DNA from: Bryoerythrophyllum caledonicum
Lineage: Eukaryota > Streptophyta > Bryopsida > Pottiales > Pottiaceae
NCBI GenBank assembly: GCA_963971425.1
Contig: OZ020524.1
Location: 15,069,845 to 15,133,844 of the forward strand
DNA length: 64,000 bases
Direction: 5' to 3'
Shown: one piece after another, positions 1 to 64,000 of the stretch
Layout: every line of letters starts with the position of its first letter
Position numbering within the stretch: the stretch's first letter is position 1
Program-made: the position numbers and the translations under genes
The notes under the pieces: generated by a model
The model's database searches: none
What the model was told of the DNA's origin: nothing
The model's input: only the letters and a program-made list of their open reading frames with translations

Positions 1-1143
1 TTACGTCGCGAGATTCCGTCAGGTTAGCACGCTGCGTCACTGTTGTCGAGCCATAGCGGACGCCCGTCCCTTGCTTGCGATTGTGATCACCCACTCTAGT
101 GACTAGCAGTCGAAAGTGGTACTGCATTTCACAGACAAGCTCTAGAAAGTCTAAGCATAAACTCAAGAATTAGACACTAGTTTATAAAATCCTAATTTTT
201 TGCAAATTTTTACGAAAAATGATTAGTGCAAGAGCCACTCATCCTTTCTCTGCTCTCCCTCGATCATTCCACAAATTGCTATGCAAGAATGTCATGAAAA
301 TAAGAGAAATATGAGAGGGTCTTTGTCAAGTGAGAATGTTGTGAAGTACAAAAGTAGTCTAGCGTCTTGCACTCCACAAGGGGAGAATGAACGAATGCAA
401 GCGGAACTAGACAATGCAGAGCTTTCACTAATCACAGTCCATTACTTACAAGCAAACGAAACTCACTAAACACTCTCTAAACACACTCACAGAGCTTGAT
501 TTGTCAAAGACGTTAAGTCAAGCGCGTACACGCTGCTATACGCACACACGGGAAATCCTAACAACTGAAATACATCCATTGGACAAATGTGGTTTGGCGG
601 ACGTACATCACTAACAAATATAGATTAGAACTAGATAATCTACGCTGACCCTACGTGATGTGGTGCGGTCCTTGATGCCACATCCCGCAACAAACCTATT
701 ACTCTGCATTTATCTCTATGCTAATCAAACTCGAAATGAATTTGCATAAACAATCAGCTCCCTTTACATTTGTAAGAACAACCGTCTCATCATAATAGTC
801 GGCTGGGGCAACAACTATCTATTCTTGTGGTAGATAGGAGGGATGGATTCCATAGATGATGATAGACAGACGGAGAGCTGACTGTATTTCTCTTTTATGG
901 ATTACGTTTCTATTTGTAGATTAGACCTCAACCTTTGCTGACGTCACCAACTGGGACCTGGAAGAACACTGGCAGGTTTAGGGTTTAAGGGACACGCGCT
1001 GTGTCCACCGACTGAACATCAATCTGCGTTCTTTCTACCACCTCTGTTGCTGCTGCTGCTACTGCTCTGTATCAATAGCAACTACCACACAATACTTCGA
1101 CCAACAACATTGCTCAACCGCCGCCAAGCGCACCTCCGGCGCG
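1..1143. other. Intergenic and 5' flank of the 1144 gene
   Basis: No coding region that I can support. A 62-codon open frame at 281-469 has no recognisable features. The last 170 bases are the probable promoter and leader of the gene that starts at 1144. They include a telo-box (TTAGGGTTT) at 978-986 and a short CTG/CTA triplet run near 1045-1065. Confidence 0.5.
978..986. promoter_or_regulatory. Telo-box upstream of the 1144 gene
   Basis: TTAGGGTTT, the reverse complement of the plant telo-box AAACCCTAA, lies about 160 bases before the start codon. In plants this motif is enriched near the starts of genes for ribosomal proteins and ribosome assembly, which fits the basic, nucleolar-looking product. 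Binding here is inferred. Confidence 0.4.
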
Positions 1144-2610
1144 ATGGGGGCCCTCCCGAGCGACGACGATGACATGCCAGAGGAGGTCACCTTGAATGAG
1201 GTACCTCATATCACGTTAAGGGTTAGGGTTTTGGGAGATCACACTTTGGTTGCCTTTGAAACCTCGCCATGGAGGGTTTTGGCTAGAATGGGTTTAGGGT
1301 AAGGTTTAGTCCTTTCGTACTGGTAGTTTTGGGGATTGGGTGATTAGGGTTTAGAGTTTAAGGGGATGAAGTTGTGTGGAGTCTTGGAAGGGTGGAATTC
1401 GAGCTTGAATGGGTTTAGGATGAGGTTAGTGATTTTTTGAATTGCTGGTGTGTTTGTTCATGCGTGATTTTGGTGATTAGGGTTTAGGGTTTAAGGGGAT
1501 GCAGTTGTGGTGATTATTGGAGTCTTGGAAGGGGGAACTTGAGCTTGAATGGGTTTAGGATGTGGCGTAGTCGTGTAGATTGCTGTTGTTTTTGTCTGTG
1601 CATGGTTTTGGTGTTGCGGTGATTAGGGTTTTGGTGTTGTGGTTATTTTTGGAAGGGGCGAATTTGAGCTTGGATGGATTTTCGTTGTATTGGCTGGGAA
1701 CAAAGGAAACAGCTGGATTTTGCTTGATTTCGGGGGATTGGGTGATCAGGGTCGGGAGGAAGCGAAGCAGTCTCGGAGGCAGGAGAAAGAGAATTCCAAG
1801 AGGTAATGTGGGGTTTTCCTTGGAAGTTTTTGTGATGGGTTTTGAAGTAGTTGAATAAGATGATTGATTGGAAGAAAAGGTGTTCAGATTAGCTGCGGAA
1901 CTGAAAGAGAAGCGGAAGTCTCGGTCGGAGAAGAAGCGAAAGGAAGGAGGTGAGCACAAACCGGACGTGAATGATGAGGAGGAGACTGCCGCTTTGGCGG
2001 TGAAAGAAAAGAGCCGGAAAAGGAAAGGCAGGCGAGGTGATGGCGAAGAACTGGAGAGGAAAGACGGCGGTCCGGTCATGTTAGACGAGAGTGTGGTGCA
2101 GTTGCTCAGAGCCAGAGAAAAGTATCTAACCAAAATTCTCCTTCTGATCTCTTCTATTATCTTGTCGCTGAACAGGTAGATCACGGTTAGTTGCTAATTG
2201 CTTGCTTTTTGTGGTATAGGCAAGCGAAGGGTGTCGGGGAAGCCAAACACAAATACATTGACGAGGAGCCTCAGCCGGAGCCTAAAGTGAAAAAATCCTT
2301 AAAGTCGGATCATGGTTTGCCTACTAATAGCAGGTACATGACGTGTGTTTATTTACGATAATGCAGAACCGGATGTGTTTCTCTTTCTCTCAAGCTGCTT
2401 GTGGTGCTGTTACATTCGAAATTGCGTATATGTCACCAAGTTCCAAACGATCCTTGCAGGACTCAAATCGTGTCTCTGAAAGCGAAGCCTATCGCAGCAG
2501 CTGCGACCAGTGCCCTCGAATTCAGACGCGGCCATTTTTACGGGGCACAAGTGAAGCGGTCGGTGGCGATGCTGCCTACCTCGAACAGGCCTCATTTAGC
2601 CTCAGTTTAG
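1144..2610 (+). CDS. Small basic nucleolar-type protein, possibly U3 snoRNP-associated (Bud21/UTP16-like)
   Basis: Five exons by eye: 1144-1200, 1750-1802, 1888-2121, 2220-2333 and 2460-2610. All have GT..AG introns and phases that add up to a 202-aa protein ending in TAG. The N terminus is acidic (four Asp in a row, then PEEVTL). The middle (residues about 25-85) is a Lys/Arg/Glu-rich helix typical of nucleolar proteins. Next comes a conserved-looking segment (DESVVQLLRAREKQ), and near the C terminus FRRGHFYG followed by a KR-rich stretch. This order (acidic PEEVTL start, charged helix, LLRAREK, then a C-terminal FYG motif) resembles the U3 snoRNA-associated Bud21/UTP16 type of 90S pre-ribosome factor, but I recognise it only loosely. 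The exon 2 and exon 4 boundaries were chosen because alternatives break the frame. Other nucleolar basic proteins remain possible. Confidence 0.6.
1290..1677 (+). repeat. Threefold tandem repeat with telomere-like motifs in intron 1
   Basis: Three diverged units of about 140 bp start near 1290, 1411 and 1551. Each begins with GGGTTTAGG, has TGATTAGGGTTT in the middle and ends with GAGCTTGAATG or GAGCTTGGATG. They fill most of the 549-bp first intron, placing several telo-box-like motifs inside the transcribed region. Confidence 0.75.
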
Positions 2611-4357
2611 TGATCAGTGGTCAGACCTCTACCCTTTTTGATGTGATTTCGTTCAGTGAGATGGACAACCAACACTCTGTGGTATTGATATTCACAAGTG
2701 TGAGGTTTTAGATAGGACTTGCTCTCTCGTAGCAAATGTACTATTACATGAGAAATCGAAATAGATTGGAAGCAGCTTTTATTAAATTTATTTCATGTAA
2801 AGATCACAAACCTGTCTGTTGTGTTCAGGTCCATGTATTTAAAAGAGACTGAAAATGTTTTCCACATTATCGTATTAAGCGGTGGTCATCAAAACACAAA
2901 TGTAGTGAATGATTTTGTGTCATACTCCTGACATGTGCCGTATGCGTTGAATGGATTGTTTTGGTTCAGGTGCATTGGAGCAAACTACAGTAGCGTACAT
3001 AAAAAGCTGTGACCATGTGATGCGCAGTTCATAGTGCAGTCTTTCTTGTCAACTGACTCCAACTCCTTTTTGAAATCGCAAGTTTACACCAATGTCAGTT
3101 TAGATCATGAATTTCTGAAATTTATATTGGAGATGTGAGTGAGTAGTAGATTTGTAGGGATTTTTTCTTTTTCTTTTTCGCTCAAAACTAAAATTACTAG
3201 TTCAATTGCAAACGAGGAAAGCGGGCATGGTATCAATTTTTTTTTCTGGTGGGCAGCAGTGAAGGAAAGTTCTTGGCAACCCTTGTTGTTTTCACCAAGA
3301 AAACATGTAGAATTTAAGGATTTTTTTGGTTAAAAAATCAAAGAAGGCATAATGATTCTATCCATTGTTTGAACTTTAGATCCAAAAGGATTTTTTGTTT
3401 TAAAAAACAAAATTGCTCTCTGAAGTAAATGGCTATTGTCTATTCCCCCACTCATTGCAAGTCCATTTCTCTTATCTTAAACTCCACCATTACTTGTGAT
3501 CTTTGGAAGCAATGACCTAACACAAGGCAGAACATAGATCCATAAATTAATGTACTGTGTAGTGGAAAAAATTGCCATTGTTTTGAGTTGAAGTACATTA
3601 ATCCTATTCGCTGAGGGAAGGAAAAACCATGTTGCACTCTTCCAAATGCATGTAACTTACAATCCATGCCGCCAAAGTTTACGAAATGTTTTACGAGTCT
3701 TCTTATCATAATTAACTTGAAGATTGTACTATTGAAAACAATCATAAAATTGTTTTAGTTAGTCTTGCAATGTCTCATCTTAGAGAGGGAGTTTTGGGGT
3801 GGTTTTGGTGAAACATGATAGTCTCCGTACTTTAGGGGTTAAATGCAATAAAACAGAAGGCGTCTTGGACTATAATTTAAGACTCCATTCGCTTTTCTTT
3901 GTCTTCTGGACATTGATATAGTGTTAGGAACTAACAGACACTTAATTCACGCCAACCTCTTCGAAGGCCGGCGTTCTTACTACTGTACTACTAAGACTCT
4001 ACACTTCTTGTACTGTACATTTCCCACTGCTAATTTTCACCATCGAGTTATGCATCTAGGTTGAGTCTTTATATTTTTTTCGCAAGCATATATTCCCTCG
4101 ATGCTCATTCACAAGTTGCTAGCTTGATGCAATTAGAGCAGCATCTGAGGATTTTTTTCAAATTGTACGCAATTCATATAATACCGCCTGAGACTGCAGG
4201 CTCTTTATATCCTCCCTTTCGATCACTGCATTCTTCTGAGATAAGTATTTGTGTTCCGAAATATATTAGTTAAAAATAAGTTCTATCTAATGTTCTGGGA
4301 AAACATACTATTTAATCCAATTGCACAAACATGCACCACAATTAACCCTTCAACCCT
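2611..4357. other. Intergenic, 3' flank and dispersed repeat
   Basis: No supported gene. The segment 3340-3837 is a diverged copy of the repeat at 47990-48470 in the same orientation, and its right end reads CTTTAGGGG followed by TTAA (3829-3837). That end matches the piggyBac-like MITE family elsewhere in the window. I could not place its left end. Confidence 0.45.
3340..3833. repeat. Dispersed noncoding repeat, piggyBac-MITE-like right end
   Basis: The segment aligns collinearly, with many substitutions, to 47990-48470. Shared landmarks are AAGGCATAAT, a run of TCATTGCAA, ATGACCTAAC and AGATCCATAAA. It ends in CTTTAGGGG abutting TTAA, the terminus and target site seen on the complete elements at 4362-5154 and 7496-8434. 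It has no coding capacity. Confidence 0.55.
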
Positions 4358-4361
4358 TTAA

Positions 4362-5154
4362 CCCTTTACCACCCAGGAAGCCCGAAATGGGACTCCAGAG
4401 GTGCTAAAACTCAATTTGCATGAAATCCATGAGGAATTAGGCTTTGGGATATGAGGTTTAGATTTTGCGCACACATTACATGAACCTCTCCAACAATCAC
4501 ATCATGATTTGGATTTGTAAAACTCTAGGAAAAGCTAGGAATACAACACAAAATACATCAAATACACTAAAATACAGTGAATACCATGCCACATACTATG
4601 TTGTATTTCACACACATGCACATTGATTTTGGTCTTAAATTTTGATTGAACTTTGTCTTTAAGACATTCTTCATTGTTTTGTGATTGTTGATCACTCTCT
4701 CCTCACATACGAAACTTTTGTTTTGATTCGTATAAGATTGGAACATTTTTGTATACAATCAAGTAAAAAAAAGCAAAAACATCACCAATAACTATGCATA
4801 AATATTTTCTTCACATATGATATGTCAATGCAAAACTATCAACCTAGTGCACATGTGAACAACTCTAATTCAACGTAAAAATATTCTTGCAAGAATCTGT
4901 TGATGGTTGAAGTAGTACACCCTCCACAATCTATAGTTTTCACTACCAACAAACAATAACTTTAAACACTATAATCTATTCCATCAATTGTTGGATGTTG
5001 TGCAAAATTTTCCCAAAGTTCATGTCATGGGTTAAGTTCAATTTTGTAAGGTTAGATATTAATATTAGACATTGTATTTCCATCAAATCCGGTTCTAAGA
5101 AAATAATGAGCGGAAATCTTGGTTTTTTCATAAACATCCTTGAGCGGTAAAGGG
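4362..5154. mobile_element. piggyBac-like MITE, complete (793 bp)
   Basis: The left end CCCTTTACC and right end GGTAAAGGG are perfect inverted repeats. Each is flanked by TTAA (4358-4361 and 5155-5158), giving 13 bp of perfect inverted symmetry. A TTAA target duplication with CCC...GGG termini is the hallmark of piggyBac-type DNA transposons. There is no transposase frame inside, so it is non-autonomous. A diverged copy of the same interior lies at about 6325-7070. Confidence 0.8.
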
Positions 5155-6324
5155 TTAAGGTTGATGAGGTTTTGTACTTTGGATACAACGCGGCGTATAC
5201 GCCTTCCCTTGATCATATTAAGGCTCTGATCCAAGATCCCTCCGATAAGTCTCCACTCTTGTCTACACACATTGAATGCACCTCGCTTATCTACGAATAT
5301 ATAAAACTGGAAATCGTGACAGTGCTCTATACGTTGAAATATTGTGGACTTTGTGGACCCCTATGCCAACACCACTTCTATCCTTGTCAACAAAGTGTTG
5401 TCCAATGAAAACCCACTAACCATGTACATTTTTTTGTGACATGGTGCCCATGTGTTGCCCACATGTCTACTGTGTAAGACTTGGGAATACATGATTCTAA
5501 CCTTGCGACATGTCTATAGACATGGACATGAAGCAACCGTTTTGACAAACCCAAGGTGGTTTTTTGTGGACACAAACAGCAAGGATCCATTTTGCCACAG
5601 ACGCCAACAAGATCTCCATTGCTCAACTAGTATCAACAATTGCTGAATGGTTTTGTGATGTAGGTATTCAAGAATACAATATGTGTTTTTCTTTACATAT
5701 ACTTACAAAAACTTGATAACATTTATTTTATTTCAAAATTCTAGTGTTGTCAGACAAGATTCAACCAATTTTATGCTAAATCTATCTACTTACAAAATAT
5801 AGTAATATTTAAGAACCATTTACATCTCTTATAATAAGTGTGGTAGCCTCACCAAGTGAAGCCACCTAGACTTGTTAGGTGAAGCTATGTGTACAATTTT
5901 GGCAACCATAGTGAAGCCACGTGGAGGGACTTGATTGGAGACTTGGAGAAATATTGGGTAGCATTTCCGAGGAGATCAGGGAATTATGGGGGACATAGAC
6001 TTATATGCCTGCTGGGCACTCCATCAACTTATATATAAAAATGTATAACCACATTCAACCAAGTGCAATATAACAATGTTTTGAAACCACTTGCACAATT
6101 CCTGCCCTAAATTGGAATATAATATCTATACAAAACCCAAATATAAGAGTATTATAGAGATATATTAACAAAATAGGAGATACAAAAATGAAAGTGAACA
6201 CAACTCCACAAGTCGTTGCCACATTGGTCTTTGACATAACTCATGATCACAACCAAAAAAACCCATTACGATATATATTAGAAGAGTGTCTCCCAACCAA
6301 AAGTCTAAAATGCACCTGAATTAC

Positions 6325-7070
6325 TCAACCCTTAAAGTGCCCAGGATACCCAAAATGGTACTCTAGAGGTGTTAAACTCAATTTGCATGAAATGCATGAG
6401 GAATTGAATTGTGAAATTTGAAGTTCAGATTTGCGCACACATCACATGAACACTCTCCAAAATCAAATCATAATTTGGAGTTATAGAACTCATGGAAAAG
6501 CTAGGAATGCAACACTTTATACACCAAATACTCTAAAATACAATGAACACCATGACCATACTATATTGTATTTCATACACATGAAAAATGATTTTGGTCT
6601 TAAATTTTGATTGAAATTTGTCTTTCTAAGATTCTTCATTGTTTTGTGATTGTCGATTTCTCGCATTGCATACAAAACTTCCGTTTAAATTTGTACAAGT
6701 AGACAAAAGTAAAAAAATCATCAATAATCATGTATTAATGTTTTCTTGACGTATAATATGTCAATGTGAAGCTATTGACCTAGTGCACATGTGAACCTCT
6801 TTTATTCAAAATACAAAAATTCTTGCAAGAATCTATTGATGTATAAAGTAGTATATCCTTCAAAGTCCACGATTTCCAAAACCAATATACAGTAGCTTTA
6901 AACACTATAATCTATTCCATCAATTGGAGGATGTTGTGCAAAATTTCCCCAAAGTTTTGATCATGGGTTGAGTTCAATTTTGTAAGGTTGGATAGTGAAA
7001 TTAGGCATTCTATCTCCATCAAAGTTAGTTCAAAGAAAAATAATCAGCACATTTCTTGGTTTAGGAGAAA
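6325..7070. mobile_element. Decayed copy of the 4362-5154 MITE
   Basis: The copy runs parallel to 4362-5154 with many substitutions. Shared landmarks include GTGCTAAAACTCAA / GTGTTAAACTCAA, TTTGCATGAAAT, GCGCACACAT and TCTATTCCATCAATTG. The left end has decayed (CAACCCTTAAAG, with TCAA instead of TTAA). The right end is lost just before 7071. It has no coding capacity. Confidence 0.65.
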
Positions 7071-7495
7071 CATGTGACCCGATCACTAAGTACAATTTAG
7101 TGTGGAAATAGAGAGTTTTGTATGTCGAGGAATGGGTCAAGGCTTACTATTCACTTTGAAAATTTGTAGCAATTTCAATATGAAGAAATAAATGGTCACG
7201 ACAATTGCAATATTCATGAAATCCTATTTTGAATTCCCAAAAAATGTCTTACCACGTATATAAACGCTATAAATAGGTCATCAAACTTAAGTTGGTGGTT
7301 ATAGGTCATCCAACCTTAGTGAAACCAGCCTTGATGTGCATTTGCAAGTCTAAGGACGCCGACGAGAACATGGAGAAAAGTGTTAACATAGATCTATGTA
7401 CTCTAAGGAAAATAGAGCTACAAACTCTGAGGAAACCAAAATATAGGAGCACAATGGTCCCGAGAGGTGTTAATACCACTTGAAGAACAAATTAA

Positions 7496-8434
7496 CCCCT
7501 AAAGATCCTTGAGAGCCAAAATGGCTTTTTTCTATTTCGGGCAGCCTAGTTCAAGGGGTTAAATTTAATATTTTTGCAAAATATTTTTACGGGGTGTTCC
7601 CTATACTACAAGGTGTATGTGCAACAATTTGCAAAGTCGAATTCCAATTTTTGAGCTTATTTACTCAAATTTTAGTTTTCAACCTCTAGGCGGGCAGAAA
7701 AAAACTTTTTATTTTCAACATTTTTTTGAAATGTTTTTTTGCTAATATGTTCATAACTAAGTTTCTATTCAAATTTCCAAGTGACCCATGTTGAACCTTT
7801 TACCAATTCTGCAAGGGCAGCCTTTAAAAATTACAACAACAAGTTTCAAAGTTTTCCACAATATTACATTTTTTTCTTTCAAAATTCGTCAAAATTTGAG
7901 ATTTAATAATTTTTCAAAAATAATTTTTCCCAAAATTCACAAACTTAAAGAGGTACCTACTCACCGTTCATTTTTTTCCTAAATTAAATACAATAAACGT
8001 GATGCATGTTTTTCCAAATCACCGTTTTTATACCTTCTGTTGGAAAATAATTTGCATGAAGGTCCAAAAAGCCAAATGAGTCTCTAAAATTTTGCATAGG
8101 CATTTGGAACATGATTCTCCACATGGAAAAAAATATGAGCAAAATGATTGGTGTAGCAATCATCAAGTTTTCCTTTGCACAAAGTAGACTATGTCTTTCA
8201 AACAATGCCCAAAAAAAGTTTTGCATCAACTTTGAACATTATAATCTCACAAATGGTGCACATCCAACGGCTCAAATTTGACATAGCATATTTCATAGTA
8301 GCTAGGTTCAAGATCCTACGGTTGAAAGTACTAAAAAACAGTAAATACATTGACCATACCTCAATTCCAACAAGGTGGTAGAAATTCGCAATTTTTGGTT
8401 TTCGAGCTCCCAAGAACACAAGGATTTTTAGGGG
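7496..8434. mobile_element. piggyBac-like MITE, complete (939 bp)
   Basis: The left terminus CCCCTAAAGATCCTTG matches the reverse complement of the right terminus, CCCCTAAAAATCCTTG, with one mismatch. Both sides carry TTAA (7492-7495 and 8435-8438). An internal AAGGGG-TTAA at about 7553-7562 may be the end of another, nested insertion. No transposase is present. Confidence 0.75.
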
Positions 8435-8438
8435 TTAA

Positions 8439-9550
8439 AAGCTGCACTTTTAACAGGTCAATTCACTACCAATGTGGTAAATTTCATTCCTTGAGCCAAA
8501 AACACTGTTTTTACTACTTTCAGAAGGTTTTACCATTTGAAGCATATGGTAATAGCTGCACTTTTACTACTTTGAATGTAAATCATGGTTTCTTATATAC
8601 CCCATAAGGTTTGTCGTGGGCGAGTGAAAGGACAAGTATATCAAGGTGCGGAGGTGGGTTTCATTATTCTTGACATGCGATTTCGAAGTCAAATGCAATT
8701 TGCAAACTTGGAGTTGAATAGCCTACCTTGTAGGTCTCTCTCATGTTCGAATAAAAAATGCATGTACTTTGGTTCAACATTACTTTTGGTCATATTATGC
8801 ATTTGAAGACCCATTTAATGACAAATAATATTCAAAAGAAAAAATTACCAGGTGACAAAACTCCGCAATTTATCATGTGTGAAAACACTGCATTTTACCA
8901 TGTCAAATTACCATGTGGTGATATTCCATGTGGCAAAGTTGCCTTTTTACCACATAGACTGAGATTACCCGATTAGTGTTAAAACCTGACAAACAATGTG
9001 GTAAAACTAGCATTCTTCCCATGTGGTAACGTCTCTAGGAGCCCTTGTGGAGAGAGGGAAAATATATATATCTGTGGATAAGTGTGTTCAACTTTGTGGG
9101 AGAGTTGCCTTTTATACTTTCCTCCCACCATAGAAGGTGGAGTTAACTTAGAGTTAACACAAGCTCACCTTACTTTGAGCGGATATAGAAACATAAGCTC
9201 CTTTTGCCTCAAGCGGATAAAGAAACTACATATTGTTTCTAAGTTGACTGGGACTAAACACACTTCTCTAGAACACCATCACATCTCTAGAATCAGTAGA
9301 AAAACATGAAATTTGGTCAGGGTAACCAAATTTAAAGAGACTGAACCCGTAAATTACAAGAAGTAGATGAAAACTAAGAACTGCTCATAATTTCAAAGAA
9401 TAACTCTCACCTAGTTCTTTGACAGTTGAGGCAGTCCGCAGCGTGGCTTCCAAGTATTGTAATTTTGAATGCTTTTAATGCTTTCTTTTGAATAATTCAT
9501 ATATTTAAGATTATCTTGAACAACGTATGTAGTTTTTCAATGCATTCACT
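8439..9550. other. Intergenic, ACCATGTGG-rich stretch
   Basis: No supported gene. Short motifs related to TTTACCATGTGGTAA recur from about 8520 to 9030 in both orientations and look like a degenerate, self-complementary repeat. Nothing else was recognised up to 9550. Confidence 0.4.
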
Positions 9551-9868
9551 ATGAAGATATTCTACAGGCGCATGCTGGCCAAACTTGCAGTGGAAAATGG
9601 TGGTCGGTTGTTCGATGCTGCGCCGAGCAAAGCTATGTTCCAGCATAACCAAGTTTGCGACACAAATTGCAGTTTCATCAGGCTGCTAAAGGTGGACAAG
9701 TTCACCAAGGTGCCATCCCAAAGCTTGTACGACATGTATATCCATCCTGGTGTCTGTAAGCTACTGAGTACGGATATTGTGAATTTCATCTGGATTTCGC
9801 AGAAATTTAGAGGAACAAACTCGAACAATGTGTTGCCGATAGGCTACAGCAAATTGGACAATGACTAA
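9551..9868 (+). CDS. Hypothetical 105-aa open frame
   Basis: ATG-to-stop frame with composition less AT-rich than its surroundings. I do not recognise the product. It contains VDKFTKVPSQSLYDMYIHPG and CKLLSTDIVNFIW, which look like real protein rather than random translation. The same strand stays fairly open just downstream (VKKVLLRLRILLCVPQEINV near 9875-9935), so this may be the remains of a longer gene. No splice model could be fixed. Confidence 0.25.
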   Translation: MKIFYRRMLAKLAVENGGRLFDAAPSKAMFQHNQVCDTNCSFIRLLKVDKFTKVPSQSLYDMYIHPGVCKLLSTDIVNFIWISQKFRGTNSNNVLPIGYSKLDND

Positions 9869-11573
9869 GATGTCAAGAAAGTCTTGTTGAGGTTACGCAT
9901 ACTCTTGTGCGTTCCACAAGAAATCAACGTTGACGTTGCCCATGCTGAAATTTGTGGAGGCATAAGTATATTCTCGAAGGTCTGGCATTTGCATCTACAT
10001 TTTTGTGCCCTCACCAATTATTCTCACTGGCTTTTTGTGAAACTCTACAATTATCCATCTTGTACAGATGTGCGGTGTGTCTACATCTTAATATCAAATC
10101 CAAGAAAATAAAATCGATGACTTGCTTGAAAAAGACGTCTCTGAAAGTAGGCCGATGACAAACATATCATAAAACTAAGTGAGATTGTAGGATTAAGCAC
10201 AGTTCACAGAGGAGAATTGGTGCGGCCAGCTTGTAGAAAATCCGCAACACCTGCGATTGGTCCAGGAGTTGCCGTGGACTACAACAATGCAGCGGGAAGA
10301 ACCACGACCCACAGCCTTGAAAGCCAGTGCCTAGATCATGATTGGCATCCTTCCATCAGTTAACAAACTACTGACAACTTAAGATCATTCATCATCTTAC
10401 TGATCATCTTATCTTATTCTATGAGTGGCACATATACAAAATGAGTATCGCCACTCTTTCAAGTGAAGTAGTACTTTTACCTAGTTTTCCCTAGTTTTCC
10501 GTAATGTGAGATGCTGAGTGGCTTCTGACATCATGGACATTAATATAGGAAGATGAATCATAAATTTGGGAATATCTGCTTGAGGCGGGATGACTGGGTG
10601 CAGTTTTTTACTTGTTCATGAAGGAACTGAATATGTTTTAGGCATGACATTGAGCTGTGGAGCTACGCCATGAAGTTGTTGCCATTCTTAAACCCTCAAC
10701 CTTAACCATGAATCAAGATTATTTGCTTTTAGTCCCACCAGTACTACAAGCACCTGGGAATCGTGTGCACAATTAGGTCTTGATGAAGACGAGTATGCTT
10801 CGATGATTATCAAGCAACAGCCAAACGCAAGTTGCGGTTGCAACCCTTCTAAACACGAAACCGTCAACCCTAGATCCAAAATATCCAGAAGTAGCTAGCT
10901 GCTTTCTCTGAGACCTATTTTGGAGGACATGTTTTCACAGGCCGCCTTCACATGTTGCTATCTTGTTCTTTTTAGAACGTGGGCGCCTCAGCGTCGGTAT
11001 CATCCGGGTAATTAATAAACTTCAACTACAACGGCTCATATGTATCTATGAATGGACACTGAGTCATAACTCTTATTCATACTTAGTGCAACATGCACAT
11101 ATCAAATATCCTGATCACCACATAAAACTCCGCCAACACTAACGAGGAACAGCTATTCCGCCAGCTACTTCACAACAACTCCAGGTGCAAAGTCCTGGCG
11201 CAAACAACTCGACTTCTAATCTGCTACAAAATAACTATGCAAGATGATCAGGGTAATGCTCATCATTAGAGATATACTCGCTTCCCTGCTGACTACGTTC
11301 GAACTCAGACTAACTAATGGATGAACATTTCAAACTAAAACTAATGGTTGATAAACCGACTAACTAACGGTTTACATACCGTAACATGTTTAGAACATGT
11401 TTAGAACACAAAAAATACAACTGGAAGAAAAGCCACGTTTCAGGTGATGCCGACCACCGAGACTCCCGACTCATTCATTTATTCTTTCATACCTAGGTTC
11501 AACCACCGTAATCATGAATCATACGTACATAGCCTCGGGTGGCACCAGGCTTGCAATCAAGCTGCAGGTGGAG
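9869..11573. other. Intergenic
   Basis: Apart from the weak coding-like stretch continuing to about 9960 I see no gene. The composition is mixed and there are no obvious repeats. The last part is the upstream region of the F-box gene. Confidence 0.4.
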
Positions 11574-11580
11574 TATAAAA
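11574..11580 (+). promoter_or_regulatory. TATA box, probable promoter of the F-box gene
   Basis: TATAAAA in a GC-richer context, about 800 bases before the start codon at 12374. Transcription would begin near 11605, leaving a long leader (about 770 bases) that may contain an intron. The assignment is inferred from motif and position only. Confidence 0.45.
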
Positions 11581-12373
11581 TGGCCCTCGACCTGGCCTTC
11601 CAATTCATTTACGGGCTCCTTTGTGAACTGTGAGGTTTACAATTGTGTGCAGTTGTGAGGACCGTGTGATATCAGCCTCGAATTCTTGGTCAGTTTGGAT
11701 ATCGCTGCATGCCGTTGGTGTGTTTTGGTTCTTAGTTTGTTTGCATGCTACTGTTGCCCTACTTGATTCAACAACTGGTTAGCCCTAGAAACGCTTTGCT
11801 TTCTCCTGCTGAGTGAGTTCACGTGCTTTTCGGTGTGCATGGGATCAGTCGGTCTTACTAGTAGTGGACAGCATGTTTCATTAACTTAAACCTACATTGT
11901 TGCATTTCCATATTGTAACTGTGTATACGGTATGCTTCAAAACTAACTGTGCTGAATTCTTTGTGTATAGATTCGTGAAAGTACGGCTGCTTTTAGTTCT
12001 TCGGGGGGCTGTGTGAGGAGGTTTCGGAGTTTTGCGAGTGTGAGCTTTTGGAAGCTCCGAAGCGGGAGGCGTGTTCACTCCTAGGCTGTAAGTGCTACTC
12101 GTTGTCAGTTCGGTTTTTCGTGGATGTGAAGTAGTTTTGCAGATTCTGCTTTTTGGTGGAAGGGTGTTGTTCTTAAGGGGACTTTAGGCGCAGTCGTTCA
12201 TTGTTTTGTTAAACTGGAAGAGCATAGAAGTCTGTTGACTGTTGATGTGTGCATTCCGTCAAGGTTGAGAGTTCTGTTTGGTGTTACTGGAGTGGAGTGC
12301 AGCTATACTGCAAGGTTTTTCCTGGCTTTTGCTGAAATTTGGATTGGTATGTGAACCAGAGGTGTACGACTCC

Positions 12374-13672
12374 ATGTCTACGAGCATCAGTCCTCGACCT
12401 GCATTTGCGATGGAGAATCCTGATATGAATGGCAGCTTGTGGAGTCGATTACCCGAGGAACTTATAGAGAGAGTCCTTGCCCGGTTGCCTGCTGCAAGGC
12501 TGCAGCTGCGGCTTCGGACGGTGTGCACGACATGGAGCGAATTGGTGTCAAACAAGTGCTTTTTGGAGGCCTGCTCTGAGGTGATCACTTCTGTCACATT
12601 CGCATTGGAAGCTTTTCACAAACCCTCATTGACCTTAAATTGATGCGGAAGGATGTAAATTTGCGCCAGGTGGCGTCTTACGAGGCCTACTTTGTGAAAA
12701 CCTCCGTCTCCGAGCACAGCCGGTCGCTTGTGAGCTTCGACCCATCCACACACAGATGGGGCAATGTGCCGTATCTGAGTCATCTGCCATCCAAGGTGGG
12801 CTTCCCGGTGTCGTCCTCTGGCGGCCTCATGTGCTTCACCAACAATCTGCAAGCGTCCTTGAGGGACGGATCAGTGTTGTTCGTGAGCAACCCCATGACC
12901 AAGACGTGGAAGGAGCTCCCGCGGCTTCACTGCGAGCGATGGCCCATGCTGGTCAGTATCATCATGTGGAAGCGGCCTCACCATTACAAGGTGATCGTGG
13001 CGGGAGGAGGAAGTACCGAAATCTTCGACTCCATCGAGGGTGAATGGCGCAACAGCGGGTGCCTGCCCCGCGGCGAAGAAACTGTGGGACTGAGGAATGT
13101 CGCGGCCTATTGCAATGGAAGTTTGTACTGCCTCACAACGTCAAACCGTGATCTCTTAGCGTTTAGCATCCAAGAGAAGGTGCAGTTCATGCCCTCTCAA
13201 CATTTGCACAAGTCTGGATGCATTAGAGCTTGTAGCCAAGTTCTTACACAAAGTATTATATACAGTAATTCATTGATGGATTCTTGTGCAGACGTGGAGC
13301 AAGGTGAAGACGGACTCGCTGCCTGGGCACTGCCAGTTCCGCAACCTGGTCACGTGCAAGGGCCACATCGTGATCGTGGGCAAGTGCGTGCGGAAGCAGG
13401 TGCAGTGGGTGTGCGTGTGGCTGCTCGAGTGGACGACCATGAAGTGGCGGGAGGCGGGGCGCATGCCGCAGGCGTTCTACTCGGATGACTTCCCGGGGCA
13501 CCCCTCGGCGTTCCATTGCTGCAGCCAAGGTGACCTGATCTTCCTCACAAGTGGCAAGTGCCGCATGGGTCGCTTGTACAACATGGCCCAAGACAGGTGG
13601 TGCTCGGTCGAAGCCTGGCCCAACCTCGTAAGCGGCTTATCTTTCGAACCGCGCTTGGACTCTCAGGTGTAG
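12374..13672 (+). CDS. F-box protein with kelch/beta-propeller-like C-terminal half
   Basis: Three exons: 12374-12580, 12670-13179 and 13292-13672. Introns are GT..AG and all junctions are phase 0, giving 365 aa. Residues about 21-65 form an F-box (LWSRLPEELIERVLARLP, then LRLRTVCTTWSELV), the Skp1-binding part of SCF ubiquitin ligases. The rest has the pattern of plant F-box/kelch-associated domains, with short hydrophobic strands and Trp-containing turns (STHRWGNVPYL, MTKTWKELPRL, GEWRNSGCLP, TTMKWREAGRMP, AQDRWCSVEAWP). It probably selects substrates for ubiquitination, but the target cannot be read from sequence. The start at 12374 is chosen just ahead of the F-box. A second in-frame ATG at 12410 is also possible, and the same frame is open further upstream without support. 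Confidence 0.8.
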
Positions 13673-14042
13673 CATCGACGTAGCAGGGTCGGTCTGTTAC
13701 GTTTCTGATCAGTGCGCATGTACTCGCCTCACTTGCACATTCTAGGCCCAATACTGAGTCCTATTGTACTGCATTTGACAAAGGAATGAAACAATATTTG
13801 AAACAAGACTTCTGTCCATATGTATGTGTAAGCACTTAGAGATCTTGTTTACATAATCTTCAGTTTCACGTGCGCGTTTGAATATGCGGGAATGATGATC
13901 GTGCTATTTTCATATGTAGACTGAGATGAATCTGATCTGGTCTGAAGTCTCTCACGTCGAACTTGCTACCTGGTGCGATTTTCTGTGCATGTATTTGTCC
14001 AAGTTTCTTCTTATGTAACTTGTTGGGTCATGTTCTACATGG
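13673..14042. other. 3' flank of the F-box gene
   Basis: T-rich sequence with no open frame of note. It probably holds the 3' UTR of the F-box gene; a polyadenylation-like AATGAAAC lies near 13785. Confidence 0.35.
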
Positions 14043-14309
14043 TTGTCGTCACCGCAAAACGAGAGGTTGTTAGCTGAGATTAAGGACTTGTATGCTAGTT
14101 ACGGCATGGGGATATTGCCGCCCGGCAATGAGGCCGATTTGAAGCCCGGGGATGAGGTTGAGCAGACCATCGCATTCAAAAACCTGGGTCTGGATGACCC
14201 TTATGCTGCTTCCATACACATCGAGGTAGGATTATTCACTGCCATTTCGGTGTTTACCGAGTCATCCTCAATTTATTAGGTTGAGTTTTCCATTCCGGAC
14301 CCTGGCTAA
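14043..14309 (+). CDS. Unrecognised short gene or gene fragment, 5' end not found
   Basis: An open stretch encodes ERLLAEIKDLYASYGMGILP, then a segment with DEVEQTIAFKNLGLDDPYAA, and ends HIE at 14225 before a GT. An AG at 14278-14279 allows in-frame continuation (VEFSIPDPG, stop 14307-14309). The implied intron is only 54 bases, which is short. No ATG lies in this frame before an upstream stop, so the beginning is missing or in an unseen exon. It is not recognised. Base composition and sense of the protein suggest real coding origin, possibly a fragment. Confidence 0.3.
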
Positions 14310-15633
14310 TCATCTTACCAATCATTCCCTGGAAAGAAGTATAGTATATATGATACACTTGACATCTGCGAAGGAGATCTTCCAACCAGCGTCTTCAGGT
14401 TGGGCTACATCTGATACATGATACAGCTTTTACATGTAACATTCAGCTTGTTTGGGATTTTCTTTCTCCCTTTTTAGTGCACCTTAGGTTTAACAGTTTT
14501 TCCCTGGTACTGCAGCTCGGCAGACGCTTGTTCAGGCAGCGAGTGGAAACTGGAGACCGTGAAGGTGCCGTTGAGGAGCGCAGGGTGCGCACTTGAAACC
14601 CTGTGCAGGACGCTCTTTTGTTCAAATGGGTAACTTCTCATCAAACATATCTTCACGTTTTGTTACGATAAGCGGAGACATTAGTGAGTTGATTGGTTCA
14701 ATCTGATTGTGATGCGAAGTTTTCACATCTGTTGGTTAATCGTCAGCTGTATCAAGTATAATGCTACATCAGTTAGCCATTATCAAGCCTAGATTCTGTA
14801 AATTCAGTGAAATGAGAGTGTCAACGTCTACAGCTCCATGAGTTGAGAGAAGCTGTCACTTTTTCTGCGCTTGAATTTACACTGAGATTTTCTGTAAGGA
14901 GTACTTGCAGACATTCCAGAAATCGGTGTACGTATCGATCGACTTTGGTATTCAAGTGAGGCTTCCAAGTTGTTGCTTCTGTGAAAGCGGATTTTGAAAG
15001 TCACAGAAGCTCAGGTTGAAGTTGCTGTTCGGGATAACTTCAACTCGTGAGATCAGAAAACTTCAATCTTATCAACACAAATCCTACATCTTCTTTAGTA
15101 CTAGAAATCTTACTCTAGTTATCATCTGAGTTGCATACAATTGCTAAGTGGAAGCTCCAAATTTGCTACTTTAAAAAACGACTACTTTAATGCTTTGATA
15201 ATGGCTTATGACAAATGACTTATGACCGACCAAAAAGAACAATCATCCGAAACCATTTAATAAGCATAGAAAGATGTTAGTCTGGAGACTCTTGAATTTC
15301 TCAGAACTTACACAGCTTTCCAAGTGAAGCTATAACAAATACTAATGACACCAATGCTTCAGTATCTGAAAAGAACGAAGAACTCCGATCTCCAAAAGAG
15401 ATTGACTCATTCATTCTTCGTTAAATTACACGCTGTACATTCAGGTGCCTCAACCGTCCAAATCCAAATTCTGTAAACACAGCAACCTACTTCGTACTCT
15501 AATTACAACACCATGTTAGGGTACTCCCAATTTCTATACAATAAGGAGAAGATTCTCTACCTTGTTCCTAACACAATTTTCAACCAAGGAAACAGAGCAG
15601 AATCTCTAATGATGCGCAAACCATGGTTATCAC
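14310..15633. other. Intergenic
   Basis: No gene that I can support. A short GC-richer patch at 14515-14602 could be read as coding on +, but it lacks a start and convincing splice context. The 3' UTR of VPS24 (minus strand) should lie just below 15634. Confidence 0.35.
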
Positions 15634-17716
15634 TCAAGACCTCACATTGTCCAACCGAGCTCTTAAAGCGTCCAACTCTGAATCATCATCATCTCCTCCT
15701 TCCACAACTGGTGCTTGTTGCTGTATCCACAACACAGTCGTTTTGTTACAACACATTAGGATAAGATTATAGAGTTGTTCGTTCTTTTATTGATCACCAA
15801 GCTCTTTTATTGATCTACTATTATTTACAGTGAAGAAAGAGTAGTCAAAAGAGGGAGTGTCTTATTGAAACTTTGGGTTGAGCTTCGATATCGACCTTAG
15901 TTCCGCAAAATGCCTGAGGTTAAGGGAAAAAAAAGAGAAGGAGAAAGTGCAATGAATGTACCTGTTTTGCAGGCTCTGCAGGTTGTGGTTTTACACGCAC
16001 TCTGGGTGCTGCACTGGCTGGCAACTGTGTTGTGGTCTCCACAGCGAGCTCCTCCAGAACCTTGTCAACCTCTTCCTCTACCTCCTCCTCCACGTCCTCG
16101 TTGTCCAGAGCGGAGTCCAATCCATCGTTCACCATTTCCTCCATCACACCAGCCTGTTGCGAACATCCACAACAAGCTCAGCGACTCATCCAACAGCAAT
16201 TCTTCTCTCTAAACAGAAGAGCTGGCTGAAAAGTCACCTGAAGTTTGACTAGCCCTCTTTTGTCATTTGGAAAACGTAACATCAGCTGTAAATGGTTCTC
16301 AAATAATCTAAAGGAGAGAAAGGCGGCTACTATTTATCAGAGTATCTCATGCAAACTCTTCGTTTTCTCTCAAACACAGCTGAACCTACTTTGTCTTGGG
16401 TTTAGAGACCACCGAGCTTTTCCATAATGTAAGGGTGAGACCTCCAAGCTCTTCCATTGATCCAACAACTACTTAGTTTATTATACTACTCTTTCCTCAC
16501 TCTAAGAGGAGGGTATCGTATTGACTTTACAAAGAACTCTGTACAACCTACGACAACAAGAAGAACTTGAAGAACGAAGAAATACCTTCATCATCTCTTT
16601 CGTCAATTCTTGCATGGTGGCTGCCATTTCAGGGGCCTTCATGAGGTTGTTGACAAGCTTCATGACCTCAGTACTTTTCTGAAGATGTCCTACCGCCCTG
16701 GCCGTCGCTGCAAGGCGGAAAACACATTCTTAGAGATTAGCAAATCTGTGACCCCCTGCAGAACCTGGAATCGAGCTCTTTCATACGATTGGCAACTCAG
16801 TAATGGACAGTACCAACGCTCTCTCCCAAGTGCATAGAGATGGAGTTGAGTTGCGCTCGGTTTTCATAGAGCCGCCCCACTGCCTTGCGAGAATTGACAA
16901 GCTCCCTGGCTAGCGACTGAAAATGCATCCAACACTTGTCAACATCGTCATCAGTACTCTTAAAATGACCAAACTGGCAGCCTTCTCTCCCATAACCTTC
17001 ACAACCCTATCAACAGAGATATCATTGAAGGTTATTGCACAACAAAACTCCCTACGAAACTTACCTCAAGTTTCCATAAATTAAGACTGACTTCAGAGTG
17101 CTGGTGGCAATGAACTTAACCCGCTAGAATGAACAAGAATTTGACTGGTTCAATGAGTTTGAGTGTAAGGAAAAGAAACCTTTGCAGACTTCATATCATT
17201 CCGCTTGGCAGCCTCCTTGATAGCCTTCTGCACACTCTTCTCTTCACGCTGAATCTCTGCACCATGAAATCGCCATCACAAGTCTATCGTCAATAGAGAA
17301 ATCCTTCAAACTTCAAAATCCCCAACCAACAAAACACAGAAAGATCGCAATATCAACAACTCAGACACCCACAACCATAAAGTAGGACTCTTGAAACACG
17401 AAACCCTTAGAAAAAACAGAAAGAAAAAGTTAAGGACATCAAATTTCCAGTAAAGAGCCACCAAAACTGTGTTTATGAGATACACCTCGAAAACATGAAG
17501 CCCCCAAAAAGAGAGTCATCAGCTCACGATTCCAGCTCCCAATAGCAAAAGAGAGAGAGAGAGAGAGAGAGATGGATGCTACGACGAGAGAGAGACTCAC
17601 TCACCACGAACCTGGCGATCGACGTCGCGAGACTGCTGGCGGAGCTTGCGTTGCCAGTCTCGCAGCTGCTCCTGCGGCGACGCCTTTGGCTTGAACACTC
17701 CCAACACCTTCTCCAT
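15634..17716 (-). CDS. VPS24: VPS24/CHMP3, ESCRT-III subunit
   Basis: Six exons on the minus strand: 17605-17716, 17180-17256, 16814-16916, 16586-16707, 15962-16153 and 15634-15720. They total 230 aa with consistent phases. The product is a Snf7-fold ESCRT-III protein that co-polymerises on endosomal membranes during multivesicular-body formation and is disassembled by VPS4. The basic N-terminal helix begins MEKVLGVFKPKASPQEQLRD and continues WQRKLRQQSRDVDRQVR, as in plant VPS24. The core helices keep LYENRAQLNSISMHLGE and EVMKLVNNLMKAPEMAATMQ. An acidic stretch (NEDVEEEVEEEVDKVLEEL) precedes the C terminus. The last residues (SELDALRARLDNVRS) form a MIM1 motif for VPS4 MIT-domain binding. 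Length and architecture match the family, and I see no defect. The 5' side carries telo-boxes, and intron 1 has a GA microsatellite. Confidence 0.93.
17552..17572. repeat. GA dinucleotide microsatellite in VPS24 intron 1
   Basis: An uninterrupted GA run of about 20 bases (CT on the VPS24 sense strand) lies close to the splice donor of the first intron. Confidence 0.85.
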
Positions 17717-17841
17717 CCTAAACCCAAAACAGACAAAACCCCAACTGACGACGTTGCGAGAATCTCCTAGTTCATGAGCGTCTCCTCAGACCCAGTTGGA
17801 GAAGTTTATGATTCAATCAACTCCCACCCTCCATCCCCTCC

Positions 17842-17870
17842 AAACCCTAACCCTGCCAAACCCTAACCCT
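17842..17870. promoter_or_regulatory. Two telo-boxes upstream of VPS24
   Basis: AAACCCTAACCCT occurs twice, separated by three bases, 125-155 bases before the VPS24 start codon. These match the plant telo-box found near transcription starts of growth-related genes. A diverged direct repeat of about 40 bases (17785-17825 and 17915-17955) frames them. Confidence 0.45.
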
Positions 17871-17955
17871 CCAAACAGATTCCAACCACAACCCAACTGA
17901 GAATGGTGTAAGAATTTCAGACCCAGTTGCTGAGATTTGTGATACAATCAATGAG

Positions 17956-20247
17956 TCTGATGGGATGTGCGCTTCGTTGGAAATTTTATTGATGGAACTG
18001 GGTTTGACTGAATGTTTGGGAGGTTGACCTAAACCCGTTTCAGTGACATGGGAAATGGGATGTTTTTTCTCTCCTTTTGGTGGATTTGGGTTCAAGGGTC
18101 TATGCACTCAGGCCGGGCGAGCCCTGCTACGGGGACATCTTTAAATGATACTCATCGGGAGCGAAAAAAAATGCAAAAATATTATTTATAAAAGTTTTTG
18201 AAAAAACTTACAACAATTAGAGAATATAACATTTATAAAAATTCAAAAAACGAATCATTACACTTCTCGAGTAAAACATTTATAAAAAAAATTTAAAATC
18301 AACTATAACGCTTATTAAAAATAACAATCATAAGCTTGAAAAATAATATTGTAACATTTTTAAGAACCATTTATGACACATCCAAAAATAAATCTATGAC
18401 ACATATTGAAGGTCACAATTGGAAGACTTCAAACAAAACTTTATGGAAATCAGGGATGAAAGTATAAATAAACTAAAAATGATATATCAATGAAGTCGAC
18501 TCAAAAAAAGAATCTATCTTGGTCTAGCGAGATTCTTTCACGTGCCACATAGAAACTTTCATGTGAAGCGAGCGAATGTTTGTCACATCTAACAAAACAT
18601 TTTCCCGTCGTTGCTCCAAAAATGTCTGCAAGGCCTCAAGAGCACGATTGCAACATCTAGTCCAATCTGTTGTACTACATTTTCACTATTCACCATATTC
18701 TCATCTAAATCACATTGTTGATAATCAGAGGGTAGTGAATCTATAATATCCTCATTAGTAGGTTCATAAGGATTGTTCAAATCAAATTCAAACTCAATAT
18801 TGATGAACTCCTGAGCATCCATGACTTCATCCTCTATAGTCTCATATGACAACAATGTCAATTGTTCCAACAAAGCTGCAACTTCACTCGAATTTCATTC
18901 TTTGCAACTTCATATGATTTTTAAAAATTACAGGATTTGCTAACACTTGATCTCAGTTGAAATATCAAGTAATATGCATGTTGATAAATACTCAAATTTT
19001 CCATCTAAAATTCATTCATAAATTTCTTCATTATTTAATATAATAAATATTCAAAAACATTCATGTAATCTATAGAATCAACATTACAACAATATCCAAC
19101 CAACCTCTTCTAAATATAACAAAACTCTATAATTTTTATAATCAAAGGTACCCAATCCATAATTACTTAACCTTCTTATCTTGATTAACCAGAGTTACAA
19201 AAACCCTCATATGAATGAACCAACTAACAAACTATACCTAACTAACCAAAATCTAATAACAACGAATCAAAATCTCAATTTCCATCTAAACCAGGCCTTA
19301 TTTTTTTGTCGACCCGGAGCAAGATTGCAATTTTTTTCCCCCAAAAAAGAATACTCCCCAAAAAGTGGGAAATATATGATTTCTTGTTGCCAAAACTTCA
19401 TTGATGGCCGTTGCTATATCGTCATATTGCCACTAATGAACAAACGAGGCTCCATCCTATTGCCAAAAAGGATGTACAATTCTATGTTTACGGAGATGAG
19501 TTCTCCAAAATGGATATTTATGGAGAACATTTGGTTTTGTATGGTTTCAGGAGAAAGCCAAAAGTGCTATAGCTCCCTGGCCTCTGTAGCCAATATGGCT
19601 ATCCAACTAAAACGAAGAAAAAAAAAAGGCTGATCTAAACCAAATGATATACTTGTGATCATAATAAAAATCTCAATTTCCATCTAAACCCAATTATACA
19701 CTTGTGATCATAATTGATCAACCTCAACTTTAATTTGATAAAATCCTCATCTTAATAAGCCAAAGCCATGATTTAAATCAATCAAGATTTGAATCATATT
19801 TGAATGAACTTTCAATCCCAATCATTCAAAATATAATTTTTTAATCATATGATCCTTTAATCGAAGAATAATAAAAATGAGCCCTAGTCTTCTTTTAATC
19901 AAGCAAGATCCTATCCACATTTTATTGAAGCCGGAGTTCTTACTACTACTAGAGAAATGCTGCAAAATAGAGGTATTTATACTTCCACCTAGAATTACTT
20001 TCTGGCTATCATAACGAAGGAGTTGAAAATTAACCTTGAAGAATAATGAATATTGCATGTACGTTTTGCATTACTTTCCATTTTCAATTATTTCAATTTT
20101 TGCAAACTTTTTTAATTCTTAAATCATCATACATTGATGAGTTGGGAATCCTTGGCTTCTAGTGGTGAAAGGCTAAGCCAGGCTCAAATCCTCCTAACTT
20201 GCTAAGGATGTGTTTTACATCCCCTGGATAATTTAAGTTTAGGCAAC
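17956..20247. other. AT-rich intergenic DNA
   Basis: Strongly AT-rich with poly-A/poly-T runs and no supported gene. An acidic 94-codon open frame on the minus strand (18589-18873, e.g. DAQEFINIEFEFDLNNPYE) is unrecognised and may be a transposase remnant. Other open frames here are low-complexity Asn-rich translations. Confidence 0.4.
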
Positions 20248-20250
20248 TTA

Positions 20251-20847
20251 GGGGCAGTTTACACTACGGACCAAGAACTCGTCCCATGACCCTCTTAAAT
20301 CTGTGATTGGCTCCATCAACTCGTCCCGGGATGACTTGGATTTACACTAGGAGGAAAAAAGAAAAGTGACCAAAGGAGTTGAGGTCCTCAAAAGGCCTAG
20401 AAATAGGCCTAATGGATAATGTTGGAGGGTCCCCGGATTTTGCGGCGAGAGAGGCTAAATGGGTTCTCTCGTTGCTGAAACGAGGGGACCATGGGCCTGA
20501 AATGTAGTTTTATTATTTTTTTGATCGTTTTTTTTTTTTTTTTTGTTGGGAAGGGGGCCTAACGTTGTTGTAGATACAATGGCGGCCACCCTTTTTGTCT
20601 TTTTGGCTTGTTTTATTTTCTTTGTTATTTTAGGAAATACTGCCCTGTTTAGGCATTCGTTAAAAAAATCAGCATGCCCACTTTTTAGTACATGGTCATT
20701 CCTCCCGGTCCAAGTTCGGTTTACACTTAGTGAGAGGCCCAAGGGCTTTAAAAATGACATTTTTATGAAGTGTGACTATGAAGTGTGACCATGGAATTAA
20801 TCCATTTTCCTTGGTCACGGCTCTTGGTCTATAGTGTAAACCGCCCC
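20251..20847. mobile_element. Tourist-like (PIF/Harbinger-type) MITE, 597 bp
   Basis: Inverted ends: left GGGGCAGTTTACACTA, right reverse complement GGGGCGGTTTACACTA, with similarity extending a further 25 bases (GACCAAGA). Both sides carry TTA (20248-20250 and 20848-20850), the 3-bp target duplication typical of PIF/Harbinger elements. A T-run near 20529 and two unrelated open frames are inside, and no transposase is present. Confidence 0.75.
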
Positions 20848-20976
20848 TTAAACCATACATGATAGAGTTTTCCTGAAAGTACTCAGAGTTAAACCCTGAC
20901 TGTCACCCCAAAACGCTGATAGGGGTTGTACACCTGAAAGTCCACTTGTTTTTGAGAAACATGGTGGTTTGGTTAT

Positions 20977-21922
20977 TCCCTAAGGTACCAAGGCAGTTTT
21001 ACACCAAAAACACTTCAAAATTAATGGATTCTAGTGCAATGAATAAAGAAGGTAACAAAAACTTTAATTTTTAGTTCTGACCGTAGGATCTCAATAAAGG
21101 CTTATTAAGTAATACATGTACAAAATTTCATAAACTTTGACCGCACGGATTGAAAGATTATAGTGTTTGAAGTCAAGCAAATGGTTCATTTTCTTCCCTG
21201 CGTTTTGTGGATCAGCAGACTTTGACTTCAGTTGGTGTCAAAAAATTTCACTATACAAGGTATAAATCTATTACCATCTTGTTAAGCATGATGTTAGCTC
21301 CTTACACACCAATTTTTAGAGGTAGAGACAGGGTGTAGCATATTCAAAACAAGTGTGCAAGGAGTGGAGGCTCAAAATTTGTTAATTCACACTTTAATTT
21401 TTTTTGAACTTAATATGTTTTTGATTGATAATCCGAATGGTTGATAAGAAGTTTTACATTACATATTGTTGTGGAAAAAATAAAAAGTGAAAAATATGAA
21501 GATCTCTAGGTTTTATGTGGAAAAGAAGAAGTTTTTTTGGTACCTTGCCCGACAATGAGTGACAATGTGTGAAAATGTTTGACTTGGGTTGGTATGCTAA
21601 TTTTTCACTAAAGACAAGAACTTTTTTTTGACAACATGAAGGGAAATAATATTACTTGCGAGTACTGAAAATCTCACTTTCAATAGAGTGTTCTATCAAA
21701 AGTTTTTGGAGGTGCCCGAGGTGCCCGCCCACCCCATTTGAAATTAAAAACCCTATAACTTTTTCATCAAATGTCCAATTTAGGAAAAAATTGTTTTCCC
21801 ACTAAGGTCTTGGTAATACCCTTCTATGGTAAGAATTTCAAAGATGAATGTTTGAAATTGACAGCATAGGAACCTGACCGAATTTTCAAAAAGCCCGTTT
21901 TGGACACTTGGTCCTTTAGGGG
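20977..21922. mobile_element. piggyBac-like MITE, left target site decayed
   Basis: The left end CCCTAAGGTACCAAGGC pairs imperfectly with the reverse complement of the right end, CCCCTAAAGGACCAAGTG. TTAA follows the right end (21923-21926); the left flank reads TTAT. The first 100 bases are collinear with the start of the element at 49265. The right 200 bases match 47611-47790 in inverse orientation. Noncoding. Confidence 0.6.
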
Positions 21923-22253
21923 TTAACTTTGGGGTTTATTCTATAAATCATGGTCCTTTGTCAACCAACCAACATGCTACAGGGTTAATCATCTAGGCAC
22001 AGTTACCGTCCAAACATAAATGCAAGGTGGCATTGGTGACTCCAAATTACTAAGGGCCAAACCACACGAGAGGAAAGGCAGTGAGTTGGATGACTCACAT
22101 TGGTTCAAATTAGCAAGTGGTTGCCACATGAGAGGAAGTAGGGGGAATGGCAAGAATGACATGGAGCAACTTTGTAGCTTTGGAATTTGCATTGGATGTT
22201 GCTTTGGAATCTACATGGCAATGACTTGGCACAATAATTGCCATTGAAAACTA

Positions 22254-22271
22254 CCAGGCACTAGTGCCTGG
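22254..22271. repeat. Perfect 18-bp palindrome
   Basis: CCAGGCACTAGTGCCTGG reads the same on both strands. A related GTGCCACTAGTGCC lies 40 bases further on (near 22309). No function is inferred. Confidence 0.8.
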
Positions 22272-22734
22272 AAGTCCACAATGTAAGGAGGAAAAGAATA
22301 TTTTTTGTGCCACTAGTGCCATGTTGGAGGAAGTTGTGAAACTTCCTCCCCCTCCTGTGTGGTAAGGCCCTAATTTGGTTACATTAGCTTGTTCCATGCA
22401 CATGGCCCATAAAATATGGAGGGTCAAAACTTTCACCCTGCAAATATTGCCGTATTCAAATCTCACCCTGCTTTGGTGAATAGAGAAAGACACAAGGTCC
22501 TTAAAGGATGCTGCACCGGGTCTTTTTGTCTGACACAAGGTAGCCACCCTCTAAAACTCAGACTTTCAGGAAAACTCTGATAACGACAAAATTCGGGAAA
22601 AGTCAAGAATGCGATTGCCCATCCATAATTTCACAGACAGGGGATTAGAGAGGCCATACAAGTACAAGCAGCACTAATAGGGTGCCGCAGCAACATGCTG
22701 TTTTATCTAAGTTTCTACTCTAGAAACGCAACTG

Positions 22735-24400
22735 TCACCTCCCTTTATTCGGAGCAGTAGGTTGCATGATATCTTTGCAAATACGTTCTAACACGCCTAA
22801 GAATTCTCGCACAACAAAAAATACCTTAAGGGGTTGTGAATCATCTTTCGCCGCAGCCGCGCCATAGAAGTAGATACTGACTTTCTTCACAGCATCAAAC
22901 ACTGCTGCGAAATCCTTATCTGCAGCAGCAACGCTCGCATCCGCTTTGGCCACAAAGCTCTCCATCGTCGCCTGGAAAGAATCATCGGTGAGATCTATGG
23001 TACTATCCTTGACTTTACACTCCACCCCCTGCGTGGCGGTGAAACGCCCTTCCGTCACCTGCGCCTTGATCCCCTGCAATCCATTGACAAGCTTCTGGAT
23101 GGCCGCCTTCAGAGAAGGCGCATCCAATCCACCTGCTTTCCTCACATTCGACATCTCTGCTGGTAACCTCAGAATCACTTCCATTCCCATATTCTTGGAT
23201 TCGTCCCCGTTCGTCTTCTCTAAGTGATTGCTGGCAACAGCAGCCTCAAAAGGAGACGCATTCGGGGATTGTGGAGTTGAGGGCGTCGAAGGTATACTCG
23301 CAGCACTGCTGATCTGCTTGATCACGAAGTGCAGCAGGGTCGTCTTTCCGTCGGCTCCTTTCACATCATCGAGCTTCAAGAGATTGTCAAGTTTGAACGC
23401 TTCGGCGTTTCCTCGGAAAGTGCCCTTGTTCAGCTTGTTACCCGCGCTCAGCACCGCTCCTAGAAGCTTCGCAAATGTCTTGCTCCCTTTCAGCTCCGTG
23501 CATGCCAACTGCATCAACAAAATGGAAATGACACGTTTCTTAAGCAATCTGGACTTCTGATATCCAGAGTATATCAAAGTAAAATGAACAACAGAGACGG
23601 TCATGTGGTGTGAGCAATTGATACGGCACGTGTACTTACCTCTAACACTTTGATTGCGTCTCGTACGTGTTTCATCTCCTCCTCGTACTGAGCTCGATAC
23701 AACATTGCGCTAAGACGAGCGAAAGCATTTGGAACATGCAATATGGCATGGAAGAATCGGTCAGGAGGGCCAAGGCTTAAAAGACTGCCATCAAACTGCA
23801 TAAACTTCTTCTTCTCATCAGCCGTAGGCGCCACCTTCACCAGTGTCTCTAGCACCTCCATGGTCAAGCCCTCACCTTCGGAGCCAAACAACATGAAAGA
23901 ACTCAGCACAACTAGCAATAGGCTCAATAACAGAGAGCATGATAATCTTACACATTACATTTATATATCAAACATGCAAAAAGGTGTGTACTAACAAAGA
24001 GGGAAAAAGGAAATGAACCTTCCAGCATAGCCCCAATGACTTCGTGTTTCGTAAGTCCAAGGGCGCGTAGCTGAATAGAGAAGTTGTGAGCCTTCCTTGA
24101 TTCCAAGATAGCGATATGTGGTGTGGCAGAAGACGCTGACTTTTTGACATCGTTTTTTTTGGGTGCCGGGGCCGCTAGACCAAAGAGTGCTTCAAGCATT
24201 TCAGTATCAAGCCTGCAAGATCACCAAGAGCCTGAACTCCCGACTGCAAATGACGTGAAAATATACGTCGAGCATTTTACCCGTATTGAAAGCAGACGAG
24301 GAATTTAACCGAATTACAGTGGGAGAGGCAGAAACTTACTCCATGGATTTGTCCAGGTTATCCCACACCATAGACGTGTCTGGCGCAGCTTTAACTTTAT
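22735..24400 (-). other. FH2 actin-nucleating domain of the fusion
   Basis: Spread over the end of exon 25 and exons 26-28. The lasso/linker start KQLHWDKVKAAPDTSMVWDN is followed by EMLEALFGL, LESRKAHNFSIQLRALGLT and TADEKKKFMQFDG. The signature helix region is AVLSAGNKLNKGTFRGNAEA, then FKLDNLLKLDDVKGADGKTT and LLHFVIKQI. The C-terminal coiled part ends EFLGVLERICKDI. The pattern is that of plant class I formins and looks complete. Confidence 0.93.
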
Positions 24401-27400
24401 CCCAGTGCAGCTGCTTCAATTTTTGCTTCGGAGGTGAAATCACTTTAGGCGCTGCCGGCTTCTTCCCAACATTGAGAGGCTTTAAGCCAGGAGGTGGCGG
24501 AGGATCACCCTTTTTGGGTCCTGGAGGTGGCGGGGGAGGTGGACCACCCCGCCCTCCTGGAGGAGGTGGTGGTGGAGGACCCCCTCGTCCTCCTGGTGGC
24601 GGTGGTGGAGGAGGAGGACCCCCTCGTCCTCCTGGTGGCGGTGGTGGAGGAGGAGGACCCCCTCGCCCTCCTGGTGGCGGTGGTGGAGGAGGACCCCCTC
24701 GTCCTCCTGGTGGCAGTGGTGGAGGCGGAGGAGCACCTCGTCCTCCTGGTGGCGGCGGTGGAGGCGGAGGAGCACCTCGTCCTCCTGGGGGAAGGGGTGG
24801 GGGTGGGGGTGGAGGAGCAGCTCGTCCTCCTGGAGGTAGAGGTGGAGGAGGGGGTGGAGCAGCTCGTCCTCCTGGAGGTAGCGGTGGAGGAGGGGGTGGA
24901 GGTGGTGGAGCAGCTCGTCCTCCTGGAGGTAGAGGTGGAGGAGGGGGTGGAGGTGGTGGAGCAGCTCGTCCTCCAGGAGGTAGAGGTGGAGGAGGGGGTG
25001 GAGGTGGTGGAGCAGCTCGTCCTCCAGGAGGTAGAGGTGGAGGAGGGGGTGGAGGTGGTGGAGCAGCTCGTCCTCCAGGAGGTAGAGGTGGAGGAGGGGG
25101 TGGAGGTGGTGGAGCAGCTCGTCCTCCTGGGGGAAGAGGTGGAGATGGGGGTGGAGCAGAGCGCCCTCCAGGAGGTGGTAGGGGCGGTGGTGGAGCAGGA
25201 GCAACGGTCACTCCTGGCGGTTGAGATGGTGTTGCTCCTCGAGGTGGAGACGCGGACGAGGGAGCAGGACCAGTAGCTGCCGGATTAGATTCTTCTATGT
25301 CATCAAGCGGGGTGCTGTTCAGTCTAGAGATGGTAGAATTTATACTGTACAGGAACTGGTTTGGGGTCTCTTTTCGACTGGCACGCCTTGCAAGCCCAGA
25401 AGCACCATCTTTCCTGCTGGCACGCCTTGAGAGCCCAGGGGTACCATCTTTCCGGCTGGCATGTCTTAAGAGCCCAGGTGGAGTTGGAGCCCCAGCATTG
25501 ATAAACTTGATAGAAGGCAGAGGAAGCCTCGCAGAAATCGGTCCCGATTTAGGCGAGGATGCCTCTTCACCATCCGAAGAAGACCATCCACCACTGCCAG
25601 AGCTTTCGTCACTACGAATCGATGGCAACGGGACGTAGGTTTCTATGTTCAGATGGCCAACCGAGATGGACTCCACGGGAGCATCTGTTTCTTCTGTCGC
25701 AGCAGTAGGAGGTGCAGGAAGAGGACGAGGAGCGGTGGAATTATGGATAAAATTGGATTTCACAGGAGCCTCCTTCCTAGAAAGAGCGTGACTTGGTTGA
25801 CGCTGCAATCCTACCACTGGGACAAAGTTTTCCACTTTCACATCTCCACCAAGCGCGCTGCTTCCTGTCCTCTGTTCAATGGATGAATGCTTGCGACCCA
25901 ATACCGCACGTGAAGGATCCACATCGCCATTATCTTTCCCTTCCCCAGCGCCACTCCCACTCCCATGAGCGAACCGGTTTGGCCTTCTCGACGCATTGGT
26001 CGATGAAGCAACCGCACTTTCGAGCACAGACTCTTCTCCTTCACCTTCCCTTTGTGCTCCCGCTCTGTCCCCAATGCTTTTAGACGATCGGAATAGCATT
26101 CCAGGTCTTCTAACTGAAGAAGAACCAGCATTCTCTTCCATAATCGCTTCCCTCTCTTCAGAGGCTTCGACCTCCCTGTTTGCTCTAAGCCTACTTTCTC
26201 TGCTTTGAAACGAACGGTTCAGTCTCATCGATCCTCTCAAGGAAGGAGAATCTGCACTTTCCACCACGGTCGGTTCAGTATCTTCCCCGGCCTCAACCCT
26301 CCGGTATCGGTCCCCAATGCTTTGAGACGATCGGGCAAACCTTCCAGGCCCTCTCACTGAAGATAAGCCCGCGTTCTCCTCCATGTTCGCTTCTTTCTCT
26401 TCGGCCGATTCGACCCCCCTGTTTGCTCTAAATACACCGCTTCGGTTCAGTCTCATCGATCCTCTCAGGGAAGGAGAATCTGCACCTTCCAGCGTGGTAG
26501 GTTCAATATCTTCCCCGGCTTCAACCCTCCGGTAACGATCCCTAATGCTTCGAGACAATCGAGCAAACCTTCCAGATCCTCTAAGTGAAGGCGAACTCGC
26601 ATTCTCGAGAGTAGCCCCTCTATGCTCTGCCGCATCGGACTCTCTGTAACCCACAACTCGGTTTGCACTGCTTTGATTCGGCCTCGCATATCCACGACGG
26701 GAAGGCGAACCCGCATTTCTCTCTTCTGCTGCATCGAGTTCCCTGTACCCTGCAAGTACACTTTCACTACTTTGGTACAATCGGTTCAGCTTCATCGATC
26801 CTCTCGGAGAACCATACCTCCCTTCTGTTGCGTCGAAGTCCTGGTACGGAGCAAGCCTACCTTCACTGCTTTGAGACAATCCGTTGAGCCTTCTCGACAC
26901 TCTAAGCGAAGAAGACCTGGAACTTTCGGACACAGTAGCTTCATACTCTTCTCCTCCTCCTTCACCGTCTCTTGCTGCCCCGACTCTGTCCCCGAAGCTT
27001 TGAAGATATTGATTCGGCCTTACAGGTCCCCTCAAGTAAGAACTGCGACCATTCGCCGGCATGTTAGGATCTCTCCCTTCAACAGCGTCGTGCTCCCTGA
27101 ACGCTCCAACTCTATCTTCGCTGGTTTGAGAATAGCGGTACGGCCTTCTCGGAGCTCTCAGCGAGTAGTCCGCATCTTCCGAGATGATAGCTTGCGTCTC
27201 TTCTGCAGAGTCGACTTCCCTATATGCTCCGAATCTGTCACCTCTCCTTTGAGGAAATCGGTTCGTCGTCCCCGACCCTCTCAGCGAGGAAGAAACCGCA
27301 GTTTCTTGCAGATTGGCTTCCCTCTCCTCTGCTGAGTCAAGTTCTCTGTATCCTCCGGCTGTTCCCACAATGTCCTGTTCATCCTCAACTCTGCTAGGCC

Positions 27401-30400
27401 TTCTCCCACCCCATACCTTCCCACTTGCTTCGGTGTATCTTCCACCTCTCCTTAATCCACCCTGGATAGGAACGGGTGTTCCTTCAACACCAGCAATATC
27501 TTCATCCGTAGTGGCCTTCCTCACATAGCTTGGTGAATGCAGACTACCAGAGTCGTCAAACTTCGCACGATTACTTGAATTTACTTCCTCAACATTCTGT
27601 CCTCGTAACAGTGCAGCCCCTCTACCAACTCCCGCTCTTCTCACGTCTCCAGGCCTCATCCTTGACGCAACATCTCCTTCACCTTCTCCACTACCTGCAT
27701 CTTCTCCAGAAGGAGCGAACTTAATTCTTCCAGGTCTCGTAGGCTTTTGAGTCTCCGAGTTTGGATTAGACTCCAATTCACCTGATTGTGTTCTCAACGG
27801 CAAGGGAAGTGCAGGGAGGACTTGCGGAGCCATGACGAAACTACTCTTCCGATGGACTGTATCACTCTTTGTAGATGTTTGTCCACGTGCCAAAAGTGTA
27901 GAGTCCTGCCCAAACTCTGTTTCATCATGGGCAGGCTTATGACCAAGTAAACCTCCCATCTGTAAAAACGCACTTGTCGCTTTATGGGGATTTTCAAGCC
28001 ATCCACTGATCCTGCAATACTCACAAACATAAAAGTAATTAGAAAGTTTTCACGAATTTCATTGACTTTTAAATTACTGGTTTTCGCAGCAAGGATAAAG
28101 CTGATAAAGATAATGGAATGGTACTCTCGAAAAGATCTATACCTACTCTCAAGCTTCGCCTTTTTGAAGTCCTCTCTTAATTTGACGAATCTGCAATACA
28201 ATCAGCCGTTCCAACTCAGTATGACATCGTAGCATCAAGATTCGAAATGCAGATATTACAGTATCTTTCAAAAATATAAAGAACGTCCAAATGGCTCATA
28301 TTTCTAAGATTTAGCAAATATTAGAGCTAAAACTAGTTCATTACGGACTTGGTGTTCACTAAAACCCAGTAATATTTCTTCGGCAGACGTGCAGGAGAAC
28401 GGGTAATATAAAGAAGTCAACCATAAAGAAGAACGTACCTCACTGCATACTCTTTAAGCTCCTCTTTAAAATTAGTATGGACCAATGCCGGTAGGCTCTC
28501 TGGATCCTCAATGATAAGAACATTCACCATTCTGCAAGATACAAAAACAAATCATCAGGACATCAAGACTAGTCGAAACAAAGCAACCGATAAACAAAAA
28601 TCAGGTCTGAGAGTTAGACTTACGTGCCCAGAAATTCAAACTTTTCATCCACTGCCGGAGCCTTGAAATTTCGTACAAACTCCGCAAATTCGACCACATC
28701 GCGTTTCAACACATAACCCCCACTGCAAAAATACAGGTCTAAATGAGTCTCCAAAGCCTTTGAACTAGAAAGAGTATCAGTGCAAAGAATGCCTTCAGAA
28801 ACGCCACTACCTGCTACAAACAAGCATAGGTATAAATCCAAGTGCTAAAATATCTTAACACTGTATGGAGAGGACCTCAAATCCACAAACCTGACACTAA
28901 AGGTAAACCGTTCCCAATGCACCAAAAGAGTTTTGTACAAATGGTTTCCCTGCAAGAATCCACAGAAGGGTTAGGAACCTTGCCAAGATGTCTGGTTAGC
29001 AGAACTTGAACAATCAAACAATTGAAGGCGTGTCATACTGTGCATTTTCTAAATTAACCATAGTAGCTAAAGGTTAAGTACCTATACCAATTCTGTCAAA
29101 AATGCTTGTTTGTTGAGTCCCTCCAAGGAAGCATAACCTGCATCCAGCATGTGCTCCATGTATGCTATAACTCTGAAATTTCAGCATTTTGTCAAAATTA
29201 TCACACAAAAGCGAGTCCATTCCACATAACTAATCCCCCCAGAAAAACCACTTCATAAACTAATGTGAAGGCGGTTCATGTCAAACTTGGGTTCTAAAGA
29301 CTTTAGAATTCATGAAAAGAAGATTAAAACTCTATAACCAATAAAAATGAGCAATTAACCAATCAAAATTTTAATGATTCAATTTACTAACTAAACCAAC
29401 GAGGAACATAGCAGGCAATATTGCCGACCTAGCTACACCTTGATTGGTAAGGTATCAGATCTAACATATTGAATGGGTAAATGGTATGAAGTCCACAGCG
29501 GTAGGAAAGGCTACCCACTTGGTACATGCACTAGTGGGTTGATGGTCTGAAGCGTGTCCATGCTCTGCTGATTTGAAATCAGTAGCTCTCTGTTCTGCAG
29601 ACAGAATGCGTTCCACCTGCAAAGCCAATCAAAGTGTTAATAACACATTAAGTTCGTACAGTTTCAAATGCTTATATCTGGCGCAGCAATCAAATCCACC
29701 TCAAGGGCTTTCACAGAGTTAATGCAAGATAAGCTGGAGAAGTGGAAATATACCTCTGCCATAATTGTGTCGATACACATTTGAAGACCTTTCAATGCAG
29801 CACGTTCAGGATTAGCCATGGCTGATGCCATCTGTTCACAGCATGCCGCATAAGCTCGATCTAGTAAAAATCGCGAGATGCTGTTCGCCAGATACTGCAA
29901 AAAAACCATGTGTGTGAATGGCCTAAAATTAGAAACGCGTGCATGTCCACACTCACGGGCCTCTAGTATACATTTAGATATACTGATTTTCATGCGTGAG
30001 TGATGAAGACGCACCTGCTGAACCGAAGCAGCATTTGCTGTGGCTCCTTTAACAGCAGTCATAAATCCACGAACCGCACGTTCCCCAGCAGTTGCGGCTG
30101 CCTCTGCCTGAACACCATTTTTGAAGCAACCAAACATCCAATTCTAATAATTGAGTACCAGCCGAGTAATAATGACATCTAATTGCAATTGTCCTCATGG
30201 GCAAAAAGACGCTACTAAAAAACTGTGAGTTTACTATAATCCAGAAGTTCACGAGGCACTTTTGCGTAGATTGGAGGTCAGACGCTCTTCAAGTGCACTA
30301 ACATAGATACTAGTGCGCAAGGTTCAACCAATTCAACTGTGTAAATAGATCACATAGATAAAAATGTTTGGATTACAAACCGCAGTAGCAGCAGCAATCG

Positions 30401-33400
30401 CTACACGGTGGCTCACTCTAGAGCCAATTTGGTAAATATTTCGCCTCTGAGCAGCTTCATTTAAGGCATCCATTGCTCTTTCTAATTCTTCAGTTGTGAA
30501 TTGGCTGACCTGAAGAACGCAAAACCCAACTACCTTTCAGTCCTACATTCCATAATGTTGTGTATTGCTACTACCGAATTAAGTCAAAATCAAACACACA
30601 TAACACTCGCAGAATTAGCATTCCAACATCTTTCTAATAGATTCTAGTTTCCAGCCGTACTAAATATGTACTTCTCTGTGAACTAGTGCATGCAGAAGCG
30701 CACAATTAATGAACTACAATAAGTCGAAGCACATAGATCCTCAACACAATGACTTTTACCTGGTCAAGTAAGCTGATAAAAACTTGGCTAACGTTCACTG
30801 CCAAATTATCAGCCTGCAGCCCCAAATGTAGCCCGAAAAAATCAGAAATCAATGTGTGACGATAACAGCACTTCAATCTTGCATCCAGATGCCACTACGG
30901 AGGTTGCTTTCACAACCTCCTGATTTGATTGTTTACATCCACCACAGTATGACAATTGTATATAAGCAGTAAATACAATTTTTTTGTAAAGACATGCCAA
31001 CCTCGTTAAACAACCGAAACTACTGCTCATCAAACTGAAGTGGAAGAGTAACAAAGTACCTGTGGAGTAAAAAGCACACAGCGAGCTACAGCGTCCTTGT
31101 TCCAATGCTTGAAATCGTCCACAGCACTTTCATGCTTGGTAGGTTCTTCTTTTCTCAACTCTATCATCTGACCATGACAATGAAGAGTGTAACTTCAATA
31201 AGATGTGCAGTACATGAAGAGTACAAATTCAAACTGCCTGCTGCTAAATTAAACATCACGTGACTCTACCAAACCACGATGCACTAGTTTTCCACCTAAA
31301 AAAACAACTTCAAAGGAGTAGCTTGCAATCCGTGTTTCCCGCAAAAATCACTGTACCTTGCATTCGAAAAGCTGCGACAGCGATGCAAGTTCACGTTCTA
31401 GATAAACACCTGATTCTAAATACTTCGTAAAGAGGGACTCGGGTTGGCCTGAACAGGTCACTCAACTATCAGTTCTGCACTCTAAGAAAAGAAAAAGCCA
31501 CAAAAATTATCAGCTTACTTAGAGGCTATTTGTATTAACAAACAACAATTGCCCAGATTGCAATTGAACATGTTCAGCTTAACACAAACATAATACGACA
31601 TCCACTTCTTTGTGGTAGGTATATAGCCCAGTGATCCGCTTTTACCTTCATAATCCATCTCCCCGCATCCCAGTATGCAGAGTTCTTTGACCAATTCTTG
31701 GGTCTTCTCGAAGGCTCCAGCAAGCAAGCGCAAGTACTGACAAGATAAGCATAGATCGTGTCAGAAAGGTCTTATATCCAAATTAAGCGACTCAAACCTG
31801 TACATCTCCATGTGGACACCACATAAAATTCACATCCACGTGATGGGCATACATATTGCAAGAAGTTCTAAAATTCGCACAATGACTTTTGAACAGATTT
31901 CAGAAATGTACCCACCTTCTCATTGCCACCTTCGTGCATTGGAATTGGAAATTTCTCAGATGGAATATCAAGTAGTGTCTCTAGCGCTGCAGCCACGCGT
32001 TGTTCAAGCACTCGCTGCATTACATTTGTAATATTAGCGCGCAAAAACAAACTCAGCAGCAAAATTACTTCGATAAAATAAAATTTCACAATCCTAAAAC
32101 AGAAACCAAGAGTGGCAGTGTTCATCAAATTAAACCAATGTAGGAGTTACCTGAACCAAATTGGCCATCACTAATTGAGGTGATGGGAACACGGTGGTCA
32201 CTATTGTAGACTCCTCTCGCACAGTTTCTACAAGTCCAAAAAGTTACTTGGCATCATCATTAAAAGGCTTAATCTGGGTTGAAGATACTACTCATGAACA
32301 ACAAGGATACAATAAGATTTGACCTATGATTAATATCTGGACACAAACAGAACATCTATTTAATGTGCACATACCAGCAATATCCTTGTAAAGCACAGAA
32401 AGGCCGGTCATCATATCAGGAACACGCCCGGAAACAGATCTTTGCAGAACGTACGCATCCTTATTCATAACCTCCACATCTATGAACATCGGTCGAGATG
32501 CAACATACAGCTGCATTATGCTTTTCCCTTGATTGAACTGCGTAGACGTGAAAGTGATGAATATGAAAACCCGATACAAACAGGAATTATGGAGATGACC
32601 CCATATATCAATTTCTGCTACTTAAAATATCAATGAAAACTAGCTAAGTGAAGATCCACATGTCGAAGTACGATAGAAGTACAATATCAAGGGCAAGGAG
32701 TGAGTACAACAGTAGACATGTAAAATTGAGTTAAAAAGTAATGCACTAGATCTCACAACTTCGTATCTTCCTAGATAGTTGGCCCTAAACAGACAGTCAT
32801 TGAAGAAGCACAGCACAAATTGCACAGCAGATGTAAGACTGGAAGACTCTACTTTACTCCTGCCAATATACAGCATAACACCAAACAATTTAAACTCCCG
32901 TTTTTATTTTTCTCCATTTGTTGTCATCGTTAAAATTATAGAAAACCCAAACATATCTAGTAATAATAACCCCTAAATTCTTTTCCAATCTTCGATTCAA
33001 TTCGACCATAAATATATATTAATATTCCATATATCAACAGCTTGAATACCATTGACAAAAGAGATCCATGACAATTACATATCCAAAATCACTACTGAAG
33101 ACTAACCTGGCTAAGAATTTTGGCACACTCAGTCATTACAAGCAAGTCCTTCCTCTGAGAGGCCGTGTCAAAACGAGCCAGCAAGCGATTCTCCAAATCT
33201 GAATAAAGAACATTAACTTGTCAGACCACATTATTGATGAATGTACCAGCAATTTCAGAGCGTGTCACGTACAAACAGCTCCAACATTTCAAACAGTAAG
33301 ATTGTAAAATTTCCAATATAAAACAAATTGCGCTAGAATATGGAAATAATGCTATAGCCACGGCAACTATTTTTATTAAACGAACCAAAATGCCAACCCA

Positions 33401-35676
33401 TGTCACATGAAACGTTGTAGCAAAAATGACAATCTCCATAATATAATCATACCATTGCAGTATTCTTGAAGGTTTTCAAATGCAGCTTCTAAGCCCACAC
33501 TTGGAGTACCAAGTCCTCCATTTCCAGCGACTCCAATATCCAATTCAGCAAACAAACCTTCACACGTGGATGAACAATTAATTCTTCCAGAAATCTCTCA
33601 TTTTCAACTTCTATAACATTTCGAAGTAGAGATCAAAAAAACTAAGTTCTTAGCAATCTGAAGCCGCAGTTTAGACTTCTGAAGTCGCGGTTCATGGCCA
33701 AATGCCCTTCAAAGATGTCCTACAACTAATTCCTTCAACTACTTAAAGTTCTCTGCTGAGTCGGAGGTCCTTTGAGCTCAGATTGATTAAGAGAAAGCAA
33801 TCGTCGTATCCAAGAAAGGACACGTGTATCTCAACATAAGGACTCCTGACCCCCAAATCTATCGACAGCCCTAATCAACTTTTGATCAAAAGGAACTTTA
33901 ATTTGAAAACTAGAATTGAATATATTTTCACTTGTAAGAAGAATCCTGCTTAGTCACAACAAGATCCAACAACCATAATACTTACGGAGTTTCAGTGCAA
34001 CAGCTGCAGCCTCCGTCACACGCGCGTCATCGGAGAACAATGGAGAAAGCTTAATGAGCTCCAATGGCCGCGAGTTAAACTCCGTCATATACTGATAAAA
34101 ACCAAATGTCTCAGTCAAAAACAAGAGGTACGACATGAAAATAAACACAAGTGCATTCAACAGCTTTGTCCTCAAGCAATTTATTGAACCACCTAAAGCC
34201 TTCAAACAAAAAAACCAATCAAAAAACCACTCTTATCGTACGCTAATGACCTGACTGCAAACATGGGTTACCCTTTCAACTAATTCTCAGTCACACAGCC
34301 GAGACGACGTCCAAATAGCAGGGTATTCAAGTACTGAATACAGCAACTTCGTAGTCTACAGTCCACCTACCATCGCAAATAATTGGCTCATCATAACGTA
34401 CCTTTATGAGATTGATAGTCTCATTGGCAGTAGACTTCTGACGATCGGCATTCTGCAAATTGCCAAAAGGACGGTCCTTCAGTGATTTATAACAGAGGTA
34501 CGATTTGCCAAAAGGAAACCAGGCTCGAAAGCGATGGCAGATGAAAACGAAGGATCAAAAGCGTCCGAAACTCGGTGAATTTTAGAATACAACATCCCCA
34601 GACGAAAATTGTAAAACTCAAATACATCACTAAAAATCTCTGTACTGAAAGTGACCCGTTGAATATAGCCAGATGACAAAACCTTCTCATTAGTGCTGAT
34701 ATCCTTTTTTTCTTCCTTCGTTTCGGAAAAAAGTTGATACATTGCAGCGAGTGCAATAGAACAGAATACCGATTACAGGAAGGAACGACTAACCTGTAAG
34801 TGCTGTCCAATTCTAAGTGCAGTTTGGCATACTCCCGATAATCGAGAGTCCAATCGACTGGAAGTGCTGTACAAATCCTGCACTCCTTTTTCCAACTGCA
34901 CATGCACCTCGTTTATTAAGTAAAACCACTAGCCATGATCTACACTCTTGAGAAACCAAAGCTAATGCCGAATCAATCAACTAAACAGCAGCTGCTCGTA
35001 ATCAGCCTCATCACAAAATCTAAACGAAGAACAATGTAGCAAATGTTTTCAAGAAGTTGCCTAACCTCATTGAACTTCTTCTCATGATCTGTATCAAACC
35101 CTTGCAGCTCATGCTTGAGCTCTCCCAAATGATCGTCGACCTGGTGTAATGCCTCTGTTAACAACTCAACCGAAAAACTAAAAAACGAACCTCCTGCAAA
35201 AGCCAGAGCTCCTCCACCGCCTCCACAGTGCCAAAACTTGCATTGATCCAATCCTCCGACTAAACCTAAATCTTACCTGATAGCAGAGGTTGATGAGCTT
35301 CTTGCGAGCAACTCTGCAAGCTCGCGAAAGCCCGTCGGCTTCAAAGAGAGGCGAATCAACCGCCTTCTCCCCAGCATTCTCAATCCTTCGGCGATCAGTC
35401 CGCTTGTGGTTGACGCCATCCTTGGACGTCACGAGCTGCTCGAAGAACTCGTCGAACAGCAATTCCCCCTACAAATGCCCGCCACACACACACCGTCACA
35501 CCAACCGTCGCACATCCTCCAAACCCTAACACTCCCAATTCCGCATCTGAACCCTAAATCCTCACCTTAAACGCCTCCACATCCACCTCCGCGGCCCTGA
35601 ACGCGTCCGCCGAGCCCTTGCACGCCGTGGACTTGTCCGGATCCCAAGTCCTCGTCCCCCCGCCCCTATCCGGCAT
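22735..35676 (-). CDS. For1F: SEC10-formin fusion protein (For1F-type)
   Basis: A 28-exon minus-strand gene whose exons add up to 2412 codons plus TGA. Exons from the 5' end: 35566-35676, 35277-35468, 35066-35140, 34794-34895, 34402-34452, 33986-34091, 33453-33557, 33107-33198, 32375-32537, 32151-32227, 31916-32014, 31646-31736, 31357-31448, 31060-31167, 30760-30813, 30381-30509, 30015-30107, 29754-29894, 29519-29616, 29088-29172, 28891-28949, 28624-28722, 28439-28531, 28143-28190, 24340-28011, 24019-24212, 23640-23875, 22735-23508. Residues 1-788 are a full-length exocyst SEC10 (for example QFNQGKSIMQLYVASRPMF, then IDVEVMN; SLEGLNKQAFLTEL). Residues about 1007-1465 are a 12-fold repeat, followed by a proline-rich FH1 and an FH2 actin-nucleating domain. 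A fusion of this type is known in mosses as For1F. It couples vesicle tethering at the plasma membrane to actin filament assembly. There is no internal stop, and every junction keeps frame. Confidence 0.95.
24480..25235 (-). repeat. FH1 proline-rich minisatellite
   Basis: About 17 proline blocks of 4-10 residues are separated by LPPGGRAA, GGRGG or similar. At DNA level, 24830-25130 holds near-identical units of about 60 bp, evidence of recent array homogenisation. FH1 recruits profilin-actin for the adjoining FH2. Open frames on the opposite strand and in the third frame are by-products of this repeat. Confidence 0.9.
25979..27356 (-). repeat. Twelve-fold protein repeat of 32-43 residues in the SEC10-formin linker
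   Basis: The unit pattern is (V/F)GxYRExDxAEE, then an acidic spacer, then S(S/P)SLRGSxRxNRxxQSxxDR. I count 12 units, at fusion residues about 1007-1465. Units 7-11 alternate two subtypes (one starting YRRVEAGED, the other xANRxVExAEE), so pairs have duplicated recently. It is Arg/Ser/Glu-rich, probably disordered and phosphorylatable. I know no named domain with this pattern. Confidence 0.75.
28143..35676 (-). other. SEC10 (exocyst) moiety of the fusion, exons 1-24
   Basis: Twenty-four small exons (48-192 bp) encode the whole SEC10 fold, colinear with Arabidopsis SEC10 as I remember it. Landmarks in order: ELLFDEFFEQLV; ARKKLINLCYQVDDHLGELK; SSRLDSRLSGVCQTALRIGQ; LFSDDARVTEAAAVALKLR; LENRLLARFDTASQRKDLL; RPMFIDVEVMN; RVLEQRVAAALETLL; GAFEKTQELVKELCILGCGE; YLANSISRFLL; ASLEGLNKQAFLTEL; VDEKFEFLG; and last VKLREDFKKAKLES, where plant SEC10 proteins normally end a few residues later. 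SEC10 links the two exocyst subcomplexes. The N terminus differs from Arabidopsis and is about 40 residues shorter overall. Confidence 0.93.
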
Positions 35677-35812
35677 CTGCAAACAACCAAAACCTCCACC
35701 AAATCAGAAAATTCCCCAACCCTCACAGCACCTAAACCAATCTAAAAGCCGAAGAATCTGACCTTTACTCCTCGTGGACCGACCGAGCATCCCTCCCTTT
35801 GCTCTCCGCAAT

Positions 35813-35833
35813 CTACAAGAGCTCCAACGCCAT
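35813..35833 (-). promoter_or_regulatory. Short upstream ORF in the SEC10-formin leader
   Basis: ATG GCG TTG GAG CTC TTG TAG encodes six residues about 140 bases upstream of the main start. The main ATG (35674-35676) directly follows a splice-acceptor-like TTTGCAG, and a donor-like AAAG-GTCAG lies near 35762, so a leader intron is plausible. A second upstream ATG (35788-35790) would then run into the main start out of frame. Inferred only. Confidence 0.35.
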
Positions 35834-36393
35834 GGAATGCTAGAAAAACAAAGGCCGCGTGTGCGAGACGACAGGATTAGTGACTAGTGAGGGAGACGGG
35901 GATCAGTGACTTCGGCCGATTCGGCCAGATTAGTGGGTAGTGAGAGGCGTACGAGGGGAGTTAGTGAGTTGGAGTGGAATCGTATGACCGAGTAGAGTAT
36001 ACTGGTGGTTTGACTTGGTGGCGAGGGTTCGTATTTCCCTTGTTTTCCTTGTGGAAGCAATCACGTTTGAGGTTGAATGGGTTGCGTCTGGCGCTGGTTT
36101 GTTCAGTCCCTTGATTTCCTTGATACCGTCGTTGCTATTCCGGGGTCACGATGGACTTGTTCTGCGCCCAGGGTATCGTCGCGCCAGCTCATTCGTATAT
36201 GGTACGATGTCCCCCGGGTGTCAATCGTGCTCCTCGATTCTCCCGGGTTCCGGGTGTCAATCCTGTCTCCGGGTATTTCGGGATCGGCCTTCGGGTATCA
36301 ACCACGATTTGTGTGATGGAGGGGCATCTGCACCCCTGGCTAGGAAATTCCCAAGCCAGGGCAAAATACCTCCGTGGAGAACGGGGACGCTCA
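35834..36393. other. 5' flank of SEC10-formin
   Basis: The probable promoter region of the fusion gene. No clear TATA box was seen on the minus strand. The long open frame on the plus strand (36015-36899) has no protein-like features and crosses a MITE, so I do not call it. Confidence 0.35.
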
Positions 36394-36778
36394 GAGCATC
36401 TCCACCCCGGAGACGCCAGCCCAGGGTAGTCACGCGAGGACTTCTCAACCGGAGAGACCAACCAACGATGATGCCGGACAATGTTTGCACCGGGGCCCGT
36501 GAACCATCTGTTTATTGTGCACATTTTCCATCATCCACTCACTCTCCAGAAAGGTCGCAACTTGCAACTATACGTGACAGATTTGTATTCGCCCCTCTAC
36601 GCCGGCATAACTTGACTCTTGGACGGCAAACATGTTCAGTATGGCGTTTGAGTTGTCCGGCCCCGCCTTCCCGGTCGACTGGGATGTTGCATCCGTCCCA
36701 ACGGTGGTGGAGTTGTGTGTGCTCTCACACAGCAAACCTACAAATCTCTCGGGGCCCCGTGCCCCGGTGGAGATGCTC
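36394..36778. mobile_element. TIR MITE, 385 bp, copy 1
   Basis: The termini GAGCATCTCCACC and GGTGGAGATGCTC are perfect 13-bp inverted repeats, flanked on both sides by TCA (36391-36393 and 36779-36781). It has no coding capacity. The superfamily is not certain; the 3-bp target duplication would fit PIF/Harbinger- or CACTA-type elements. Confidence 0.7.
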
Positions 36779-37039
36779 TCAATGGCCTACCCGAGATTCT
36801 TCACAAGGCAAACGGGAGAATCAGCAGGAACGGGATACGGAACGGGACACAGAACGTCATGTACCGCGAAATGGGTCGCAAATGTCACAGATGAACTAGC
36901 TTGTGGACGTCATAGATGGTCACAAATGCTTTTGCAAATCACGCGCCTCCACGTGCCAAGACGTGAATGGCCAATCCTAACGGGGAATTTTAGCGCACCT
37001 CCGACAAAAATTGGAAATTTGGTGTTGAAGAGGACCGAC

Positions 37040-37141
37040 ACCGCCAGTCTGGATGACTGAGACACGATAGGAGAACTTTCCAACATTTGTACTCTGGGGC
37101 CACCGAATCTCTCGGGGGCCCGTACCCTGGTCAAGATGCTC
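37040..37141. mobile_element. Right-end fragment of the GAGCATCT MITE family
   Basis: Matches the right 90 bases of the 36394-36778 element (CCGAATCTCTCGGGGGCCCG, then ending AAGATGCTC). No left end was found, and the next full copy begins four bases later. Confidence 0.55.
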
Positions 37142-37145
37142 TTAT

Positions 37146-37530
37146 GAGCATCTCCACCTGTGAGGCTAACTTGGCCGGTTGACGTCTAGGTGGAACGGCG
37201 ACGGTCAAAAGGTTGTTGGAGGAAATTCTCAACGCTACCAGAACATTCAGGCACTTGAAACGGCAGCCGGGAATAATGCCAAGACGTCGCAAATGCGGAG
37301 AACAAGTAGGACACGATATAGGCACACGTGGCGGGACAAGATTGGACGGCTACAACAAGGAATAATGGAGCCTCCATGGCAAATCAAACAAATTTGGGGT
37401 CTAACGAGGTGTTCATTGCCAGCTCAATGGACGGAGACATCAGCCTATCGCGTGCGGTGGAGAATTTTTTCTCAAAATCCACACTATTTCTACAAGTTTG
37501 GCAGGGCGCCGTGCCCCCACGAAGATGCTC
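37146..37530. mobile_element. TIR MITE, 385 bp, copy 2
   Basis: The left end GAGCATCTCCACC pairs with the right end GAAGATGCTC, an imperfect inverted repeat. The length is exactly that of copy 1, but the interior is quite different. No target duplication is visible (TAT on the left, CAA on the right). Confidence 0.55.
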
Positions 37531-38776
37531 CAAGTGCAGAAGAAAAAGAACTCTGGTCTCCAATAGAAGCCAGGGTGAATAGGATATTTGTTTGTTCCAC
37601 TACTAAATCAATGCCCATCGGATAAAGAGTTGCTAGTATGGAAATACGTCCCTCTCTTGGGGGTAGACACTATAAATTTCAAAAATAAATAACATCCATC
37701 TGTAATGAGTATACTAATATTCATAAATTATGAAGTGCATACTATTAGATCCTAGAGTTTCTTGAATATTTCTTGCTAAAAATATTTCCTTCTTGGTTTT
37801 TATATGGAGAGAGGAAAAGCTAGAGAGTGATTCGATTTCATTTTTTTTCTCTTTTTATTACTTTTGGAAACACAAAAGTTGCAATAATGGCAACTTGTGG
37901 TTAGGTTTTTCCCTTAAGTAGATTAAAGTTTTATCGCAAAGAATCAAACCGCCAACTATTCCATTTGGCTTAGGTATCACTCTACTATCGTTTAGTAGTT
38001 TGGGGCCATATTGGACCAATTAAACCCTTGAGGACCAAAATTCTTGAGGTGGGCTTTTGCATATCATAGGCACGTTTCCATAATTGCAACTTATATTTCA
38101 AATTCTTGAAATTTTGTACAATGATGCAAGAAGATAAGAGCTACACAGGGATATCATTTTATTTCTATCAAACTTATAGATAACATAAATATTGCCATTA
38201 CTACATTGGGCAACTTCAATAATTGTTCCAATGTAATATGAATAAATACAAACATATATCCTAACAAGATATTGCAAAGTGGAACATCAAGTTGGCAAAG
38301 AATAAAATGCAATCTTCATCACATTTGGAATTTTGAAAAGGGTATATAGTCATGATAACAAGATAATAATCAACTACAAGCCAAGAAAAACAAAGATCAT
38401 GGAGTTTAACCCACTAGCAAAACTTTAGCACTAAAAGACTAGTAAGGGTGCGATGAGAGCTCTTGCCGTTGTGGTAGCACAACAGAACCAATTGAGCTTG
38501 CATCAAGGCACATCATCGACGCTTCAATTAACAAATCTACTCAATTTAGTGATGGTTCTACTCTCCCAAACATCAACATTGATAGAGAGCAGCCATTATC
38601 GTTTGGAGCTGTATTAGGGTGTGAAGCATAAAACCGAGGTAGTTAAAAATAACTATTACTCAGCGAGTTCGTCCCTAGGGAACTGAAAGTTATGTCCTGT
38701 CGTAATATTAGTGTCACTATTATATGTAATTGTGGTCCGTAATCCTTACGAAGCCTTAATTTAACACCATAATCCG
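37531..38776. other. AT-rich intergenic DNA
   Basis: No gene or recognisable element. TTAAACCCTTGAGGACC near 38025 resembles the left ends of the TTAA-flanked MITEs, but I found no partner end. Confidence 0.35.
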
Positions 38777-39178
38777 TTAATAATCCTCTAATTCGAGTGC
38801 CATTAAATCTTCCATTGCATCCTCCACATCCAAGTGCAAGTACTCTGCTCTTCCTGTAGCTTTCGTTTCCTCGTACTCACCGATGTTCCATTCCATTGCT
38901 TCTTCTATTGTTATCGGTTCAGCGGGAATTCCGTTCTTCTCCTCTTCCGTTCCGTACCTCAATAACCAGGTATAATCTTCTTCTCGTAATCTCGCTCCTA
39001 TCTCCGTTCTTTGATTTGCCCGGATCCGTATGTAAATCTCGTAATCGATCCTCTCCTTCTCCACACGGTTTACAACCGTCACTCTTTCCTTATCGCTGTT
39101 CAACCATCCATACTTCAAATTCAACCAGCACCTGAATGCCTTGAATTTCTCCTCGTCCGTTAGTTCCAATCCTGGCAT
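38777..39178 (-). CDS. Hypothetical acidic 133-aa protein
   Basis: An uninterrupted ATG-to-TAA frame, with a stop directly before the ATG so the start is well defined. The product is charged and protein-like: ELTDEEKFKAFRCWLNLKYG near the N terminus, IDYEIYIRIRANQRTEIGAR in the middle and an acidic end (DAMEDLMALELEDY). There is no signal peptide or membrane segment. I do not recognise the family. It is the only long ordered-looking frame within several kb of otherwise noncoding DNA, so it may be a lineage-specific gene or an exon of a transposon. Confidence 0.35.
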   Translation of the reverse strand: MPGLELTDEEKFKAFRCWLNLKYGWLNSDKERVTVVNRVEKERIDYEIYIRIRANQRTEIGARLREEDYTWLLRYGTEEEKNGIPAEPITIEEAMEWNIGEYEETKATGRAEYLHLDVEDAMEDLMALELEDY

Positions 39179-40325
39179 TACTTCATCTTCATAATCTGAT
39201 TATGAATTATGTTCAATTCAGCACACTTTTATTTTGATCATTATTTGATCGCTCTATTATCTACCACCTAAACTAACCCGCAATTGCGGTCCTCAGATTT
39301 TTTTCGTATCAGTTTCTTATGATTCTCGTTCTCTCGATTCATTCATCTCTCACTCTCGATGTCATTGATTTACTTTCGACTGACTTCATTCACAATGTAA
39401 TCTTTCTTGAATCTTCAATGTGCACAACTTCAATTACATTAAATTTCGGAAACAATACAGCAAAGAAAAATAAAGAGATAGCACAACGCGTATCTCGGCA
39501 CTACAACTGATCAACACAATTGGGCCTCGAGCCAGTTCCAAAAACTCCTACTTAAACACCCGCAACTCCCAACTGCCTACCCTTTCACCGCAACCGACAC
39601 CCCTTCTGATCTCAAGTCCGTTAGAAACCCTGAACTTAAGCTCCTAAACCTGTAACTAACTAACTTTACTACAAAAAAAGGTTAACTCAAAAAGAAAGAC
39701 TATTCTACGTTCTACATAGGGTTTGACCCAATCTGTCCCAAGCAGGTTTCGTCTCAATTTGTGCTAGTTTTCCGCACTTCTCTAGTTCGGATTGCAAATT
39801 TGCATAGACTAGTTTACAGTTGAACTAGGGTTTGTCTTAGATTGGCTCAACATGTGCTAATTTTGTGCACCTTACAAGTTTGGAATGGAGTCCTAAACAG
39901 ATTCAGACCAAGATTAGATGTCACAACTAAGATCCCGTGGTACGAACCCTAACCTTACTTGTGAGACACTGATCCATAGGCACCTCAACAAATCTAGCGT
40001 AGAAGGAATACATGTTTAAGTCCCACGTAAGATCCGATCCAGATTAGGTTGGTGCAAAAGAGTAGGTTAGAATTTAGTTAGGGTAAGATTAGTTCCTAAT
40101 TAGTCCCGCTACGAGGTTAGCTCTCCTGTAGTTTGTGATCACATATAGAGCCTCACAAACACATGGAGACCGCGTCGTGGCAGACACAAGACCAAAGTTG
40201 GAAGGCACGGGGGCATCAAAGTTGGAGATACATATGCAAGGCGAGATTAAGACGCGAGATTCAAGCCTAAAGTCGCGAGGACAACAGAGCCGAAGTTGTG
40301 AATAAGGTAAGGGGCAGGATTAGTT
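39179..40325. other. Intergenic, nothing recognised
   Basis: Mixed-composition sequence with no supported gene, no clear repeat ends and no RNA gene. Confidence 0.35.
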
Positions 40326-41465
40326 GTGAATAAGGCAAGGGGGCACCTTGGGAAACACGCCCTCTTCAACCCATCCAAAGCAACACCAGGTGAGGAGCTC
40401 CCTCATACGCTCTACCGAAAGAGCAAAGGCTTCCATGTCTGCCAAAAAGCCAACTCTATCACCTTAGACAAAAAGAAAATCAGGAATGAAATGGAGTTTT
40501 ATCAGAAGAGCGTCGTCATAGCATACTTTGTTGGTGGGCGCCCAGAATTGATCCCACAGCAAGCATGGTGCACAACCATATCGAGAGAAGTCCACATGGA
40601 ATGCTAGATTGAACGTGACCTGGGGAGGGGTTTTTTTTTTCAAGTAGTGTCTAAAGACGAAGGCACCACACAAAAGCTGCTCATGCTTACACCTCAATTA
40701 TCCAAGTGGGGAACGTTCATCTTGCAACCATGGATAGCAGGATTCAATGCGAAGTATCTAATCAACGCACAAATGCCAGTATGAATAATGTTGAAGGTCT
40801 GACCAGACGAACTTCGTAGCAACGCACATGACATTGCACAATGCATAGGCAAAGTGGTGGGAAGACACAAGGACAATGCATACACAGTTGACCAAAGATT
40901 TTGTATTAATGTTAAGATGGGCAAACCGTTTGTAGTCAATGTGGAGGTAACAAACCTACTCTCTGGCGGCAAAACGATGGTCGAAGTCGACTACAACAAC
41001 CTCCCAAACTGGTGCAGATATTGTATGTCCACCTCACATTTCATCAAGGATTGCAAGGCAGTAGCAATAAGAACAAGCAAGGTTTGTCACCTCCTCCTCT
41101 ATCATCGAAAGCCAAATCAGATGCCGTCAAGAGGAGCATGCCTAATGATCAATCAAGCAAAGGCAAGCAATCCGCAGAGCCTATTCAAGCTATAAGCTCT
41201 AACGGTGCATCCACAAGCATAGGGGCCAAAGTAGGGAAGGAGGCGAGCAACAACAAACCCCCTCCAACCAACGAGGAACATATACCAAACGTTGGTCCCT
41301 CCAACACTGGACCCTCTCACACCACCGAGATAGACCAACAAATACTGGTGCAAGCTCTATTGGTGAAGATACACCAATGTCAGGGCATCATGTCAAGACA
41401 GCAAGGGGAAAGTGAGGACATGATGGAGAGTGAAGTTCCGGTCTTGCACAGTAACAGTAAATAGG
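40326..41465 (+). mobile_element. Retroelement gag/ORF1-like fossil (LINE-type likely)
   Basis: Translations on + resemble the DUF4283-plus-zinc-knuckle ORF1 of plant L1-like retroelements. An upstream part reads like VIAYFVGGRP. A later part contains a single knuckle (CRYCMSTSHFIKDC), followed by a Ser/Pro/Asn-rich tail. No reverse transcriptase, integrase or terminal repeats were found nearby. It is clearly broken, with several breaks, and old. An LTR-type gag cannot be excluded. Confidence 0.5.
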
Positions 41466-41639
41466 TTCCATCTTAGAGCTTGGAATCGAGGCCTCAGGGT
41501 AGAAGAGTGGAGATAGCGCAATAAAAACCAAGGATACGACTCAACACCGATCTCTTCAGAGTTCTCAAAAATCAACAAACTAAACGCTACCAAACAAGAA
41601 TATAGAGAAAGACCAAAACAAGAGCCACGGAAACAGGGG

Positions 41640-41850
41640 CTTCTTCTTGTTCTTCTTATTCTTGTTCTTGTTCTTCTTCTTCTTCTTATTATTCTTCTTC
41701 TTTTTGTTCTTCTTATTCTTCTTCTTCTTCTTCTTCTTCATCTCATTGTTGTTGTTGTTGTTCTTCTTCTTCTTCTTCTTCTTCATCTTCTTCTTCTTGT
41801 TCTTTATCTTCTTCTTCTTGTTGTTCTTGATCTTCTTCTTCTTCTCAAGA
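41640..41850. repeat. CTT/TTC microsatellite
   Basis: About 210 bases of imperfect TTC/CTT triplets with occasional TTG, TTA and ATC units. The poly-Phe and poly-Lys/Asn open frames across it are artefacts of the repeat. Confidence 0.9.
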
Positions 41851-43085
41851 TTCTATGTACAATTAATTTACCTTTTGTGTGATACTAAATCATGTTAATC
41901 TTCAGTGGACTTAGTACACTTGCATCTGGTTTATACCCATGTTTTGATACAAGTTCCATGGTCAAATCACCAAAGTCATCTTCAGCAAAAATCTTGAACC
42001 AAATTGGCTTCTGTACATGACTCAATTGCAACTAATGAATGTTGCATAAGTGATTCTTCTCATTCTTCAATTATCAAAGCCACGTCTGTCCCTCGTCCAG
42101 AAGATCTTACTGTGCTTCTTTGACTTCATCACTCTTTTATAGTGGGTGCCCATGTTAACCTCCACATGATGTTGTAGTTGCCTCTTGCTCCCCACCACGA
42201 CGCTCAAATAACATACCATTAGGTTCTTAAGAAGCATTCATGATTTCTTTACTTTAAAGGAGATTAACCCTTTGGCGTGTTGTGACCAATCATTTGCAAA
42301 AGATTCATTTGCTCCAATGAAGTGACGTGGTGGAGATAGGTCAATTGTGTCTTCAATTGCTCCACCACCTCTTATCCCCTCATGCGTCCCAATATAAGCT
42401 ACCATGTCCATTTGTTTCCAAACTCCAAATTTGACTCTATATTTTAATTAAAGTGGAAATATATGAATCAAAATAATTTGATAGAAATATATATATCTAT
42501 ATCTATAAAATAATACGGGATGAAGGACGATCCTTTTGGATGAACCCGTGGATGAACAATGAGTGCGCCGATGAAAAACGAGCTAAAAAACATCCGAGTC
42601 CGGTCACAGTTAGGGTTTGCGCTGGGGACGCGTTGCATGGCGGAGGAGAATGCTATTGTGCGCAAGCTTTTTCGTGTCGTTGGATGATGGAAGAAAGCTT
42701 CACAATCAGCGCCTAGGGATTTTGTCAGTGATGGAGGAAGAATGCGGAGAAGACAATACACGTCTCAGGGAAGCTTTGATGAAGATTAGGATTTGAAGGA
42801 TGTGGTTAACTAAGTTTTATGAGAAGCAATCACCATTCTCTCGGGCTTCCTCGGTGCTAACAAGGTTCGTGTGGTTCATCTCTCTCATGTATTCAGGATT
42901 TGTTTCATGGATTTCAGCTCTCTTTTGTACTTAGGTTTTGATTCATGGCTTCACCTTGCATTTGTTGTTTTCCTTGCCATTCAAGCCTGTCGTCATTGTG
43001 ATGCCTCCTTTTCGGTAGCTGTTGTTCGCTTCGTGTTGGAGACGAATTGGGTACCCGTCTCCAATTGCCATCCCCGCAATTGGAG
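41851..43085. other. Intergenic and left part of the gene-fragment cluster
   Basis: No supported gene. GATGAAAAACGAGC at about 42570 recurs at about 44800 on the far side of the gene-fragment cluster. The segment 42600-43080 is less AT-rich and may be transduced genomic sequence. Confidence 0.35.
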
Positions 43086-43353
43086 ATGGATCCGATTGTG
43101 CTGTGGAATAGGTACGTCAATTGGCTGTACGTGAAGGAGCTAGGGCTCTACCTTGATGTGAGCCGAATTGGATTCTCGGATGAATTTTTTGAGGTTATGC
43201 TGCCGCGGTTTGAGGACGCATGAAGGCCGCATGGTTGGACATTACTGGCTTTGGAAGCCCGAACTTGCTCCAACGCCGTACCTTCAGAAACTAATCCAAG
43301 ACACGCTTGAACGTGTGCAAATATTCGCCGATGATGTGATCAGTGCAAAGTGA
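43086..43353 (+). pseudogene. PGI1: Fragment of plastid-type glucose-6-phosphate isomerase
   Basis: Reads [20 protein letters not shown], then [20 protein letters not shown] and RFEDA, followed by a TGA. The next frame continues [20 protein letters not shown] and later IFADDVISAK before a stop. These are the consecutive N-terminal segments of the cyanobacterial/plastid-type GPI (the family carries a GRMVGHYWLR-like motif). About 15 residues are missing at the frame change, and everything beyond ISAK (the catalytic sugar-phosphate isomerase domains) is absent within reach. It is a dead gene piece. Confidence 0.75.
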
Positions 43354-43696
43354 TTGAGTTTAAAGATGGACATAGCCTCGGCTGCAGAGCTTTTGCTTCG
43401 GCTGTAGAGCTTTTGCTTGGAGTCATGTTGAAGTGGTTACTCAGCGTGGGAGGGAGGCTCAAGGTTTGCTTGTGATGAAAAAAGTTGTATCATGTTGTGC
43501 CACTGAATCCGGTTGTGGAGTATGATGTGACATCAAATCTTGGTTAGAGTGGTCGTTGTAAGTGTTAGTACGATGTCGTTTTGTTGTTTTAAAGGCCAGA
43601 TGAGCCGTTTTGGTATTAATTTGAGGGTTTGATTTTGAGTTCGATTGTTGCACCTGAGTGGCTAATTTTGTACTCTTGATGTGGTTTTGTTTGTAG

Positions 43697-43893
43697 GGAT
43701 ATGTGTCTACCGTGTCCGTGTCCGCCGTGGAGGCAGGAAGAGGCGAGTTGCCAAGGGTATTGTGTACGGAAAGCCCAAGAACCAAGGTATCACGCAGCTC
43801 AAGTTTCAACGTAATCTGAGGTCTGTCGTCGAGGAGCGTGCAGGACGCAAGCTCGGAGGCCTGAGAGTGCTCAACTCTTACTGGATCAACCAG
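43697..43893 (+). pseudogene. RPL15: Single internal exon of ribosomal protein eL15
   Basis: Encodes [20 protein letters not shown], then [20 protein letters not shown] and [20 protein letters not shown], an almost invariant segment of eL15. A splice acceptor (TTTGTAG) precedes it and a donor (GTACGA) follows, so it was copied as genomic DNA, not from mRNA. No preceding exon (the conserved MGAYKY start) and no following exon was found within 1 kb, so it cannot make eL15 here. Confidence 0.8.
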
Positions 43894-44140
43894 GTACGAC
43901 TTCAAATGCCATTCCAGATGCAGGTGGTGAGGTCTAGCAGTGATGATAGATGTGGATTCAATGATGATAGATGGTTTAGGGTTTTAGATTTCTTCTTGAA
44001 GATGAGGATCTCGCAAGTACTTTTACGTAAAGATTTTTGAGGATTTTCGGGTTTGCACAATGATCTACTTCGATCAATTTGCAGAGATTGAATGTTAGGG
44101 TTTTGCAAGCGTTGCAATTGAGAAGAATTAACGTTGCGCG

Positions 44141-44539
44141 ATGGAAGACAACCACGGGGAGCAGCAATCCGAAATCGGCGAAGACGGAGAAGAATCAGAG
44201 AACACCATCTCTGTTTTGGAGGGGCACGAGAGCGATATGGCGATGGCGGTGAGGATGGTGAAGCACGTGGAGCGGGACGCCGCAGCCGTGGCGAGCAACC
44301 TGGCAACGCTCTTCTCCTCGCTGCAGGCTGCGCTCTCGGAGGTGACGGGGAGCTCCGTGGAGCACATGCGGTGCCACAGCGAGGCAGCGGGGCTGCTTCA
44401 AGACGCCTCCATCGACGCAGCCGCCAAGGGGCAGCGCTTCATCTATGCGTGCTTGCGGTTGAACGAGGATATGAAGGCGGTCGGCGGATTGGCGGCGCAG
44501 CTCAAGACGCTGCGTCAGGTCGAGGACCAGTTCGAGTAA
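44141..44539 (+). CDS. BORCS6 (lyspersin)-like protein
   Basis: A single-exon frame of 132 aa starting at the ATG in GCGATGGAAG. The first 30 residues are acidic. From about residue 38 on comes an all-helical domain: MVKHVERDAAAVASNLATLF, then SSLQAALSEVTGSSVEHMRC, IDAAAKGQRFIYACLRLNED and a final LAAQLKTLRQVEDQFE. This resembles the conserved C-terminal domain of BORCS6, a subunit of the BORC complex that positions lysosomes in animals; plant homologues are little studied. No defect was seen. It lies downstream of two gene fragments on the same strand, so it could be a normal gene with debris upstream or part of a transduplicated block. Another short coiled-coil trafficking subunit is possible. 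Confidence 0.6.
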   Translation: MEDNHGEQQSEIGEDGEESENTISVLEGHESDMAMAVRMVKHVERDAAAVASNLATLFSSLQAALSEVTGSSVEHMRCHSEAAGLLQDASIDAAAKGQRFIYACLRLNEDMKAVGGLAAQLKTLRQVEDQFE

Positions 44540-45319
44540 CACGTGTCCAGGAGCCTCCCGAGAGTGTAAACTTGCTTTGTATATAAACCATTGTCTATTT
44601 CCCTGTTTCTCTCCTTTCATTGTTGATGATTTTCTCAGATCTTTGAAGGTGTTAATTGTTGATGATATACGCAAGAAATCTAAGCTGTGCATTGGTGATT
44701 ATGTCTGATCTTTGAAGGTGTGCATTGTTGATGATTATATTAGACCATCTGAAGGTGTTAATTGTTGATGATTATGTTACTCTCCCTTGAACACGTCGAT
44801 GAAAAACGAGCGCGCCGATAAAAAACGACCTGCTGGTCCAAGATTCTGGACATGCGCAAGTGTTCACTGTTGCGCAACACCTAATTTTGCGTCACGTGTT
44901 GTTTCCACAGGAACGTTGTGTTTCATGAAGCAATCGTGTGATCGTTCTTTGGTGACAAACGGCACAAAATCATCATACAATGTCGAAACCTAAACCACAC
45001 AAACTAAGAAACGGACACAACAAAAGTATTCCAGATCTACTACAAACTCACAATCAGAAAGGTGTCTTCTCAAATATCAAGGCCAGCGAGTTGCGTAAGC
45101 TCCAACACCTTCTGTTGCTGTGTAAATGCAATCACATCTCACCCATCAACAATATGGTAACCCGGAATCCGCAAAAACTCAACCCTAAACCTCCAACTAG
45201 AGCATCGACCCCCTGAAACCCTAATCTCAAACCTTGGAAATCAGTAATCCCTAACCTGGGTCAGGTTGGAAAAAACAAATATTGCCAGGTCAACATGACA
45301 AGAAAACCACCAAAAAAAA
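44540..45319. other. 3' flank of the BORCS6-like gene
   Basis: Contains three short repeats of ATTGTTGATGAT with AGATCTTTGAAGGTGT or similar (44620-44770). A second copy of GATGAAAAACGAGC lies near 44800. The hairpin described separately is at 44853-44876. No gene. Confidence 0.4.
44853..44884 (+). repeat. Hairpin followed by CTAA-T, possible Helitron 3' end
   Basis: TGCGCAA and TTGCGCA form a perfect 7-bp stem around a 10-base loop. Four bases later comes CTAA, followed by T. Helitrons end in a short hairpin, then CTRR, inserted before T. The spacing is shorter than usual, and I found no matching 5' TC end, so this is only a candidate. Confidence 0.3.
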
Positions 45320-45370
45320 GGACGGGGCGGGGATGGGGACAGCGACGGGGACGGGGGACGGGGGGACGAT
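45320..45370 (+). repeat. G-run tract with quadruplex potential
   Basis: At least six runs of four to six G separated by one to eight bases (pattern GACGGGG repeated) in otherwise AT-rich DNA. It marks a sharp composition boundary with the AT-rich block that follows. Confidence 0.7.
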
Positions 45371-45439
45371 GGATTGGAGGAAAAGGGCTAGGGAACGGGG
45401 AGGTGGGGACTCAACACAAAAAAATGTTGTGTCCAGAGG

Positions 45440-48400
45440 ACACGGGTATCCCACTAGTTCAACATATATATATATTGAACTATATAACTCAAAATATATT
45501 ATGCAAAAAAATATTATTCAAGACATAAAACTTAATTGTGGTTCTATATTTGCTTTGATATCCTTTTTATATTATTCAAGAGGGCCCAATCTATATTTGG
45601 TCCTCTACTTTTCTATTTTAGTATCACATCAATCACATGTACACAATTCTCTAGGTATATTTAGATTGAATTTTTAGTTTTTATATTTAAATTTTACTTT
45701 TTTCCTAACTTAGATTCAAAAATTAGACCCCTATGTAGTAAAACGCTTGCCAAACTTTCACAACATCTTGAATAGATGTGACATTTTTATTTCAAAATCT
45801 AAACTATACCAATTATTCTAGACATTTTATTAGATTTAGCAAATGGATGAAGTAGGAGCAACTCATTAAAATTTCAATCATCTATTGTGTCAAAACAAGA
45901 CATTTGGAAACTTTACAATCCAAAGTCCATAAAAGATTCAAAAATGGTTAGTCTCATGGTGTCCCTTCACAAAAGTGTGCTTTAATAAAACTAAACATCT
46001 TTGTGGAATACAAATCCATGAATTCATTTATAACAGTTTTATCCTAAATTCATTGAATTAGTTTAAATATCAACATGAAATGAAAGGCAAATTGCATTTA
46101 ATACCTAAATGAACAATAAATTGCATTCAAGTTTAAATATAAAGAATGCTCTATATTGAAGTTTTTATTATTTTTTATAAACAAATGCTAATTTAGTAAT
46201 ATAAACATCAATAAATCTATCATTTATAAATATATTAGATATTACAAAAAATTCATCATGCACAATACCAAATTACATTCATGAACTTCAAACTTGATTT
46301 TGTGTTCATTCTTGCATACTCAATTTTGAAATAAAATAATTAAAAATGCCAGTCTCCAAAGAAAATTGGAGTAAATAAAGGTTATGTTCAATTGTAGACT
46401 ATTTAAAAGACAAAGATCATAAAAGTGCAATCTTAGAATATTGTTATGAAAATAAATATATTTAAAAATAACAAATTCTCTTAAAAGAAGTCATTTTGAT
46501 AGTTGAAAATAAAAAGTTTATTAGGAAATCTAAGATGTTGTTGAATAGTGTATAAAAGTACATTGAGTTTGACTAAAAATAGTTTTATTGTATTTATATT
46601 TGCAATGGATTAGCACCTAATTCATATTCTTGAAAATTATATGGTCATTGTTTGATTGACATTTGAAAAAAATTCTTCTTTCAAATGTATGATTGAAGGT
46701 TTAGAATTTGAAGGTACATTACTCCAATAGTCACTTCACTAGTTCACAACAAAAGCACTTTAGATGTCCATCCTAGTGTAAGAGTAGAAAAGGAAAGAAT
46801 AACAATTTTTCAAAATTTAAACCAAACTAGTATCAACTTGATCAAAACTAGTAGATTTATATTCTCACAAAAATTTATTGAATTTAACTGCACATATTTT
46901 AAAAATATATTGTTTGAAGTGCAGAAGAAGATTCTTTTTATCTCCCGTGTGATAAGGATCAACTAAAACTGACTTCACTTTTCGTGTCAAAGTTTTTGAG
47001 TAGAAAAGGTCAAAATTTTATACCAACATGCTATATATGATCATTGATTCCTTGCCCACTGAGAATTTAATTTTTTTATAGAACAAGAATCCAAATAGTT
47101 GACAAGAAAGTTCAAATTACATCTTGCGGATCAAAAGAATAGTTAATAGTATTTAAATCTTTGATTTTTATTTGGATTTTTTTGGTGACTTATTTAACAA
47201 TGTGTACAAATGTTTGACTTGGGTTGAAATGATTTCTTACATCTAAAGTTTTTAAAATAATATTAAAGATTAAAATTTTATATGTTTGCATGAAGAATCT
47301 ATATGTTATTAGAAACTTGAAGCAAACTTTTTGAGTTGCGTGAAGCTGAGTAATTTGCTCTTAGCAGAGGATTCAATGTAAGAAAAGAACTACATTCCCA
47401 CAAAGCTACTACTATGCGGCATCTTTAAGACTTCATAATCTACCCGTTGGCTTCATCCCGGAAATTTTGAAGACGACTAGAATCAGGTCACTCGGCCAGA
47501 AAGGGTTAAGAAAAAATGAATCTTTAGAGGTTACAATGAAGCAAGTATTAACCTCAAAATACCCAAGCATCTACATTTTAGACTATGAATGAATGTTGTG
47601 ATGCTTAAGCCCTAAAAGACCAAATGTCTCAGATTGGGCTCTTTAAAGGTTTGGTTAGGTTCCTATGATGTCAACTTAGAATATTCATCTTGGAATTTTT
47701 AGTATAGATGGGCATTATTAAAACCTTTGTGGAAACACAATTTATTCTACCTTTAATGAAAAAGTTATGATGCCCAAAGTACTTTTTTAGGGAGCGAGTA
47801 GGATACTACACAGGTGATTAGTACTATTGCAAAGTTAAATAGTTCTATTATTGAGCTAAATAGTTCATTTTTTGATGGAAGTAGTAGTGGAGGAAATTTT
47901 TTGACATCTCTTATTGTTTTTCAACGCATTAGAATTAAGGATTTTCATATTTTTTTTAAAAGAATAAAAATATATATTTTTTCTCTTCAGAAGAAGGCAT
48001 AATAATTTTATCCACTATTTTGATTTTAGGTCCAACCATTTATCTATTTTAAACATAAACTCTATTGCCTATGTTAATGGCTACTTTCAATACCCCTATC
48101 ATTGCAAATCCATTTCACATATCCTAAAAACCTATAGTACTTGTGAATTTTGGCATGCGATGACCTAACTCAAGGTAGAAAAAGCTAGATCCATAAAATT
48201 TGTACGATGTCTAGTGGAAAAATAGGCCATTATCTTAAACTGTAAAAAAACATGATGAGTTTGTTCGCGATGGGAAGAAAAAAACCATATTGCACTCTTC
48301 AAATGCATGCATCTCTTGATGCATGTGGTCAAAGTTTATGAAAAAATTTGAGTGTCTTCTCACACTAGTTAACTTAAAGATCCTATGGTTTAAAATAGTA

Positions 48401-49260
48401 AAAACTTGTTTCAATTAGTCTTGCAATGGCAATTCTTGATTGTTTTAGTGAAACATAGTCTTGATCCTACCAAACAATAATTTCATCCATCTCAATATTA
48501 AAAGATTATATTCTTATCACAACTTATATGTAGACTCTGGAAATTTGGATAGTTATAGTATGTTCTAAAGTTGGATATTAAATCCTAAATTGGATATCTA
48601 TCAATTTTCTTATTGGCATTTAGGGATCAAGTCTTAAAAGAGAACTATTGCCATTTCACAACATCCTTTGGTAGATATCACAAAGTTTCAAGTATTTAAA
48701 TCAAAATAGAAGAATTAAGATTTCAAAAGTATAGACTACAACATTAGAAACAAGCTAATTATGCATGTCATTTATTTTCATAGGGAATGTACTTGAGTTT
48801 ATTTGATATGTGAACTGAATCTTGACATTTGGATGCAAAGATAAATATAATTTGCAGTTATTTGCAACTATTATTCAACACATAATTAAAAAAATGGATT
48901 GATTTGAAACATGTAATATAAACATTTAGTGTATTTCAAATCAATCAATTTTGATGGCCTTGGTACAGTTTATAAGTCAGACCAAATTGCAATTCAATTT
49001 TTTTAAAAGGCACCATTGGTTCCAAGAATGCTATCTTGTCAGTGGGGAGCAGTGAGCGGCGAGTGGTGAGCAATGAATTTATGACAGTTGTTTGCATGGT
49101 TTTTTTTATGGAATAAAAAGAAATGCCTATTGATGTGGGTATAGACTGAACTATTTTTACAAATTTAAGAAAAATATTATAAAAGGACAAGAAAATGTGG
49201 ACCTCGAGCTTTTTTATTTTTTAATTTTTAATTTTTCTTCGTTAAAAGTAATGAAACGTA
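45440..49260. other. Long AT-rich repeat block without genes
   Basis: No coding region. Recognisable content: 47090-47230 is a diverged copy of sequence near 21430-21590. 47611-47792 is an inverted copy of the right end of the 20977-21922 element, beginning after TTAA. 47990-48470 is a copy of 3340-3833. 47503 shows AAAGGG followed by TTAA, an isolated right end. The rest is featureless AT-rich DNA. Confidence 0.45.
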
Positions 49261-49264
49261 TTAA

Positions 49265-50646
49265 CCCTTAAGGTACCGTGACAGCTTTACACCAAAAATA
49301 CTTCAAAAGTATTGGATTCTAGTGAAATGAACAAAGAAGGAAACGAGAACGCTGCATTACCGTAGGTGAACCTCTAGTTTGGCACTTTAATGCCGAACAA
49401 TTAATTAAAGTGAAAAAATGACATTCGGCATTCAAAATAACAATAATGTTATTTTTGGCAAGAAATCAAAGACTACTATATTTGGCTTTTTTTGGCACCC
49501 ATGGGGATTGAAGTCAAGACCTTGGGATTCCAAACCCAAGTGTTTATGCATGAAGTGTCATGGATGAACTTTTCCAAGTCTTAATCCCCTTTGATGTCTC
49601 TCCATGTGCCAAAATCTATAAATGTACATTTTTTACAATTTTGGCATTTTCAAAAAAAAAATCCACTTAATTCGGCATGGGCTTTTCTAATTAATTTACG
49701 CCCGACCAGAGGTTCACCTATAGTATATTTTCTTAAATATAAAAGTAGCGCATATGGCCGTCATTTATATTTAGACTCTTTGGACAAATTTAAAAACAAA
49801 ATGAAGAAGGACAAGACATAGGTTCTCAGTGACCTTGTAAGAAGGGCTGTAGCTGTCAGGCGGAGGAGGAAATTCATAATTCAATATTGGAAAGTACCGT
49901 TCTAAGATTTACCATAGTAAATGTAAACTTCAAAATGAAATGATTATTTTCAACATTTATAAAACTTATTTCAATATTCATGATGCGGTAATTCTATACC
50001 AAATGTCAGAATTAAGATAATCATTAATGATAATAAAAACATGGTGGACTTATGGTCTCACGATGGTGTTTTACATTCTCGTCAGTAAATGATATTTTAT
50101 TTGAAAAAATTCAATAATTTAAACTACCAACAATGATAAAGAAGGCAAAAATTTCACTCTAAAACCATGTGATTGTCCAATCTATTTAATATATGTGTCC
50201 AAATGTTGTTCACGTCATTTATAAAAATTTACAAATGTATTACAAATACACAATTTATTACAATTCCCAAATTGTAATAATATCGGAACAAAAAAAACAT
50301 AGATTCTATTTATTACAATTGGAGATTTAGAAAAAACATAATAGAAACAAGATTGCTCATTGTAGGTCAATTTTCCTCTATGGGTTAACTTACCCATTTT
50401 ATAATTGTAGAGACAACAATATATAATTATAAAAAATTTAGTTGGTTTCACATTGTAATATCAAATTTAGAGAGAAGTTGCATTTCAAATTGATAGTTGG
50501 ATTTTTGAAATTGTAATTTATAACACTTTAGAGTCTACAAGAATAACAAAACAAAAGAATTAGATTTGTTGTAATTTATAACACTTATCCCCAAAATGTC
50601 AATTTTTGGTGTTTTTTGGTGAAACATGGTCATAGAACTTTAGGGG
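49265..50646. mobile_element. piggyBac-like MITE carrying a nested MITE
   Basis: The left end CCCTTAAGGTACCGTGAC resembles the reverse complement of the right end, CCCCTAAAGTTCTATGAC. The left target site is TTAA (49261-49264), and the right is a decayed TCAA. The first 100 bases match the start of the 20977 element. Removing the 354-bp insertion at 49365 leaves about 1 kb, similar to its relatives. Noncoding. Confidence 0.6.
49365..49718. mobile_element. Stowaway-like MITE (354 bp) nested in the 49265 element
   Basis: Inverted ends: left GGTGAACCTCTAGTTTGGC, right reverse complement GGTGAACCTCTGGTCGGGC, with two or three mismatches. Both sides carry TA (49363-49364 and 49719-49720), as for Tc1/mariner-type insertions. 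The interior (49495-49570) holds a tRNA-like stretch on the minus strand. Confidence 0.7.
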
Positions 50647-50650
50647 TCAA

Positions 50651-51468
50651 TCTAGAAAATTGTAGAAGATTGGAGTTATTTGAAAGGGCAACTAAAGTTT
50701 CAGGAGATATTGGTCTTTACATTTATACTATGAGTGCTCAATTACTCTCAATAGGTATTTCATATAAGTAGAACTTGGTGGTCTATATTTATTATTCCCT
50801 AAATGGGTTAACTATTTTTCATAAAATGACATGTTTGGATTGTGGACACATACTTTGAGTTGTATCACCTACGCGACAAGTTTAGTTATCATGAAAATTT
50901 ATAGTATACATTGGTGTAGTCTGTTGTGAAGTCAACCTTAACCCTTTAAATACATTTTCCCATTCGTATTTAATTTAGCAAAGAAATCCGAAGTAGAGAT
51001 AACGTGTCTCAAAGTAGACCACCTAAAAGTGGAGATGATGAAGAGTCAGATGGATCACATGATAGTCATGTAGAGATATCCAATGATGAAGATATTGTTG
51101 TAAGAGCACCATTAGAAATGACCGGTACTTGCAAGAATCAAATCAGCCTAAGAAAAATGATTGATGTGGAAGTCTACATAGTACATATAGAAGTTCAAAA
51201 GATAAAGAGTTTTCAATGTATATTGACCAAAGTTCATAAAATATTGACTAAGGTGATTGAATGTATTTTTCCATAAACATATATTGAAATTTGGTTCTAG
51301 TCCATAAAAAGTATGCCTCAAAAAGCTCAAAAGCACAGTCATGCGTGAGTTGCATTCTCCTTCTAAGTCTAGGCTCTCGCAAATCCCTCAAACGTGATTC
51401 CCCCAAGCGCGCACTCCTTCCCCTTCAAGCATGCGCGCCTCCCCTCCAGGCGCGTGTGTTCCTCCCCG
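50651..51468. other. Intergenic left flank of the large transposon
   Basis: AT-rich up to 51000. The 90-codon frame at 51004-51276 begins Ser/Asp/Glu-rich and is unrecognised. The sequence 51340-51468 is suddenly GC-rich, with several GCGCGC-type motifs that also occur just outside the right inverted repeat (near 59690). Confidence 0.35.
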
Positions 51469-51631
51469 AGGAAAGCTATTTTGCGAGCGGAGAACGGCGA
51501 GCCTTGGTTCGCGAGCCCAGAGCGCAAAAAGTAGAGAGTTTAAGGACAAAAAGGTAAAGTTTACAGAAATTTAAAGTTAAAGTTATAGGAAAAGTAAAAG
51601 TGAACATTTAGGATAGGGTCCTATAGCCGTG
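51469..51631 (+). repeat. Left terminal inverted repeat of the large transposon
   Basis: 163 bp, pairing with 59511-59676. It is about 60-70 percent similar by eye, with a deletion in the left copy relative to the right. Confidence 0.6.
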
Positions 51632-52679
51632 AAAATTGGACTAGATCTGAGATTGAAGTGCTATTAAGATGTACTAAATTGCCACTAGAAGTGAAATTAG
51701 AGTAGGGACTGACCGATGAAATGGGTACTACTACCCTATGACCGTGGATGAATTGTGTTTTGATGAAAACAATTCTTTGCACAGAAAGAGGAGAGGAAAG
51801 TTGGATTCCAAATACAATTTCAACTAGTTATTCATCAAGACTTATAAATATCCAACGAGTAAGTGAGATTTAAAGAGGGAGACTCTGAATTTGAATTAAG
51901 TAAAAATTTTAATCGTGATTTCTGTCAACTAAGGGAATCCAACCATGTATGTGGAACTAGTATTGGTATTTAAATAATTTTCTTAAGAAGAACTCGAGAA
52001 GCAATATATCTTCAATAGACATAGTGAGGGACCACATACTCAACTGCTACAGCAGATTTGCGTATGAACTAATGTAGAGTAATTTTAAAGGTTGCTTGGA
52101 GGGGAAGAGCATGTTTAGTAGTACGAGAGTAGTGTTTATATTTTCCATAGTGGATACTCTATCCGTCGTAGAGTTTGAATAGGATGAAGAGAAGAGCTTG
52201 AAATCAACGACTCTGGAACATTGCAGTGATGCAATGTAATCAAAACGACGGCATCAAATTAGAAATTCAGTAGCAATCTAAAGTCATCACTTCCTTCAAT
52301 CAATGTCAATTTTGGCACTCTCTTTACTGAGGTGCTGATGCGCAATGCAACACCTTTGTGGGACCAATGAGAATGTGGCCACACTCTCCACAAAGGTATT
52401 TTGTTCATTGGCAACAACGACATGGATTTCAAGAATGAAATAAAAAGAATGAATAAATTAACTTAAGTGCAAAGAGTGAAAAAATAAATTGAATTTGAAA
52501 GACAAAGTTATTTAGATTTGGTACACAAGCATGAACACCAGACAATACTTCGATTATCTTCTTGATACTTGTGGGCTCAATAAAGATTGAAGTAGGATGT
52601 GACAAAATGAAGCGGGAAGTACATCTACTTTCTACTTCAATTTATGTGTAATAAAGGAGAGGGGACTTTATTCATCCTC

Positions 52680-54005
52680 TCATAATGGTAGTGGGCCAGA
52701 GTAATGGCTCTGAGCAGTAACTGCAACAGTTAGGATAATGTGGACTAGATCAATGATATATGTGTCAACACTTAAATCCACTACCGCGAGGGTCTCATTA
52801 TGAGCCGCATGCTTTGTTGTCATCTCAGCAATAGCAACCTCAGCAAAGAGCTTCATGCTCGCTTCGGCCTTGGCAACCACAACCTTCAACTTCATAACAG
52901 CTTCAGCCTCCACGACTGTTTTTGCCTCCACCGCTGCTTTCTCTTTCTTTGCCTTCTCAGCTTCAGCCGCCTTTTTCTGCGTTCCTCTTGTCTGCTTTAT
53001 AGGCGCCGTAGCATCTAGCAGAGGAACCATAATCTCAGTGCCAACTTAATCGGGCTAAATGCCATTTCTGATTTTGATGTCAAAGATAGGGATTTGGTCA
53101 TTGGGGAGTCGAAGTATCACCCGCATTTATGTAGATGGGCCTACTTTTTGGGATGTTTTCAGCTAGAATGCACCTATTGCCATCACAATCTAGATAAATT
53201 TCAAAGTATGCACGCATCTTTAACGCCGTCTTCCTTGCATACAAGATGTAGAAAAATATCTGTATAAGACCTAGGTCATGACCTATGAAAGTCCGACGCC
53301 CAACTCTGCAATGCGGTTCTTGTGCACACCCTTCACATCCAACTTGTCAAGAACCGCCAAGTCCCATAGCTATATGGCAAATGCACATCCACTCTACGTA
53401 ATCCTGAATCAATAGAATGAGACACTCTCTAAAAGCCTAAATGATGAAAGTCAATCGCCTCTCCAAGTTCAGATAATGTAGAATTAAATAGACCACCACC
53501 TCAATTGAAAGCTGCAGAAGCATCTCTAGTGAGATTATATGAATTAGTTTAGAATCAAGATTATTAAAGGTATTGAAACAAACACGTGCTTACCAATTTG
53601 CCTTCATCAGCTATCCAAGAAAAGAATGGTCAGCAAGTTTTTCCACTAGAAATTTCAATAAAACACGCAAAGAAGCTAGCTTATTCTCGCACTCCAACCA
53701 CTTGACCTTTTTGGCAACGTCCATTGTAGAGGTTGAGGGATAAATCAAAAAATTTTGAGACATCTTCGGATAATCTTTTAGACTCTGATTATGTAGCCTG
53801 ATTTGTTCGAGGGACTATGGAGTATACTTAGGGTCTACAATGGGCAGCAGCTTCTGTAACATAGATGTCATCTTTTTTTCACTTTCATCACAACTTTGTT
53901 GACCACCTTGTGGAGTTTCTCCGTTGTCCACTGAATTGACTTATCTAGAAAATTGCTCTTGAAACATCCGAGTTGCATTGGAACGACATTATCAAACTGT
54001 TTCTG
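52680..54005 (-). pseudogene. Decayed second reading frame of the transposon
   Basis: The minus strand carries protein-like pieces in changing frames. Near 53880-53960 is a segment like LGCFKSNFLDKSIQWTTEKL. Near 53340-53410 is LWDLAVLDKLDVKGVHKNRI. Near 53130-53230 is KMRAYFEIYLDCDGNRCILA. Last comes an open 116-codon frame (52680-53030), Ala/Lys/Glu-rich and probably coiled-coil. Several stops and shifts interrupt it. The family is not recognised. Its position opposite the transposase suggests an accessory protein of the element. Confidence 0.4.
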
Positions 54006-54374
54006 AATAAAAAAAATACGATTGCATTAACAAAGGATGCAATGAATGATAGGTGAGAGTGCACTAATGTTCAAAACTACGATAATAGTACGTCACGATA
54101 TAGAAGCAATCAATATCGGCAGACTCCAGATAGAGACTTGGAACATGCCTTATGGTCTCCGCTTGACGGCAGCCGCTTAGCTACAAGAATCTCCTAGACT
54201 GTAGTTTATTTAAACTAACAACTGGTAATATCACCTACCTACAAAGTGAAGGTTGAATTTGAACGTCCTTTTGGAAGTCTACTACTTCAGCAACCCATGG
54301 AGACAATCATACCTTTCTAAAGAGCCCTCTTATTTTTTTTAGAGAACTTCAAAGAAAATGTCAACATCTACACC

Positions 54375-55010
54375 TATGTAGACGCCAGTTCTAAGGTTTT
54401 ATAAAGGAACCTCTGAAGGAGCTGCCAACATTGGCACCCTTCTAGAGGGCCTCTCCAATTTTTATTAAAAAAACCTCCAAAAGTAGAGCCGACATTGGTG
54501 CACCTTAAGAGGTCCCTTTATATGTATATTAGAGGAACCTCCAGAAGAGCAGCCGACATTGGCGCCCCTCAAGAGAACCCCTTAAATGTATATTAAGAAA
54601 CCTCCAAAAGGGTAGCCAACATCGGCGCCTTCCTAGAAGACCCCTTAAATGTATATTAAGGAACCTTCAAAAGAATTGCCGACATCTTCCCTCTCCAAGA
54701 GGACCCCCTAAATGTATATCAAGTGAACCCCCAACATAGCAGCCGACATCGGCGACCCTCATGAGAATCCCTTCAATATATATTAAGGGAGCCTCCAAAA
54801 GGGTTGTTGACATTAGCGCTCTTCTAATGGGCCCCGTAAATGTATATTAAGGGAACCATAAAAAGGGTAGCTGACATCGGCGCCTCTCCAGAAGACCCTT
54901 TAAATTTATGTTAAGGAACCTCCAAAAAGGCAGCCGACATTGGCGATCCTCTACAAGACCTCTTAAATGTATACCAAGGAAACTTCTAAAAGGACAACCG
55001 ACATTGGCTG
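54375..55010 (+). repeat. Tandem array, about ten units of about 63 bp (left arm)
   Basis: Each unit carries AGCCGACATCGGCGCC or a variant, then a pyrimidine/purine stretch with AAGACCCCTTAAATGTATAT, then AAGGAACCTCCAAAAG. Units begin near 54430, 54489, 54553, 54615, 54679, 54742, 54806, 54870, 54932 and 54998. The GCCGACATCGGC core is itself nearly palindromic. Confidence 0.85.
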
Positions 55011-55245
55011 CCTCTAGAATGTGCAACACGCTCTGGAAAATTTGAAGATATTTCCGAAATGGTACTACACTTTATTATTGGACATTGTACGGATGAGTTA
55101 TCAATGGATGAAGTTCTGAATCTCATAACTTCATCCGCAAATAACTCATTCGTACAATATCCAATGATAAAATGTAATACCATTTCAGAAATATCTTCAA
55201 ATTTTCCAGAGCATGTTGCACATTCTAGAGGCAGCCAATGTCGGC
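55000..55245. repeat. Long near-perfect palindrome at the centre of the foldback
   Basis: Two arms of about 115 bases, roughly 90 percent identical by eye, face each other across an 11-base loop centred on 55121 (GATGAAGTT ... AACTTCATC). Outside the arms the 63-bp repeats continue in opposite orientation, so the whole of 54752-55490 could fold into one hairpin of about 370 bp per side. Confidence 0.85.
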
Positions 55246-55495
55246 TGCCCTTTTGAAGGTTCCCTTATTATACATTGAAGGGGTCTTGTAGACGGGTGCC
55301 GATGTTGGCTACCTTTTTGGAGGTTTCCATAATATACATTTAAGGGGTCCTCTAAGAAGTTGCCAATGTCGGCTGCCATATTGGAGGTTCCCTTCATATA
55401 CATTTAAAAGGTCCTCTTTGTAGGCGCCGATGTCGGCTGCTCTTTTAGAGGTTTCTTTGATATACATTTAAGGGGGTCTTTTGAAGGGCACCAAT
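55235..55495 (-). repeat. Tandem array in inverse orientation (right arm), four to five units
   Basis: The same 63-bp unit as 54375-55010, reverse complemented (CCGATGTCGGCTGCC with GGAGGTTCCC and ATATACATTTAAGGGGTC). Units lie near 55235, 55300, 55362, 55427 and 55490. Confidence 0.8.
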
Positions 55496-55775
55496 TTGGT
55501 CTCAACGGCTGTTTTTTCCTCTACCTGTAGTTTCTTCGTGCGAGAAAAAATCTGGAAAGCTTTCAGACCAGTCAAGTTCAGTGAGAATGGTCGGCCTGCA
55601 ATGTAGCGTCTTGAGGTCAATCCAACAAAAGGAAAAGACAAATCTAGCATCAAACTCTCGAGATATCATCACTTATACCGAGAATTGGATATTACTGAGA
55701 GGAATATTATGCGCCTGTAAAACATCTTCTTCGGCAATTGCCCTTTCTGCTGCTTCCCTGCCTTCACCTGCAAAG

Positions 55776-55858
55776 ACGACGGCCATGGCGAGGAGGAGGG
55801 CCGAACCCTCCTTGCCATGGCCGTCATTTTGGCCGACGACGGCCATGGCGAGGAGGGC
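55776..55858. repeat. Direct-inverted-direct GACGGCCATGGCGAGG repeat at the start of the transposase
   Basis: GACGACGGCCATGGCGAGG occurs at 55776 and again at about 55836. Between them (55806-55825) lies the inverted form CCCTCCTTGCCATGGCCGTC. Alternate hairpins are possible. It lies across the likely 5' part of the transposase frame. Confidence 0.75.
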
Positions 55859-58800
55859 AACCGACAAGGAGTACCTAGGAGAATTACTATTATGCCCAGA
55901 AGGTGTTCCTCAGAAGGTTCTTCCATTTGAGGAACTCATTCCAGTTCCGGACAAGTTCAAGCAGATGTCCTCCCCAAATATTTGGAATGAAGTAATCACT
56001 TTCCGATACTTGCAACGATTTGGAGTTATGGATAGTATAACAAAGTTGAGGGGCTCCAGTAGCTGGGCATTCATCGAGGAGAACCGCTTTCCTGGACAAG
56101 GAACAAAGACGGAGAAAGTTTTTATTTTCAAGATGTCCGAGGTTGGTCCTGGATGCGGGGTTGATTTAGTAAAGCAAATGCACCCTAGAGGCGATTTGGA
56201 AGAGGCGTGGATGATGTTTGACCACGTGAAACGCGTCAAGGAGTGGACCACCATGGCTTGTCATGTTTACGATTTGACATTCTGCCGTGTTATGACAGTT
56301 GTTGTGTGCGATATGCAGTCATAGGACGTTGATGCCCAACAAATTTTCTGGAAGAGTCTCAATAATGTTGCAAAGAGGCATGGTATCTCTGACCCAAATT
56401 TTAAAGGATTCATGGTGGACAGCGCTCAGTCAAATTGGAATGCGGTGCGTATTTTGTACGGTTCGGGCGACCTTGCAGTGCCAGTGGACAATCGCGAGAG
56501 GACTTGTCTATTTCATTGGATGCAATCACTCGAAAAGTACACTAAGGCAGACATTACGGCCGACCTTCAGGACCAACATTGTCGTCTCTGCAAGCACCAC
56601 AAGGACTCCATCTCTTTGGAAGATGCCCAAAGTCGATATTTGGCAATCCGAGAATGGTGGTTGTCTTTTGGTGCCGCAACAGAGGAGGCACTTCCAAGAC
56701 TTGACTTGTGGCTTGCATTCTGGCATTTCATATACCGGCAATGGGGCGGATTCATGCAGCTAGTAAGTTCCTTTAGAATCATATTTCTTTATATATCTTT
56801 ATTCTAAAAAGTGTTGATGGGCTTTAGCAGTGTACATTGCTTTGTACTCAGTTATTTCATTTTACATTCTACAGTACTAAAACCCGCGTTGTTAATTCCT
56901 TTCACCAAATTCTAGTAGTGTGCGTGGCAACGTCAGTCTTACAATCTATTCTATACAAAATGAAACCTTTTCATTATTTGTTGCCGGTATGTTTACATTC
57001 ACAATTCATTATTTTTTATTGATTGTTTTTCGTATTTCCCGGTTTTTTCCATCTTCTTTCCATTTCTTTTGGTTTTTTTCCCTTTCATTTTTTAAAAAAA
57101 ATTTCTTTTCTTTTGAGCACTTCTTGTTCCTCCAGGTTTTTCTCTATCCTTAGTATAGGACGCCGATATCGGCTGCCCTCCCACAGTAATACAATTGGAG
57201 TAGTCTGTTCTAGGAACTGAACGTAGCCGACATTGCCTGCTCACATGAGCAACGAAGTGCTTGTCATTCATTCGTATCCGCGACGAAGGTGTTTGTTCTT
57301 CACCAGTCTCGAGGCGTTGTCGCCATTGCCCTCTGCTGAACCACGTCTTCCCTTGCACTGTTGTTATCACTTTGAGTCTTTGAGTGCATTTCGAACTCCA
57401 GTTGCCAAATCATGCCTACTGAATCTTTCTCATTGCAGGATCTATCCGACGTCGAACTTACGGAAATGCCTTTGTGTAATTTGGCCGAGAGAATCCACAG
57501 CAAATGGCTGCAACAGTCTAGCAAAAGACAGAACGATCTCTATGTCGCCACCGTTGATGACATGGTCCGCAAATTCATGCAGGTTATTGCCTAATATTAG
57601 TTTCATAAGGGTGAAAGCCCGAAAATGGGCCTGACAAGGAGGAACTCCGACTCCGTAATGCCCATCGAACCGCTCAGCGCATTGGAAATACTACAGTTCT
57701 TCAAGCAACTTTCACCACAATGTCGGGTGCAAAAAAACTTTGCACACGAGATCCTCACCTAGAAGGTGAAGAAGAATGGAACGTTTCGTTGAAACGGAAA
57801 GCAGACCTTCTTCCAGGCTCTGAATTTGATTTCCACCGCCCTGACAAGATTAGTGTCTCCCGTCCACGACTTAGGAGACAAAAGAACGATCCAAAGATTG
57901 TTGATCTCACAGCTAACGACTTTGATTTGTAGTCTGAAATGAGGCCTGCTCCAGTTGAGGTTCATTTGTCTAAGACTCCGGCTACTTTGCCTCATGTGCA
58001 ACATGTTAAATCAGTTCAGGAGACTGTTTGCGACGAGAGGCAGTGGCACATCGTAAGGCTTCCGAAGACCTCAGGAAAAGCTTGCTCTGCCATGCATGGC
58101 AGAAAGAGATGTGTTACAAATATTGTGCAGAGCGGGCCACCTACGGCTGCTCCAACCTATAGTGGCCTCATGGACAATTACAAGAAGACCAGAATTGCAA
58201 AGACGATATCCATCGTTGTGTCTACAGCCCTCGACGACCGTGGGTTGTTTCTAAACCCCCTGTCCCAGACGTATGGCTGGTGAAGATGGGCACTAATCTT
58301 AGCAAGTCGGAGATATTTGCTCTCGAGTGTGGCGGCTTCAGACTTGCAGAGCGAGTTAAGATGTCTCCTCACAAGTTGTTTGGCGAAGGCGATTCCGTGG
58401 ACCTCGCGAACTACCCTCTTCCTCCCAATCCTTCGGACCACCCAACTACAAGATTCGGAAAGCCCATCCGCAGGAATCTTAAAACTCCTACTACTAAACA
58501 CCACAACAGTTGTGCCTCTGCACTATTGGTAGCTACGAAGATCTGTGATATCTTTATGGTACCGCCTCCTGCTCTTGGCTGCATAATTACTTTACAGTCT
58601 AGTAGCATTTCCAAGGTTTCACGGTATATGTTGACAATTGGTCAGTTCCCATCATGTGATTGTCCATCCTTCACAGAGATGTCGAAGAAGTCACTAGGTA
58701 ATCGTGGTGCTTGGACCTACTGCAAGCACCTCTACTACATCTTTACCATAGTATGTGGATTCGACCAGGACCTAGATGTTTTCATGCACGCTCCTAGTTT

Positions 58801-58861
58801 CACTTGGAATGAGATAAAACGAGTCTTTCAGATTCTGCTTCTAAAACACTACGGTGCTTAA
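55836..58861 (+). pseudogene. Mutator-like transposase with SWIM zinc finger, inactive
   Basis: The N-terminal part (from about 55860) reads on one frame to 56762. It includes VVVCDMQS, an in-frame TAG at 56322, then GFMVDSAQSNWNAVRILYGS and ERTCLFHWMQSLEKYTK. The two Asp and the C..H arrangement fit the catalytic core of MULE transposases. A proper intron follows (GTAAGT at 56763, acceptor ending 57438), and the frame resumes with DLSDVELTEMPLCNLAERIH. Stops appear from about 57593 on. The C-terminal frame 58280-58861 holds a SWIM finger (CDC ... CKH, in FPSCDCPSFTEM and AWTYCKHLYYIF), a DNA-binding module typical of MULE and FAR1-type proteins. Multiple stops and a frame change make it non-functional. 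A domesticated gene is unlikely. Confidence 0.7.
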
Positions 58862-59510
58862 ATATGTTTTTCATCCATTTGCCTATTTTATTTTATTAAT
58901 ATGAAAATTGTGGTGAGACTAAAGGGCCACCTGAATATTTTATTTATGTGCAGTTTCTTCTATTTCACATGGAAATGACGTGAAGATGGTTGTTTAATGC
59001 ACGTAGGTTCTACACTTGTCGAGTTGTTTTGGGTTTTGGTATTAGGCTCTCTGCACCTCTCAACCATCACTGTCACACCCTCTAACACTCAGATGCCCTA
59101 AGCCGATCTCCTTCACACTTCCCCTAAACCGTAGTTCTATCGTAAACTCACTCTTTCAAACTCCTACACCATCACCCTCTACCTCTCTGTGCCCCTTACC
59201 ATTTCCTCATACGGGGCCCTTATCTATACCAGACATTGTCCCTCCATAAGAGTCTTTCTCAGGTCATTTTTCTTTATCCACCTCAATTTTGTGCCCGCAA
59301 CCAACTTTCCGTCCGCTCTCTATCTCCACACATTCTATTATATTTCTCCTTTATCTTCTTAGCCATAGAAATCATATCTTCTCATTATTGGACAACCTTA
59401 TCACCATGGTCATAGGCCTTCTTCTTGTTGACTAGCACCTTTTTTTCACGTGAAGTCCATCTATTATTTAAGAATATTTTGACATGCCCAATGTTTAAGC
59501 CACCTAATCC
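58862..59510. other. Noncoding right part of the large transposon
   Basis: A T/C-rich stretch between the transposase end and the right inverted repeat. No gene, RNA or repeat was recognised. Confidence 0.4.
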
Positions 59511-59676
59511 ACGGTAATAGGACCTTAGAATTACTACATTTAGTATTTTATTCTTGTTACAAAAATCACAAACTTTTACTTTTTCTACATAAGCTTATCT
59601 TTTTTGCACTCTACGCTCGCAAACCAAGGCTCACCGCTCTCCGCTCGCGACTCTACGCTCGCAAAATAGCCTCGTC
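59511..59676 (-). repeat. Right terminal inverted repeat of the large transposon
   Basis: 166 bp, the reverse-complement partner of 51469-51631. It contains a duplicated GCGAGCG-TAGAGT-type motif absent from the left copy. Confidence 0.6.
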
Positions 59677-59716
59677 CGTTTCCCCCCCCTAAGCGCGCAC
59701 CTGGAGCCTTTCAGCC

Positions 59717-60095
59717 ACTTTGGGCCCTCAAATAGAGCACTTAGGGCCCAAGTTGAGCGACTTAGGCCCCAAAGTAGAGCGCTTGGGACCCTAGTTGAGC
59801 GACTTGGGGCACTAGTTGAACGACTTGGAGCCCCCAAGTACATCACTTGGTGCCCCAAGTAAAGCACTTGGGGCCCCCAAGTAGAGCATTTGGGACCTTC
59901 AGTGAACGACTTGGAGCCCCCAAGTAGATCACTTAGGCCCCCCAGTTGAGTCACTTGGGGCCCTCAAGTACAGTGCTTGGAGCCTCTGTTGAGCCACTGG
60001 AGGCCCCCTAGTAAAGCACTTAGGGCCTTAGTTGAGCGACTTAGGGCCTCCAAGTAGATCACTTGGGTCTCCAATTGAGTCACTTGGGGCAATTG
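59717..60095 (+). repeat. Short-unit minisatellite (ACTTGGGGCCC type)
   Basis: About 17 copies of a roughly 22-base unit alternate between two forms, TTGAGCGACTTGGGGCCC and AAGTAGAGCACTTGGGGCCC. It begins 40 bases outside the right inverted repeat of the large transposon. Translations across it are Ser/Thr-rich repeats without meaning. Confidence 0.85.
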
Positions 60096-60279
60096 TTGAG
60101 CTCTAGTTGACCCTTGTAGACCAATAATATTAAACCTCCCCTAAATTTTAAAGGACAAACATATAGAGTAGACCGTCCTTTGGATGATGAGGTTCTAAGA
60201 ACAACTTTGAAGCTATACACTCGGCACCATGTTGACTGTAAGCAAGCACAACAACTATATTCACAAGGCAAACCCGAGC

Positions 60280-61240
60280 TAAAGCCCAATATCAACGCAC
60301 ACATGCATGGCTTTTGAAGAATGAAAAAGTATCGGTGACCCCTCCATGTGTGCCTCGGATCCAAGGGCCTCTCATAGGGGTCTCAAGTGTTTTTCAAATA
60401 CCAATTTTCATAGCGCAACTCGGGCAACTTGAACTCATGCACACAAGCATCACAACAAGAACGTGCATGTATTTTGAAGAATAAGAAAGTACCATTGACC
60501 CCTCCAGGTGTGCCTCAGATCCGAGGGCCTCTCAAAAGGGTCTCAAGTGTCTTGTAAATATTAACTAAAAGTGTGAAACTTGAGCAACTTCAACTCATAT
60601 AAACTATAATCACAACGTCAACATGCATGCATTTTGAAGAATGAAAAAGTACCATTGATCCCTCCAAGTGTGCCTCGGATCCGAGGGCCTCTCAAAGGGG
60701 TTACAAGTGGGCAACTTCAGCTCATGCAAACAAACATCACATGTATGAATTTGCAAAAATCCTATTGTACCAGCTACACTTTAGGTGAGCCTCGGATATG
60801 AGGGCCTCTCACAAGGGTCACCGATACTTTTCAAATTGCACAATACTTGTTCAAATCATGAGCACAAACTAGCTCAAACTCTGAATCACGATTAAAATGC
60901 ACGAGGATGATGACAAAGAGTTGAGGACGTTCTTGAAAATGCTAAAATATAAAAGTACCAGTGACCCTTCTAGGTAAACCTCGGATCCACGTGCCTCTCA
61001 CAAGGGCCACTGGTACTTTTCAAATTGCACAATACTTGTTCAAATCATGAGCACAACCCACTCAAACTCTAGATCACGATCAAAAGCACAAGGCTAATGG
61101 CGAGGACGTTCTTCATAGTTTAAAAATATAAAAGTACTAGTGACTCCTCCAAGTGAGCCTCGGATTCGAAGGCCTCTCACTAGGGTCACCGGAACTTTTC
61201 AAATTGCGCGATACTTGTTCATATCATGAGCACAGACAAA
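60280..61240 (+). repeat. Satellite-like array, six units of about 160-190 bp
   Basis: Each unit carries AAAGTACCAGTGACCCCTCC, then GTGCCTCGGATCCGAGGGCC, then TCTCACAAGGGTCACCGG or similar. Unit landmarks (GCCTCGGAT) fall near 60351, 60511, 60671, 60787, 60978 and 61159. One unit is short (116 bp). GGATCCGAGGGCC includes a partly self-complementary core. Two more units lie at 62690-62970. Confidence 0.85.
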
Positions 61241-61333
61241 TCTTGACCTCTCTAGCTTCACCTTTTAATCCATTGCGATTCATTAATCTTTTAGAAGAGT
61301 TCAGTTTAACTCTGATCAACATTTTGTCCGCAG

Positions 61334-61644
61334 ATGGACGAGTTGGCGTACTTCACACCAGGGATGCTCATTCTTGGTATAGAGGGAGCATTGTCTGAAA
61401 AAGCTAAAGAGTATCTGGACCTTGTTAAGGAGGTATACAAGTCGTTGTTGAAATATTAGTTCCAAGTTGACATGTATTATAGAAGTTGGTATCGCTTTTA
61501 TTTTTATGACCTCATGATCGTGGCGTCTTTTTATTCTATCGAATGATTTCTTGCGATTTGATTCTGCAGCTTGGTAGGACATGCTTCAACATGTATAGTT
61601 CAACAAAGTCAAAGCTGGCTGGAGAAAATTACAACTTTGGTGGG
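61334..61644 (+). pseudogene. Two exons of class I alpha-1,2-mannosidase (GH47)
   Basis: Exon 61334-61432 encodes MDELAYFTPGMLILGIEGAL, then SEKAKEYLDLVKE. Exon 61570-61644 encodes LGRTCFNMYSSTKSKLAGEN, then YNFGG. Both are in phase with proper AG and GT borders, and they match consecutive internal segments of plant Golgi mannosidase I (MNS1/2 type, N-glycan trimming). The preceding and following catalytic exons are not found, so this is a genomic fragment of the gene, fairly young because both exons are still open. It sits inside the satellite array. Confidence 0.7.
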
Positions 61645-62689
61645 GTGAGTCTTGGCTTCTGACCACATTTTTTTTGTGATAATGTGCTTGTTTTTCTAAA
61701 TATGGCTTCTTTTGTGAGTAAGTTGTATATATTGTGGTTGCACTGCGTATAACACCGAGGCTAATCAATCAATTACTGTCTTGGAAGGAATAGAGAATGG
61801 AAGTTGGAGTAGCATAGAACATCATGAGACCAAAAACTATAGAGTCGCTCATGTATTTGTGGCGCATGACTAGTGTTCAGTAGTACCGGGACTGGGAATG
61901 GGACATATTTCAAGCCTTCAAAACTCAAACGAGGACTCCTTCTGGCTATATTGGCTGAAAAGATGTAAAAAGATCTCGACATCCATTTTGTCTCTTCTTC
62001 ATTTAGAACCTTTGATGCATTACAAATTTCCATGGAGGTTCATCAAGTCTTTGCAGGTCTTTTGTTGTGTACAATATGGTTATAAGTTATTTTGTAACTA
62101 TTACCTTACATCATCTTTGTTTTTCAAGGCTTGAGGGTGTCTTCTCCCTTAATCAAATTCTAATGTTGGAAAAATTGTGACCACCTGCACTTTCACCATT
62201 CCTCCACGTTTTTTCAAGGAGGTTTATGATGTGAAGTAGACAAGTAAAAATGAAATTTACACTCTTTGTTGCATAGATCTAGAGGAGAGTGGAATCCAAA
62301 CTGGCACAATTACTTTGTGCTTGAGTAGTCAAAACATGTGAAAAGAATGACATGATGCAGAGTCGCGGTAGGCGCACCTGTCGCCGAAGTTCATCTAATA
62401 GTTGTGCGCGTCGTAATTCATCCACTCTACTTCGGGCGTGGACACCCAAGGCCGCAGGTACTACGACCTCACCTTGCGCACCAGCTGCTTCTAGTACGGC
62501 GGCTTCACGTACAACTCCTTGTTCACGTCAACCTACCACTTCCTGTCCGTGATTCGCACTTCCACAGTCGTCGTCGTTTTTGTCCTCCTCTTCACCATAA
62601 CAAAAGAAAATCAACGCATACACAGATCTCAACCTCTCCAACAGCACCTTCGAATCCGCCGGATCTTCTGTGCTCAAGCGCGCAAACAT
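61645..62689. other. Unassigned insert between satellite units
   Basis: No supported gene. 62400-62570 is GC-richer and reads like decayed coding sequence (for example GVDTQGRRYYDLTLRTSCF near 62435-62490) that I do not recognise. Confidence 0.35.
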
Positions 62690-62970
62690 CACATGTAGGA
62701 ATTTGCAAAAATCCTATTGTACCAGCTACCCTCCAAGTGAGCCTCGGATCCGAGGGCCTCTCATAGGGGTCTCCGGTACTTTTCAAATTGCACAATACTT
62801 GTTCATATCACAAGCACAGACTAGCTCAAACTCTGGATCACGATAAAAAAACACAAGGATGATGACGAGGACAATCTTGATAATGCAAAAATATAAAAGT
62901 ACTAGTGACTCCTCTAGGTGAGCCTTGGATCCGAGGGCCTCTCATAGGGGTCACCGATACTTTTCAATTC
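62690..62970 (+). repeat. Two further units of the 160-190-bp satellite
   Basis: Units with GCCTCGGAT / GCCTTGGAT near 62739 and 62921. Their lead-in (TTGCAAAAATCCTATTGTAC) matches 60745-60765, showing that they belong to the same array as 60280-61240. Confidence 0.85.
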
Positions 62971-63106
62971 TACAATTACTTGTATATGCGGCTCTTCAAC
63001 AATTTACACTACTACCTTGAGCTTCGGTGGTTGACAAAACCAAAGCTAGTATATGCAATGTCTGGTCTGGACGAGGTGTTTGATAATTTAAGCTGCAGAT
63101 TATTTG

Positions 63107-63825
63107 TCACCCCATCGTACTCAATCCACATCTGCAAGTCACAATATCTTGGTGCGATAACAAGATGTTGATCGCACTCTGGTTTCTAACATAACCAAAA
63201 CAATTGAATTCAACATCTGAGATGGTGCTTCCCACATCCAATCCCAGATGCCCTGCCTGGGTCATATTAGGATCAATGTTATTGCTCACCTAGCTATCGA
63301 GCTCCATTGCAATCACCGTTGCGTCTATCCGATTCGGAAGAAATATACTAAAGATGTCGAAGCTTCCGGAGGATTTGCCTGTATGGTTGTTCGAGCTTGA
63401 CATCATGAAGGTCAAGTCGTCGCCTTGTCTCCACTTATTATTTATGTTGTTGTCCGATGCGTTGTAGACCTTGGGCTCCTCTCGAAAGGTGAAGTTGGTG
63501 TTGAAGGATGCCACAGTCTTTGTTGCTAGGTCCTTCATGCGCACGGGTGTTGTGTAGTAGGCGACGCGTATTAATGCTTGCGCTTGTCCGAGTGCAGGAC
63601 ACGTCTACATCGATCAGGATCAGCGTCTAGTTGTCGGCGTCGAACTTGCATTGCTCTAGGCACATGAATTTGTGGAGTAGGCATGATGAAGTTGCCGTCA
63701 ACTCCGCCAAAGATGAAGCCACATGCGAGGATGATGAGCAGGAACACATGATGATGCCCTTGTATGGTCATCGTTGCTAACTTCTCAATTTTGAATCCAA
63801 AGTCTGGCCTGCTACCATTCTTCAT
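63107..63825 (-). pseudogene. L-type (legume) lectin-like gene, decayed and truncated
   Basis: The minus strand begins with a signal-peptide-like hydrophobic stretch (HHVFLLIILACGFIFGGVDG). After a frame change it continues with ALIRVAYYTTPVRMKDLATK, then TVASFNTNFTFRE, GDDLTFMMSS and ATVIAMELDS. A further piece reads NMTQAGHLGLDVGSTIS. The order (A-Y-x-PV, VASF-x-T-x-F-x-F, GD-x-L-x-F, VxAxExD, then H-x-GxDVxS) is that of legume-lectin domains, secreted or receptor-kinase-linked carbohydrate binders. The reading frame is not continuous, and the 3' half is missing or runs into satellite DNA. A multi-exon gene with undetected introns is a weaker alternative. Confidence 0.6.
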
Positions 63826-64000
63826 CTGCAGTTCTTCCCAAGGTTTTTGAATAATTAGACGTGAATAACAATACTAGCCATGCAAACAAACACAAATTTC
63901 GTTTTCAAATTGCCCGGATCATATATCATTCAACATAGGAGTATTGAGTCCAACAACATACACTACTCCGTACATGGAATGAGACATCGTGCCTTGGCTT
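63826..64000. other. Window end, nothing recognised
   Basis: AT-rich sequence upstream of the lectin-like gene on its strand. No promoter motif can be assigned. Confidence 0.3.

Follow-up and report, generated by a model that had tools for sequence, protein, structure and literature searches.

A 64,000-nt stretch of Bryoerythrophyllum caledonicum DNA from contig OZ020524.1, referred to here as the window, very probably contains a moss gene in which Sec10 and a formin are fused, most likely orthologous to For1F of Physcomitrium patens. The orthology is drawn from the architecture of the protein, the grouping of its Sec10 half with P. patens Sec10, and the literature, not from an alignment with For1F. 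For1F was reportedly described as a Sec10-formin of P. patens by van Gisbergen and colleagues in J Cell Biol in 2018. The Sec10-formin fusion itself is already known from mosses; this analysis adds a description of the joint and of the repeat spacer, together with a count of the separate Sec10 and formin genes. A first-pass annotation of the same DNA had proposed a single gene of the moss For1F type, and this proposal is supported by a fusion of this kind in Ceratodon, by an open frame uncut across the joint on a contig of transcript size, and by the grouping of the fused Sec10 with that of P. patens.

Gene structure and open reading frame

The gene lies at 22735..35676 on the minus strand, as do all of its parts described below, and comprises 28 exons between an ATG at 35676 and a stop codon at 22737-22735. 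In a model built by reading splice sites, it encodes 2412 amino acids without a stop, with GT-AG borders at 27 of 27 introns. A second model, made with a purpose-written protein-to-genome spliced alignment of protein P0001 from Ceratodon purpureus to the window, returned the identical 28 exons and 2412 residues. Exons 1-24 with their introns form the SEC10 half (28143..35676), which encodes residues 1-787 and ends two bases into the Arg-788 codon. Intron 24 (28012..28142, 131 nt), whose donor lies inside this codon, constitutes the joint. Exon 25 (24340..28011, 3672 nt) then supplies the end of the arginine codon, a conserved joint block (ISGWLENPHKATSAFLQMG, 27954-28010), the spacer, FH1 and the start of FH2; the spacer includes an array (25953..27350, residues 1009-1474) in which a 42-residue unit recurs 12 times, not always in full, and the proline-rich FH1 (24489..25193, residues 1728-1962) has 16 runs of at least four prolines. 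Most of FH2 and the stop codon are encoded by exons 26-28 (22735..24212). The end of exon 24 at 28143 and the start of exon 25 at 28011 had been placed exactly by the first-pass annotation, as our recomputed model shows. Its further claims, that an AG|G arginine codon is split across intron 24 and that the SEC10 and formin exons are joined without a stop, agree with the same model and, for the latter, with the Ceratodon alignment.

The open frame across the joint is not a product of chance, because other acceptor phases stop and shuffled sequences fall far short of it. Of the three possible acceptor frames of exon 25, the real one alone stays open, and the other two run into stops at aa 792 and aa 859. 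Over its first 2751 nt the exon is open for 916 aa, compared with open lengths that averaged 115 aa and reached 232 aa at most in 200 dinucleotide shuffles.

Domains of the predicted protein

Pfam detected Sec10_N at residues 93-198 (E = 2.5e-19), Sec10_HB in two stretches, the best at 455-786 (9.7e-110), and FH2 at 1980-2394 (6.6e-86) in the 2412-aa protein, which together with the gene model places a Sec10 domain and then an FH2 in a single open reading frame. Both features of an exocyst Sec10, Sec10_N and the helical-bundle domain, are present, and the Sec10 half matches the sequences of two solved structures, 5yfp (yeast SEC10, exocyst) and 5h11. For the FH2, 18 distinct solved sequences gave matches, every one a formin; they include INF2, mDia1, Formin-like 3, DAAM1 and Bni1. 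The FH2 belongs with class I, and its intron phases are those seen in class I-like formins, although the backbone of the FH2 tree is weak. By hydropathy, the fused protein has neither the signal peptide nor the membrane anchor typical of most class I formins: its best 19-residue mean is 1.36, compared with 2.7-2.9 in the class I formins P0125 (Ceratodon), P0126 (Sphagnum jensenii) and C2a (B. caledonicum).

Related fusion proteins

A search with the whole 2412-aa protein returned at least four matches: a Ceratodon fusion, a protein designated P0002, and two angiosperm gene models in which Sec10 stands beside unrelated domains. P. patens For1F was not among these, nor among the best 120 of 502 or the best 120 of 289 matches in the other searches. 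The Ceratodon protein (KC19_10G075500, P0001) is a predicted gene model of 2450 aa with both Sec10 and FH2; with segment bounds that we set ourselves, it is 82% identical to the window protein over Sec10, 76% over the spacer, 94.5% over FH1 and 87% over FH2. On the same footing P0002 is 68% identical in Sec10 and 45% in the spacer. Around the joint, 33 of 36 residues are identical in Ceratodon and 28 of 36 in P0002.

P0002 is an uncut 1438-aa ORF on a 4532-nt contig and spans Sec10, the joint and the greater part of the spacer. Its source tag, 'lgn', we take to denote an assembly of public reads. Since the frame is uncut, the contig is hardly longer than the ORF, and the equivalent stretch of the window is split by 24 introns, P0002 is probably a spliced transcript, and one of moss origin. 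It ends before FH1, and hence documents Sec10 joined to the spacer rather than to FH2.

The spacer and its repeat

The 42-residue unit is present in 12 copies in the window protein, 12 in Ceratodon and 4 in P0002. From the end of Sec10 to the INSTISRL block, the three proteins measure 889, 924 and 604 aa, respectively. The first-pass annotation had called the intervening region unusually long, which is true in comparison with P0002 and fails in comparison with Ceratodon; with 12 copies and a similar length there, the long spacer is not unique. Its composition, rich in S, R, G, A and E, suggests that it is probably disordered.

The ancestry of the spacer was sought by comparison with anchored formins. 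BLASTP gave no match at E 0.01 and one, with E 0.34, at E 1. Smith-Waterman scores were also compared with 300 windowed shuffles for four anchored formins. For C2b of the same genome, against spacer residues 1521-1678, 0 of 300 shuffles reached the score, and the two share APVKS.F and PRPLPAP. For Sphagnum P0126, too, none of the 300 shuffles reached the score, but proline-rich ends contributed much of it; for C2a the score was reached by 53 of 300 shuffles, and for Ceratodon P0125 by 152 of 300. Of these four comparisons we trust one, that with C2b; it no more than suggests that the final segment of the spacer descends from the tail of a class I formin.

Separate Sec10 and formin genes in the same genome

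The first-pass annotation had proposed asking whether a separate Sec10 or class I formin exists in this genome. Both do: a search of 437 Mb in 894 contigs found at least two more Sec10 genes and four class I-like formins. At least 36 Sec10 exon matches were obtained: 21 of them lie in the window gene, 11 at C2 and 4 at C11, three places in all. The 21 FH2 matches fell in the window, at C14, C2 (two places), C9 and C4 (two places), and in a fragment at C7. The genome search placed no FH2 match near the C2 or C11 Sec10 and no Sec10 match near the four class I-like formins. In its spliced model, the C2 Sec10 has a single terminal exon ending ...REDYRSAKIASRLTALAH, followed by a stop, and the C11 Sec10 stops soon after the equivalent point; both models are uncertain at the start, and that of C11 also at its extreme end. 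Seven formin loci were modelled, of which C14, C2a, C2b and C9 have class I-like phases, with one extra intron in C9; the models of C4a, C4b and C7 are partial or different.

The C11 Sec10 (L045, about 8169684-8175547) is very divergent, being 46% identical to the fused Sec10 and 52% identical to that of C2; from exon 3 onward its intron phases are the same. The C7 fragment (L053, C7:9983843-9984248) consists of two FH2 exons only, resembles C2b closely when compared by eye, and is perhaps a broken copy.

Other features of the window

Elsewhere in the window, a 302-aa open frame at 12580-13485 on the plus strand matches a KIB1-4 beta-propeller and kelch, both below the cut-offs, and is perhaps a gene of the F-box/kelch type; these were the only two Pfam matches among the 10 ORFs searched out of 26 of at least 140 aa. 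No tRNA was found in the window, and no Rfam family reached its gathering score. Repeats include a CTT trinucleotide run of about 69 copies (41640-41845, 82% match), two arrays of 63/64-bp units in opposite orientation (54400-55500), and several close tandem arrays with units of 21, 43, 160 and 179 bp (59716-61234). Within the opposed arrays, two arms (54917-55119 and 55123-55325), separated by 3 nt, show 86% complementarity along 203 nt and form an imperfect palindrome.

Trees of the two halves

The Sec10 tree was built from 24 hand-picked rows, taken from our own models, the fused proteins, and the best 120 of 502 matches. The fused Sec10s, three in number, form one group (100/100), and they join P. 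patens Sec10, the C2 Sec10 and three further Sec10s with the same support, For1F being absent from the rows. The stem of the fused Sec10s measures 0.75 changes per column compared with 0.18 for a four-row standalone group, and a stem this long makes an altered Sec10 function possible. The C11 Sec10 is placed elsewhere, on a branch of 1.33 and in an unsure position. For the FH2 tree, 11 extra formins were named, of which the 7 with the literal motif LHWDKV were kept, and C4b and C7 were left out. The FH2s of the two fused proteins, from the window and from Ceratodon, form a group (92/100). The backbone of this tree is weak, 4 of its 13 inner branches being starred, and it did not resolve the order of the moss formins or which of them is sister to the fused ones. 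The trees very likely place the lineage among the mosses, nearest to Ceratodon of the sequences compared.

Origin of the joint

Introns 1-23 have the order and phase of those in the C2 Sec10, whose model was guided by P0005, and introns 25-27 show the phases 2/1/0 found also at C14, C2a, C2b and C9, four of the seven formin loci modelled in this genome. Among the genes that we modelled, neither the Sec10 ones nor the class I-like formins have an intron equivalent to intron 24, which is therefore alone in matching neither parent. In C2 the codons AGT AGG CTC occur near the end, with six codons after AGG and then the stop; in the fused gene the corresponding sequence reads AGT AG|GTATAG, with the donor inside the same AGG codon, at a place that belongs to the terminal exon of C2. 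The simplest reading of these sequences is that a splice donor opened in the last Sec10 exon, so that the stop would have been removed and splicing would have run into a downstream formin. Less simple but possible is another route, by which the Sec10 stop was lost and an intron was then gained at the AG|G site; to the eye, ISGWL is similar enough to the usual Sec10 endings RLTALAH and RFSSLAH to allow for it. If the joint arose through a newly opened donor, the number of spacer units, 4 to 12 copies among the three proteins, would then have risen or fallen. As a fuller account, which we offer tentatively and as possible rather than probable, a donor in the conserved C-terminal arginine codon of a duplicated Sec10 would have joined it to a downstream class I formin whose membrane anchor was lost, and variation in the number of 42-residue units would have made the spacer a tunable leash between vesicle tether and actin nucleator.

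One gene or two

Two neighboring genes, a Sec10 and a formin with separate messengers and an incidentally open joint, would be the main contender against a fusion gene. Such a view was left open for P. patens by a 2012 review that doubted expression of the fusion there (PMC3820618). We consider it very unlikely for the window, given that the same fusion occurs in Ceratodon, that an uncut ORF runs through the joint on the transcript-sized contig of P0002, and that the joint block is conserved in all three proteins compared. Moreover, Sec10 has no stop before the joint and 131 nt only lie between the halves, and a 2024 review speaks of a Sec10-formin fusion protein in P. patens (PMC11194305). 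An assembly artefact or a decaying gene would fit the greater divergence of the fused Sec10, which is 52% identical to Marchantia Sec10 compared with 68% for the standalone copy; with 27 of 27 GT-AG introns, no stop in 2412 codons, and the 82% and 87% domain identities to Ceratodon, this explanation is extremely unlikely.

Compatible with a fusion gene, and rather unlikely on balance, is the production of shorter products beside the full-length protein: Sec10 alone through retention of intron 24, or the formin alone from an internal start. If intron 24 is retained, the frame continues for 116 codons, counted from the arginine codon, and then stops, and excerpts of PMC11194305 state that over-expressing either half, or another Sec10 paralogue, rescues the P. 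patens For1F mutant. Against this, intron 24 contains one AATGAA only among the three polyA-like hexamers sought, which is a weak indication.

Discussion

We regard the locus as a fusion gene and propose that, in one protein, the exocyst subunit Sec10 would carry the FH1-FH2 end of a formin on a long, probably disordered repeat spacer. Through its Sec10 half the protein would become part of the exocyst, both on secretory vesicles and at the cortex of the cell, where FH1 would feed profilin-actin to FH2, and FH2 would start and lengthen actin filaments; tethering and actin assembly would thus take place at one spot. For B. caledonicum itself we infer expression, localisation, activity and spacer disorder. 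The known moss link between exocytosis and actin assembly is extended here to a further genome, for which the complete gene structure is given. The comparison of introns provides a testable account of how two unrelated genes may become one, and the variation of repeat copy number among relatives could serve as a natural series for the effect of spacer length.

Sec10 has been noted among plant formin domains in a supplement legend (Grunt et al., 2008; PMC2386819), and a moss SEC10 with a formin domain is mentioned in an excerpt of PMC8774047; the literature searched contained nothing treating Sec10, formin and Ceratodon together. The Ceratodon protein KC19_10G075500 resembles the window protein in domain order, in its 12 repeat copies and in the joint residues, and differs from it in sequence, with 75% identity along a best local alignment that takes in 76% of the query. 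The class I formins P0125, P0126 and C2a have FH2s 57-60% identical to the fused FH2, and C2a shares its three FH2 intron phases; unlike the fused protein, all three have a hydrophobic anchor-like stretch, and P0125 and P0126 have no Sec10 domain in the domain table. In P. patens, according to excerpts of PMC11194305, For1F represents a moss class I formin group in which a Sec10-like domain replaces the usual membrane motifs, is essential, and is found at exocytotic foci at the plasma membrane; a passage of PMC7859277 describes the fusion protein as essential for polar growth. By these descriptions, For1F joins a Sec10-like domain to a class I FH1-FH2, as the window gene does, and P. patens, like B. 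caledonicum, possesses another Sec10 paralogue beside its fused copy (PMC11194305).
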